47,976 bases of DNA from an uncultured Puniceicoccaceae bacterium (GTDB lineage: Bacteria; Verrucomicrobiota; Verrucomicrobiia; Opitutales; Coraliomargaritaceae). The position numbers and the translations under genes are program-made. The DNA is taken from NCBI GenBank assembly GCA_905479975.1, contig CAJQOS010000020.1:1-47976 (forward strand). Reading direction: 5' to 3'. Shown piece by piece: positions 1 through 47,976 of the stretch (its first letter is position 1; every line of letters begins with the position of its first letter). Under the pieces are notes generated by a model. It ran no database searches. It had not been told where the DNA came from and saw only the letters and a program-made list of their open reading frames with translations.

Positions 1-1581
1 GTATGCAGGTTTCTCGTCAGGATACTTGCTCATGCGCATCATGTGGCGTTGGATCACGCGCACGAATTCTGCACCGCCCCATGCGCCGATCTCAGTCGAG
101 ACTGGATACTCTTCGCGGGTGTCGCGTTGTAGGTCGTAGAACTTCGCAGTGATCGGATTTTCGCCCTTGCCGGGCACCTTAAGTTTTAGGTTCTCCTTGA
201 CGATGTTCTCTAGCTTGTTGCCTGAGTAGATGTAAACGGTGTCGCGCCGGCCCTTCGTTTCGCCTTCGAGTAGTAAAGCGCTTTGGTCAACTCCATCGAC
301 GATGCGGTCGGTTGGGAGTTGGTCTTCGGCACCTGCGAGTCGTGCAAGCGTGGTGAAGAGGTCGGAGACTTGAAAGACATCACTCACGATGGAGTCTGCT
401 TCGATCATCTCAGGCCAACGCACGAATGCATCGACGCGCACGCCACCTTCGGTGCTATCCCCTTTGCCGCCACGGAAGATCATCGCAGTGAAACCACTTT
501 GTGGTGAGTATTTCGTGAAGTGACCGTTGTCACCCATGAGCACGACGATGGTGTTATCAGCAATGCCGAGTGTATCCATTTCCGTGAAAATATCACCGAA
601 CCAACCGTCGAGCAGTTTCATCTTTTCGACATAAGTGCCGCCATTGGGTGTGGTGTAGGTGTCGGTGGTGGCGCGTGGATTCGAGAGTGGGATGAGTGGC
701 CAGTATTGTAGGAAGAAAGGCTCATCTTTTTTCGCGAGGTCACGCAGGTGCTCCAAGGTTTGATCTTGGTAACGCTGGTTCATCTCGTCGTATTTCGCTT
801 CTGTCCAACGCTCACCTGGCTCCATGTGCACTTCGCGCACGCTGCCACCCTTGGTGCCTTCGACGCCGACTACCATTGCTTCCGGCTTTGGGCGGAACCA
901 CTTGTCTTTGGTGAACTTGTCGTCGTATTGGCCAGGGCCGATGCCGACTGCGACCCCTTCGCGTGCGGCATCGTCATTGAACACGGTGAGTTGGCCTTGC
1001 TGGTGAATGGGGAACGCGGCGTAGTCAAAGCCCTGATTGTTGGGCCATGCTTCTGCGATGTCGCCCATGTGCCACTTGCCGATGTGCACGGTGTTGTAGC
1101 CCGAAGCGGAGAGCACTTCAGCGAGTGTCACTTCTTTGCCTGCCAGACCGAAGCCTGAGATGTCGACTGCAGTGTCGCCCATACCGTTACGGTGCGGTTG
1201 GCGGCCTGTCATGAATGCAACACGTGTGGGCGTGCACGATGGCTCGGTATACATGCGATTCAAACGCATGGCTTGGTCCGAGAATTTATTGATATGCGGA
1301 GTCTTGTAGCCGCGCAATGCGTTGAGCTCGGGAATACCCATGTCGCCATAACCCATATCGTCGACGAGTAGGTAGATGATATTCGGAGCCTTACCGCCGT
1401 TCTTGGAGCGAAAATCGGCGAGCTTGGAATCGACCGCTTTGTCGTCGGCTGCCCACTGCTCGCCGTGTTGTGCTTTGAGCACGTAGTAGTCGGCGTCATG
1501 GATCAGTTCGACCGCATGGGTTTGCGTGAATGCCGCAACTGCGAGTGCGGCGCTGGTTAGTATTTTTTTGGTATGTATCAT
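1..1581 (-). CDS. Secreted sulfatase, family S1 (3' end beyond window)
   Basis: Predicted formylglycine-dependent sulfatase that hydrolyses sulfate esters, probably on algal polysaccharide or its fragments. Read on the minus strand from ATG at 1581-1579, the frame stays open to the window edge (527 codons). It begins with a short signal peptide (MIHTKKILTSAALAVAAFTQ), so it is exported. The family signature CTPTR lies at about residues 116-120; Cys116 would be matured to formylglycine. The metal-binding motif LLVDDMGYGD and the later MGDNG motif are present. It is a paralogue of the sulfatase at 2424-4055, sharing MYTEPSCTPTR and most of the C-terminal layout. By that comparison about 20-30 C-terminal residues are missing here, cut by the window and not by mutation. 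It starts 25 bp after the outer-membrane protein gene, so the two are probably co-transcribed. The exact substrate cannot be read from the sequence. Confidence 0.93.
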   Translation of the reverse strand, partial: MIHTKKILTSAALAVAAFTQTHAVELIHDADYYVLKAQHGEQWAADDKAVDSKLADFRSKNGGKAPNIIYLLVDDMGYGDMGIPELNALRGYKTPHINKFSDQAMRLNRMYTEPSCTPTRVAFMTGRQPHRNGMGDTAVDISGFGLAGKEVTLAEVLSASGYNTVHIGKWHMGDIAEAWPNNQGFDYAAFPIHQQGQLTVFNDDAAREGVAVGIGPGQYDDKFTKDKWFRPKPEAMVVGVEGTKGGSVREVHMEPGERWTEAKYDEMNQRYQDQTLEHLRDLAKKDEPFFLQYWPLIPLSNPRATTDTYTTPNGGTYVEKMKLLDGWFGDIFTEMDTLGIADNTIVVLMGDNGHFTKYSPQSGFTAMIFRGGKGDSTEGGVRVDAFVRWPEMIEADSIVSDVFQVSDLFTTLARLAGAEDQLPTDRIVDGVDQSALLLEGETKGRRDTVYIYSGNKLENIVKENLKLKVPGKGENPITAKFYDLQRDTREEYPVSTEIGAWGGAEFVRVIQRHMMRMSKYPDEKPAY

Positions 1582-1606
1582 GATCTAGGTTAGTGTGGTG
1601 TTAATC

Positions 1607-2347
1607 TTAATATTTGAAGCGAATGCCGACGCCCACGCCCCAGTCGTAGGCGCGATCATTGCTGAGGCCTGCGAGGAAGTCGGTGTAGAGGGCGACGCGT
1701 TCATTGAGGTTTTTACCGAGTTGTAGCTCGATGCTAGCGGGGGTGTTGCCATCGTTGTTCCACTCCACGGGGAGCTTTGCATCGACCTTGGCCCAGTAAC
1801 CGTCTCCGAACGGTTGAAGGGCGATCATCCGAAAGGCGGTCATGTTTACATTGTCGCCACTGTAGCTGACGAAATGCTGCACTAGAGGGATGAGCATCAG
1901 CTTGCTTTTGAAGCCCATCGCGACGCCGACGAAGGGGGCGACTTGGTCGGAGTTGAACCCGATGCCCTTGTCTTCATCGCCGAGGTCGACAATCCAGTCC
2001 ATGCCGACCGCTAGACGATATTTGAAATGTTCGGTTTGCCCTTCCTTCGGGAAGTAAATGCCTTTGAGAGTGGTGGACTGCCAACCGTTTTCGCTTTGCC
2101 CAGTCACATTGGTCTCCCAGTAGTGGAGCTCGTATTTGATCTTCAACTTGTCGTTCACCATGAACGCGCCATCGACATACATATCGTTGATGGTGCCAGC
2201 GTCGGAATCAAAGGACTGCACGCGGAAGTCGGTATTCTTGCCTTTGGAAAGCGGGTTACTGGCGTTCTCTTGCGGTGCTTCGGGCTCAGCGGCGTGAGCC
2301 GTTAGGGCAACTAGAGTTGCGAGTGATAAGGCGAGGGAGGTTTTCAT
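1607..2347 (-). CDS. Small outer-membrane beta-barrel protein
   Basis: A 246-residue protein starting at ATG 2347; an in-frame TTG two codons upstream is less likely. It opens with a clear Sec signal peptide ending near AHA-AE. The rest alternates polar and hydrophobic residues in strand-like stretches, is rich in Gly, Tyr, Trp and Phe, and ends in GIRFKY, a C-terminal aromatic typical of BAM-inserted barrels. I recognise no named family. It lies between two paralogous sulfatases on the same strand, so a role in uptake or anchoring for sulfated-substrate degradation is plausible but inferred only from position. The stem-loop at 2384-2405 separates it from the upstream sulfatase, so it may have its own promoter or depend on read-through. 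Confidence 0.75.
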   Translation of the reverse strand: MKTSLALSLATLVALTAHAAEPEAPQENASNPLSKGKNTDFRVQSFDSDAGTINDMYVDGAFMVNDKLKIKYELHYWETNVTGQSENGWQSTTLKGIYFPKEGQTEHFKYRLAVGMDWIVDLGDEDKGIGFNSDQVAPFVGVAMGFKSKLMLIPLVQHFVSYSGDNVNMTAFRMIALQPFGDGYWAKVDAKLPVEWNNDGNTPASIELQLGKNLNERVALYTDFLAGLSNDRAYDWGVGVGIRFKY

Positions 2348-2367
2348 ATTCAATGCAGGTGTTGTTT

Positions 2368-2405
2368 TTTAAGTAAAAGAAATCGGCGCTCAGTGTTGAG
2401 CGCCG
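2368..2405 (-). terminator. Rho-independent-type terminator after sulfatase 2
   Basis: A perfect 9-bp stem (2384-2392 with 2397-2405, CGGCGCTCA / TGAGCGCCG) closes a GTGT loop. On the minus strand it lies 19 bp past the stop of the 2424-4055 sulfatase and is followed by a T-rich tract. It may only partly stop transcription into the barrel-protein gene. Confidence 0.7.
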
Positions 2406-2423
2406 CTTTGGTTCACTTAATTA

Positions 2424-4055
2424 TTAGTGCCAAGACATGAATATCTCGACGGTCTCCTTAGACTCGGGGCGTAGGTTTTCGATGCCTTCATAGGGCTTGC
2501 CCTTGCCGAGTGGTGCATGCGGATACTTGCCGATCGCCATCATGTGACGCTTGATCATATCCTGAAAGCTGGCACCTGACCAAAGGACTGCGCCGATGTG
2601 GGCGTTTTCTTCGCGGGGATCGCGGAAGACGTTGAAGACTGGCGCGGCGGCGCCAGGCACGCCAGCGCCTGGCACGTGCATCTTCATCTCTTGTTTCACC
2701 ACGGAACGGAGGATCTCGTTTTCGTAGATATACACATAGTCGCGGCGACCGTGGTGTTCGCCATTGAGGAGGAGAGCGGTTTGGTCAACGCCGTCGATCA
2801 CGCGGTCGCGTGGGATGTAGTCGGTGGCTTGGGCGATGCGAGCAAAGGTGGTGTAGAGGTCGGAGACATGCATGATGTCACCTGCGTAGGAGTCGGCCTC
2901 GATGACTCCTGGCCAACGTGCAAATGCATCGACGCGCACGCCGCCTTCGAGGTGTTGGGTCTTGCCGCCGCGATAGATCAGCTGGCTCAGGCCAGAGGTG
3001 CCTTCGTAGTGATACATGAGACCGTTGTCGGCCATGAAGACCACGAGTGTATTATCCGCTTCGCCAGTGGCTTCGAGACGATCCATGAGTTCGCCTATCA
3101 TGCCATCAAGCACTTGTAGTTTCTCAGCCATGAAGCCGCCGTTGAGTGATTCTGGGTTTTCGTCCAAGACGAAGTTCAATGGGTAGAGCGGCCAGTATTG
3201 TAGATAGAAAGGCTCGTCTTTGGCGGCGAGCTGGTCGACTTGCTGCAGAATTTGGCGTTGGTAGCGCTCGTTCATTTCTACGTAGTGCGCGTGCGTCCAT
3301 TCTTCGCCTGGTTCGAGGTCGATCTCGCGAGCCAGACCGCCGACTTCTGCTTCGACGCCAGTAACTAGACCGTAAGGGCGGAAGCGTTTATCGAGTTCAA
3401 ATTCCCCGCTTCGCATGGAGCGATTGTAGCCGAACTGGTTGTTCGCCATGGCGGACTCCTTGGTCATCACCGTCAGCTGCACTTGCTGGTGCAGAGGGAA
3501 TGCTGCGTAATCGAAGCCTTGGTTGTGTGGGTAGGACTGTTCGATGTCGCCCTGGTGCCATTTGCCAATGTGCGATGTATTGTAGCCCGCTTGTTTGAGC
3601 ACTTCTGCAATGGTGACTTCTTCGGCAGGTAGGCCTTCGCCGACCAGTGCGACTTTGACTTCTTTCAAGCCTGTGCGCACTGGGTGACGACCTGTGAGGA
3701 AGGCGGCACGTGTCGGTGTGCAGGACGGCTCGGTATACATCCGCATCAAATTGAGGCTTTCTTCGGAGAACTTATTAATGTTGGGCGTTTTGATGCCCAT
3801 CACGTAGTTCATCTTCGGGTTGCCCATTTGGCCGAAGCTGACGTCGTCGATCAGAATGTAGAGGATGTTGGGGCGCTTGCCGTCATTGGCATCGCGGATT
3901 TCCGCCAGCTTGGCATCCACTTGTGTGTCTTCCGCAGCCCACTGCTCGGCGTATTGCGCTTTGACGAAATTGTATTCGCCGTCGTGGATGATATCGTCGG
4001 CCTGTGTGCTCAATGCGGCACAGGTGATTGATAGTAGGGTCAGTGTTTTCTTCAT
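2424..4055 (-). CDS. Secreted sulfatase, family S1
   Basis: Complete 543-residue sulfatase with signal peptide MKKTLTLLSITCAALSTQA, hence periplasmic or secreted. The active-site signature CTPTR is at residues 112-116; Cys112 is the formylglycine precursor. LIDDVSFGQMG carries the calcium-binding Asp pair, GKWHQGD the conserved Lys/His, and MADNG the second metal-binding Asp/Asn. Length fits family S1. It is a close paralogue of the gene at 1-1581 and both sit in one minus-strand block. It follows the phosphatase lipoprotein gene after 29 bp, suggesting one transcript, and ends at a hairpin terminator. A sulfatase-maturating enzyme is required but none is in this window. Substrate specificity is unknown. 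Confidence 0.95.
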   Translation of the reverse strand: MKKTLTLLSITCAALSTQADDIIHDGEYNFVKAQYAEQWAAEDTQVDAKLAEIRDANDGKRPNILYILIDDVSFGQMGNPKMNYVMGIKTPNINKFSEESLNLMRMYTEPSCTPTRAAFLTGRHPVRTGLKEVKVALVGEGLPAEEVTIAEVLKQAGYNTSHIGKWHQGDIEQSYPHNQGFDYAAFPLHQQVQLTVMTKESAMANNQFGYNRSMRSGEFELDKRFRPYGLVTGVEAEVGGLAREIDLEPGEEWTHAHYVEMNERYQRQILQQVDQLAAKDEPFYLQYWPLYPLNFVLDENPESLNGGFMAEKLQVLDGMIGELMDRLEATGEADNTLVVFMADNGLMYHYEGTSGLSQLIYRGGKTQHLEGGVRVDAFARWPGVIEADSYAGDIMHVSDLYTTFARIAQATDYIPRDRVIDGVDQTALLLNGEHHGRRDYVYIYENEILRSVVKQEMKMHVPGAGVPGAAAPVFNVFRDPREENAHIGAVLWSGASFQDMIKRHMMAIGKYPHAPLGKGKPYEGIENLRPESKETVEIFMSWH

Positions 4056-4084
4056 CGTTCTTTGGTGGGTGTTTTGGGTAGGTT

Positions 4085-4996
4085 TTATTTTTCTAAAAGT
4101 GAGGCTTTAAGTCGTTGGATCGTTTCCTCCGAGATGCCAAGGCCTTTGCGGATGTAGGCGTCCATCGATCCGTAATCGGCGACGGCTTGCTCCAGGGAGG
4201 CGTCGATGTAGCTGCCTTCCAATATGTAGAAAGCTTCGATGTTTGTAGTATCGACTTCGTCTTCGGGGATGCCGGTGTGTGCAGCATTGGCTGCACGTAA
4301 TTGCGCGATGCGCTTTTGGTTCTCCTCGGCGCGGTAGCTGTTGGACAGTAGGTAGTCTCCACGCACAGTCTCCCATGGCACGCCGAGTGCGGACAGCAGG
4401 ATCGCGGCGCCCGTGCCGGTGCGATGCACGCCGTGGGAGCAGTGGAACACCATCGGTAAGGCGTCAGGTGCTGCGAGCGCATTCAGCAGTGCGGCGTATT
4501 GCTCGTGAGTGCTGGAGATGGTTGCGCGATGAATGTCAGGATTTACTTCGGCGGGCACTTTGGAAAAGTCGCCCGTCTTGCGGGCATCGATCAGTTCGTT
4601 GACCACATCGCCGAGTCCCAGCGCGCCATCGATGGGGATGTGGATTTCAGTCACGCCCTCGGGCACACGATCTGCTCCGCGTGCATCGATTTCGTTTTGT
4701 ATCAGAAAGCTGGCGACCGTTTGAATGCCAAGATCCGAGAGCTTTTGAACGTCAGCCTCCGATAGGGCATGTAATTCGCCAGAGCGATAGACTTCGCCCC
4801 ATTTGACCGTGTGCCCGTCTGTGGTCGCGTAGCCGCCTAGGTCGCGGAAGTTGGTTTGCCCATCGAGTGCGATATGGCGTGTGTGTGTTACGGTGGTGTC
4901 GGCAGTGTCCGTATCGGATTTAGCGCAACCGGATAAAAGTGCGATGGATAGTGCCAAGCATGACGTAGTCGTGAGGCGCGGGTAGAATCGATGCAT
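4085..4996 (-). CDS. Tyrosine-phosphatase-family lipoprotein
   Basis: Start chosen at ATG 4996, because this gives a lipoprotein signal peptide (MHRFYPRLTTTSCLALSIALL) with lipobox LLSGC; a TTG at 5047 would add 17 residues before the signal. The 303-residue product has the PTP loop C-x5-R as HCSHGVHRTGTG (Cys186, Arg192 from this start) and the upstream NFRDLGGY motif of the Y_phosphatase3 family. It should use a cysteinyl-phosphate intermediate to dephosphorylate phosphotyrosine, a phosphoinositide or another phosphoester at the membrane surface. It heads the minus-strand run into the sulfatase gene, so removal of phosphate from a scavenged compound is possible. That role is inferred from context. 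Confidence 0.88.
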   Translation of the reverse strand: MHRFYPRLTTTSCLALSIALLSGCAKSDTDTADTTVTHTRHIALDGQTNFRDLGGYATTDGHTVKWGEVYRSGELHALSEADVQKLSDLGIQTVASFLIQNEIDARGADRVPEGVTEIHIPIDGALGLGDVVNELIDARKTGDFSKVPAEVNPDIHRATISSTHEQYAALLNALAAPDALPMVFHCSHGVHRTGTGAAILLSALGVPWETVRGDYLLSNSYRAEENQKRIAQLRAANAAHTGIPEDEVDTTNIEAFYILEGSYIDASLEQAVADYGSMDAYIRKGLGISEETIQRLKASLLEK

Positions 4997-5341
4997 GTGA
5001 CTGAGTGAGTGTTCTGTGGCTAGCTTTAGTGTTGGAAGTCTGATCAAAAGTCGGCGTCACGCAACTGTGTCTGATGGTTTTACTTGAAGTTGCGGCTTTT
5101 GGCATCTCGGGCAGTTTGCTGCATCCTTATAAAAGGATGTTCGGAGAGCTGCCGTCGAAGACCTTGGCTCGGTTGAATGCTTGAGGCTCGGAGGTCAGAA
5201 GCCAGAGAACAGTCAGCAGACGCCCGTAATCGCTTCGCGGGCTACGCTACATTATTCCTGCGCATCCTTTGTTGCGGATTGGCGGCCGGTCATGGCGTAG
5301 CTTTAGCGAAGACTGAAGCCATTTCGATGATGGCTCCAGTT
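4997..5341. other. Intergenic region with two hairpins, no gene seen
   Basis: Between the phosphatase start and the PIN toxin stop. It contains a perfect 7-bp hairpin at 5122-5139 (CATCCTT, loop ATAA) and a 10-of-11-bp hairpin at 5312-5340 (ACTGAAGCCAT / ATGGCTCCAGT). The second lies just past the end of the toxin gene and may act as its terminator or mRNA-end structure, although no clean T run follows on the minus strand. The stretch around 5220-5310 resembles decayed REP-type sequence. No credible open reading frame was found. Confidence 0.6.
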
Positions 5342-5737
5342 TTAGGCTCTTAACAAGAACGCGTCAGCTTGCGCCTTCCTTGAATGCTTAACCAGTGCTT
5401 TGTCGAACGTGTAGAAGGGTGGGTTATTTGCGTTGGCAGTGGTGAGGTGCAGTGCATCGGCGAGATCCATGCCCTTGTGGAAGGCCTCTAGGGTGACGGC
5501 TGCGACATCGTAGTTTTCCAGCTCGACGTTTTCTAAGTTGATCAGGTCGGAAAGTAAGGGATGCAGCTGGTCGCGTGAGAGATCGAAGATCCCTTGGAGC
5601 ACCCATGCGGTTTCCAGTAAGACTGTGTGGCTGATCCAAATCTTATTCCTGCGAAATAGCTTCAGAACTGCAGCGTATTGCTTCGGATCATCCGCAGTGA
5701 GGAAACGGACGATGATGTTGGTATCGACGGCGATCAC
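5342..5737 (-). CDS. PIN-domain toxin (VapC-like)
   Basis: A 131-residue PIN-fold ribonuclease. The acidic residues are visible: Asp5 in AVDTNIIVRF, the Glu in LLETAWVL, Asp in DLADALHL and Asp in YTFDKAL. These coordinate Mg2+ or Mn2+ for RNA cleavage in the family. It begins with GTG at 5737-5735, inside the stop region of the antitoxin gene, giving a 4-bp overlap typical of translationally coupled toxin-antitoxin pairs. The toxin is second, as usual for VapBC. Its RNA target is unknown. Confidence 0.92.
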   Translation of the reverse strand: MIAVDTNIIVRFLTADDPKQYAAVLKLFRRNKIWISHTVLLETAWVLQGIFDLSRDQLHPLLSDLINLENVELENYDVAAVTLEAFHKGMDLADALHLTTANANNPPFYTFDKALVKHSRKAQADAFLLRA

Positions 5738-5991
5738 TTGTGATGCTTCTTGATTTCTTTGGTGAGTGCATCTTCCATCTCCTGCAAGCTGATGGGCTTC
5801 GTATTTGGTCGATGTAATCGACCGGCAAGGGCATCGATCGATACGGTTTTAGCTTTCGGCTGTGGCCGACTGAGCACGAGCTGCCCGGCATCCTCGCGGA
5901 CTTCCAGATGTGTGCCGTTCTCCCAACCGAGCTTTTGCCGATACGCCTTGGGGATGACGACTTGGCCTTTGCTGGATACCTTCGTTTTCAT
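5734..5991 (-). CDS. AbrB/SpoVT-fold antitoxin (VapB-like)
   Basis: An 85-residue protein with an N-terminal SpoVT-AbrB swapped-hairpin DNA-binding domain: MKTKVSSKGQVVIPKAYR followed by LGWENGTHLEVRE and LVLSRP. The C-terminal half (ALAGRLHRPNTKPISLQEMEDALTKE) is the kind of segment that wraps around a PIN toxin. It should neutralise the overlapping PIN protein and repress its own promoter as a complex. ATG at 5991 is the only good start. A short region upstream leads into the palindromic element at 6055-6177. Confidence 0.9.
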   Translation of the reverse strand: MKTKVSSKGQVVIPKAYRQKLGWENGTHLEVREDAGQLVLSRPQPKAKTVSIDALAGRLHRPNTKPISLQEMEDALTKEIKKHHK

Positions 5992-6054
5992 TTTGAAAAA
6001 GTAAGACGAAGGTAAGATTTTGTCAAGCAGCAGAACCGCAGCCGATCACACGCG

Positions 6055-6177
6055 CCAGCACGACGCGGGCCTGCGTAAACGCAGACGCCACGTCCACTAA
6101 AACGTGGCGTGCGAGTTGACTCGCGACGGTAGTGCCTCTGACGTAGCTGCGTCTTTAGGCGCAGTGCGTCGTGCTGG
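6055..6177. repeat. Five-hairpin palindromic element
   Basis: A 123-bp element bounded by a perfect 12-bp inverted repeat (CCAGCACGACGC at 6055-6066, complement at 6166-6177). Inside, in order, are CTGCG/CGCAG (6071-6084), ACGCCACGT/ACGTGGCGT with an 8-nt loop (6085-6110), GCGAGT/ACTCGC with a 2-nt loop (6111-6124) and CTGCG/CGCAG (6147-6164). The first and fourth inner arms can alternatively pair with each other and extend the outer stem by 5 bp. It sits between two toxin-antitoxin loci. No reading frame is evident. It could be a nonautonomous, single-strand-mobilised element or a structured RNA. Confidence 0.8.
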
Positions 6178-6203
6178 GTCGCAAGACTTATCCCACAGAA
6201 ATC

Positions 6204-6773
6204 CTATTCTTTGGGAGGTTTTTCACCAAATAACTTTGAGTATTCCTTCTCCCATCCGCCATAGGGCCATTCGTTCTCATATCGCCATTGAGCCGCAACT
6301 TGTCTGATTTTCTCGATGTCGATGTGGTTGGCATCCAGCATCATTTTCATCAATTCCATCGAGCTGATCCACGAGATTTCGAAGATGTCTGCGACTTCCC
6401 GCATATCGCGGTCGTCTGTGACTACCGGAATTTCGAGTTGCAGTGCAGCCGCTAGGATCCGGGTGTCGACCTCCAGTGGGTTGAGTTGCTCATCCTGAAT
6501 GTAGGCCCAGATGTGGTCGAAGTTGTCCTGAATGGCTGCTCGATCCTTTTTACCAAGCTGCAGCTTGCGTTTCCGGTTCTCAACATAGCCTGCTTCCATG
6601 AACCAGTGAAACTTCGTCCTCAGTCGAGGGCTACGCTCCAACTCAAAAGTAAGGTCTTCGTGTGGATAGAGCGTATATTGCTCCTTGCCGAAAGGGGTCG
6701 ATAGCAGCGGGTGGATGTTTTGGGCCAGCCGAAAATAGCTATTGGAATCGACGAGTAGCTTTGACTGGGCCAT
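6204..6773 (-). CDS. PIN-like toxin candidate paired with XRE-ImmA/IrrE protein
   Basis: A 189-residue protein beginning LLVDSNSYFRLAQ, with the first PIN acidic residue in VDSN. Later DTRILAAALQLEIPVVTDDRDM carries the other expected Asp residues, so a PIN-type nuclease fold is likely. The protein is longer than a classic VapC and resembles the DUF4411-type PIN proteins that accompany ImmA/IrrE-family regulators; I give this family from memory of the layout. It starts at ATG 6773, 11 bp downstream of the XRE-ImmA/IrrE gene, so the pair is almost certainly one operon. It probably acts as the toxin of the pair. Confidence 0.75.
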   Translation of the reverse strand: MAQSKLLVDSNSYFRLAQNIHPLLSTPFGKEQYTLYPHEDLTFELERSPRLRTKFHWFMEAGYVENRKRKLQLGKKDRAAIQDNFDHIWAYIQDEQLNPLEVDTRILAAALQLEIPVVTDDRDMREVADIFEISWISSMELMKMMLDANHIDIEKIRQVAAQWRYENEWPYGGWEKEYSKLFGEKPPKE

Positions 6774-6784
6774 GTGCAGTAGGC

Positions 6785-7930
6785 TTAGCCCGCAGTGGTG
6801 AGTGCTTCGTGGTATGCGCGAGCATCCAGTAGAGGCACATCGATCATCCGACTGATTGCAGAAGGTGGAGCGTTGGTTTTACGCACATATTCACCAAGTG
6901 CCTTGTAAAAGTGTGTATCAAACTGCTCCTGAGCGACTCGCATAAATGAGTTCGCGGAAGGTGTCTCTCCATCGAAAAGGTGCTCACTCAATGTTGGGAA
7001 CTTTTTGTTGAACTGATTAATCGCAGGAAATAATACCTTGTTATCCAGTTCTGTAAATGGCTGCTCATGCACTTCCGCATACTGTTTTAGCTCCTGATAG
7101 ACCGAGTTGGGCGAGATGGTGTATTCGGAGCCAGTCTCCATGAGCACTTTGGTGCGACCGCGGTCACTGCGAGCTTTGGCGTATTCCTTATAAACTGTCT
7201 TGGCGGCAGCTTCTGGAAATAGCAAGGCACCAGCAAATCGATCCGCAAAATCTTCTGCTAAATCGAGCTGATCTTGCTCAAGAAGATTGACGCTTAATAC
7301 GTGCGCTAATTCGTGTGCCATCCAGAACTTGAAATCATGGATCTCGCTATCGAGGTTTAGGTAGATCCACGTGGTCTTGGATTCGCTCAAATAGATATGC
7401 AAGGCGTTCTCGTGTTTATCCTTCTTTCCCCAAAGGGTTGGGATTAGCACGGCCTGCTGGTCTCTGAACTTGTTAATGAGATCTTTAAATCCGATCGGCT
7501 CATGGTCGCTAAGGTTCATTTCGCGGCGCAAAGTGGTGACCAGCTTTTGGATATACTCGTAGCCAAGGTTCGGATCTTTTAAATATCCGGGAGCCAAGAA
7601 TGGATCGAAATCGAGATAACTAGTGAGCGGTTCGAGGCAGCGCCCCATCGCTTTCGCACGATTAATATGCTTGGGCGTCGTTTTGCAGGATGCACGTCTT
7701 CTGAATGCGATCAGGGGCTCGGCTTTTGATTCGATCGTCAAATCCTTGTAACCAAGACCAAGCAGTTTACCTAGTTTCAGTAACTCAGGTGGTCGCGGGT
7801 GAGATTTTCCAGTGAGCCATTTAGAAACGGCAGCCTTGGTGACTTCCAATTGCGCTGCAATGGCAGTCTGTGTTAGGCCCTGCGCTTCAGCTGTGGAACT
7901 TACGAGGGGGATATTCAGCTGTTTGCTCAT
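6785..7930 (-). CDS. XRE-family regulator with ImmA/IrrE metallopeptidase domain
   Basis: Start set at ATG 7930; a TTG at 7960 would add ten residues and is less likely. The 381-residue protein has an N-terminal helix-turn-helix (about 15-65; LTQTAIAAQLEVTKAAVSKWL) and a zinc-peptidase domain with HELAH at 206-210 and a downstream Glu in DLAEDFADRFAGALLFP, the ImmA/IrrE layout. Such proteins bind an operator and may cleave a partner regulator under stress. Here it is followed after 11 bp by a PIN-like gene, so it is likely the antitoxin or regulator of a toxin pair. Direct repeats just upstream (7957-8002) are candidate operators. Confidence 0.88.
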   Translation of the reverse strand: MSKQLNIPLVSSTAEAQGLTQTAIAAQLEVTKAAVSKWLTGKSHPRPPELLKLGKLLGLGYKDLTIESKAEPLIAFRRRASCKTTPKHINRAKAMGRCLEPLTSYLDFDPFLAPGYLKDPNLGYEYIQKLVTTLRREMNLSDHEPIGFKDLINKFRDQQAVLIPTLWGKKDKHENALHIYLSESKTTWIYLNLDSEIHDFKFWMAHELAHVLSVNLLEQDQLDLAEDFADRFAGALLFPEAAAKTVYKEYAKARSDRGRTKVLMETGSEYTISPNSVYQELKQYAEVHEQPFTELDNKVLFPAINQFNKKFPTLSEHLFDGETPSANSFMRVAQEQFDTHFYKALGEYVRKTNAPPSAISRMIDVPLLDARAYHEALTTAG

Positions 7931-7956
7931 AAAGCGTGTTATGGCTGACTGGGGTG

Positions 7957-8002
7957 TCAACTTTTGTCAACTAAGTTATCTGTAAAATCAACTTTTGACA
8001 AC
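7957..8002 (-). promoter_or_regulatory. Paired operator-like repeats upstream of the XRE-ImmA/IrrE gene
   Basis: Two 15-bp boxes differing at one base, TCAACTTTTGTCAAC at 7957-7971 and TCAACTTTTGACAAC at 7988-8002, are spaced 31 bp start to start, about three helical turns. They begin 27 bp upstream of the ATG at 7930. On the minus strand the boxes read GTTGACAAAAGTTGA-like, so a TTGACA -35 element may be embedded. This placement suits autorepression by the adjacent helix-turn-helix protein. Confidence 0.6.
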
Positions 8003-8050
8003 CTAAAGCATTGCATTTTTAGGCAGTTTCGATCCGATTTTGTCACGATT

Positions 8051-8106
8051 CAAAGTTCAAAGTTGAAAGTTGAATGTTGAAAGTTGAATGTTGAGCGTTG
8101 AACGTT
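8051..8106. repeat. Heptamer array, 8 units, consensus (G/C)AANGTT
   Basis: Eight consecutive 7-bp units fill 56 bp: CAAAGTT twice, GAAAGTT, GAATGTT, GAAAGTT, GAATGTT, GAGCGTT, GAACGTT. The array sits between the murA stop and the XRE-ImmA/IrrE promoter region. The same unit recurs at 22555-22596 and, in the opposite orientation or more decayed form, at 32498-32525, 43924-43958 and 44361-44388. Confidence 0.85.
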
Positions 8107-8124
8107 CGTGCGCAGCACGCCGCA

Positions 8125-9420
8125 CTACTCTTCCAGCAACTCCTTCGGCATTTCTCTTTCGTGGAGACGCTCGATCTTGGCGCCGATGCCAGTGAGCTTT
8201 TGCTCGAAGCGTTCATAGCCGCGGTCGAGGTGGTAAATACGTTGAATCCAAGTGTCGCCGGTAGCTGCGAAGGCGGCGAGGATGAGCGCAGCAGATGCGC
8301 GTAGGTCCGAAGCCATGACGGGTGCACCAGAGAGCTTACTCGCGCCTTTGATAATCGCGCTCGGGCCTTCCATTGCGATGTTTGCGCCCATGCGTTGTAG
8401 CTCGGGCACGTGCATGAAGCGGTTCGGGTAGATGCGCTCGGTGATGATCGAGATGCCGTCTGTTTGGGTCATCAACGCGCCGAGTTGTGCTTGTAAATCT
8501 GTGGGGTATCCGGGGTGCGGCAGGGTGATGACATCGACTGGCTTCAGTGAGCCCTCGTAAGGGAGCACGCGGATGGTATCGTCGCCGAGCTCCATGGGCA
8601 GGCCAGCTTCTTCGAGTTTGTCGAGGAATGCACTGAGGAGCTTCGGTGCGATGCCTTTGACAGTGACGTCGCCACGTGTGATGGCGGCGGCGATGACGAA
8701 GGTGCCGGCTTCGATGCGGTCGGCGATCACGGAGTGCTCGCAGCCGTGGAGCTTGTCCACGCCAGTAATTGTCAACTCGGGGCTGCCGATACCGTCGATC
8801 TGGGCGCCCATTTTGACCAGTAGGTTGCACAGGTCGACGACTTCAGGCTCACAGGCCGCGCATTCGAGACGTGTGCTGCCTGGGGCGAGCACTGCTGCCA
8901 TCACAATGTTGGCAGTGCCAGTCACGGTGCTGCCGCTGCGGCCACCGAGAAAGATGGGGCCGCCTTTGATCTCGGATGCGTCGACGTGGACGTAGCCGTT
9001 GGCGATATCGACCTGACAGTTGAGCTTTTGCAGGCCCTTGATGTGAAGGTCGATCGGACGGGGGCCGATCACGCAGCCCCCGGGGATCGATACTTCAGCT
9101 TTGCGCATACGCGCGACGAGCGGGCCGAGCAGGCAAACCGAGGCACGCATCTTGCGCACCAATTCATAGGGCGCAATGTGGGTGATCTCCTTGGCGGTGA
9201 TCTCCCAGGTGCCGGGTTCGGGTTGCACTGTCTCGGCGCCGACGTGCTGCAGGATCTCGATCATGAAGCGCATATCGCTCAGATCGGGGACGTTCTTCAG
9301 AACGACCGTCTCATCGGTAAGCAGGGTGGCGGCGAGGATCGGTAGGGCGGCGTTTTTGGCACCGCCGACTTTGATCTCACCATTTAAAGGTCCGTTCCCG
9401 CTAACTTTGAAGACATCCAT
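8125..9420 (-). CDS. murA: UDP-N-acetylglucosamine 1-carboxyvinyltransferase
   Basis: A 431-residue enzyme that transfers enolpyruvate from phosphoenolpyruvate to UDP-GlcNAc, the first committed step of peptidoglycan synthesis in the cytoplasm. The N-terminus has KVGGAKNAALPILAA, where Lys and Asn bind substrate. The catalytic loop IPGGCVIGPRPIDLH places the nucleophile and fosfomycin target at Cys116. TDLQAQLGALMTQ and GANIAMEG follow as in the family, and length matches bacterial MurA. It begins at ATG 9420, 21 bp after the RGG-protein gene, so the two are probably co-transcribed. A heptamer array lies 18 bp past its stop. Confidence 0.98.
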   Translation of the reverse strand: MDVFKVSGNGPLNGEIKVGGAKNAALPILAATLLTDETVVLKNVPDLSDMRFMIEILQHVGAETVQPEPGTWEITAKEITHIAPYELVRKMRASVCLLGPLVARMRKAEVSIPGGCVIGPRPIDLHIKGLQKLNCQVDIANGYVHVDASEIKGGPIFLGGRSGSTVTGTANIVMAAVLAPGSTRLECAACEPEVVDLCNLLVKMGAQIDGIGSPELTITGVDKLHGCEHSVIADRIEAGTFVIAAAITRGDVTVKGIAPKLLSAFLDKLEEAGLPMELGDDTIRVLPYEGSLKPVDVITLPHPGYPTDLQAQLGALMTQTDGISIITERIYPNRFMHVPELQRMGANIAMEGPSAIIKGASKLSGAPVMASDLRASAALILAAFAATGDTWIQRIYHLDRGYERFEQKLTGIGAKIERLHEREMPKELLEE

Positions 9421-9441
9421 TGTGTGCGCGCTGTGCTGAGA

Positions 9442-10323
9442 TTAAGATTCGTTGCTAAGAGATTTTGCAGAGTGTGGCTTTTCGTTACCGCCTTGACGAC
9501 GACCTTGTCCACCACGGTTGCCGCCACCTGGGCGACGGTTTTGTCCGCCACGGTTGCCGCCTTGGCGATTTTTGCCACCGCGGTTGCCGTTACGGTTGCC
9601 GCCTTGGCGGTTTTGTCCGCCGCGGTTGCCGTTGCGGTTGCCTGCTGGCTTCTTCTCCTCGGGCTTGTCGCCGATGCCGAAAATCCCTAGAATCTTAGCG
9701 AGTAGGCCCTTTTTCTGAGGCTGCTTACCTTTACCTTTTGGCTGTGGCTTCTTGCCACGTGCGTCTGGCTTACGCTCGCTCTTGGCGGGGCGATTCTTTT
9801 CGCGTTCAGCGCCGCGGGCATCACGTTCGGCGCGGCGTTCTGCGAGCTGAGCTTCGACGCTCTTGATGGAGGCGAGGGTTTCTTCGCTTGGCTGTGGATT
9901 GGTGATGCGCTCTTCGCGTGGCTCGCGGGGCGCACGTTTTTCGCGTGGAGCACGTTCTTTGCGCGGCTCGCGTGGTGCGCGTTCTGTCCGAGGCTCGCGT
10001 GTTTCTTCCGATGCGTCTTCATTGCGTGGTGCGCGTTCGCGTGGAGCACGTGGCTCACGCTTTGGTCGCTCCTCGCGTGCTGGACGTTCGTTACGAGTAG
10101 GACGTTCTTCACTTTGCTGTGGACGTGCGGCGCCACTAAGCTTTTCGCTCTTCAGAGCATCTGCTGCGCTGACTTCGCCCATGCTGCCTGTGCTGGCGGA
10201 GGCGACTTCGGTCTTAAACCCACCGCTACGGCGGCGGCCACGTGGCTTTTTAGAAGCGTCTGTGCTGGGTGTGTAGTTGTGCTCCGGGTTCGGCGTGGTA
10301 TTTGTTTCTTCGAATTCTGGCAT
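9442..10323 (-). CDS. Disordered Arg/Pro-rich protein with RGG-type tail
   Basis: A 293-residue low-complexity protein. Residues about 70-145 are tandem R-E-P-A variants (for example RAPREPRKERAPREK). A short helical segment (SVEAQLAERRAERDARG) follows, then a Lys-rich stretch, one amphipathic patch (LLAKILGIFGIGD), and a Gly/Asn/Arg tail (about 230-280) with repeated NRGGQNRQGG-like units. RGG/NRGG tails bind RNA in other proteins, so an RNA-binding or condensate-forming role is possible. No enzymatic domain is seen. It precedes murA by 21 bp on the same strand. Part of the coding sequence is itself repetitive DNA, so unit number may vary between strains. Confidence 0.75.
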   Translation of the reverse strand: MPEFEETNTTPNPEHNYTPSTDASKKPRGRRRSGGFKTEVASASTGSMGEVSAADALKSEKLSGAARPQQSEERPTRNERPAREERPKREPRAPRERAPRNEDASEETREPRTERAPREPRKERAPREKRAPREPREERITNPQPSEETLASIKSVEAQLAERRAERDARGAEREKNRPAKSERKPDARGKKPQPKGKGKQPQKKGLLAKILGIFGIGDKPEEKKPAGNRNGNRGGQNRQGGNRNGNRGGKNRQGGNRGGQNRRPGGGNRGGQGRRQGGNEKPHSAKSLSNES

Positions 10324-10686
10324 CTTATTTATGTGTTACTTGTTATTATTGGTGTCTTGCTGGCTAGAACAGTCATAGCGCGCAAAACACATGTGTGTGG
10401 CTCGATCATACGGACTCACGGATCAATCTCGGCTGGCTTCCGGGAAGCAGCATAAGTCGAAGCCGTGTTGGTGGCTCCGAGGTGAGTCGCGCATCGAGGG
10501 GAATAGGGGTAGCGCAGTAATTTTTCTGCGGCAAGTTTTAAAACGCCTTCGGGCGCGTGTGGCCTTTGCGCGGGCTTCGCGAGCAAAGCCCCTACGTTGG
10601 AGTCACGAAATACCTCGAATCCACTTTTCACAAATCATTATGCGTGCCGGTATCACTCGACACCGAAAAGCGACAGGAGTGTCGTT
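10324..10686. other. Intergenic region, REP-like palindromes, no gene
   Basis: Lies between the SWIM-protein stop and the RGG-protein start, both on the minus strand. It should hold the RGG/murA promoter, but I see no convincing -35/-10 pair. At about 10540-10590 are GC-rich imperfect palindromes (CGCCTTCGGGCG; CTTTGC ... GCAAAG around GGGCTTCGC) of a REP-like kind. Possible open frames here show no recognisable protein features. Confidence 0.45.
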
Positions 10687-11718
10687 CTACTTTGTTTCGT
10701 GCAGCTGTTTGAGCGCTTCGAGGGGCTCGGCTTTAATTGTTAGAGGGCCAGTCTTCTTTTCCCAGTTGCTGATCGTTGGGCCGGAGACGCCGATTTCGCG
10801 GGCGAAGGCGGCCATGCTCAGGCCGAGGTCTTTGCGGAGCTTGCGGACTTTGGCGGCGGTCGGCTTGAAGGCGGCTGGGCGCTTTGTGGCCTTTTTGGCT
10901 GGAGGGCGCTTTGTGGCCTTTTTGGCTGGAGGTCGCTTCGTTGCTTTTTTGGCTTTGGGTGTGGGGCGGCGAGCGGGCGCAGCTGCGTCCTCGTCGTCCA
11001 GGTCGATGCCGAAGACATCGCCGAGAGCATCGCTATCAAGGGTGCGTCGGCGTCGGGAGCTGCTTTTCTTGGTGAGTTCGTTGGCTGCATCATCGATGGC
11101 GATGAGTTCGGTCTGGTCAACGCCACGGAGTTTGAACAGCAACTCGGGGGATTCGTCGAGGCGCGCACCGACGCCGTAGAGCGAGGCGGCGACGTGTTTG
11201 CACATGTCGGCCCAATCGGGGCAGTTGCAGTTGAAGTGGATTTCCTTGGGCTTCGGGAACAGTCCATTGTCAGCGTCCATGACTAGTGACATAATTTCGT
11301 CGGAAAGCTTGCCTTGCAGGAGTTCGATGAGAGAGCCGATTTTGCCTTGGCAACGTGCTTTGATCGCTGCCCATTTTTCGGGGGCAAGCGGATCGATGGT
11401 GACGGTCAGTTCGTAGAGCTCGGAGCCGTTGACGAGGGCGGTGACTGTTTGCGGCTTGATCTTAAGGTCGATGACTGCGCCGTGGCGTATATAACTGCGT
11501 CCGCGCGGCACGCGGTAAGCGTAGTCGCTGAAGGCTTCGAGGTGCTTGCACCACGCTTTGCCCCAAAAGCTTTTGGCGATGAGGCCGCGGCTGGTGGCGG
11601 CTTCGACGGGCTCGAGTTTGTTGCCTGATCGCTTCAGGGATTTGATTTTTTTTTCAGCCTGTGTGCGCAGTTCGCCGACAGTGGGGCGGCGGTAATCGTC
11701 GTAGTAGTTCCAGCTCAT
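10687..11718 (-). CDS. SWIM zinc-finger protein with H1-like linker and XRE domain
   Basis: A 343-residue protein of unusual composition. Residues 164-175 carry the SWIM zinc finger C-x-C...C-x-H as FNCNCPDWADMCKH. Residues about 252-282 are a Lys/Ala/Pro linker of three near-identical 9-residue units (KKATKRPPA), like histone H1 tails, encoded by a 27-bp tandem repeat near 10878-10955. Residues about 290-335 form an XRE helix-turn-helix (LGLSMAAFAREIGVSGPTISNWE). Its ATG overlaps the stop of the SNF2 gene (ATGA, 11715-11718), so the two are translationally coupled. SWIM proteins beside SNF2 helicases are common in bacteria, where they probably assist the helicase on DNA. The added linker and XRE domain suggest extra DNA binding. 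Confidence 0.88.
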   Translation of the reverse strand: MSWNYYDDYRRPTVGELRTQAEKKIKSLKRSGNKLEPVEAATSRGLIAKSFWGKAWCKHLEAFSDYAYRVPRGRSYIRHGAVIDLKIKPQTVTALVNGSELYELTVTIDPLAPEKWAAIKARCQGKIGSLIELLQGKLSDEIMSLVMDADNGLFPKPKEIHFNCNCPDWADMCKHVAASLYGVGARLDESPELLFKLRGVDQTELIAIDDAANELTKKSSSRRRRTLDSDALGDVFGIDLDDEDAAAPARRPTPKAKKATKRPPAKKATKRPPAKKATKRPAAFKPTAAKVRKLRKDLGLSMAAFAREIGVSGPTISNWEKKTGPLTIKAEPLEALKQLHETK

Positions 11719-14345
11719 AGTTTGGTATCGGCGTGTTGTAGGTCGAGGCGGATGAGGTCTAAGAGTTCGTCATTGCTCAGTTCGGTCAATGATTTCTCGG
11801 CGCTGCCAGTTAAAATCTGGTCAGCGGTGCTTTGTTTCTCGGAGATCATGCGGTCGATCTTTTCTTCAAGAGTGCCGCTGGTGACGAATTTGTGCACCAG
11901 CACGTTGCGCTTCTGACCGATGCGGAAGGCGCGGTCGGTGGCCTGGTTCTCGATGGCGGGATTCCACCAGCGGTCGAAGTGGACGACGTGCGAGGCGGCG
12001 GTGAGGTTGAGCCCGGTGCCGCCTGCTTTAAGGGAGAGCACGAAGAACGGCGGGCCGTCTTCGCGCTGGAAGCTATCGACCATTTGCTGACGCTGCTTGA
12101 TCGGCGTGCCGCCGTGCAGCACGAGGCCAGAGCGACCGAAGATCGTGGTGAGGCAGTCGGCCAGCGGGTCAGTCATCTCGCGGAATTGAGTGAAGATGAG
12201 CAGCTTCTCGCCGCGTGATTCGATCTGGGTGGCGAGTTCTTCGAGGCGCTGGAACTTGGCGCTGTGCTTGGGGATGTATGCGCCTGCGCCTGTGAGTTGA
12301 TCGGGGTGATTGCAGATCTGCTTGAAGCGCATCAGGTAGCTAAGCACCAGACCCTTGCGTTGGATGCCTTCGGCGGCCGCTAGCTCCTCTTTCAGTGTCT
12401 TGACGGTGTGTTGATAGAGCTTGGCTTGTTCGACGCTGAGCCCGCAGAAGACTTTCATCTCCGTCTTATCAGGCAAGTCACCGATGATTGACTTGTCGGT
12501 CTTGAGTCGGCGCAAAATGTAGGGGCTGACGAGTCGGCGTAGCGGTGCAAAGTGGTCGCTGGAGGATTTGCTCAGATCCTTGGTGAACTTGGCAAACTGC
12601 CCGGAGCTACCGAGCAGGCCGGGGTTGATGAAATCAAAGAGTGACCAGAGATCGCCGAGCGTGTTCTCGATCGGCGTGCCGGTGAGAGCGATGCGGGCGT
12701 GGGCTTTGAGGGCGCGCACGGCTTTGCTCTGGCGGGTGGCGTGATTCTTGATGGCTTGCGCTTCGTCGAGGACGACCCAGCTCCAGTCGAACACGGCGGG
12801 CCAGTCGAGCCGGTTGAGCATGCCGTAGGTGGTGATGACGAGTTCTGCTTGGGCGAGTTGCTCGGTCGGAGTGCTCTGCAGAATGTCTTTCGGACACTCG
12901 GATGGATGGGCGATGAACAGGCGCAGTGAGGGGGCGAATTTCTCGGCTTCGCGCTGCCAGTTGCCGATCAGCGAGGCTGGGACGACGAGTAGTGCGGGCG
13001 CGGACTTCGGTGTTTGTTGCTGTTTGCGCAGTAGGGCGGCGAGCAGCTGGATGGTTTTGCCCAGACCCATGTCGTCGGCGAGGCAGGCGCCGAGGCCTGT
13101 TTGCGTGCAAAACCACAGCCAGTCGAGGCCGGTTTGTTGGTAGGGGCGCAGTGTGGCTAGTAGTGTGTCGGGTGGGGTGAGCTGTTTGGGATCTTTGAGC
13201 TGCTGTAGGAGTTCGGATAGTGCCTCGCCTGGTTCGGCAAAGGCCCATTCGTTGAGGATTTCGGTGTCGCTACTTGCTGCCAAGTCGGCAGGTGCACCAG
13301 CGAGCCAACGCATGCCTTCGGCAAAGGAAATCTCGCCGTGGGCTTCCACGCGGCGCCAGTGGTCGAGGGCTTGTTGTAGTTTTTCGCGGTCGACTTCCAC
13401 CCATTGGCCGCGCAGCAGGACGAGGCCGTCGTCGCCGTCGAGGAGTGCTTCGATCTCTTCGGGCGAGAGCGCTTGGCCGTCGACGATCACGTTGAGTTTG
13501 ACGTCGAGCAGACCGTGTTCGCCGACGGAGCTGCGTTTGGAGGAGCCGATCTTGGCGGCGACTTGTGGGCGGCGTGTGCGCTTTTTCCACCAGTCTGGTA
13601 GGCGAATGAGGAGGCCTGCGTCTTCCAGCTCCGGCACGCTTTGCAAGAATTGGTAGGCTTCGGAGGGCAACCACACCAGCGGGTGAAAGATATCCTGAGT
13701 CTCGACCAAATCCGCGATGAGTGTGCACTGTTTGGCCGCGGCGTTGATCGGGGAGAGGAGTTTGAGCAGAGCGGCCTTGTTATTGGTGCCGGCGTATTCC
13801 TTGAGTGCCTTGCCGAGTGGCAGTTGCTGCAGGCGTCCGCTTTTGCTGAGTCCCGAGGCGTAGGACGCCATGAACGCGAACGGATATTCGGGGTCGCTCT
13901 TGTTTTCGGCCAGATGCAGGGTGACGCGACCGACGCGCGACCAGAGCGGGGCGTGGGTGGCGAGTAAGGCGCTGAGGTCAGAGTCGGTTTTGAGTTGAGT
14001 GCGTGTCCAATCGACGAGCCGCTGCCAGAGGGAGCGTAGCACGTCGAGGCTCAGGTATTCCGCGCCGCGCATGGGTGGCGCGTTGAGAATGATTTCGGAT
14101 AAATCCGCGGGTGCGGGCGCTTCGATCTGCAGGTCATTTTCGCTATCGGCTGGAACGTGGCAGAGGGCACGGATGAATTGCTCGGCAAATTCCTTCCAAT
14201 ACAGCACGGAGGCATCGACTTCGGGCGGGAGCTTTTGGCCTGCAATACGGATGAGGCCTGCTGCTTCGGAGTCAGCAAAGATGGCCAGCTCTTTGAGCGA
14301 GTCGTCGCGGCAGATGACGATGCCGTGTGGCGTGAGTTCGAGCAT
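11715..14345 (-). CDS. SNF2-family DNA-dependent ATPase/helicase
   Basis: An 876-residue SNF2/Rad54-type translocase. The N-terminal half includes the bacterial SNF2-associated region (LSPEEIEALLDGDDGLVLLRGQWVEVD written here in part as IEALLDGDDGLVLLRGQW). The RecA-like core follows: Walker A DDMGLGKT at about 424-431, DEAQ box at about 525, LTGTPIEN, and C-terminal motifs LKAGGTGLNLT and QATDRAFRIGQ. It uses ATP to move along duplex DNA and displace proteins, and bacterial members assist transcription recycling or repair. It starts at ATG 14345 and its stop overlaps the SWIM-protein start by 4 bp, forming an operon. A 24-bp perfect inverted repeat lies upstream at 14389-14457. Confidence 0.96.
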   Translation of the reverse strand: MLELTPHGIVICRDDSLKELAIFADSEAAGLIRIAGQKLPPEVDASVLYWKEFAEQFIRALCHVPADSENDLQIEAPAPADLSEIILNAPPMRGAEYLSLDVLRSLWQRLVDWTRTQLKTDSDLSALLATHAPLWSRVGRVTLHLAENKSDPEYPFAFMASYASGLSKSGRLQQLPLGKALKEYAGTNNKAALLKLLSPINAAAKQCTLIADLVETQDIFHPLVWLPSEAYQFLQSVPELEDAGLLIRLPDWWKKRTRRPQVAAKIGSSKRSSVGEHGLLDVKLNVIVDGQALSPEEIEALLDGDDGLVLLRGQWVEVDREKLQQALDHWRRVEAHGEISFAEGMRWLAGAPADLAASSDTEILNEWAFAEPGEALSELLQQLKDPKQLTPPDTLLATLRPYQQTGLDWLWFCTQTGLGACLADDMGLGKTIQLLAALLRKQQQTPKSAPALLVVPASLIGNWQREAEKFAPSLRLFIAHPSECPKDILQSTPTEQLAQAELVITTYGMLNRLDWPAVFDWSWVVLDEAQAIKNHATRQSKAVRALKAHARIALTGTPIENTLGDLWSLFDFINPGLLGSSGQFAKFTKDLSKSSSDHFAPLRRLVSPYILRRLKTDKSIIGDLPDKTEMKVFCGLSVEQAKLYQHTVKTLKEELAAAEGIQRKGLVLSYLMRFKQICNHPDQLTGAGAYIPKHSAKFQRLEELATQIESRGEKLLIFTQFREMTDPLADCLTTIFGRSGLVLHGGTPIKQRQQMVDSFQREDGPPFFVLSLKAGGTGLNLTAASHVVHFDRWWNPAIENQATDRAFRIGQKRNVLVHKFVTSGTLEEKIDRMISEKQSTADQILTGSAEKSLTELSNDELLDLIRLDLQHADTKL

Positions 14346-14388
14346 GGGCTGAGGAGGGAGACTTGAGAGCTGAGATGCGAGGTTCTCT

Positions 14389-14457
14389 TCTTAATCATAC
14401 TCTTACTCTTAATCCTACTCTAATTTTTGAGGGTTAAGAGTAAGAGTATGATTAAGA
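14389..14457. repeat. 24-bp perfect inverted repeat
   Basis: Arms at 14389-14412 and 14434-14457 are exactly complementary, and pairing extends inward four more positions with one G-T wobble. The loop is about 13-21 nt. The arms themselves consist of short iterated blocks (CTTAATC, ATACTCT, TACTCTT). It lies 44 bp upstream of the SNF2 start and about 150 bp before the dUTPase start, in the divergent intergenic region, so it could form a cruciform or an RNA hairpin in either leader. Confidence 0.85.
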
Positions 14458-14525
14458 TTATGGCTGACGTTGATGCGAGCTGACTCCCCGCTCCGCCTCA
14501 GGCTTCGCAGGGCTTGGCTGACGTG

Positions 14526-14543
14526 ACAGACCGCAATGTCTGT
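14526..14543. repeat. Small hairpin, copy 1 (ACAGAC-N6-GTCTGT)
   Basis: A 6-bp perfect stem with a 6-nt loop ending in AAT, followed by TTCACTTT. An almost identical hairpin with the same tail occurs at 15092-15109, so this is a repeated unit. It lies 60 bp upstream of the dUTPase start. Confidence 0.6.
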
Positions 14544-14603
14544 TTCACTTTGCCGATTCGCTTTGCACTTGCTTGAATGCGGGGCGGCACCTAGGCATTA
14601 GGC

Positions 14604-14975
14604 ATGGATAAATTTGACGAACTTTTTGACCTTCAGAACGCGTTGAACAAGCGCATTGGCGTGGATACCGACAATATGTCGGACGAAGAAAAGACCAAGT
14701 GGGTGTTGAACTATACTCGCGCGATGCAGCAGGAGATGTCGGAGCTGATTGATTCGGTGCCATGGAAGTGGTGGGCGAAATATCAAGAGTTCGACGAGCA
14801 AAATGCGAAGGTTGAAGTGGTGGACCTGTTTCACTTCGTTATTTCACTCGCGCAGGTGCTCGGCATGACTCCTGAAGATGTGCACGCCGCTTACACTAAG
14901 AAGAACAAGGTGAATCACGATCGTCAGGACAGCGGCTACGTTGCCAAAGACGAAGACGACTCACGGCACATTTAG
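14604..14975 (+). CDS. Dimeric dUTPase-family all-alpha pyrophosphatase
   Basis: A 123-residue all-alpha NTP pyrophosphatase of the dimeric dUTPase type. The metal-binding motif E-x-x-E...E-x-x-D is clear: Glu44 and Glu47 in QEMSELID, Glu71 and Asp74 in VEVVDLFHF. PWKWW and the C-terminal NKVNHDRQDSGY are also family features. It would hydrolyse dUTP (or dUDP) to dUMP and pyrophosphate, keeping uracil out of DNA and supplying dTMP synthesis. It is shorter than phage and trypanosome relatives but close to bacterial ones. It begins at ATG 14604. A hairpin spans its stop codon. Confidence 0.9.
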   Translation: MDKFDELFDLQNALNKRIGVDTDNMSDEEKTKWVLNYTRAMQQEMSELIDSVPWKWWAKYQEFDEQNAKVEVVDLFHFVISLAQVLGMTPEDVHAAYTKKNKVNHDRQDSGYVAKDEDDSRHI

Positions 14976-14990
14976 TCGCGCAGCGACTAA
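14972..14990 (+). terminator. Stem-loop spanning the dUTPase stop codon
   Basis: A perfect 8-bp stem (TTAGTCGC / GCGACTAA) with a 3-nt loop GCA. The TAG stop at 14973-14975 lies in the left arm. No T run follows, so it is more likely an mRNA 3'-end stabiliser or part of a terminator than a full intrinsic terminator. Confidence 0.5.
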
Positions 14991-15091
14991 GTGAGAGTGA
15001 GGAGTCACAGTGAGGGGGCAGATTTCTCATGTCCAAATTCTGAGGTCATCGGATCAGCTATTATTTATTATCCATTGTTAGCCTTGCTCGA

Positions 15092-15109
15092 ACAGACAAG
15101 AATGTCTGT
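15092..15109. repeat. Small hairpin, copy 2 (ACAGAC-N6-GTCTGT)
   Basis: Same 6-bp stem and AAT-ending loop as at 14526-14543, followed by ATCACTTTTTT immediately before the ATG of the CPBP gene. The T run makes it look like an intrinsic terminator, perhaps for the dUTPase transcript. That leaves no room for an ordinary ribosome-binding site for a start at 15121. Confidence 0.6.
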
Positions 15110-15120
15110 ATCACTTTTTT

Positions 15121-15723
15121 ATGAACGAATCTCCCTTTATGATCTTACTCTACGTCGGCATGGCTGCCTACGTGGGGAATATATATTGGGGCGACTATAA
15201 GTCGCAAAGGGGCGGTGAGCCGAATCCATCGGCGATGCCGGGCGCGACTGCGGCCTCGCTGAAGCTCTTTGTCATCGGTGTGATCGGTGCGTTGCTAATC
15301 CTCGCTGCGGAGACCAGTGGCGAGATTGCGCTCGGTATCTCCTCCGAGCAGAGCGAGATGGTGTGGTATTTCGTGTTCGCTAGTCTCGGCGCTGGCATTG
15401 TGGAAGAGGTGATCTTTCGCGGTTATCTAGTGGTGGATAAAAAGGGGCGCGCTGCGCTGATTGGCAGCTGTATTGGTTTTTCGCTGATCTTTGCAGTGAT
15501 CCATCCGCACCTTTGGAGCAATGAAGAGAGCTTTCACCTGACGCTGACTGCGAAGGGCTTTTTCAGCACTTCGATTTTGTTGGTAAACTCACTCTGGTTC
15601 TACGCACTGCGCTTTGGACCATGGAATAAGAACCGCTCGCTGTTTCCCTGCATGCTGGCCCATGCGGCGAGTAACTTAGGGGTATTTGCGGTGAAGCTTG
15701 CGCAGGGATTTGTGACGTTTTAG
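15121..15723 (+). CDS. CPBP-family intramembrane metalloprotease
   Basis: A 200-residue multi-spanning membrane protein. Hydrophobic segments lie at about 45-63, 82-95, 111-128, 150-164 and 180-196. The Abi/CPBP motifs are present: EEVIFR at 95-100, His128/His130 in FAVIHPH, and His181 with Asn185 in LAHAASN. Family members cleave within the membrane or act in CAAX processing and bacteriocin immunity. The start at ATG 15121 directly abuts a hairpin and T run with no Shine-Dalgarno, so a start at Met7 or Met14 is possible. Its last 25 codons plus 8 bp are repeated at 17454-17537. Confidence 0.88.
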   Translation: MNESPFMILLYVGMAAYVGNIYWGDYKSQRGGEPNPSAMPGATAASLKLFVIGVIGALLILAAETSGEIALGISSEQSEMVWYFVFASLGAGIVEEVIFRGYLVVDKKGRAALIGSCIGFSLIFAVIHPHLWSNEESFHLTLTAKGFFSTSILLVNSLWFYALRFGPWNKNRSLFPCMLAHAASNLGVFAVKLAQGFVTF

Positions 15724-15731
15724 GCGTCGAG
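15648..15731 (+). repeat. 84-bp direct repeat, left copy (3' end of CPBP gene)
   Basis: Matches 17454-17537 at 78 of 84 positions. All six differences are third codon positions of the CPBP frame and five are synonymous (one Leu/Phe). The repeat covers the catalytic LAHAASN motif to the stop, plus GCGTCGAG beyond it. The two copies bound the HipA/DUF3037 cassette. Confidence 0.92.
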
Positions 15732-15793
15732 CGCGAGGTGAAATAAAACGTTGTTCTTTTTAGTTATTCTGGATCGAATGTAATTCTCGATAC

Positions 15794-16588
15794 ATGATTG
15801 CACTCCCATTGATACGCCAAGCCACTGCCCTTCAGTATGGAGAGGTTCTGCGAGAAGGACATTCCCATCCATGTGTAATGGATTGTCTGGATGATTATGG
15901 TGAGGATCGCCGTTTGGCGGTGAAGTTTCGTTCGACTGTCTATGGGGGCAACCGCGCATTAATTGCTGAGTTATTGGCGAGCCTGTTGGCAAGCGCACTG
16001 TCTATTCCAGTGGCTGCTCCATTTATTGTTGATTGCGATGCAAGCTTAGGAGAGGCAGTAGCTGATGCTCATATAGCGAAGCAAATAAGAGAAAGTGCGG
16101 GATTTAATTTTGGCTCGGAGTTTTTGCAACCCGCTCGCACTGTGCCGCCTCGATGGCCACTCTCAGGAGTATATCTAGATGAAGCTTTGAAAGTGTTCTT
16201 TTTGGATGCGATTATTCAAAATGCAGATCGATCAGAGTTAAAGCCGAACCTTTTAGTCTACAGAGGAGGGCTCATCGTGATTGATCATGAGCAAGCTCTT
16301 CCTTTTATGCATGGTGCCGTCGGGCGTGAGCCTTGGGTGGCGAATGAACTTACTTATCTGCGAAATCACATTTTTTACTCAGGACTACGTGGCAAGACGC
16401 TTGATTTTGGTGAGATCGCTACTCTTTTTGTCGCACTTGACGAACTCCGAATTCAAGAGCATCTTAATGTCATTCCAAAAGCTTGGCGTCTGACTAATAA
16501 AGATTGCCAGATGTACATTAATTATATTTCCACCGCACAGTCTAAGTTGAGTTTAATTATTAATAACTTAAACGATTTTTTGAGATGA
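15794..16588 (+). CDS. HipA-like kinase-fold protein (HipA_2 type)
   Basis: A 264-residue single-domain protein related to the kinase core of HipA. Visible motifs are LAVKFRS with the candidate ATP-binding Lys44, NADR at 143-146, PNLL at 151-154 and the metal-binding VIDHEQAL at 162-169. These are the catalytic and DFG-equivalent positions in HipA-like kinases. It lacks the HipA N-terminal subdomain and has no HipB partner beside it. Instead its stop overlaps the start of a DUF3037 gene by 4 bp. Codon and base usage are more A+T-rich than neighbours, suggesting transfer. Function is unknown; a toxin or defence role is possible by analogy only. Confidence 0.88.
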   Translation: MIALPLIRQATALQYGEVLREGHSHPCVMDCLDDYGEDRRLAVKFRSTVYGGNRALIAELLASLLASALSIPVAAPFIVDCDASLGEAVADAHIAKQIRESAGFNFGSEFLQPARTVPPRWPLSGVYLDEALKVFFLDAIIQNADRSELKPNLLVYRGGLIVIDHEQALPFMHGAVGREPWVANELTYLRNHIFYSGLRGKTLDFGEIATLFVALDELRIQEHLNVIPKAWRLTNKDCQMYINYISTAQSKLSLIINNLNDFLR

Positions 16589-17451
16589 ATACGCACTACA
16601 AATATGCACTATTACGCTACCGACATGATGTTGTGTCTGGTGAGGCGTTAAACGTGGGTGTGGTTGTTTATTCGTTGGAGCAGCGCTATTTGCGTGCAAA
16701 ATTCACGATTAAGGGCACTCGTTTGAAAAGTGCGTTCAAAGACTTGGATATCACATATTACAAGGAAATCGCTAACTTCTTAAATACCTCTTTCGATAGT
16801 CGTGCTGGCTCGCTGCAGGATATTGTTAATGATCGCGGACAGGAGCATACCTCTTCTTTAAGTCAGTTGCTACAGTCTATTTTGCCGCAGGATGACAGCT
16901 CACTTCAATGGTCGGATGTTCGAGGTGGTATGCATTCGGATTTAAATGCAGTTTTCGAGCGTTTATATTCTTTGTATATTGGGCAATACGAAGAAAAGGC
17001 TAAAGATGAGCACCGCAAGGATAGTGACATTTGGCAACAAGCGAGTTCGAACTGGGAGGGCCGACGAGTTGTAGATCGTCTGATGCCTAAGACTGTTAAG
17101 AGCCCGATTACTGGCCTAGATGTCACATTTGAGCACACGTTTAAGAATGGCACATGGCATTGTTATCAACCGATTTCCTTTGATTTAAAAAAGGCAGATT
17201 CAATTACAGGTAAGGCTTACAAGCATGCTGGAGGGTTAAATAGTTTACATGATGCAGCCAAAGAGTTGAAAATTTACTATTTGATCGGAAATTCCAGTGA
17301 TCCCGATATGTCTAAGGTTCAGAACGGAGCAGAGAAATGTCTGCTCGATGTTAATCTGCCGACAAAACCACAGATTATTCGAGAGGATGAGTTTGTTGAT
17401 TGGTCCCGATCTGTGGCAAAGCTAGTTGAGACTCATCCATTTTCAGAATGA
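16585..17451 (+). CDS. DUF3037-family protein
   Basis: A 288-residue protein whose N-terminus (YKYALLRYRHDVVSGEALNVGVVVYSLEQ) is the hallmark of DUF3037. Its function is unknown. It overlaps the HipA-like gene by 4 bp (ATGA) and is therefore translationally coupled. The HipA_2/DUF3037 pairing recurs in bacteria, so the two probably act together, for example as kinase and substrate or toxin and antidote; this is inference. The C-terminal part (residues about 150-288) has no signature I recognise. Base composition is A+T-rich like its partner. Two bases after the stop begins the right copy of the 84-bp repeat. Confidence 0.85.
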   Translation: MNTHYKYALLRYRHDVVSGEALNVGVVVYSLEQRYLRAKFTIKGTRLKSAFKDLDITYYKEIANFLNTSFDSRAGSLQDIVNDRGQEHTSSLSQLLQSILPQDDSSLQWSDVRGGMHSDLNAVFERLYSLYIGQYEEKAKDEHRKDSDIWQQASSNWEGRRVVDRLMPKTVKSPITGLDVTFEHTFKNGTWHCYQPISFDLKKADSITGKAYKHAGGLNSLHDAAKELKIYYLIGNSSDPDMSKVQNGAEKCLLDVNLPTKPQIIREDEFVDWSRSVAKLVETHPFSE

Positions 17452-17453
17452 GT

Positions 17454-17537
17454 CTGCATGCTGGCGCACGCGGCGAGTAACTTCGGGGTATTTGCGGTGA
17501 AGCTGGCACAGGGCTTTGTGACGTTTTAGGCGTCGAG
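17454..17537 (+). repeat. 84-bp direct repeat, right copy (displaced CPBP 3' end)
   Basis: A headless copy of the last 25 codons, stop codon and 8 following bases of the CPBP gene. It still encodes LAHAASN-like catalytic residues but has no upstream part. Its TAG and final bases overlap the end of the convergent VapB-VapC scar gene, exactly where an undisturbed CPBP gene would have ended. Confidence 0.92.
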
Positions 17538-17852
17538 TGGGTTGACCCACTTGAGTTTAGGGAAGCGCCCGAAATCGCGGTCGGCGCTCTTACGTTTGTA
17601 GGCAGCTCGATTTTCTGCGGCGAGGAATGCATCAGCCTCCAGTTCGTCAGCCAGATCGCTCAAGCGCCGAGGGTCGATTCCGGGCGCCAGCCCCATGGAG
17701 CGTGGCGGCAGTAGTTCTCTTTTTGTGTCGGTCGGTTTGAGTGAGTCACGTAGGGCATCATTCAGCACGCGCTTAAAGCTTTTGCGCCGTTTATGGCAGG
17801 CATTGCGGATGTATTGTTCGACATCTGCATCTAATGTGACGGTCGTTCGCAT
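17526..17852 (-). pseudogene. VapB-like antitoxin fused to a VapC C-terminal remnant
   Basis: A 108-residue frame. Residues 1-78 are a ribbon-helix-helix antitoxin (MRTTVTLDADVEQYIRNAC, then RSFKRVLNDALRDSL-like helix and PRSMGLAPGIDPRRLSDLADELEADAF). Residues about 85-108 (KSADRDFGRFPKLKWVNPL) match the characteristic last 20 residues of VapC PIN toxins. The catalytic part of the toxin between them is absent. The simplest reading is an in-frame deletion that joined vapB to the last codons of vapC. The DNA-binding half may still work as a repressor or orphan antitoxin. Its 3' end overlaps the right 84-bp repeat. Confidence 0.75.
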
Positions 17853-17967
17853 AAAGACATCAAAGCAGCAAGGTTAGTTGCTGTCAAGATGGCCGACTTG
17901 GTTGCCGTGGCTATGTCTTGAGCAAATATCGGTTGCCATACTGCGATTCTCGTCGCTCAGTAGCCGC

Positions 17968-18441
17968 ATGCCTACCTTTACCGCGATTGATTTTGAAACG
18001 GCGCAGCCAGCGCGCTCCAGTATTTGCCAGATCGGACTTGTCCGAGTGGAGAAGGGGCAGGTGGTGGAGCAGATCAGCCTACTGGTGCAGCCGCCCGATA
18101 ATACCTATAACTACTGGAATACCAATGTGCATGGCCTGAATGGAGAGGATACTGAGGATGCGCCGTTTTTCGATTCGGTGTGGCCGCAGATTCGTCCGTT
18201 CATTGAGGGGCGCACGGTGGTCGCTCATAACGGCGCCTTTGATTTTTCCTGTCTGCGGAAGTCATTGGAGTTCTATGAATTAGAAGAGCCAGACTACAAG
18301 CCAGCCTGCACCTATAAAATCTATAAGAAAAAGCTCAATGTGCTCTGCGATGAATATGACATTGAGCTGGATCACCACGATGCGCTATCCGATGCGCGTG
18401 CCTGCGCGGAGTTGTATCTGCGGCATTTGCGGGGCGGTTGA
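17968..18441 (+). CDS. DEDDh 3'-5' exonuclease (DnaQ/epsilon-like)
   Basis: Start set at ATG 17968; an upstream TTG at 17878 would add 30 residues with no family match. The 157-residue protein is a single exonuclease domain. Exo I is AIDFET (Asp and Glu), Exo II is VAHNGAFDFSCL, and Exo III is HHDALSDARAC with the His and final Asp. It removes nucleotides from 3' ends of DNA or RNA using two metal ions. No polymerase or UvrC domain is attached, so it is a stand-alone member such as those with repair or RNA-turnover roles. It is divergent from the VapB-like scar. Confidence 0.92.
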   Translation: MPTFTAIDFETAQPARSSICQIGLVRVEKGQVVEQISLLVQPPDNTYNYWNTNVHGLNGEDTEDAPFFDSVWPQIRPFIEGRTVVAHNGAFDFSCLRKSLEFYELEEPDYKPACTYKIYKKKLNVLCDEYDIELDHHDALSDARACAELYLRHLRGG

Positions 18442-18616
18442 GGCTGATGCGGTCGTAATGGCTTCGCCAGTCCGCTACGGGGGAGGAGTTGCTATTGGGT
18501 GGTGCGGAGTCCGCGAAGCGGTTCCGGTCCGTGTGGATGCTTGGGTTGATGTGTTCCGAGTGTGGCAAGGTTTTCCTTTGCATTCCTTACGGTCTTTCGT
18601 AGGGATTTAAGACGTG

Positions 18617-20401
18617 ATGTCATCCATATCTGAGCCTAAATCTTATCTAATACGAATTGAATTATTGCGCACACATCGTCCGATCTGGCGTGAGGTGTGG
18701 GTGCCTTCTGACCTGACGCTGGATATGTTGCATGATGTGATCCAAGAGGCGATGGGCTGGGATGATGATCACATGCATGCTTTCGAGTTTAAGAAGCAAC
18801 GGTTTCAATCTGTGGAATTCATAGATGGATTGGATGACGATGCGGGCAAGCCAGAGGAGTTGGTGGAGTTGTCTGAGTTGTTGAAGCGCGCGCGTCAGAA
18901 GCTGACTTACACGTATGATTTCGGGGACAACTGGCAGCACTCAGTGACTTTGAAGAAGCAGGTGTCTTTGAATCTTGAGCAGTTATTTACCTGTATCGAG
19001 GGCGAAGGCGCATGTCCGATGGAAGATTGCGGTGGGGTGTATGGACACGAGCGGATTTGTGCGTTTGCCAAGACGGGTGTGGATGATGGCTATCTGCCGT
19101 ATGAGGAGTGGGGGGTGGCTGAGTATGAGCCGGATGCGTTCGATATTGATGCAGTGAATAAACTGTTAGCTGGACTGAGGGACGATGTCTGTGACGAGGA
19201 TGCTGACTTTGATTTAGACTTAGACGCTGCCATGGGGGAGATGTGGGATTTTGGTGATGAAGATCGCTCTGAGTTTTTGCCCGGTTTTAATATTGCTGAT
19301 GACGGCCTGGACGATGAAGAGCCGATTGAACCGTATGCGAATTTTGAAGATGCGGATGGCGTGCGGTTTCGCGAAGTCTTCGAGCAGGGAGAGTCCTTGC
19401 GAGCACTTGAGCCGTGGAAGGATCTATGGGATCGAGATGTTTTTTGTATTAAAGATCCGGAGTCAGGATTGTTGGATTTTGTATCTGTTCTAGGCAGAGG
19501 TGGGGAGGTGTTTGCGCTGCATGTGCATCGCGGAGTGGAAGCTTATAAGTTGTGGGGCTTGACGTTTCTCGGGCAGATGCCGCAGGATCCCGAGGAGTAT
19601 TTGAGCTGTTTGCGGATGGTTGAGGTCGAGTTTGTGAATAAAGCACAACTAGAGGAGGAGGATCTGAAGCTATATGCTCAATCCTCATATCCCCGTCCTA
19701 GTCGCGGGCGTTTACGCTGGGCGCGCTTCCGTCGTTATCACCCGCGTGCGGGGGCTCCATGGTTTCCTAGTTCAGAGGATTTGCCTGGACTGATCCGTGG
19801 CATGCGTCTGTGCGAGCGCTATATCGGTCTGCTGCGCTCGGCTAAGGATGATGCGCAGTTTATGGTCGGTGGGCGTGATGGTGAGCTGCCCATGACGATG
19901 CCTTGTTTTACATTGCCGGAAGGTAAGGAGGCTGAGGATGTGGACGCGTGGCAATTCTCTCAGCAGCTGATGGATTGGGACGCTGCGGAAGCCGCGAAGG
20001 TGCCCTTTGTGCCTTCCGAGTTCGAGGTGCAACGCATTGCGAACCTTCCCGAAGTTCAAGAGGCTTGGGAGATCGGCGCCGTTTATCTGTCGAATCCAAT
20101 CGGCACTGATGATGGGCCGGTGATTCCGATTCTCGCGGTCACGGCTCCGCTCGCAGAAATGGAGACTCCGCCTACGCCTCACTTCGTCACGGATAAGGAG
20201 GTCACGCCTGCGCAGGCGGTGTGGGATTGTTTTGTTGCGGAAGCATTGCGCCGTGGCGAGCGCCCCTCTGAGGTGCATGTGACAACGCCAGTTGCTCAGC
20301 GAACGTTGCAGCCATTAAGTGCAGTCAGTTCGACTGAAGTGGTGCTGCAGGTTGAGTTTCAGCAGCTGCACGAGCTGTTGAGGATGTTGTCGATGGTGTA
20401 G
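18617..20401 (+). CDS. pRiA4b ORF-3-like domain protein
   Basis: Start at ATG 18617 (a GTG lies one codon earlier). The 594-residue protein begins with a plasmid pRiA4b ORF-3-like domain (about 5-190): YLIRIELL...RPIWREVWVP, MGWDDDHMHAFEF, YTYDFGDNWQHSV and CPMEDCGGVYGHERI. The central part is very acidic, and the C-terminal part (about 260-594) is a separate domain of unknown function. The family is common on plasmids and chromosomes but has no established activity. No membrane segment or signal peptide is seen. The downstream gene starts 36 bp later on the same strand. Confidence 0.85.
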   Translation: MSSISEPKSYLIRIELLRTHRPIWREVWVPSDLTLDMLHDVIQEAMGWDDDHMHAFEFKKQRFQSVEFIDGLDDDAGKPEELVELSELLKRARQKLTYTYDFGDNWQHSVTLKKQVSLNLEQLFTCIEGEGACPMEDCGGVYGHERICAFAKTGVDDGYLPYEEWGVAEYEPDAFDIDAVNKLLAGLRDDVCDEDADFDLDLDAAMGEMWDFGDEDRSEFLPGFNIADDGLDDEEPIEPYANFEDADGVRFREVFEQGESLRALEPWKDLWDRDVFCIKDPESGLLDFVSVLGRGGEVFALHVHRGVEAYKLWGLTFLGQMPQDPEEYLSCLRMVEVEFVNKAQLEEEDLKLYAQSSYPRPSRGRLRWARFRRYHPRAGAPWFPSSEDLPGLIRGMRLCERYIGLLRSAKDDAQFMVGGRDGELPMTMPCFTLPEGKEAEDVDAWQFSQQLMDWDAAEAAKVPFVPSEFEVQRIANLPEVQEAWEIGAVYLSNPIGTDDGPVIPILAVTAPLAEMETPPTPHFVTDKEVTPAQAVWDCFVAEALRRGERPSEVHVTTPVAQRTLQPLSAVSSTEVVLQVEFQQLHELLRMLSMV

Positions 20402-20437
20402 TGATTCCGCTTCTTTGGCTCTCGACGTTTGGAGGGT

Positions 20438-21199
20438 ATGAGGGTTATTTTTTCATCTATGATTTCAATGCTTTTTCGTAATACCAGTGGCGTGCGTTGC
20501 TGGGTGTTTGCCATTATTGCATCGTGCTCTCTTGGGGCTACGGAGCTGCCTCAGGCGTTTATCAATGGCGAAGGCTCGGGCTGGAAAGTCTGGGGCGCTT
20601 CTGATTTTACCAACGTGAATTGTGCCGAAGATACGTGGAGCTGGAAGGATGGCGTTGCGCACTGCACGGGAAAGCCTGTGGGGGTGATTCGATCTGTGGA
20701 GCCGATGACGAATTTCGAACTCGTTGTAGAGTGGCGGCACTTGAAGAGCGCGGGTAATTCAGGCGTGTTTCTCTGGGCATCTCCTGAGTCGATCAAGGGG
20801 CTCGAGAAAGGTGAGATCAAGGGACGCTTGCCAAATGGTATTGAGGTGCAGGTGCTGGATCATGGTTTTTCGGAGCGTTATGAAAAGAAGCACGGCAAGA
20901 AGTCTGATTGGTTTACATCGCACGGGGATGTCTTCCCGACTGGCCCTGCGGAAATGACGCCGTTTCCGCCGCTATCGGCGAATGGTAAACGGAGCTTTCC
21001 ATCGAAGGACTTAACCAAAGGCGTGGGCGAGTGGAACCACTACTATGTCCGCGCTATTAATGGTGAGGTGCGACTCTGGGTGAATGGTGAAGAGGTCTCG
21101 GGCGGGGCAGACTGTCATCCTGCCACTGGCTACTTGTGCTTGGAATCCGAAGGCTCGCCCATTGAGTTTAAGAACTTGCGCGTGCGTGTCTTGCCTTAA
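20438..21199 (+). CDS. Secreted DUF1080 (3-keto-disaccharide hydrolase-like) protein
   Basis: About 253 residues from ATG 20438. Starts at 20459 or 20468 are also possible, because a GGAGGG at 20431-20436 is too close to the first ATG and fits a later one no better. A signal peptide ends near SLGATELP. The mature part has DUF1080 features: DGVAHCTGKPVGVIRS-like opening, FELVVEWRHLKSAGNSGVFLW, PNGIEVQVLDHG and the final FKNLRVR. This is a concanavalin-like jelly roll proposed to hydrolyse or bind sugars. The family is greatly expanded in Verrucomicrobiota and Planctomycetota. A large stem with a T run follows at 21299-21404. Confidence 0.9.
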   Translation: MRVIFSSMISMLFRNTSGVRCWVFAIIASCSLGATELPQAFINGEGSGWKVWGASDFTNVNCAEDTWSWKDGVAHCTGKPVGVIRSVEPMTNFELVVEWRHLKSAGNSGVFLWASPESIKGLEKGEIKGRLPNGIEVQVLDHGFSERYEKKHGKKSDWFTSHGDVFPTGPAEMTPFPPLSANGKRSFPSKDLTKGVGEWNHYYVRAINGEVRLWVNGEEVSGGADCHPATGYLCLESEGSPIEFKNLRVRVLP

Positions 21200-21638
21200 C
21201 CTAGATTCGGAAGTTAGAAGTCAGGAGTTATACCATCCTGTGACATTTTCTGGTTGTATGATGTCTGCCCGCGGAAGGCTACTGTTCAGACGTATTTGTT
21301 AACCGCCCGCTGCGCTAGAGTTCGCTGAGTACGCGGAGAACTGACGCTGAGCATTTCAGAATCATCACCCCCACAATCTCAGCGCACTCCGCGGTTAATT
21401 TTTTACCAGTTTAAGTCACACCTTGGTATTAGACGGAGGTCTGCCGTAGATGGCGAAGCAAGTTAGCATTTCTGAGTCAGAGACTTACGGGATATTGGGG
21501 ACTCGCCAACTTGGCGAAGCTCTATTCTGTTGTAAACAACTGATGCTCTGGGACTCTCTCCTGACTACTACCTCCTAACTACTCTTTTTAGTATAAATGA
21601 TGCGGCTTTGTGGGAACTGATGTTGGAATGGGCACTAT
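21200..21638. other. Intergenic region with degenerate repeats, no gene
   Basis: Apart from the inverted-repeat element at 21299-21404, this stretch has short iterated blocks at both ends (around 21208-21230 AAGTTAGAAGTCAGGAG-like, and the inverse around 21558-21585). These read as another degenerate short-unit repeat in opposite orientations. I see no coding region. Confidence 0.5.
21299..21404 (+). terminator. Nested inverted repeat with T run after the DUF1080 gene
   Basis: An outer 8-bp stem TTAACCGC (21299-21306) / GCGGTTAA (21391-21398) encloses an inner 7-bp stem CGCTGAG (21345-21351) / CTCAGCG (21378-21384) and is followed by six T. The arms are built from 9-bp units of the form NNCGC(T/G)GAG facing each other. 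It could terminate the DUF1080 transcript but may equally be a dispersed repeat. Confidence 0.5.
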
Positions 21639-23747
21639 TTAGTCGATCAGTCCGTCGCGGCGCAGGAGCGCATCGGGGTCGGGGGCGCGGTGCATGAAGT
21701 TCTTAAACAACTGTGCGGGATCTTCAGAGTTGCCTTTGGCTAGGATCTCGGTGCGGAAGGCGCGACCGGTTTCGGCGTTGAGAATGCCTTCTTTTTGGAA
21801 GCGGGTGAAGGCGTCGGCGTCGAGTACTTCGGCCCACTTGTAGCTGTAGTAGCCGGCGGCGTAGCCGGTGGGGCTACTGAACAAGTGACTGAAATTGAAG
21901 ACGTTCGACTTGGGCTCGGTCTTGTAGTCGGCGGTGTAGCCGGTGAGCTGCTTTTTGATAAAGGCGTCGAGGTCGTGCTTTTTGGTTTCGGGCCAGTTGA
22001 TATGTAACTCAAGGTCCATCTTGCCGAAGGAGAGCTGGCGCACGTTGGCGCTGGCTTTCATGTAGTTGCGCGCGGCGAGCATCTTGTCGAACAGATCCTG
22101 CGGGATGGCGTCGCCGGTTTCGTGATGGCGAGCGAACAGGTCGAGGCTTTCGCGATCCCAGCACCAGTTCTCCAGAATCTGAGAGGGCAGCTCGACGAAG
22201 TCCCATGGTACGTTGACACCATTGAGTGACTTCACCTCGACCTCACCGCAGAGATGGTGCAGCAAGTGCCCGAATTCGTGGAAGATCGTCTCGACTTCGC
22301 GGTGGTTGAGGAGTGCGGGTTGGTCGCCAACTGCTGGGGTGAGGTTGCCACAAATGAGGCCGAGGTGCGGGGTGCGTGGACCGACGCTTTCGTCGCGGTT
22401 GCCAGTGAGCAGGTAGTTCATCCATGCGCCGCCGCGTTTGGGCTCGCGTGGATGCCAGTCGGCGTAGAAAGAGCCGAGCTGTTCGCCGGAGTCAGCGTCG
22501 AAGAGGTTGTAGAATTTAACTTCCTCGTGCCAAACCTCTGGCTCCTCTGGAGCCGAACATTGAACGTTGGACGTTGAACGTTCAACGTTGAATGTAGTTT
22601 CGCGCTCTTCAATGCGGAGGCCGAAGATTTGTTGGGCGATGTCGAACATGCCTGAGATGACGCGGTCGATCGGGAAGTAGGGGCGTAGGGCTTCTTCGTC
22701 GAAGTCGTAGTTGGCCTGTCGTTGCTTTTCGGCCCAGTAGCCGACTTCCCATGGTTCGAGCAATTCGCGTGGCTCGTCGGTGGTGTCGGCTTTGAATTGG
22801 CGCAGTGCATTGACTTCGTGGACGAATTGATCTTGGACTTTATTAAAGATGGCATCGCCGAAGTTGAGTGCGGCGTCGCCGGAGGCGGCCATACGGCGTG
22901 CGGTGACGTGGTTGGCAAAGTTGTCTTGCCCCACGAGTTGGGCGAATTCGTGGCGCAGATCGAGGATTTCGCGGACGAGTTCGCGGTTGTCCTCTTCGCC
23001 TTCGCGGCCGATTGCGGCATAGGCCTGCCAGAGCTCTTGGCGCAGGGCGTCGTTATCGGCGTAGGTGAGCACTGGGATGAGCGAGGGGGCTTGGAGCGTA
23101 AAGCGCCATGCATTTTCGTGGCCCTTTTGAGCGGCGTTTTGTTTGGCTGCCGAGACGGCAGATTCCGGGAGGCCAGCGAGTTCGGCCTCGTCGGTGACGA
23201 TCTTTTCCCACGCGTTGGTGGCGTCGAGGCAGTGCTCGGAGTATTTTTGAGTGATCTCGGCGAGGCGCTTTTGGATTTCACCGGCACGGGCTTTTTGCTC
23301 GGGCGGGAGGTCGGCGCCTTGTTCGCGGAAGTCGGCGAGAGTTTCGTGGACGTAGCGTTGCTTGGTGGGAGACAGTTGATCGGTGCCGATGCTTTCGCCG
23401 AAGGCTTTGAGTGTCTTCCAGAGTGCTTCGTTGAGTGGAATGCCAGCGAAAAACTCGGAGACTTTTGGAAGCATTGCGTTATGCGCGTCGCGTAGTTCGG
23501 GGCTGTTGTTGACGGAGTCGAGGTGACTGACGAGGCCCCATGCGTGGTTGAGCGTTTCGAGTCCGTCGTCGAGTGCGGCGATGGTGTTTGCATAGGTCAG
23601 CGAGTCAGGAGACTCGGAGCTGCGTGCGGCGACGGCATCGACTGCGGCTTGGGCGTCGATGAGTGCTTTGCTTATGTCTGCTTCGATATGATCGGGCGTC
23701 AGTGTGGACCAGCGAATGTGGAAGTCTTTTTGAAGAAATGGATGCAT
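21639..23747 (-). CDS. M3-family oligopeptidase (oligopeptidase A/PrlC-like)
   Basis: A 702-residue cytoplasmic zinc peptidase. The active site HEFGH is at 490-494 in ETIFHEFGHLLHHL, with the third ligand Glu expected about 25 residues later in WDFVELPSQILENW. The long helical N-terminal half matches the M3 fold that encloses short peptides, and its role is peptide turnover after proteolysis. It is slightly longer than usual because residues about 384-397 (FNVERSTSNVQ region) are encoded by a 42-bp heptamer array, in a loop between GLRIEE and VWHEEVKFY where relatives have only a few residues. The frame is intact, so the enzyme is probably functional. It is divergent from the enoyl-reductase gene. 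Confidence 0.95.
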   Translation of the reverse strand: MHPFLQKDFHIRWSTLTPDHIEADISKALIDAQAAVDAVAARSSESPDSLTYANTIAALDDGLETLNHAWGLVSHLDSVNNSPELRDAHNAMLPKVSEFFAGIPLNEALWKTLKAFGESIGTDQLSPTKQRYVHETLADFREQGADLPPEQKARAGEIQKRLAEITQKYSEHCLDATNAWEKIVTDEAELAGLPESAVSAAKQNAAQKGHENAWRFTLQAPSLIPVLTYADNDALRQELWQAYAAIGREGEEDNRELVREILDLRHEFAQLVGQDNFANHVTARRMAASGDAALNFGDAIFNKVQDQFVHEVNALRQFKADTTDEPRELLEPWEVGYWAEKQRQANYDFDEEALRPYFPIDRVISGMFDIAQQIFGLRIEERETTFNVERSTSNVQCSAPEEPEVWHEEVKFYNLFDADSGEQLGSFYADWHPREPKRGGAWMNYLLTGNRDESVGPRTPHLGLICGNLTPAVGDQPALLNHREVETIFHEFGHLLHHLCGEVEVKSLNGVNVPWDFVELPSQILENWCWDRESLDLFARHHETGDAIPQDLFDKMLAARNYMKASANVRQLSFGKMDLELHINWPETKKHDLDAFIKKQLTGYTADYKTEPKSNVFNFSHLFSSPTGYAAGYYSYKWAEVLDADAFTRFQKEGILNAETGRAFRTEILAKGNSEDPAQLFKNFMHRAPDPDALLRRDGLID
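22555..22596. repeat. Heptamer array inside the M3 peptidase gene
   Basis: Six 7-bp units (GAACATT, GAACGTT, GGACGTT, GAACGTT, CAACGTT, GAATGTA) fill exactly 42 bp, which is 14 codons, so the reading frame is kept. The unit is the same as in the intergenic array at 8051-8106. Confidence 0.88.
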
Positions 23748-23761
23748 TTGAGAAGAAGTTT

Positions 23762-23830
23762 GAAGGTGGGAAGGTTGGAAAGTGAAAAGGTGGGTTACTG
23801 AAAAGGAGAGTGAGAGTGAAAGGGCGAGTT
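23762..23830. repeat. Degenerate octamer array, unit like GGTGGGAA
   Basis: Starting about 15 bp upstream of the M3 peptidase start codon. From 23765 the units read GGTGGGAA, GGTTGGAA, AGTGAAAA, GGTGGGTT, ACTGAAAA, then further decayed blocks. The same octamer forms a cleaner array at 24902-24946 on the other side of the enoyl-reductase gene. It occupies the leader of the peptidase transcript. Confidence 0.7.
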
Positions 23831-23921
23831 ACTGATAGTGGCAACTACGGATGCTAATTATGCAGGTCGAATTCGTTAAAAATCTTTGCTCACGTTACTT
23901 ATTTGAGCATGTTGCTGGGCT

Positions 23922-24902
23922 ATGACACTACAAAAAACGATTTGTCACCATGAGTTTGGTAAACCCCTAGAGGTGCTACGGCTGGAGGAAGTTGAGCAGC
24001 GGGAGCCTGCACCGGGAGAGGTGCGTGTGCGGCTACTGGCGGCGACCATTAATCCGTCGGACTACGGCATGATCGGCGGCAGCTACGGGCGTTTGCGTGA
24101 ATTGCCAGCAGTGGCGGGGCGTGAAGGTGTGGGCGTGATTGATGCGCTGGGGCGTGGCGTTTCCAGTGTCGGGGTGGGTGCTCGGGTGCGTTTTCCCGAA
24201 GAGGGCACGTGGCAGGAGACGGCTTGTATGCCAGCTGCAGATTTATTGATGGTGCCCAGTGATGTGCCGGTCGATCAGGCTGCCTTTTCGTTTATCAACC
24301 CGCCGACGGCGTATTGCTTGTTGAAGAAGATCGTTGATTTGGCTCCCGGCAGCTGGGTGGTGCAAAATGCGGGTAATTCGGCGGTGGGTCTGTCGGTGAT
24401 TCAGATGGCGAAGGCGATGGGGTTTAAGACCATTAGCCAAGTGCGCCGCGAAGAGTTGATTGAGCCGCTCAAGGCTTTGGGTGCAGATCATGTGGTGGTC
24501 GAGGGCAGCGGTTGGCCGAAGCAGGTCAAGGAGTTGACCGGTGGTGAGCCGATCCAATTGGCGTTCAACTCAATCGGTGGTGCAAGTGCGACGGATCAGA
24601 TCAAGGTGCTCGGTGACGGTGGCACGCAGGTGACTTTTGGTGGCATGGTCGGCGATCTGGTGCGTTTTCCTACACGGTTTTTGATTTTTAATGATGTGCG
24701 TCTCGTTGGGTTTTGGTGGGATAAATGGTGTCAGAAGGCCGGTAAGAACGGCTTGGACGAAGTGATGAGTGCCGTCTATAATATGATGCGCGATGGCACT
24801 TTGAAGCTGCCAGTGGAGGCGACGTATTCGTTCGCCGAATACGAGGAAGCGTTCAAGCACGACAAACAGCCGCGCTTGGGTAAGGTTTTACTCAAGCCTT
24901 AG
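23922..24902 (+). CDS. MDR-family 2-enoyl thioester reductase (MECR-like)
   Basis: A 326-residue zinc-free medium-chain dehydrogenase/reductase. INPSDYGMIGGSYG near residue 47, VVQNAGNSAVGLSVIQMAKAMG (nucleotide-binding fold, about 145-165), AFNSIGGASATDQI and LVGFWWDKW all match the MECR/ETR branch, which reduces trans-2-enoyl-thioesters with NADPH. A role in fatty-acid synthesis or detoxification is likely; quinone reductase activity is the alternative. It starts at ATG 23922, divergent from the M3 peptidase. Octamer arrays lie on both sides of the gene; the second begins in its stop codon. Confidence 0.85.
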   Translation: MTLQKTICHHEFGKPLEVLRLEEVEQREPAPGEVRVRLLAATINPSDYGMIGGSYGRLRELPAVAGREGVGVIDALGRGVSSVGVGARVRFPEEGTWQETACMPAADLLMVPSDVPVDQAAFSFINPPTAYCLLKKIVDLAPGSWVVQNAGNSAVGLSVIQMAKAMGFKTISQVRREELIEPLKALGADHVVVEGSGWPKQVKELTGGEPIQLAFNSIGGASATDQIKVLGDGGTQVTFGGMVGDLVRFPTRFLIFNDVRLVGFWWDKWCQKAGKNGLDEVMSAVYNMMRDGTLKLPVEATYSFAEYEEAFKHDKQPRLGKVLLKP

Positions 24903-24946
24903 GTGTGAAGGTGTGAAGGTGGGAAGGTGGGAAGGTGTGAAGGTGG
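24902..24946. repeat. Octamer array, 5 units, consensus GGTG(T/G)GAA
   Basis: Five tandem units GGTGTGAA, GGTGTGAA, GGTGGGAA, GGTGGGAA, GGTGTGAA plus a partial one. The first base is the last base of the enoyl-reductase stop codon. Confidence 0.88.
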
Positions 24947-25002
24947 ATTGCTGTGACTTGTTTGTTGCAGGGGGGCGGATCGCTGCTAAACGTCTCTGCA
25001 TC

Positions 25003-25773
<771 letters not shown>

Positions 25774-25807
25774 TGCGAGGTTTAACGGCCAGAGCCGGTT
25801 TTTAGAT

Positions 25808-26947
25808 ATGGAGTGCTGCTTCTTTGATTATAATGCGACCTCACCGCTGCGGCCTGAGGCGAGGGCCGCGTGGCTAGCGGCCGCAGATGACCTGTGGCTG
25901 AATCCGTCGAGTCCGTATCGTGCGGCGGCTCGGGTGCATGCGCATTTGGATGAGGCGCGTGCGCGGGTTGCGGACTTGTTTGAAGTGACTCCTGTGCGAG
26001 TGGTGTTCAACTCCGGTGCGACTGAGGGGAACAATGCGGTGTTTGCGCATTGGGCGGCGACGCTGCCTACGGATGCGCGGGTCGCGGTGAGTCCGACGGA
26101 GCACCCGAGTGTGATCGAAGCGGCGAAGCGCTTTTTTGGCGAGCGCGTGGTTTGGCTGGCGCTGGATGTGAATGGTGCGGTCGATGTGGCGGCGGTGCCG
26201 GAGATGCTGGGCCAGGTCGCTGCAGTGTCGGTAATGGCTGCGAATAATGAGACCGGTATTTTAAACGATTGGCAGGGCATCGCTGATGCGTGTCGCTCGC
26301 AGGGCGTGCAGACTCACTGCGATGCGTCGCAATGGATCGGGAAGTTGCCGCTTCAGGGCTTGGGGGCCTGTGATTTTGTAACGGGGTGCGCGCATAAGTT
26401 TGGCGGGCCGCGAGGTGTTGGATTGAGTTTGCTGCCCGAGGGAAATGCGAATTTTACGTCACTCGTCGGCGGGGCTCAGGAGGCGGGGCATCGAGCGGGC
26501 ACAGAGGATGTGGCGGGCGTGTTGGCGATGGTCGCTGCTTTGGAAGTTGCGGAGCCCGGGGTTGCGGATGGTCGGGATGCATTTCTCGCCGGACTGTGTC
26601 AGGCCTTGCCATCGGTCGAGGTGCTTGGGCTTGAGGTCGAGCGCATGTGGAATACGGCGCTGTTGATTTTGCCCGAATTTGCCAGTGTGCGCTGGATTCG
26701 TGCGCTGGAGAAGCGCGGCTTTTGGGTCTCTGCGGGGTCCGCTTGCTCGACTGGCAAGGACGGCCCGTCGCCAGTGCTAGTGGCGATGGGGCTGGAGGCT
26801 GGTGTGATGCGGCGCGTGTTGCGCGTGAGTTCCGGTTGGGCGACAAGCACGGCGGATTGGCAGGCCTTGGCCGTGGCAATCGTCGAATCCTACGCGGTGC
26901 TACGGTCGGAGGCGGGCGATTCGCCATCGACGGTGATTTCGATTTAA
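25808..26947 (+). CDS. Cysteine desulfurase (NifS/IscS-like)
   Basis: A 379-residue PLP enzyme that takes sulfur from L-cysteine, leaving alanine, for Fe-S clusters and thio-cofactors. The N-terminal FDYNATSPLRPEA, NSGATEGNN, ANNETG, PLP Schiff-base Lys197 in CAHKFGGP, GGAQEAGHRAGTED and the catalytic Cys313 in GSACSTGK are all present. The short ACSTGK loop resembles the NifS/IscS group. No scaffold gene (iscU/sufU) is adjacent; instead recF follows after 15 bp, so the two are likely co-transcribed with the LysM lipoprotein gene. Confidence 0.93.
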   Translation: MECCFFDYNATSPLRPEARAAWLAAADDLWLNPSSPYRAAARVHAHLDEARARVADLFEVTPVRVVFNSGATEGNNAVFAHWAATLPTDARVAVSPTEHPSVIEAAKRFFGERVVWLALDVNGAVDVAAVPEMLGQVAAVSVMAANNETGILNDWQGIADACRSQGVQTHCDASQWIGKLPLQGLGACDFVTGCAHKFGGPRGVGLSLLPEGNANFTSLVGGAQEAGHRAGTEDVAGVLAMVAALEVAEPGVADGRDAFLAGLCQALPSVEVLGLEVERMWNTALLILPEFASVRWIRALEKRGFWVSAGSACSTGKDGPSPVLVAMGLEAGVMRRVLRVSSGWATSTADWQALAVAIVESYAVLRSEAGDSPSTVISI

Positions 26948-26962
26948 CACGATACGATAGCT

Positions 26963-28039
26963 ATGCGTTTTCTAACTCTCCGTGTGCAGGATTTCCGTAA
27001 TGTCGAGTTTGCGGAGCTGAATCTGTCGGCCGGGCGCACGTTTTTGCTCGGTGCGAATGGGCAGGGGAAATCGAATTTGTTGGAAGCGCTGGGCTTGGTC
27101 ACGGCGCTCCGTTCGTTTCGGACCCAGAGTATGTCGGCATTGCCGCGGCAGGGGTGCGATGGTTCGTTTGCTGCGGTGTATGAAATCGAGCACGATGTTG
27201 AGGGGCGCACGGAGCTGGAGGTGCATTCCGGTAAGTCTGGCCGTCGGGTGGCCGTCGATGGTGAGCGTGTTTCGCGGCTCGGTGATTTTATCGGACGGTT
27301 TCCCGTGGTGCCCTTGAGCTCGGGCGATTTAATGCTACTGCGCGGCTCGCCAGCAGAGCGCCGACGTTTTGTGGATCTGACGCTCTCTGCGATTGATCCG
27401 GACTATTACTATGCGCTGCGGAATTATCATCGTGGTGTGGCGGAGCGAAATCGATTGCTGAAAAAGGGCGGGAGCCCTGCTGAACTGTCGGCGTTTGAGG
27501 CTGAGATTGCGCCGCATGCGGTGGCTGTGTCGAGTAAGCGCAGTGCCGGGATGCTGCGTTTGCGCGAAGTGCTGGTCGCGGTGTATGCCGATATCGCGGA
27601 GGCGGATGAGGGTCCGGAGTTGGAGTTTAAGGTCAATGCTGCGTGCGCCGACGTCGAATCTGTCAGCCGCATGCTGCATGATGGTCGCAAGCGCGATGAG
27701 ATCATGGGCTCCACCCAGAAGGGGCCACACCGTGATGACTTTAATCTCTCTTTGAGCATCGGTGGCGCGAAGGAGTATGCCTCCGATGGTCAGCAGCGTG
27801 GGCTTTGCGTGGCGCTGCGTATCGCGCAGGCACGGATCTTTCAGGAGAGCCTCGGGCGGGCGCCTGTATTGTTGGCCGACGATGTGTTGGGCGAACTTGA
27901 CCCGCATCGTAAGGCCGGTTTCTGGCGTGCTTGCCCGTCAGAGTTGCAGATCATCGCCACTGGCACGGAGCTGCCGGAGGCGAGCTCAGAGTGGGCGATC
28001 TGGAACGTGGCGGGCGGGCACTTTACTCGTCAGTCTTGA
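26963..28039 (+). CDS. recF: DNA replication and repair protein RecF
   Basis: A 358-residue SMC-like ATPase. MRFLTLRVQDFRN is the RecF N-terminus, GANGQGKSN at 30-38 is Walker A, SDGQQRGLCVALRIA is the ABC-type signature, and PVLLADDVLGELDPHR carries Walker B and the D-loop. RecF loads RecA at gaps with RecO and RecR during recombinational repair. It is not beside dnaA/dnaN/gyrB as in many bacteria. Its last 10 bp overlap the 3' end of the convergent Nudix gene. Confidence 0.96.
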   Translation: MRFLTLRVQDFRNVEFAELNLSAGRTFLLGANGQGKSNLLEALGLVTALRSFRTQSMSALPRQGCDGSFAAVYEIEHDVEGRTELEVHSGKSGRRVAVDGERVSRLGDFIGRFPVVPLSSGDLMLLRGSPAERRRFVDLTLSAIDPDYYYALRNYHRGVAERNRLLKKGGSPAELSAFEAEIAPHAVAVSSKRSAGMLRLREVLVAVYADIAEADEGPELEFKVNAACADVESVSRMLHDGRKRDEIMGSTQKGPHRDDFNLSLSIGGAKEYASDGQQRGLCVALRIAQARIFQESLGRAPVLLADDVLGELDPHRKAGFWRACPSELQIIATGTELPEASSEWAIWNVAGGHFTRQS

Positions 28040-28536
28040 GGGAGTTGCAGCTCTTCGACCACGGTTAGCTGGCCTTGCGGATCACAGTTGGCTCGCAAAC
28101 CGATGAAGCGTTTGTGGTATTTGTCAAAGTAGGGCCAAATTAAGGTGTGGTCGGTTGTCGGGATTTTCAGTTGGTCAATCGCGTCGCGGCTGAAGAACTC
28201 GAAGTGCCCTTCGTCGATCGCGCAGGGCAGGCTGTTGGTTGCGATGCGGCAATCGAAGAGAAACATGAGCCAGTGACTCGCTCCCTCGTAGCTCTTTTCC
28301 GAGACGTAGCCGAAGCAGTGCAGATCGTCGTCAGAGAGTGTTAGACCGACTTCTTCGTGCGCTTCGCGGCGGGCGCATTCATAGGGCGACTCGCCAGTTG
28401 CCATGTCGAGTTTGCCGCCAATCGGGCTCCAGCAACCTTTATTAGGTGACTTTAAGCGCTGTATCAGTAGATGTTTGCCTTCTGCGTTGCGGATGAAGAT
28501 GAGTGCGCTGATTTTAAAGGGAAGTGGCGTGGTCAT
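28030..28536 (-). CDS. Nudix hydrolase
   Basis: A 168-residue protein with a full Nudix box G-x5-E-x7-REUxEExGU in GKLDMATGESPYECARREAHEEVGL (written here in parts GKLDMATGE and CARREAHEEVGL). It hydrolyses a nucleoside diphosphate linked to another moiety; sequence alone does not give the substrate, though a MutT-type or pyrophosphatase role is likely. It starts at ATG 28536 and converges on recF with a 10-bp overlap of the 3' ends. Confidence 0.92.
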   Translation of the reverse strand: MTTPLPFKISALIFIRNAEGKHLLIQRLKSPNKGCWSPIGGKLDMATGESPYECARREAHEEVGLTLSDDDLHCFGYVSEKSYEGASHWLMFLFDCRIATNSLPCAIDEGHFEFFSRDAIDQLKIPTTDHTLIWPYFDKYHKRFIGLRANCDPQGQLTVVEELQLPQD

Positions 28537-28922
28537 AAGTGTTTACGTTTCCTAAGGCTCGATTTGGGGCAAGTGTATTCGGTTTGGATCGTAGCGAATC
28601 GAGATTATCGAATGTGCCGAGATGTGTATAAAATTTGTATAATATCAGGTCAATTTGACTGAGAGTGCTAAAAGTGCATGGAAACGGCAGTTTTTCGCTG
28701 AAAAAGTGATTGCTATGCGCTGAAACACTACATAACCACTATACCTTCTGCCGCGCTCTTGCGCGGCACTTCAGTCTATCCCCACGCTGTAAATGTCAAA
28801 TTATCTCTCCCCATTATGTCTGTTATTGGTTGTTGCATCAGGTGCTTCTGCGCGTGCGGCTGTCACGATTGAATGACTTGAGTGAGTGATTTCGAGCTTT
28901 CATACGCCTTTAAATTTTATAC
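28537..28922. other. Intergenic leader of the pilM-like operon
   Basis: Divergent region between the Nudix gene and the pilM-like operon. It has a TATAAT at 28638-28643, a possible -10, without a good -35; a perfect 7-bp hairpin GCCGCGC-TCTT-GCGCGGC at 28750-28767 with no T run; and a 27-codon frame at 28793-28876. The rest shows nothing recognisable. Confidence 0.5.
28793..28876 (+). CDS. Possible 27-residue signal-peptide-like ORF
   Basis: ATG 28793 to TGA 28874-28876. The product begins MSNYLSPLCLLLVVASG and continues ASARAAVTIE, which looks like a complete Sec signal peptide with an Ala-x-Ala cleavage site and almost no mature part. It resembles the first exported residues of Verrucomicrobiota secreted proteins. 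It may be a leader peptide, a tiny membrane protein, the remnant of a lost gene, or chance. Confidence 0.25.
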   Translation: MSNYLSPLCLLLVVASGASARAAVTIE

Positions 28923-30590
28923 ATGAGTAGTGCTAAACGATTAATTATTAATTGCGGTGCCAGTCGAGTGACTGCTGCTGTGATCTCTTCGCATGGAGGG
29001 ACTCTTCAAATCGATAAGTTGGTGACGGAAGATCTCCAATACGACTTTTCAAATGAAGACGCGATCTTGCCCAGCGTGGGCGAAGCGCTGAAGGCGCTGG
29101 CGCACACTCATAAGCTTTCTGGTAAGGCGACGCTAATTGTTCCAGGTAACCAAATCCTGACCAAGACGATTCGTATCCCGCATATTGAAGAAGCCAAGCG
29201 TGCGCAGATTATTGCATTCGAGGCGCAGCAAAATATCCCCTATCCGCTGCATGAAGTCGTTTGGGATAGTCAAGTCGTCGGCGATGACGGCGTGGAGACG
29301 GAAGTGCTCTTCATTGCAGCCAAGTCGAATGTCGTGGATGAGTTTTGTGGCTACGTCTCTGCTGCTGGATTTACCGTCGATAGCATCAGCGCCGCGACGG
29401 TGCTGGACTATAATACACTGCAGTTCGCTTACCCAGAGTTGGATGACGATGTGTTGTTGATTAACATTGGTGCGCGTTCGACCAATCTACTTTTTCGCAA
29501 TCCAGATGGGTTTTTCGTGCGTAACATTCAGTTGGGCGGCAATTCGCTGACACAGAATATCGCCGATAGCCTCGGTAAGCCATTTTCGCAAGCAGAGGCG
29601 GTGAAGCATAAGTTCTTTGCTGAGAACAATGGTTACTCTGACGACGATTCCGGCGCGAAACTGCTGACATCCTGCTCCGAGTCATTCATGCGCCGCATGA
29701 GCCAAGAGATTACACGCTCGATTGTGAACTACCGCCGCCAGAAGGGGGGCGCGGCTCCAAAGCGTATTTTGCTGAATGGCCGAGGCTCGCTCTTGAAGGG
29801 CTTGGCTGAGCAACTATCGACCACTCAGAAGGTTGAGGTTGAGTTCTTTGATCCACTTCAAAATGTGACCTTGGATGGTTCGATCGATACCGAGATCGAG
29901 GTGCTGCGCTTGCAGACCAGTGAGATTATCGGTGAAGCGTGCCGAGGGATGGTTCCAAGTGCGGCAGGTGTGAATCTGCTGCCAGAGGGCATTCAGAGCG
30001 CGATGGCATTTTCCCGAAAGAAGCCGTTTCTTTTGCTTGCAGCGGCCTGCTTGGCGATCGCGCCGTTCCCCGCCTTGGTCGCTTATATGAACGCGAACGC
30101 GGTTTACTCTGAGCAGGTGCAGGCAATCGAGTCCGGCCTGCAGCCCTTGCAGAATCACCAGTCCGAGATCATGCGTTATAAGGAAGAGGCAGTGCGAGCG
30201 GGCGCTGCGATTCAACGCGTCGAAGGCTTGGTGAACTCGAAGTCGAACTGGATTAAGTTCTTCGCTGAGATGCAGAACAGTCTCCATGCGGCTGAAGATG
30301 TTTGGCTGGATAAGTTGAACGTCGTGCGTGAGCAAACTGCCGACGGGAAGTCATCTTATGAAGTGGTTGTCGAAGGGGAGTTGCTTGTTCGAGAGTCTGC
30401 GAATGGCACTGAGAATGTCGATGAAGATGCGTTGTCCGATCAGTTGAAGAGCCTGCGTTCCAGTTTTGAAGACTCCGAATTTATCGTGTCCTCCCATACG
30501 CCTGTCGTTACATGGACGAAGTTGCATAAAGGCCTGAACGTTCTCCCTTTCAGTATCAATTTGGTCGTCGATCCGACTAAACCACTATAA
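28923..30590 (+). CDS. PilM-like actin-fold protein with PilN-like C-terminal part
   Basis: A 555-residue protein. Residues about 1-350 are a PilM/FtsA-type actin fold: LIINCGASRVTAAVI, ATLIVPGNQILTKTIRIP, DVLLINIGARSTNLLF and FVRNIQLGGNSLTQNIA. A single membrane helix follows at about 365-385 (FLLLAAACLAIAPFPAL), then a periplasmic coiled and beta region like PilN/GspL. So it appears to fuse cytoplasmic PilM with a PilN-like anchor. It heads a four-gene operon with 5-30 bp gaps and, in order and content, corresponds to Amuc_1101 in Akkermansia. Its role is inner-membrane assembly of a pilus or secretion machine. Confidence 0.87.
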   Translation: MSSAKRLIINCGASRVTAAVISSHGGTLQIDKLVTEDLQYDFSNEDAILPSVGEALKALAHTHKLSGKATLIVPGNQILTKTIRIPHIEEAKRAQIIAFEAQQNIPYPLHEVVWDSQVVGDDGVETEVLFIAAKSNVVDEFCGYVSAAGFTVDSISAATVLDYNTLQFAYPELDDDVLLINIGARSTNLLFRNPDGFFVRNIQLGGNSLTQNIADSLGKPFSQAEAVKHKFFAENNGYSDDDSGAKLLTSCSESFMRRMSQEITRSIVNYRRQKGGAAPKRILLNGRGSLLKGLAEQLSTTQKVEVEFFDPLQNVTLDGSIDTEIEVLRLQTSEIIGEACRGMVPSAAGVNLLPEGIQSAMAFSRKKPFLLLAAACLAIAPFPALVAYMNANAVYSEQVQAIESGLQPLQNHQSEIMRYKEEAVRAGAAIQRVEGLVNSKSNWIKFFAEMQNSLHAAEDVWLDKLNVVREQTADGKSSYEVVVEGELLVRESANGTENVDEDALSDQLKSLRSSFEDSEFIVSSHTPVVTWTKLHKGLNVLPFSINLVVDPTKPL

Positions 30591-30595
30591 TTCCT

Positions 30596-31582
30596 ATGGG
30601 TTTATTTAAGAAAAATCCCGTATTCTGTATCCTATGTGCGGTTGGCGTGCTCGCTTTTGCGGGTGGCAGCGCACTGGTGGTGATGGAGTCCGGCAAATTA
30701 GCGAAGTCGAAGAAGCAAGTTGCGAGTGCAGATAGCCAAGTTAAAGGCTTACTATATGCAACGCCGGCGCCGACGCCTGAAAATGTGCTAGCCGCACAGA
30801 AAAATGCGGACGAGCTACGCGCTAAACTGCTAAGCATTCGGGAGGGGTTACAGCGTGGTTCACGTTTGACGATCTCGAATGACGGCACGCGGGTCATGTC
30901 TGGCTTGCAGAAGTATATTTCAAACTACAGGAGGCAAGTTGCGAAGCATCAGAATGCGAATGCGGCTGATGGTGAAATCACAGCGATTGAAGTGCCTGCT
31001 GATTTTGCATTTGGTTTTGATAAATATCTTTCCGAGACGAATATTTGGGATGATCCTGTGCTGGTGCCGCAGCTGGATAAGCAGCGTCAGGTGTTGAGTT
31101 ACATCTTGAATCAGCTCATCGCGTCCGATCCTGCAGGGATCCAAGTCGTCGAGCGTGAGGTGTTGGAAGACGCAGGGGCCGATGCTAAGGGCTTTCGGAT
31201 TAACCCAGCCGTCTCAGCTCGCGTGCCGGGTGCGATCGATACGCTCGCGTTTCGTGTGACTTTTTCCGGTTATACCCCGACATTGCGCAAGTTCTTGAAT
31301 AAGCTCGCCGAGTTCGAGTTGCCGATTGTTGTTCGCAGTGTGGAGGTCGGTCGCTCTAAGACCAGCGGCAAAGACGCAGGGGGCAGTAAGAATGCGGCCA
31401 GTAATATCGACGACATCTTTAGTGTCTTTGGCGGTGCTTCCTCTGGCACTGGCGCTCAAGCCGAGTCTGAGGCCCCGGCGAACCAAACACCTGTTGTTTC
31501 TGAGACAGAATCCAGCTTTACCGTGACTCTTGAATTTATCGAAATCATCCTGCCCTCGAACTCCGAGGAAAACCCTAATTAA
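30596..31582 (+). CDS. Amuc_1100-like membrane-anchored protein (PilO-like)
   Basis: A 328-residue protein with a single N-terminal membrane helix (about 9-29), a coiled segment (about 33-90) and two alpha/beta repeats of a PilO-like kind: VLSYILNQLIASDPAGIQVVE-like (given in part) and FRVTFSGYTPTLRKFLNKLAEFELP. It ends with a strand VTLEFIEIILPS. The layout matches Akkermansia Amuc_1100 (similar length, same operon position between the PilM and Amuc_1099-like genes), but residue identity is low by eye. It starts 5 bp after the preceding stop. It probably links the inner membrane to the secretin. Confidence 0.8.
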   Translation: MGLFKKNPVFCILCAVGVLAFAGGSALVVMESGKLAKSKKQVASADSQVKGLLYATPAPTPENVLAAQKNADELRAKLLSIREGLQRGSRLTISNDGTRVMSGLQKYISNYRRQVAKHQNANAADGEITAIEVPADFAFGFDKYLSETNIWDDPVLVPQLDKQRQVLSYILNQLIASDPAGIQVVEREVLEDAGADAKGFRINPAVSARVPGAIDTLAFRVTFSGYTPTLRKFLNKLAEFELPIVVRSVEVGRSKTSGKDAGGSKNAASNIDDIFSVFGGASSGTGAQAESEAPANQTPVVSETESSFTVTLEFIEIILPSNSEENPN

Positions 31583-31588
31583 TCACAT

Positions 31589-32494
31589 ATGAATAAAATA
31601 TACGACAAACTGCTCTTTGCAGTGGCGTTATTGGCACTCCTCGCGGGTGTCGGGTTTTACGTGATGAAATCTGGTGAACTGCCTTCGGCTACGCCGGAGA
31701 TTAGTCAACCCGGTGATAGTCCGTATCAAGTGATTCCAGTGCCGACTTCCACGGCACTCACCGCCACTTGGCCCGAGGCGGTAGAGACCTCGAAGCAGCC
31801 GCCTCTGGAGCTTTACGACGTCTTTACGCCGCCAGCCATCTGGATTGATAACGATGGTAAGTTTATTTTTGATTCGCCCATCGATAAGTCAGTGCCAGCG
31901 CCGCCATTCGGTCTCTATCTCGCTGAAATCGAGCGTGAGCCATATCGTATTCAGCTAGAAGGCTATATTGAGGAGGATTTAAGCGATGCTTCTAAGAGCC
32001 TGTTGCTCTTGTTTGATGAAGACAAGCAGAAGCAAGTGCGCGCTCGTGTCGGCCAAGAGAAGCCAGAGTCCGAGTTCACGCTCGTCAATTTCACCATTGA
32101 TCGCGTCAAGGACAAGGACGGCAATACCTCTAAGATCGTGATTGCCACCTTGCTGGATCAACGTTCCGGCAAAGAAGTCATACTGACTCATGGAGAGCGA
32201 CTCTTTAACGATCGCACCACGGTGATTTTGCGTTCTAACGAGGATGCATCGATCGAAGTTGTCCTGCAAGAGGCGCCAAAAGCCTTCGAAACTGCACTTG
32301 GCAAGTATGTCTTGGAAGAAATAAACCTTGAAGAGTCGAGCGTCACAGTGAAGAAACTAGGCAACGAAGAACTAGAGATTGAGGCCGAGACGAAGCAATT
32401 GCATCTCAACGCCCCAAGTGAAGAGACCATTATCCCCAGCACCACAGAAGAAAGCACGGACACGAATAGTGACGTGTTTGACTTCGCATTTTAA
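31589..32494 (+). CDS. Amuc_1099-like membrane-anchored pilus-cluster protein
   Basis: A 301-residue protein with an N-terminal membrane helix (about 8-26, LLFAVALLALLAGVGFYV) and a periplasmic region with strand-rich segments (PPFGLYLAEIEREPYRIQLEG, VILTHGERLFNDRTTVIL given in part). It sits 6 bp after the Amuc_1100-like gene and just before the secretin, as Amuc_1099 does. It may act like PilP, docking the inner-membrane complex on the secretin. Assignment rests on position and topology, not on a recognised domain. Confidence 0.65.
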   Translation: MNKIYDKLLFAVALLALLAGVGFYVMKSGELPSATPEISQPGDSPYQVIPVPTSTALTATWPEAVETSKQPPLELYDVFTPPAIWIDNDGKFIFDSPIDKSVPAPPFGLYLAEIEREPYRIQLEGYIEEDLSDASKSLLLLFDEDKQKQVRARVGQEKPESEFTLVNFTIDRVKDKDGNTSKIVIATLLDQRSGKEVILTHGERLFNDRTTVILRSNEDASIEVVLQEAPKAFETALGKYVLEEINLEESSVTVKKLGNEELEIEAETKQLHLNAPSEETIIPSTTEESTDTNSDVFDFAF

Positions 32495-32497
32495 GAC

Positions 32498-32525
32498 CAA
32501 ACAACATTTAACAAACAGCAACTAT
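32498..32525. repeat. Short heptamer array, 4 units
   Basis: Four 7-bp units starting CAA/CAT (CAAACAA, CATTTAA, CAAACAG, CAACTAT) lie between the Amuc_1099-like stop and the secretin start. They match the reverse orientation of the heptamer family in decayed form. With only four units, chance cannot be excluded. Confidence 0.45.
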
Positions 32526-32539
32526 TGCTTAATCTAAAT

Positions 32540-35293
32540 ATGAAAAAATACCTCGCTGCACGAAAGCGCATGTCGGCCATCTTGATGGCAGGCGCGCTTG
32601 GAACTTTTACTTTCGTTACGCCCCAAATGGCCGACGCTCAAAACGCACCTGAGAAGATTCAGCTGATGGCTGAAACCCTCCGTGCCCGCGATTCCGGAAA
32701 TCTGGACCTTGCCAAAGAAAAGGCGGAGGAGCTGATTAAGATCGCTCCGGACGATGAGAATGTTCAGCGCCTACTGGCTTCGATCAACAAAGACTTGGAT
32801 CTCCAAGACGATGGGGCTGCCGTATTCGGCCAAGCCTCAGAGGCTTCTGTCGAGGCTGTCATGCAGGCCTCGCCAACCGCAGGGGCACCTGCCTCCGCCA
32901 CTACCGCGGCCGATTCAATCGTCGCCGCAGCCGCTGCCGATCAGGATGCCAAGATCGCAGACGCTGAAACCGCGATCGTTGAAGCAGACCAGCTTGCTGA
33001 ACTTGGTGCCTATACAGATGCCGCGGGGCTTCTCAATGCTGCCAGTGCGAGCCTGACCCTTAACACTTCCACTGCGGAAGTGCTTCAGGATATTGAGGAC
33101 GCTCAAGCGGACATCGTTTTGACCGAAGCGCGCGCACTGGCTGCATCTGGTGATGCCAAAGGTGCCGAAGCACTCCTCGAAGAGTATCGCGCCGCAGGTG
33201 GTCACTCAAAAACTGCCAATGCATTGGCAACGGATCTCGATGAGCAGATCTCTGACCCGTATGATCTCTCGATTCAGGACATCAGTCCTCAATACGTAGC
33301 GCAAAGTAAGATCATTCGCGATCTACTCACACGTGGCCGCGCGCAATACTTGAATGGCGATTACGATGGTGCTGCTGCGACTTTTAAAGAAGTTGAAGCG
33401 CGCGATGCGAACAATGCCGAAGCAAAGCTCTACCAAACTCGTATTGCTGAAATCCTTGGAGATATCCACGCTCAGAACCAATACAAGACACGTGAGCAGA
33501 TGCTGACAGAGGTCGATCAAGGTTGGGAGCGTCCAAAGGTCTTTGATATCAACAAGGATACAACGACAGTCGGCCCGGATCCCAGTGGCATCCTCCAGAA
33601 AATGAAGGGCATCGTGATCCCTCAGGTAAACTTCTCTGGTATGGAGCTGACGCGTGTGATCGATACACTGTCGGAACTCTCGGTTGAGTATGATCCGGAA
33701 GGTGTCGGTGTGAACATCGTGCCACTCTTCGATGCGAATCAAAACAACCCACGCGTCAACATCAGCCTGCGTAACTTGAACTTGGATCGTATTCTTGAGT
33801 TCGTCACGCAGCAAGTGAACTTCGCATACAGCGTCGGCTCGGATGCAGTCACAGTCGATGCCAGCGATGCGACCGGTGGTGAGTCTTCTAATATCACTGA
33901 GTTCTTCCCGATCTCTCGTGCAACCGTCATTCGCTTGACCGGCTTCCGTGATGGTGGCGGTTCTTCCGGTGGTGGCCCTGTCGATCCATTCGCAGCACCT
34001 TCCGGTGGTGGCTCCAGTGCTCCGTCTGCATCTGACGAAGTTGAAGCGCTTCAGGGCTTCTTCCAGAGCGCCGGTGTCAACTTCGACGTTCCAGGTGCCA
34101 GCCTCGCCTTCGATGGTGAGCAACTCATCGTCACTCAAACCAGCCGCAACCTTGAGCGCATGCGCGTCATCCTTCGTAACTATAACGAAGTGAAGCAGGT
34201 CGAAATTGAATCCAAATTCCTCGAAGTCCAACAGGGCGATCTCGAAGAGCTCGGCTTTGACTGGACGATTGGTGATGGCAATCAGTTCATCGTCGATGGT
34301 CAGGGCTTCCCTGTCTTGGACCAATATGGCAACCCGACTTATGATAACGCTCGCGAGTTTACCACGCAGAACCGTAATCTGAGCTCAGCGTTTACCACTG
34401 GACTCAACGCATCTGCCGTTCGTATTGACGGTGAGATTGTTGCAGTCAATGCGGCTCCAAACCTGACTTCGGTCATCGACTTGGCGAATCGTGCGACGAG
34501 TGCGTTCACCTCGACGGGGTGGTCAGTTGCTGGGGCAGATGTCGATCTCGCGATCAATGCGCTCTCTCGTAAGACAGGTAGCGATCTGATGAGTGCGCCG
34601 AAGGTCACCGTGCTCTCCGGTAAACGTGCGACGATCACCGTGGCTCAAGAGCTGCGTTACCCTGAAAGTTATGGCGATATCGAATCGACCGTGTCGTCCG
34701 GTGGTAGTAATAATAACGTCGGCGGTAGTAGCAGTGGCGGCGGTATCTCCATCACTGCGGGCACCCCGCAGGACTTCGTGACACGTAACGTCGGTGTCGA
34801 AATGACCGTCACTCCAAACGTCGAGAACGATGACACCATCAGCCTCATCCTTGAGCCACGTGTGACTGAGTTCGAAGGATTCGTCGAATACGGTGGCCCC
34901 AGTGTCGCGGTTCAAGGCGGTCAGACGGTGACGGTTCCAGCTGGCTTCTATCAACCGATTTTCTCCGTTCGCGAAATCACCACTGAAGTCACTGTCTTTG
35001 ATGGTGCGACGGTCGTGATGGGTGGTTTGACTCGTGATGAAGTGAAAACTGTGAACGACAAGGTGCCATTCTTTGGGGATATCCCAGGTATCGGTCGCCT
35101 TTTCCGCTCCGAGGGTGAGTCTCGTCAAAAGCGCAATCTGTTGATCTTCGTCACTGCGAATCTGGTTAGCCCAGGTGGCTCGCCATCACGTCAGAACTAC
35201 CGTAATGTGAACGCGAATTCGCTCTTCCAGAATCCTACGATCATGACGCCTGCTGGCACCGTGAATCGTTCGATCGAGGCTGTCGCAGAGTAA
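32540..35293 (+). CDS. Secretin (PilQ/GspD-type), Amuc_1098-like
   Basis: Start set at ATG 32540; a TTG at 32525 is the alternative. The 917-residue protein has a signal peptide (MSAILMAGALGTFTFVTPQM to near ADAQ), a TPR-like helical N-terminal region (about 20-330), a secretin N-domain (about 350-460), a Gly/Ser-rich stretch, and the secretin barrel domain (about 600-890) with the signature VPFFGDIPGIGRLFRS and NLLIFVTANLVSP. It should form the outer-membrane channel for the pilus or type II-like machine. It is the last gene of the four-gene operon and is followed by a strong terminator. No PilF/GspS pilotin is nearby. Confidence 0.93.
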   Translation: MKKYLAARKRMSAILMAGALGTFTFVTPQMADAQNAPEKIQLMAETLRARDSGNLDLAKEKAEELIKIAPDDENVQRLLASINKDLDLQDDGAAVFGQASEASVEAVMQASPTAGAPASATTAADSIVAAAAADQDAKIADAETAIVEADQLAELGAYTDAAGLLNAASASLTLNTSTAEVLQDIEDAQADIVLTEARALAASGDAKGAEALLEEYRAAGGHSKTANALATDLDEQISDPYDLSIQDISPQYVAQSKIIRDLLTRGRAQYLNGDYDGAAATFKEVEARDANNAEAKLYQTRIAEILGDIHAQNQYKTREQMLTEVDQGWERPKVFDINKDTTTVGPDPSGILQKMKGIVIPQVNFSGMELTRVIDTLSELSVEYDPEGVGVNIVPLFDANQNNPRVNISLRNLNLDRILEFVTQQVNFAYSVGSDAVTVDASDATGGESSNITEFFPISRATVIRLTGFRDGGGSSGGGPVDPFAAPSGGGSSAPSASDEVEALQGFFQSAGVNFDVPGASLAFDGEQLIVTQTSRNLERMRVILRNYNEVKQVEIESKFLEVQQGDLEELGFDWTIGDGNQFIVDGQGFPVLDQYGNPTYDNAREFTTQNRNLSSAFTTGLNASAVRIDGEIVAVNAAPNLTSVIDLANRATSAFTSTGWSVAGADVDLAINALSRKTGSDLMSAPKVTVLSGKRATITVAQELRYPESYGDIESTVSSGGSNNNVGGSSSGGGISITAGTPQDFVTRNVGVEMTVTPNVENDDTISLILEPRVTEFEGFVEYGGPSVAVQGGQTVTVPAGFYQPIFSVREITTEVTVFDGATVVMGGLTRDEVKTVNDKVPFFGDIPGIGRLFRSEGESRQKRNLLIFVTANLVSPGGSPSRQNYRNVNANSLFQNPTIMTPAGTVNRSIEAVAE

Positions 35294-35318
35294 GTTCTCT
35301 GATAGTTCGGAATCTCTC

Positions 35319-35357
35319 AAGGGAAGCCGGCCAGCGGCTGGCTTCCCTTTACTTTTT
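35319..35357 (+). terminator. Strong rho-independent terminator after the secretin
   Basis: A 14-bp stem with a single G-U wobble (arms AAGGGAAGCCGGCC and GGCTGGCTTCCCTT, loop AGC) followed by TACTTTTTT. It ends the pilM-secretin operon and separates it from the giant-protein gene. Confidence 0.92.
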
Positions 35358-35436
35358 TAATAAGGTTAAAGTCGCTGGCCGATTGAGTGGCCATTCAAAT
35401 AATACGTTAGTCGTTTATGGCTGAGTGCCGTTACAA

Positions 35437-38400
35437 ATGTCTGCTCTAAAGTCACAAAAACAGTTCCTACTGTTGCCCCTTGCCGCTGCGCTCCTTATTG
35501 GAGCGTTTGCTTTGTTAAAGCCCTCAACTCAAGAGAGTGCTGCGGATCAGCCGCAGCTAGTATCTGCGGAAACGACAACTTTAGTTGCCGCGATACCGGA
35601 GCCCACGAGTGAAGCCGCGGCCGATGCGCACACAGCGGACTGTGCGCATTGTAATTCTGATCCCGTTGAAGAGCCAGTGGCCGTTGCGCCGATGCTCACG
35701 ACTCAGCCGCGTTTAGATTATGTTTTCAAGGGTGTTGCCGAACAGGGTGATGTCGTGATCCCGCGTAGCTCTTTTGATATTCTTAAAGGAAGTCGTAAGG
35801 GGCAGCAGATCACACTGCATGCTGGAGATTTGGAGTTGTCGGGTTCGGTGACTGCGTTGTTGGAGGATACGAAAGCCAGTTCGTATGCAATTAAGTTAGA
35901 TAATGGCCTAGGTCGGTTATTGGTGGATGTGAATGGTCATGGCGATTTGTCGGGACAGGTGTTATTTTTTGGCGATTCACGCGCGTTAACTCTAAAGGAG
36001 CACTACCATCTTAATGATGCTCAGGTCTTACTCGTTGAGGAAACGACGATTAGTGATCTTTACTGTGCTGAGAAAGATGCGATTTATACGGAGACTGGAA
36101 TTAAGCATCCGCAAGTGACGGGGAATGCAGATCTGAGCGAGAAAGCTTATGCACCGCTGACGGGAATTGCCGAAGCGATTGCACTCGACAGTCTTCCCGG
36201 TGCGGAGTTTGTGATTTATTGCGATTTCGACGGCGAAGAGGTAACCCACCCACGCTGGAATGGTGGTGACTTGATCGATGCCTTGCCGCACCCCAGAGCA
36301 AATGATGATTCGTTTGTGACATCGGTATGGCAACGCGTTGCGGAGGATTTTGCTCCATTCGATATTACCGTGACGACTGATGTCTCGGTGTATAACTCAG
36401 CTGATGTTGATAAACGCTTACATGTGGTGATTACGCCGACAGATGACGCAGCCCCAGGCTCCGGTGGTGTCGCATATTTATTCTCTTTTCGTGATAACTC
36501 TCCCGTCGTTTGGGTGTTCAATCTGTCTGAATATATATGTGCGACCACGATCTCACATGAAGCGGGGCACGCTTTCGGCCTGTTTCATGACGGGCAGCCG
36601 ACCGTGGAATACTATCCTGGGCATGATGCTGGATATGCACCAGGCTGGGGGCCAATTATGGGAGCCCCTTTCTCCAATAGCCTCTATGATGAAGTCGATC
36701 AATGGAGTAAGGGTGAGTATGATTTAGCCAATAACCAAGAGGATGATGTGTTGATAATCGGCGGAAACCGTAACGGCTTCGGGTTCAAAGATGATGATTA
36801 TTCTGATTCGATCAGTGGAACCGTCGGGGTTTTGGGCACCATCGGTGTTGATTTAATCGGCGGTACCGGACTAATTTCACGTTCGAATGATATTGATTTC
36901 TTTCGCTTCGCGAGCACAGATGGCGAGATTTCGCTGACAGTGTCACCATTGGATGTGGATTCATCCGATTCCCAGCCAGGGTCGAACACACAAGGCGCGA
37001 ATTTGGCTGTTCAAGCAAATTTATTAGATTCAACTGGCCTATTGGTTGCGACCGGCACTGCGGATGGCCCTGTTTTCTTAGAATCGACTGTCACCGCGAC
37101 CGTTTCTGCGGGTATCTACTATATCACTGTTGAAGGGGCTGGGCGCGGTGCTGACCCCGTTGTTGGTTTTTCTGATTATGCGAGCCTCGGTGAATACTCG
37201 ATCGTCGGGCTGTTACCCGTTCCACCTCTTAATGTAACTGGGGGTGAGGGGGATTATAAGCATGAGAATCCTATCGTTCTAGGGGATGTGAATACTCAGG
37301 CGAATAATGGCACTGATTTTGGGTTTTCCTATGTGGCAAATGCGCCGCAAGAACATACGTTTTATCTCGTTAATACAGATGCCTCTCAGATTACGAATGT
37401 CTCTGTGAGCTTGGAATCTGGGGACGACTTCAGTGTGACTAATCAGCCGAAGGGATCCATTGATGGTGGGTCCACTGACGATACTTTGAGGGTCGCGTAT
37501 GTTCCGAACAATCGAGGGCTGCATACGGACACGGTTATTGTTAGCTATGAAGCTGGAGAGACGGAAGAGTTTAGATTTGCGATTAGCGGCACCTCTACGA
37601 TTTCGGCGACACAAGATAATTATTGGCCCAATTATCTAGCATCGCAGACGGATGGTGGTAGCGCCCCCGCGAATTTAAAACAGGTCGAGAATACGTGGCT
37701 TTCCGATTACATGGGCTTGGCTTTCTTTAAGTCTTCTGACAGGGATTATTTTTCTATTGATGCGCATTCTGATGGGCTCACCACTATTGATAAGCTTGTT
37801 ACTGTTGAGGTCACATATAATGCGAGTGAAGGGCCGATTCTGTTTGAGTTGCTCAATTATCACAACACCGTTTTAGGATCAACGACTGCCGAAGATGGCA
37901 TCATACAGTTCCGTTTGCCCGGTAATTATACTGCCAGCCAAAGTCAGATGTATATCAGAGCATCGGTTTCGGATGGCACGGTGGATACGACCTATGATTT
38001 GCGCTGGTCTTCGATTGCTTTAACCGGGGGGGATGATGATTTATATGAGGAGAATGACACCTTGGAAACTGCGTTCGATTTGACTGGTGCCTTTAGCTCT
38101 CGTTTGTCCGAATATTTGGGCGAGGGTATCTCAAAGGATGAAGACTGGTATAAAATCGACATCGCTGCAGATCCCTTCACGCGGATGCTCTACCTGCGCG
38201 CTGATTTTGTCCATACTGAGGGTAATATCGATATCGAGGTGGTCGATGAGAATGGCTCTATCGTTTCTGAGACCGATAATGATTATGAAGTGATCACAGT
38301 GCATGAAGGTGTCTCGACTGCTGATTTTGCAGAGAATTTCAGTCCGGAGGGTAATGTTGCGATTATGGGAGTTGAGCCAGGCACGTATTACGTCCGTGTC

Positions 38401-41400
38401 TACGGTGACTTTGCTGGTAATAGCTATGATCTGATTATCGAGCCTAGAAGTGACGATAGTTACGAGGTCGTTGGTCAAGATGACGAGGGGAATGATATCG
38501 AGAATGATAAAATGGAGGATGCCTTTGACCTCGGTGATACAATTATCGACAACTGGCTATCTGAAGTGGACGGGATCGGCACGTGCGCGGCCTATGGCGA
38601 GGATGCGACGCAGGAGAATTTCACCAATGGTTCGGATACGGATTGGTTCAAATTCTCGGCGAATTCGGACACGGCTGTCGAGCAGATCATTATTGAGTAT
38701 ATGAGTTTTGATGGTGGCTTCATGGTCTTTGAAATCTTTGATTCTGAGGGGGATGCGGTCGCGATCAATACCGAGGTGGATGGTAACGTGACCACTATTT
38801 TTGGCGAAGGTGTGCTTTCCATTCAACAGCCCAGCGATTCTACTTACTTCATCAGAGTGGATCCACTGACAGATATCAGCGCGTTGTGTGGCTATGACTT
38901 CCGAGTCACACTTTCAACCGTGCCGCCGATCATCGATGGCGTGGTGGAAGATAATTATGAGGAGAATGATAACTTCCAGGAATTGTTTGACCTGCGTGAT
39001 TACGCTGGCTTCTGGCTGGCATCTGTTGATGGCCTAGGCACACAGTTGGATCCCGACTGGTATGAGATCTCAGTTCCTGAAGGTGCTGGGCAATTGTTAC
39101 TGTCTCTCACTTCGGATAGTTCGGCTGGTAATGTTGACCTGACTTTGAGCAAGAAAGATGGAAATAAAATTTTTGTTTCCGCCGATGGGGGCGATACTGA
39201 ATCAATTATTTGGGACGACCCCATCCCTGGCACGTATGCGGTCACAGTTACAGGTGATCGTGTTGGCAATCAATATAATCTGTTCTGGGAGGTCGTGCTT
39301 GAAGATGACGCCTATGAAGAAAATGATGAGCTTGCAGAGGCCTATGATCTGAGTGCTTGGGAGCGTAGTTGGTTACGTAAGCTCGATGGTCCCGGAGTTC
39401 AGCGGGATGAAGACTGGTATAAGATTACCGTTCCAGCGAACGTCGCGGAGTTGGATATTCGCACCAATTTCAATCCGCTAGCGGGGGATATTGATCTAGA
39501 GCTGTATAATGCAAACGGCTATTTGATCGATCGATCGATCTCGCAGACTGATATCGAAAGTTTGACTTACTCTTCGCCTGCGAGTGGTGACTATTATATC
39601 CAAATCCACTACGAGAATGCGGGTAATGAATACGACCTATGGTGGGCGGCGTTCACGCAGGAGGAACTCGATTCTGTCGTTGAGGATGCGTATGAGCCGA
39701 ACAACTCATTTGATGGAGGCTACGTTCTGACGGATGATCAAGTGTGGTTCACTGATCTGTTGGGGCTCGCGACGCAGACCGATGATGATTGGTTTGAGAT
39801 AACCATCGAAGACTATAATGCAGGTTTAGATGTGGATGTGACTTTCACGCATGCGGATGGCGATATCGATGTGGAAGTGTATGATAGCTTCGGCTCGATT
39901 ATTATACGCTCTGAAAGCCAGACAGATAATGAGTTTATTAACTACAACGCGCCTCTTCCTGCTGGGACCTATCAAATACGTGTTTACGGAGCGAACCTAG
40001 GGAATGAGTATGACTTGTATTGGCTTGATCGCCATGAAGACGTCTTCGAACCAAATGATACTCGGGGTGCTGCCTATGATTTGAGTAACAATGGTCAGTT
40101 ATATATTTCTGCTATTGGCGTGCCGACTCAAGGCGACGAAGACTGGTATCAGATTACTGCGGATGCTGCATCGACATTGATTGCGGTTCAGGTCGATTTC
40201 GTAAATGCGAATGGCAACATTGATTTAGAGCTGTATAATGGTTCTGGAGACTTGCTCGCCGATTCGGCTTCATCGTTAGACAGTGAGTATGTTCAGGCTG
40301 CAGTGGGAGTCGGCACTTACTACATTCGTGTCTTTGGCGACGATCTGTATAATGACTACGATCTGATTTGGAATGCAGCAGAAGATGATGCGTTTGAAGA
40401 CAATGATGTGTTCGGCGATGCGTGGGACTTGACATTGGATGCAGGCATCGAGCAAGCGGGCATTCAATTCGACGACGATTGGTATATCGTAGAGACTCAG
40501 CCGGGCGAAGTTCGCTTGGAGCTAGATCTCACGTTTACGGACAGTGAGGGCAATATCGACTTCGAGATTTATGATGCTTCCAATGGATTGTTGGTCACTG
40601 TCGATAGCGATGATGATAATGAATCCATCACTTACGGATCAGATCCACTCGGTGCCACTTACTACATCCGAGTCTATGGTGATAATTTTGGTAATGCATA
40701 TGGCTTGACTTGGGACAGTCTGGTTCAGGATGCATACGAGGAAAATGATAATTCGGATGAGGCTTACGATCTTCGGGCACTGGAATCGACCTTCCTGTCT
40801 GACTTTGAAGGTCACGGCTCCTTGTTGGATGAAGATTGGTATATCATCGAGCACGTGGATACAGAGTTGTTCGTTGAAGCGATCTTTACGCATGCGGATG
40901 GCAATATCGACCTAGAGTTGTTCACGGACATAAATGGGCAACTGGTTCGGGTCGTTGGTGCGACCTCTGGGACTGATGATGAGACTATTATCTACAATGG
41001 CCCTGCTGCCATCTATTATCTGAAAGTCTTTGGTGATTTAGATGGTAATACTTACGATCTTATCTGGAATAGCCTGACCGATGATGGTTATGAAGATAAT
41101 GATGACTCTGGTTCCGCTGCCTCGTTGGATACAGTCGAGCTGGAAGTCATTCCTGACCTAGTTCAGCTGGATGAAGACTGGTATTCGCTGACGGTTGCGC
41201 CAGGAGATGATATTCTCAGGATTGAGTGCCTGTTCGCTCATTCCGAGGGTAATGTAGATCTAGAATTGTGGGACTCGACTGTGACGACGTCTATCGCTAT
41301 CGCTGATTCCGACACAGACAATGAGGATATCTCAGAGCTTGGTTTGACTGATGGACTCTACTACTTGCATGTGAGTGGCCGCAATGCTGGGACTAATTAT

Positions 41401-43347
41401 ACACTGCGTTGGAATAGCACCGCAGAGGACACGTATGAGCCTAATAATGATTCAGGCACTGCCGCTTCGCTGATAGGCTCTGAAGGTGTTGCCGTTCCCG
41501 GAGTCGCCTTTGACGAGGATTGGTTTTTGGTGAGTCTTCCATCGGGTAGCAATTACCTGTTCGTTGATCTCACAAATGTAGTTGCTAAGGGAGACCTGAA
41601 CTTAGCTGTTTATGATACTTCCAACAATCTATTGGAAGAAGCGGCGACTGCGGATGACGATGAGTCGATTGCTTTGAGTGGTCTGGCTGGGGGATTTTAT
41701 TATATCCAAGTCAGTGGCGATGACTTTGGTAATGACTACTCGCTCTTGTGGCGTGGCTTCCAAGATGATCTCTACGAGGTGAATAATGAAATCGCAGATG
41801 CATACGATTTTAGCGCGAGCCCCGGCGTGCTGCTGAGTGTGGCTGGCGGGAGTGTTGGCGTTGAATTGAACGACGATTATTATCGTGTGGTCACTCCAAA
41901 GGATAGCACGCACTTGCATGCGGATCTTACGTTCTTGCATGCGGATGGTGATCTTGAGTTGGAGATCTTAGATGGAACAGGTAGCAGCATTCAGACGGTG
42001 AATAGTGGTGATGATAATGAGACGCTGACGGTGTCGGTGGCTCCTCAGGTATTGGCATATTACATTAAAGTCTCGGGGCCGATCTCTGGGAATACCTATG
42101 ATCTCATTTGGTCCACTGATAATGTTGATAATTATGAGGTGAACGACACGGGTGACTTAACTGCATTCGATATTTCTTCAATCAACGGCACTGGTGCGCT
42201 GTCGTCCTTGGATGCTGATAATAATGGGCATGGCACTCAGGAAGGTGATGATTGGTATCAATTGACAGTTCCTGCCGGGCAAGTACGTTTCGAGATGGCG
42301 CTCGATTTCATCCACGAAGATGGAAATATCGATGTGGAGTTGCTCGATAGTTCTCTGGCCTCTATCGCAACGGCTGCAACGACCGAAAATACTGAAGTCA
42401 TCGATACGCCGATCGACCCAACTGAAACGTTGTTCTACATTCATATCACTGGAGACAATCTAAGTAATAGCTATGATTTCACCTATCAGACAACAGATGT
42501 GGATGCATATGAGATGAATAATTTCATTGAGCAGGCGTATGATCTGAGTGGTTCAGAAGGCATCTGGATCGAAGACGTCGATGGTTATGCGACTCAGTTT
42601 GATGATGACTGGTATCTAATCGTCGTTTCGGATACGAGCGTATCGCTGACTGTCGACTGTGAGTTTACTCATGCTGCTGGTGATATTGATATCGAATTGT
42701 ATCAGTTAGTTTTGGCAGACCCATTGGAAGGTGACGGTTCTGGTATTGAGAAGCGTCGCCCTAAGTTAGTTGATCGTCTGCAAACGACGGATGATAATGA
42801 ACTCGTGGTATACGATGTCACTGGCGCTGCAGGTCTCTACTATGTTCGAGCCTATCAGGATAATGCAGGTAATCCGTATCGCTTGCGTTGGGATGATGGC
42901 GTTGTCGATCTTGTCGGTGACCAAGTCTACCTAGATGAAGAATGGGAGTTCGGCTTCTTGGCGACTGCAGCGCTAAATTCCGCTCCAGCAGACCTCAATC
43001 AGAATGATGATGGAGACCGCTATCCAAACTGGGCTGAGTTTGCGCTCGGTCTTGATGAAGATTCGTATGATCAAGCCATTGTGACCCAATATATTGGAGT
43101 GGTTGAGGATGAGTCGTATTATTTCGTTGAATACGTTCGCACGAAAGAAGCAGCGATTCGTGGTTACCAGTTTATCGTAGAGGAGAGCTATAACCTGTCG
43201 TTTGATGGCGATGCTGCAACATATGTCGGCACGGTCGATATCTCTGCCGATGTTGAGAAAGTGGTCTATCGCTCTACTTTGCCTGTCGATGAGGCTGGTA
43301 GTTGCTTCTTCCGTCTAGAGGTCGAAGAGCCGGTGAAGGGGCACTAA
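35437..43347 (+). CDS. Giant secreted metzincin protease with PPC-type repeats
   Basis: About 2636 residues from ATG 35437 (a GTG at 35425 would add four). An N-terminal hydrophobic segment (FLLLPLAAALLIGAFALL) targets it for export. A metzincin-like zinc site HEAGHAFGLFHD begins at residue 374, followed by a candidate Met-turn WGPIMGAP, as in reprolysin-like peptidases. Residues about 480-860 carry beta-sandwich domains. From about 865 to 2485 there are 13 clear PPC-type repeats of 105-140 residues plus one degenerate copy before them, with YEENDxxxxAYDL, DEDWYKI, GNIDLELYD, DDNESI and YYIRVYGDNxGNxYDLxW as unit landmarks. A C-terminal calcium-type segment (NQNDDGDRYPNWAEFALG) follows. It is very acidic, suiting seawater and calcium. 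It is probably exported protein degradation machinery or an adhesin. Confidence 0.92.
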   Translation: MSALKSQKQFLLLPLAAALLIGAFALLKPSTQESAADQPQLVSAETTTLVAAIPEPTSEAAADAHTADCAHCNSDPVEEPVAVAPMLTTQPRLDYVFKGVAEQGDVVIPRSSFDILKGSRKGQQITLHAGDLELSGSVTALLEDTKASSYAIKLDNGLGRLLVDVNGHGDLSGQVLFFGDSRALTLKEHYHLNDAQVLLVEETTISDLYCAEKDAIYTETGIKHPQVTGNADLSEKAYAPLTGIAEAIALDSLPGAEFVIYCDFDGEEVTHPRWNGGDLIDALPHPRANDDSFVTSVWQRVAEDFAPFDITVTTDVSVYNSADVDKRLHVVITPTDDAAPGSGGVAYLFSFRDNSPVVWVFNLSEYICATTISHEAGHAFGLFHDGQPTVEYYPGHDAGYAPGWGPIMGAPFSNSLYDEVDQWSKGEYDLANNQEDDVLIIGGNRNGFGFKDDDYSDSISGTVGVLGTIGVDLIGGTGLISRSNDIDFFRFASTDGEISLTVSPLDVDSSDSQPGSNTQGANLAVQANLLDSTGLLVATGTADGPVFLESTVTATVSAGIYYITVEGAGRGADPVVGFSDYASLGEYSIVGLLPVPPLNVTGGEGDYKHENPIVLGDVNTQANNGTDFGFSYVANAPQEHTFYLVNTDASQITNVSVSLESGDDFSVTNQPKGSIDGGSTDDTLRVAYVPNNRGLHTDTVIVSYEAGETEEFRFAISGTSTISATQDNYWPNYLASQTDGGSAPANLKQVENTWLSDYMGLAFFKSSDRDYFSIDAHSDGLTTIDKLVTVEVTYNASEGPILFELLNYHNTVLGSTTAEDGIIQFRLPGNYTASQSQMYIRASVSDGTVDTTYDLRWSSIALTGGDDDLYEENDTLETAFDLTGAFSSRLSEYLGEGISKDEDWYKIDIAADPFTRMLYLRADFVHTEGNIDIEVVDENGSIVSETDNDYEVITVHEGVSTADFAENFSPEGNVAIMGVEPGTYYVRVYGDFAGNSYDLIIEPRSDDSYEVVGQDDEGNDIENDKMEDAFDLGDTIIDNWLSEVDGIGTCAAYGEDATQENFTNGSDTDWFKFSANSDTAVEQIIIEYMSFDGGFMVFEIFDSEGDAVAINTEVDGNVTTIFGEGVLSIQQPSDSTYFIRVDPLTDISALCGYDFRVTLSTVPPIIDGVVEDNYEENDNFQELFDLRDYAGFWLASVDGLGTQLDPDWYEISVPEGAGQLLLSLTSDSSAGNVDLTLSKKDGNKIFVSADGGDTESIIWDDPIPGTYAVTVTGDRVGNQYNLFWEVVLEDDAYEENDELAEAYDLSAWERSWLRKLDGPGVQRDEDWYKITVPANVAELDIRTNFNPLAGDIDLELYNANGYLIDRSISQTDIESLTYSSPASGDYYIQIHYENAGNEYDLWWAAFTQEELDSVVEDAYEPNNSFDGGYVLTDDQVWFTDLLGLATQTDDDWFEITIEDYNAGLDVDVTFTHADGDIDVEVYDSFGSIIIRSESQTDNEFINYNAPLPAGTYQIRVYGANLGNEYDLYWLDRHEDVFEPNDTRGAAYDLSNNGQLYISAIGVPTQGDEDWYQITADAASTLIAVQVDFVNANGNIDLELYNGSGDLLADSASSLDSEYVQAAVGVGTYYIRVFGDDLYNDYDLIWNAAEDDAFEDNDVFGDAWDLTLDAGIEQAGIQFDDDWYIVETQPGEVRLELDLTFTDSEGNIDFEIYDASNGLLVTVDSDDDNESITYGSDPLGATYYIRVYGDNFGNAYGLTWDSLVQDAYEENDNSDEAYDLRALESTFLSDFEGHGSLLDEDWYIIEHVDTELFVEAIFTHADGNIDLELFTDINGQLVRVVGATSGTDDETIIYNGPAAIYYLKVFGDLDGNTYDLIWNSLTDDGYEDNDDSGSAASLDTVELEVIPDLVQLDEDWYSLTVAPGDDILRIECLFAHSEGNVDLELWDSTVTTSIAIADSDTDNEDISELGLTDGLYYLHVSGRNAGTNYTLRWNSTAEDTYEPNNDSGTAASLIGSEGVAVPGVAFDEDWFLVSLPSGSNYLFVDLTNVVAKGDLNLAVYDTSNNLLEEAATADDDESIALSGLAGGFYYIQVSGDDFGNDYSLLWRGFQDDLYEVNNEIADAYDFSASPGVLLSVAGGSVGVELNDDYYRVVTPKDSTHLHADLTFLHADGDLELEILDGTGSSIQTVNSGDDNETLTVSVAPQVLAYYIKVSGPISGNTYDLIWSTDNVDNYEVNDTGDLTAFDISSINGTGALSSLDADNNGHGTQEGDDWYQLTVPAGQVRFEMALDFIHEDGNIDVELLDSSLASIATAATTENTEVIDTPIDPTETLFYIHITGDNLSNSYDFTYQTTDVDAYEMNNFIEQAYDLSGSEGIWIEDVDGYATQFDDDWYLIVVSDTSVSLTVDCEFTHAAGDIDIELYQLVLADPLEGDGSGIEKRRPKLVDRLQTTDDNELVVYDVTGAAGLYYVRAYQDNAGNPYRLRWDDGVVDLVGDQVYLDEEWEFGFLATAALNSAPADLNQNDDGDRYPNWAEFALGLDEDSYDQAIVTQYIGVVEDESYYFVEYVRTKEAAIRGYQFIVEESYNLSFDGDAATYVGTVDISADVEKVVYRSTLPVDEAGSCFFRLEVEEPVKGH
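38030..42900 (+). repeat. Thirteen PPC-type repeats within the giant protein
   Basis: Each unit is about 315-420 bp (105-140 residues) and begins with a D-x-YEEND-like box. Units start near 38032, 38453, 38944, 39298, 39676, 40033, 40378, 40726, 41074, 41425, 41761, 42118 and 42496. Repeats 2, 12 and 13 carry extra loops; repeat 13 has a basic insert (IEKRRPKLVDRL). Divergence between units is high at the DNA level, so the array is old and not recently amplified. Confidence 0.85.
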
Positions 43348-43378
43348 TCCTGTCTTTCCGTTTGATTAATTTCAAGAG

Positions 43379-43408
43379 TCGGAGTGCCTTCGGGCGCTCC
43401 CGCTTTTT
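43379..43408 (+). terminator. UUCG-loop terminator after the giant gene
   Basis: Stem GGAGTGCC (43381-43388) / GGCGCTCC (43393-43400) with one G-U pair and a TTCG tetraloop, then CGCTTTTTT. It lies about 33 bp past the stop. Confidence 0.9.
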
Positions 43409-43423
43409 TGTTGGTTCATTCTA

Positions 43424-43491
43424 AGGAGTGAGGGCGACTCGCCCTCGTTTGCATCACATCGGTTCAACGTGGGCGAGTCGCCCACACTCCT
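43424..43491. repeat. REP-like element with inverted GGGCGACTCGCCC cores
   Basis: Arms 43425-43444 and 43471-43490 are complementary at 19 of 20 positions, each arm containing the self-complementary core GGGCGACTCGCCC (or its complement). The 26-bp spacer has no repeat. It can fold as one long hairpin or two small ones, like bacterial REP pairs. It lies between the giant gene's terminator and the phasin-like gene. Confidence 0.75.
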
Positions 43492-43604
43492 ATAGCTGAC
43501 GATCGCGCAAGCAGAGCCTCTTTGTTGGCCGATGGTGTAGCAATTCTGTATCACTGACCTTACGCTCTTGTCTTTCACGCGAACGAGCATATCTTGTCAC
43601 TGTT

Positions 43605-43919
43605 ATGATCGATCTCGTTAAAAAAACAATGTTGGCTGGCATAGGTCTGGCCGTCGTGACGAAGGACAAGGTTCTGGAGTCGCTCGATGAATTAGTGGAA
43701 AAGGGCAAGCTGACCAAAGAGGAAGCTGCTGCCATGTCCGAGAAAATCGTGGAGGAGGGTAAAGTGGAGACCGAGAAGGCCAAGGTCGAAGCCAGTAAGC
43801 TCTTCATCGATATGCTCAACCGCGCCAATGTCGTGACCCGGGATCAATATGATGCCCTCGCCGCACGTGTGACCGACCTCGAAGGCAAGCTGCATAAGGA
43901 GTTTCCAAACGGCGACTAG
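43605..43919 (+). CDS. Phasin-like helical protein
   Basis: A 104-residue protein, almost entirely helical: a mildly hydrophobic start (IDLVKKTMLAGIGLAVVT), then a charged coiled-coil body (ELVEKGKLTKEEAAAMSEKI) and a terminal LEGKLHKEF. It resembles the phasin/PhaF-type family that coats polyhydroxyalkanoate granules or regulates their synthesis, though small proteins like this also occur as orphan ABC1-kinase partners. The nearby ABC1/UbiB gene is consistent with the second reading. ATG 43605 is used. There are no PHA genes in the window. Confidence 0.7.
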   Translation: MIDLVKKTMLAGIGLAVVTKDKVLESLDELVEKGKLTKEEAAAMSEKIVEEGKVETEKAKVEASKLFIDMLNRANVVTRDQYDALAARVTDLEGKLHKEFPNGD

Positions 43920-43923
43920 TCGC

Positions 43924-43958
43924 TGGTTGTTTATTGCTGGATGTTGGTTGGTTGTTGC
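43924..43958. repeat. Heptamer array, 5 units, decayed
   Basis: Five 7-bp units TGGTTGT, TTATTGC, TGGATGT, TGGTTGG, TTGTTGC just after the phasin-like stop. It belongs to the same short-unit family, in more decayed form. Confidence 0.5.
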
Positions 43959-43979
43959 TGAGGAGGGCATTTATATCTT

Positions 43980-44357
43980 ATGGGGCGTATTGATCGTTTT
44001 GAGGACTTAGAGTGTTGGCAGGCATGTCGCGAGTTGCGTCTTTTTTTGACTCGTCAGATTGTGCCAGAGTTGCCCGCAGAAGAGCGCGATCGACTTGCGG
44101 ATCAAATGATTCGGGCTGCGCGTTCGACCACTGCAAATATCGCGGAAGGTTTTGGGCGGCGGCACTATCTCGATAACGCCAAGTTTATTCGCAATAGCTT
44201 GGGCTCTCAGCATGAATGCCTAGATCATTTGATCACTGGCAACGACGAGGGGATGGTTTCTGACGAGCAGTTAGCAAATTTCAGAGTGATTTTTGAAAAG
44301 TCGTCGGCTCTTTCGAATGGCTATGCGAGCTATTTGGCTCGAACTGCAAAGAAGTAG
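43980..44357 (+). CDS. S23-type four-helix-bundle protein
   Basis: A 125-residue helical protein of the type first seen as 23S rRNA intervening-sequence proteins. Landmarks are FEDLECWQACRELRL, RLADQMIRAARSTTANIAEGFGRR, FIRNSLGSQHECLDHL and NGYASYL. Members form pentameric rings with a possible nucleic-acid role; most are encoded far from rRNA, as here. Its TAG stop is in the same frame as the following ABC1 kinase, with only the heptamer array between them. Confidence 0.9.
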   Translation: MGRIDRFEDLECWQACRELRLFLTRQIVPELPAEERDRLADQMIRAARSTTANIAEGFGRRHYLDNAKFIRNSLGSQHECLDHLITGNDEGMVSDEQLANFRVIFEKSSALSNGYASYLARTAKK

Positions 44358-44360
44358 TTT

Positions 44361-44388
44361 CAAACAACAAACAACGTTCAACGAACAA
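44361..44388. repeat. Heptamer array, 4 units, opposite orientation
   Basis: Units CAAACAA, CAAACAA, CGTTCAA, CGAACAA. Read on the other strand they become TTGTTTG/TTGAACG/TTGTTCG, matching the GAACGTT family. It fills the gap between the S23-type stop and the ABC1-kinase start. Confidence 0.65.
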
Positions 44389-44393
44389 CTCAC

Positions 44394-46043
44394 TTGAAGC
44401 CCTTTAACTATCTATCCAACGCAGTCCGTGCTCCGGAGATCGTCGCCATCTTGGTGCGTTGGGGGTTTGAGGATTTACTGCTGCAGCTCGATACGCCGCA
44501 GTTTCTGCTGCGCAATCTCGTGCGGCGAAAGGTCACGCACTTAACGCCTTACGAGCGCGTGCGTAATGCGTGTGAAGAGTTGGGGCCCATCTTTGTTAAA
44601 TTCGGACAAATCCTCAGCACCCGCCCGGATCGCCTGCCAGAGCCGTTGGTCATGGAGCTCAAGAAGCTGCGCAGTCAGGTGGAGCCGCAGGCATTTGAAA
44701 AGATTGAGCCCGTCCTGTTGAAGGATCTAGGCTGCCCGATCGATGAGGTCTTTGCGCATTTTGAACCGACTCCGGTCGCTGCCGGTTCCTTGGGCCAAGT
44801 GTATAAGGCCAAGCTGATTTCCACCGGCGAGTGGGTGGGCGTGAAAGTGCAGCGCGCGGATATTCACAAAACGATTTCGGCGGATTTAGAGATTATTGGT
44901 TGGTTCGCCAAACAGTTGCATGCACGCGTGGAGGAGTTGCGCCCGTATAATTTACCGATGCTGGTGAGCGAGGCGGAGAAGCGCTTGGAAGAAGAGCTCA
45001 ACTACAAAAACGAAGCAGACAATGCGGAGATTTTTAGAGCACTCAACACGGAGCAGGCGCATGTCTTTGCGCCGAAGGTATATACCACGTTTACCACGCG
45101 CCGTTTGCTGGTGACAGAGTGGGTCGATGGCGTGGCGCCGGATCAAGCGGTCTTGCCGGAGGCCGAGGCGCGCGAGTTGGCCAAGCAGGGCGGCGAGTCG
45201 GTCTTTCATCAAATCGTCGGCACCGGTTTCTTTCACTCCGATCCGCATTCCGGTAATATGCTGATCACACCGGATCAGCGCATTTGTTGGCTGGATTGGG
45301 GGCAAGCGGGGCAGATTACACTGGAGATGCGTTATTTGTTGGTGGACTTGTTCGCCGCAATTACAGATCGCAACGCGGCGAAGGTGATTCGTGTGGCAGA
45401 ACGCATGGCGGTCAACAATCGACGCATCGATCGGCGCCGCGTGGAGAAGGAGGTGACGTTTCTCCTAAATAGGCACCGAAGTTTCGGCCCTTCCGGCACG
45501 AAGATCGGCACGGTCGGCTTGGAGATGCTGTATATCTTCGGCAGCAATGGCATTGAGGTGTCGCCGGACTATGCGCTGCTTTCGAAGGCTATTCTTTGTG
45601 TGGAAGAGACGGCGCGGTCGCTGGATCCGGAGTTTGACATCTTGAGTGTCGCCAAGCCGTTCCTTATTAAACTGAATAAGGAGCGTTGGAGCGCCGGCAG
45701 TGTCGCTCGGCAAACGCTCTATCCGATGCTGTCGATGTTGCGGCGCATGCAGCAGATCCCTGAGAATATGCAGCGCATTTTACAGCGCATTGAGGAAGAA
45801 GACCTGCAAATTAACTTCCACCATACCGGCACGGAAAATTTGGAACAGACCTTTAATGCGTCGATGAACCGCCTGACGGTGGGCATCATTATTGGCTCCT
45901 TGCTGATTGGCTCGTCGCTGATTATTACCACTGGAGTGGAGCCGTTGCTATTTGGATTTCCCGCAATCGGTATTTTGGGCTTCTTGGTCTCTGGCCTTCT
46001 GGGGATGTATATCGTGGTCTCGACCTTACGGAAGCACCGTTGA
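44394..46043 (+). CDS. ABC1/UbiB/AarF-family kinase-like protein
   Basis: Begins at TTG 44394, since no ATG lies between the in-frame TAG at 44355 and a point well inside the domain. The 549-residue protein has KFGQILSTRPD (KxGQ motif at 69-72), AAGSLGQVYKAKL (Ala-rich loop), VGVKVQRADI, GTGFFHSDPHSGN (catalytic-loop equivalent) and LDWGQAG, with Trp where DFG is usual. Two C-terminal membrane segments (IIIGSLLIGSSLIITTG; FPAIGILGFLVSGLLGMYIVV) follow. The family supports ubiquinone or other isoprenoid-quinone lipid handling. It converges with the PilC-like gene, only 7 bp apart. Confidence 0.92.
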   Translation: MKPFNYLSNAVRAPEIVAILVRWGFEDLLLQLDTPQFLLRNLVRRKVTHLTPYERVRNACEELGPIFVKFGQILSTRPDRLPEPLVMELKKLRSQVEPQAFEKIEPVLLKDLGCPIDEVFAHFEPTPVAAGSLGQVYKAKLISTGEWVGVKVQRADIHKTISADLEIIGWFAKQLHARVEELRPYNLPMLVSEAEKRLEEELNYKNEADNAEIFRALNTEQAHVFAPKVYTTFTTRRLLVTEWVDGVAPDQAVLPEAEARELAKQGGESVFHQIVGTGFFHSDPHSGNMLITPDQRICWLDWGQAGQITLEMRYLLVDLFAAITDRNAAKVIRVAERMAVNNRRIDRRRVEKEVTFLLNRHRSFGPSGTKIGTVGLEMLYIFGSNGIEVSPDYALLSKAILCVEETARSLDPEFDILSVAKPFLIKLNKERWSAGSVARQTLYPMLSMLRRMQQIPENMQRILQRIEEEDLQINFHHTGTENLEQTFNASMNRLTVGIIIGSLLIGSSLIITTGVEPLLFGFPAIGILGFLVSGLLGMYIVVSTLRKHR

Positions 46044-46050
46044 CGGGGGA

Positions 46051-47337
46051 TTACACCGACAGGGTCTGGCTGACTTGAAACACGCTGGTGACGATGCCAA
46101 TGGCGATTAGAGCCACCATGATAAAAGCGCAGATCAATGCGCCGGAGGCCACCAAGTTGGTCAGAAGGGCGAGGCGCTTGGTCAGTTCGTTGCGGAAGCC
46201 TTTCGTCACTTCGGTCATGCTGTGCCCGAGATTGCCGGTGTTCTCACCCACAGTGAGAATGTCGACGGCGAGGTCCGGCATAAATTCATTGCGCTTAAAG
46301 GCCTGTGCGATCGACAGACCCTCGTTGACTTGCCCGCGTGCGGTGTGGAAGCGCTCGCGCAGTTCCGTGTTTTTAATCGTGCGCTCGGTCAGGCGTAGCA
46401 CTTCCGTGGTATTAATCCCGCTCTCCAGCAGTGTGCTGATCAGATTGCCGGATTGAAACAGGTCGGAGTAGTAGAAAATTCTCCCCAATAGCGGTATTTT
46501 TAAAAACCATTTGTCGGAGCGTTGCCGTCCCGTGGCGCTCTTGCGCCATTGTGCCAGGGCGACTGCTCCGAGCGCGAGGGCGATCACTAAAATCGGGCCG
46601 AATTTGATCATGAAGTCGGATCCGTCCATCAACAGTTGCGCACTCCAGGTCATTTCGCCGCCGAGCCGGTCGAGCATATTTTGGATCTGTGGGAGCAGCA
46701 CCGTCAGAAAGATGATCACCACGCCGAACGCCACCGTGCAGATAAAGCCGGGGTAGGCCATGCTGGTGATCATTTTTTGGCGAATCGCCTGCTTCTCTTC
46801 GAGAAAGTCGATCACCTTGCGCAGGATTGGGCTGAGATTGCCGGTCGCTTCGCCCGCTTCGATCACGTAGGTGATGGATCCGGAGAAATATTTGGGCTGC
46901 CGGGCGAGTGCGCCGGCCAGCGTTGCGCCTTCGCTCAAGTCGCGCCAGATCGAGCTGGCGAGCTGTTTCTGCTCCGGATCGCTCAGGCGTTGGCTCAGAA
47001 TGCGGATCGAGTCGCCCATCGGTAGGCCCGAGGCGTGTAGTTCCAGCAGACGTGTGAGCAGGGCCAAGCCGATCTTTTCGCGGCTGGGCGTGCCGCCGCT
47101 GTGCGGGTTCGCCGATTCGCCGTTGGCCGCGCGGGGCTTCGGGCTCTTCAGCGATTTGGTTTTACTGCGCAGCTTGCTCAATGCCGAGGGCTTGCTCGTG
47201 CTCACCTCTTTCAGTGTGATCGGGCTCAGCTTTTGCTCCTGTAGGCGCTGCGCGGCTTGGCGCCGATCCGCAGATTCAATGCGTCCGGTCACGGTTTTGC
47301 CGTCTGGCTGGCGGGCTTTGTAGTCAAACTGAGGCAT
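46051..47337 (-). CDS. Type IV pilus / type II secretion inner-membrane platform (PilC/GspF)
   Basis: A 428-residue protein with two T2SSF domains. The N-terminus MPQFDYKARQPDGKTVTG is typical of PilC/GspF, hence start at ATG 47337. A second start at ATG 47457 would add 40 residues of unusual composition; it has a much better Shine-Dalgarno (GGGAGG, about 5 bp upstream), so the longer form cannot be excluded. Hydrophobic segments lie near residues 205-225, 250-270 and 400-425 (LICAFIMVALIAIGIVTSVF). It would recruit the assembly ATPase, of which none is in the window. It is likely part of the same machine as the 28.9-35.3 kb operon. Confidence 0.93.
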   Translation of the reverse strand: MPQFDYKARQPDGKTVTGRIESADRRQAAQRLQEQKLSPITLKEVSTSKPSALSKLRSKTKSLKSPKPRAANGESANPHSGGTPSREKIGLALLTRLLELHASGLPMGDSIRILSQRLSDPEQKQLASSIWRDLSEGATLAGALARQPKYFSGSITYVIEAGEATGNLSPILRKVIDFLEEKQAIRQKMITSMAYPGFICTVAFGVVIIFLTVLLPQIQNMLDRLGGEMTWSAQLLMDGSDFMIKFGPILVIALALGAVALAQWRKSATGRQRSDKWFLKIPLLGRIFYYSDLFQSGNLISTLLESGINTTEVLRLTERTIKNTELRERFHTARGQVNEGLSIAQAFKRNEFMPDLAVDILTVGENTGNLGHSMTEVTKGFRNELTKRLALLTNLVASGALICAFIMVALIAIGIVTSVFQVSQTLSV

Positions 47338-47487
47338 AGTAGAGTCGTTATTTACAGATGTGTAATGTTCTGATCGCAGAGTCGATGCTTTAGTTGCTAC
47401 CCGTAGCGTCGACACTGTGGCCTCAGATCGGGGAGCGTTGCATGGGGCGCGTCGCATTGGGCCTCCCTCCCCCCGTCAGACCATACC

Positions 47488-47517
47488 CTTATACATATCT
47501 TTGTATTATCAAGTTAA
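47488..47517 (-). promoter_or_regulatory. Weak sigma-70-like promoter for the PilC/GspF gene
   Basis: On the minus strand a TATAAG (47493-47488) lies 18 bp after TTAACT (47517-47512), a poor but possible -35/-10 pair. It is upstream of both candidate starts at 47457 and 47337. Confidence 0.3.
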
Positions 47518-47636
47518 CGTCATGAATGCACCACGCAAAACTCCTCCCCTGCCAAGCATAATGCCCTTGCAAATTAAATTTGATACAACCGCTACGCTAG
47601 AGGGGGGAGATTGGGGAGCGCACAAGGCCTAGTTGA

Positions 47637-47904
47637 TCCTTGGGTGCGGCGCGACCCCAGCCACTGCAAAAAAGAACGGCAGCTAAAGACAGCCGATCCA
47701 ACGTACCCAAGGACCGGCTGCTTCAGCTGCCGCACTGAGCCCAAGCGGCAGAAGCCACAGTCAGTGACCCAAAAAACGACATCAGTTCAGCTTAAGAACT
47801 CATTTAGGTTAAAAAAGGCTCCCCACCTCGCCCGCAGGGCCCTCTAGCGCAGATAGGATGAGAAGGTTTGAGGTCGCGCCAGCGACCTGTGATCTTGTCT
47901 GCTT
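47637..47904 (+). ncRNA. Candidate IS110 bridge-RNA region
   Basis: Noncoding and structured, immediately upstream of the IS110-type ORF. A 9-bp perfect inverted repeat (TCCTTGGGT 47637-47645 / ACCCAAGGA 47705-47713) encloses about 60 nt. A second stem CTGCCGC / GCGGCAG follows around 47730-47755 with an 11-nt loop and weak flanking pairing. A 7-bp hairpin AGGTCGC-GCCA-GCGACCT (47871-47888) ends 16 bp before the ATG. In IS110-group elements the bridge RNA that guides target choice lies in this upstream end. The exact ends and loops cannot be fixed without relatives. Confidence 0.4.
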
Positions 47905-47976
47905 ATGAAAACTACAAAAAAACAGCCTCAGAAGAAACAATTCAGAACGATAATCGGCGTCGACCTCGGCGATAAG
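47905..47976 (+). CDS. IS110-family transposase, 5' end only
   Basis: ATG 47905 and 24 codons to the window edge. The N-terminus runs to TIIGVDLGDK, whose first Asp in GVDLGDK is the first residue of the DEDD (RuvC-like) catalytic set of IS110/IS1111 transposases (DEDD recombinases). The preceding Lys/Gln-rich leader is usual. The rest lies outside. Confidence is limited by the short length, but this motif with a structured upstream noncoding region strongly suggests an IS110-group element entering the window. Confidence 0.75.
   Translation, partial: MKTTKKQPQKKQFRTIIGVDLGDK

Follow-up and report, generated by a model that had tools for sequence, protein, structure and literature searches.

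A predicted anti-phage HipAD operon lies between two copies of a protease gene end in an uncultured Puniceicoccaceae bacterium

How does a two-gene operon that carries no integrase come to lie between two copies of the 3' end of a protease gene? The question is raised by a stretch of 47,976 nucleotides (here called the window, or the 48-kb window) from an uncultured Puniceicoccaceae bacterium, in which an A+T-rich cassette of 1722 bp (15732-17453) follows an intact CPBP gene and is enclosed by direct repeats, referred to as the left and the right arm. The features of the locus are listed below.

15121-15723, plus strand: CPBP (Rce1-like) protease gene, intact, with its 3' end duplicated (Pfam PF02517, E 2.1e-10)
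15648-15731, plus strand: left arm, the last 24 codons of CPBP, its stop and 8 bp beyond; derived-looking allele
15732-15793, plus strand: leader of the cassette, 62 bp, with no sigma-70-type site listed
15794-16588, plus strand: HipA-like kinase, PDC-M66A (DS-6A/HipAD kinase), predicted toxin (PF20613, E 1.3e-14; PDLC04766, E 7e-52)
16585-17451, plus strand: DUF3037 protein, PDC-M66B (DS-6B), predicted antitoxin (PF11236, E 5.6e-18; PDLC04767, E 1.7e-66)
17454-17537, plus strand: right arm, a headless CPBP 3' end with a native-like allele, continuous with the convergent vapB' reading frame
17526-17852, minus strand: VapB-VapC deletion fusion, in which the N-terminal part of VapB runs into the final ~20 residues of VapC, the PIN toxin

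The cassette is a HipAD (PDC-M66) toxin-antitoxin operon, for which an anti-phage role is predicted from its homologues. Like the PDC-M66/DS-6/HipAD systems, it consists of two genes in the order HipA-like kinase followed by DUF3037, here overlapping by 4 nt, and both PADLOC models are covered over almost their full length (positions 10-268 of 270 for PDC-M66A and 2-278 of 281 for PDC-M66B). Putative catalytic residues are also retained in the kinase of the window. Residues K44, D145, N152 and D164 are invariant across the four aligned HipA proteins, and we take them to be the ATP lysine (K44), the catalytic Asp and Asn (D145/N152) and the metal Asp (D164). Identity to the three aligned homologues is just 21-33%. 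According to the accessible text of two earlier studies, the HipA/DUF3037 pair suffices alone, with deletion of HipA abolishing defence against Bas51 and deletion of DUF3037 being toxic (PMC12548924), and defence by DS-6, renamed HipAD, depends on a kinase residue (PMC13092281). The same text makes no mention of a setting between gene-end copies, such as that of the pair in the window. The DUF3037 protein would hold the HipA-like kinase toxin in check and release it presumably on phage infection; activity of the cassette against phages in this host is predicted.

The original prediction proposed a comparison of the base composition of the cassette with its flanks, and the cassette indeed looks foreign. 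Its G+C content is 43.3% as compared to 53.2% in the window, lower than in all of the 926 sliding 1722-bp windows of the 48-kb window, and the GC3 of its two genes (0.38 and 0.41) lies below that of nine neighbouring genes or gene parts (0.57-0.74). The open reading frame list and Pfam agree that the cassette holds these two genes only and no integrase or recombinase gene, as the same prediction had stated. Promoter-like sites are as numerous as in shuffled sequences and terminator-like sites are fewer.

HipAD was found in 4 of 387 genomes of the phylum (own genome included) and in 2 of 385 genomes of the class of genome G455 (G455 included). Viral collections yielded five distant HipAD loci (L108-L112) and no closer donor, a search of phages gave none, and the plasmid searches returned two and four records, the first two being common to both. 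A donor combining CPBP with the cassette was not found among relatives, viral contigs, phages or plasmids. In three of the contigs from viral collections (L108, L110 and L111) the HipAD pair follows hsdR-hsdM-hsdS-like genes, as judged by eye, and in L108, L109 and L111 it ends at the contig end.

The arms are 84 nt long, identical at 78 positions (93%) and spaced by 1806. Each consists of the last 24 codons of CPBP, the stop codon and a terminal 8 bp, GCGTCGAG, which lies beyond the CPBP stop; the right copy of these 8 bp encodes the end of the convergent vapB' reading frame, whose stop overlaps the CPBP stop. The right arm begins 2 nt past the DUF3037 stop. All six mismatches (15660, 15663, 15678, 15699, 15702 and 15708) fall on the third codon position of CPBP (P 0.0014 under random placement); five are silent and one changes Leu to Phe (TTA/TTC), while the final 23 bp of the arms are identical. 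The repeats and their third-position mismatches had been described in the original prediction from the letters alone, and both are confirmed, as is the description of the right copy as headless and continuous with a convergent vapBC scar. This scar corresponds to the reading frame that fuses vapB to the last 20 residues of vapC; in relatives vapB (90-92 aa) and vapC (143 aa; PIN, PF01850) are separate genes.

When direct repeats of at least 40 bits and 80% identity at 0.3-8 kb distance were listed in the 48-kb window, there were two, namely the arms and a low-complexity 43-bp pair around 23758/24911, which was set aside as unrelated. Above 60 bits and at a spacing of more than 1 kb, the arms are the sole direct repeat in 461.6 kb made up of the CPBP neighbourhoods of relatives and the window. 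No inverted repeat was detected in the window arm when judged against mononucleotide shuffles. Upstream of the locus, at 14389-14457, a 28-bp inverted repeat with 96% complementarity and a 13-nt loop lies between an SNF2-like gene (named by eye) and a dUTPase gene.

Comparison with relatives reveals the target site without the cassette. Among 91 genomes, many of them incomplete, CPBP is matched in 70 (own genome included) and the HipA gene in one, which is the genome of the window itself; the cassette was detected in none of the 90 relatives searched. In the congener G001 the CPBP stop is separated by 36 bp from the stop of a convergent vapC, behind which vapB follows. The original prediction had suggested looking for CPBP genes convergent with vapBC and lacking the cassette, and G001 is the one congener with this arrangement; the window's own vapC has been deleted. 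Each of the ten congeners with a CPBP match has a single one, and a second CPBP end was not detected in any of 34 relative loci at a cut-off of 47 of 79 positions. In the congener G003 (L040, about 5009-6004 of the reverse complement) the CPBP-vapC gap holds a 986-bp insert with a 273-aa reading frame, bounded by the 6-bp repeat GCTTGT, and in G005 and G006 it holds transporter-like genes (named by eye). The gap thus takes inserts repeatedly.

Which of the arms belongs to the host can be judged from the relatives, sampled as one genome per species. The arms agree with each other at 73 of 79 positions, whereas the CPBP ends of relatives reach 65 of 79 at most. Of 27 such ends compared (L058-L064, seven of the 34 relatives, were dropped), 21 are nearer to the right arm, two are nearer to the left and four are ties. 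Therefore, the right arm is probably the host's own, and the left arm has probably been imported or replaced. In the FastTree phylogeny the left arm has a branch of 0.098 and the right arm one of 0.002. A headless copy decaying in place would be expected to change more than an intact gene, but the tree puts the change on the branch of the intact gene, which disfavours local decay. A model of in-place decay gives P 0.003 with one change on the right arm. The majority base of ten congeners is present in the right arm at four of the six sites and in the left arm at the other two (15663 and 15702); if both of the latter are counted as changes of the right arm, the case against in-place decay weakens to P of about 0.025 (own arithmetic on the same model). 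The arms now differ by 7%, and the third-position pattern together with the polarity suggests an exchange of alleles. This agrees with the original prediction that the copies diverged as working coding ends in different genomes. Arms that resemble alleles of different genomes also suggest that they serve as homology in later transfer.

An alignment of four DUF3037 proteins, used to scan the genome collection, picked out 24 other HipAD loci. L069-L071 were left out as duplicates of L072, L087 and L092, and the borders of the pair in L077 and L095 were placed manually. L070 comes from G315, a genome of the same class as that of the window, and both its proteins show 100% identity to their counterparts in the Luteolibacter pohnpeiensis locus L087, so that the window belongs to the same class as Luteolibacter. 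Three of the 24 are closely bracketed by direct repeats.

L083 (Ignavibacteriae): arms of 286 bp, 92% identical, corresponding to the 3' terminus of a lipase-like gene for 378 aa (Lipase_3, E 1e-4), with the right arm headless
L084 (Defluviicoccus): arms of 281 bp, 98.6% identical, from a BON-domain-like gene end (named by eye) and the gap to the ribosome site of the next gene
L091 (Akkermansiaceae): arms of 46 bp, with no gene assigned to them

When the pair is slid within its locus, 0.52 loci are bracketed on average, as compared to the three observed (P 0.012). Of the 24 HipAD loci (253 kb), 12 contain direct repeats of at least 40 bits and 80% identity at a distance of 1-5 kb, as do 6 of 50 regions drawn at random from the same genomes (507 kb; Fisher P 0.0009); the 50 remained after 9 of 59 regions under 3 kb had been dropped. 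Repeats between genes in control region L199 were disregarded as unrelated. A gene end with a headless copy, as judged by eye, is present in four HipAD loci (L079, L083, L084 and L092) and in none of the 50 controls (P 0.009), and in two of these four (L079 and L092) hsdS-like ends flank a neighbouring gene and not HipAD. The expectation that other HipAD pairs would be flanked by gene-end fragments thus stands for L083 and L084, but the genes concerned are not CPBP. CPBP 3'-end fragments beside other HipAD pairs were accordingly rejected: two of the three closely bracketed loci carry the ends of other genes, and L091 is unassigned.

In L083, 14 of the 22 arm differences are at third positions (P 0.003), yet the residue is altered in more than half of the 18 changed codons. 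A search for relatives of its lipase-like gene gave distant ones only, which do not reveal a cassette-free site. For L084 such a site is visible, the BON-like end standing directly before a RidA-like gene in four of five family relatives (no match was obtained in the fifth). Over 216 bp, the left arm of L084 shows 100% identity to a third BON-like end copy on another contig of the same genome; this third copy is attached to the apparent true gene, and nar-like genes come after it (by eye). The left arm would therefore be headless too, and the site resembles an array of inserts. Since the arms of L084 are nearly identical, local duplication fits them better than the import of an allele. The three copies of the BON-like gene end in this one Defluviicoccus genome are seen around the nar-like genes and HipAD (L224, whole contig, and L084, 1-2344). 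The genome of L091 contains two HipAD loci (L091, 1762-2427, and L102), the bracketed one having a shortened HipA frame.

Taking these observations together, we find it likely that the HipAD operon reached the CPBP end of the window by ordinary homologous recombination that placed the arms and needed no dedicated recombinase, the left arm being of donor type and the right arm of recipient type. A fragment or circle from a relative, carrying a CPBP end and the cassette, would integrate by a single RecA crossover within the CPBP end, or would enter through one homologous and one illegitimate end. As another route, the cassette may already have stood between duplicated arms and been moved among strains by ordinary homologous recombination. 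Either route would account for these two types of arm. Both the RecA step and the donor are what we infer from this layout; speaking against the reading as a whole are the unbracketed state of most HipAD loci, the failure to find a donor, the 7% difference between the arms and the presence of such repeats in 6 of 50 random regions.

The identical last 23 bp and the confinement of the differences to 15660-15708 are compatible with a recombination end within the arm. It is conceivable from this that the arm was duplicated on insertion and that a divergent allele from another strain later took the place of the CPBP gene alone, as far as a position within the left arm; in that case the cassette would never have moved with the gene end. 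This requires two events, and we regard it as unlikely, although the least so among the alternatives. Insertion in place with an 84-bp duplication, both copies then diverging locally, is also unlikely. The arms of L084, 98.6% identical and with the left one perfectly matched over 216 bp to the third copy, are as expected for a recent local duplication of that kind, but the mismatches in the window are third-position in six of six cases, the change falls on the branch of the intact gene, and the model leaves a P of about 0.003 to 0.025.

A site-specific element targeting gene ends, with an att site in the CPBP end, an element-borne end that completes the host gene, and a recombinase acting in trans or since lost, appears rather improbable to us. 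Such elements leave a foreign-looking left and a native-like right end, as in the window, where the CPBP frame is intact, and ten tyrosine-integrase (PF00589) matches exist elsewhere in the genome. However, none of the ten is on the contig of the window (tyrosine integrases being the only class searched genome-wide) and the cassette holds no recombinase. The target sequences differ from case to case, the arm lengths range from 46 to 286 bp, and no common core was found in the arms of the four bracketed cassettes in both orientations (smallest P 0.077; a core of few bases would escape). The lack of a detectable shared core and the differing target genes argue against a gene-end-targeting integrase, and the dedicated element envisaged in the original prediction is not supported. 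That the right copy is the decayed relic of a second complete CPBP paralogue in tandem seems very improbable, considering the single CPBP match in each of the ten congeners that have one, the absence of a second end from the 34 relative loci at the above cut-off and the cut only 2 nt from the DUF3037 stop.

Placement of the arms by homologous recombination has precedents, and the original suggestion of an undescribed way of moving was too strong. Insertion with long target duplication is known for restriction-modification genes and was first seen in Helicobacter, according to the available text of PMC1643837, PMC3031569 and PMC3154945, which cite Nobusato et al. 2000, Gene 259:99. As described there, defence genes are flanked by long direct duplications of variable length, comparable to the 84 bp on both sides in the window; the single-copy site expected in relatives is seen in G001 only, with no second end in the 34 loci. 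In contrast to those cases, the window has a kinase toxin-antitoxin operon, and its arms, as in two other phyla, are gene 3' ends, resembling alleles of different genomes. In E. coli, the accessible part of PMC3240628 describes cut DNA that re-circularises and integrates by a RecA-dependent single crossover; in the 14 clones sequenced, this left gene-end duplications of 109-950 bp. The partial gene-end duplication beside inserted DNA is alike, but laboratory plasmids were used there, whereas the event in the window is natural and inferred. Homology-facilitated illegitimate recombination has been suggested, in the available text of PMC5361080, for effector-immunity arrays with displaced 3' ends. 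As in those arrays and in Rhs 3'-end displacement, a new module is anchored by gene homology and the old 3' end is pushed downstream; the anchor there is part of the effector locus, whereas in the window it is the end of an unrelated protease gene. These comparisons suggest that the window fits the known insertion with long target duplication and adds to it the HipAD cargo, the recurrence across phyla at unrelated genes and the allelic mismatch of the arms.

The similar arrangements at unrelated genes in other phyla raise the possibility that such modules may spread by ordinary recombination at gene ends, without an integrase of their own. A wider and more doubtful reading, which we put forward tentatively, is that small defence operons such as HipAD travel recombinase-free, with a host gene's 3' end serving as their portable homology arm. 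In a relative, RecA would then insert the cassette downstream of that gene, leaving the gene unbroken, and each arrival would add a headless end, so that arrays build up; the CPBP end in the window, the lipase-like end in L083, the BON-like ends in L084/L224 and the hsdS-like ends around other genes in L079 and L092 would be examples. Many defence systems move between genomes without a visible mobility gene, and gene-end duplications are a readable and testable scar of one route. For annotation, a headless copy of the end of the upstream gene can indicate where an imported cassette ends on the right.

No close bracketing is seen in 21 of the 24 other HipAD loci, at least three of which (L075, L087 and L088) have less than 1 kb of sequence on one side, and several HipAD loci adjoin type I restriction genes. 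Gene-end insertion is therefore one route among several. Some loci show further repeats in the neighbourhood of the pair. The hsdS-like 3'-end duplications (named by eye, as are the genes they enclose) surround a DUF262-like gene near HipAD in L079 (1750-1810 / 3635-3695) and a nuclease-like gene near HipAD in L092 (475-545 / 1792-1862). In L072 a 218-bp direct repeat of 94% identity (7025-7242 / 9054-9271) encloses a deaminase-like/AlbA-like reading frame (by eye) downstream of HipAD. A 36-bp direct repeat of 89% identity in L090 (2186-2221 / 6876-6911), located at the start of two reading frames, encloses HipAD together with two upstream genes; its spacing is 4.7 kb and it was left out of the count of close bracketing.
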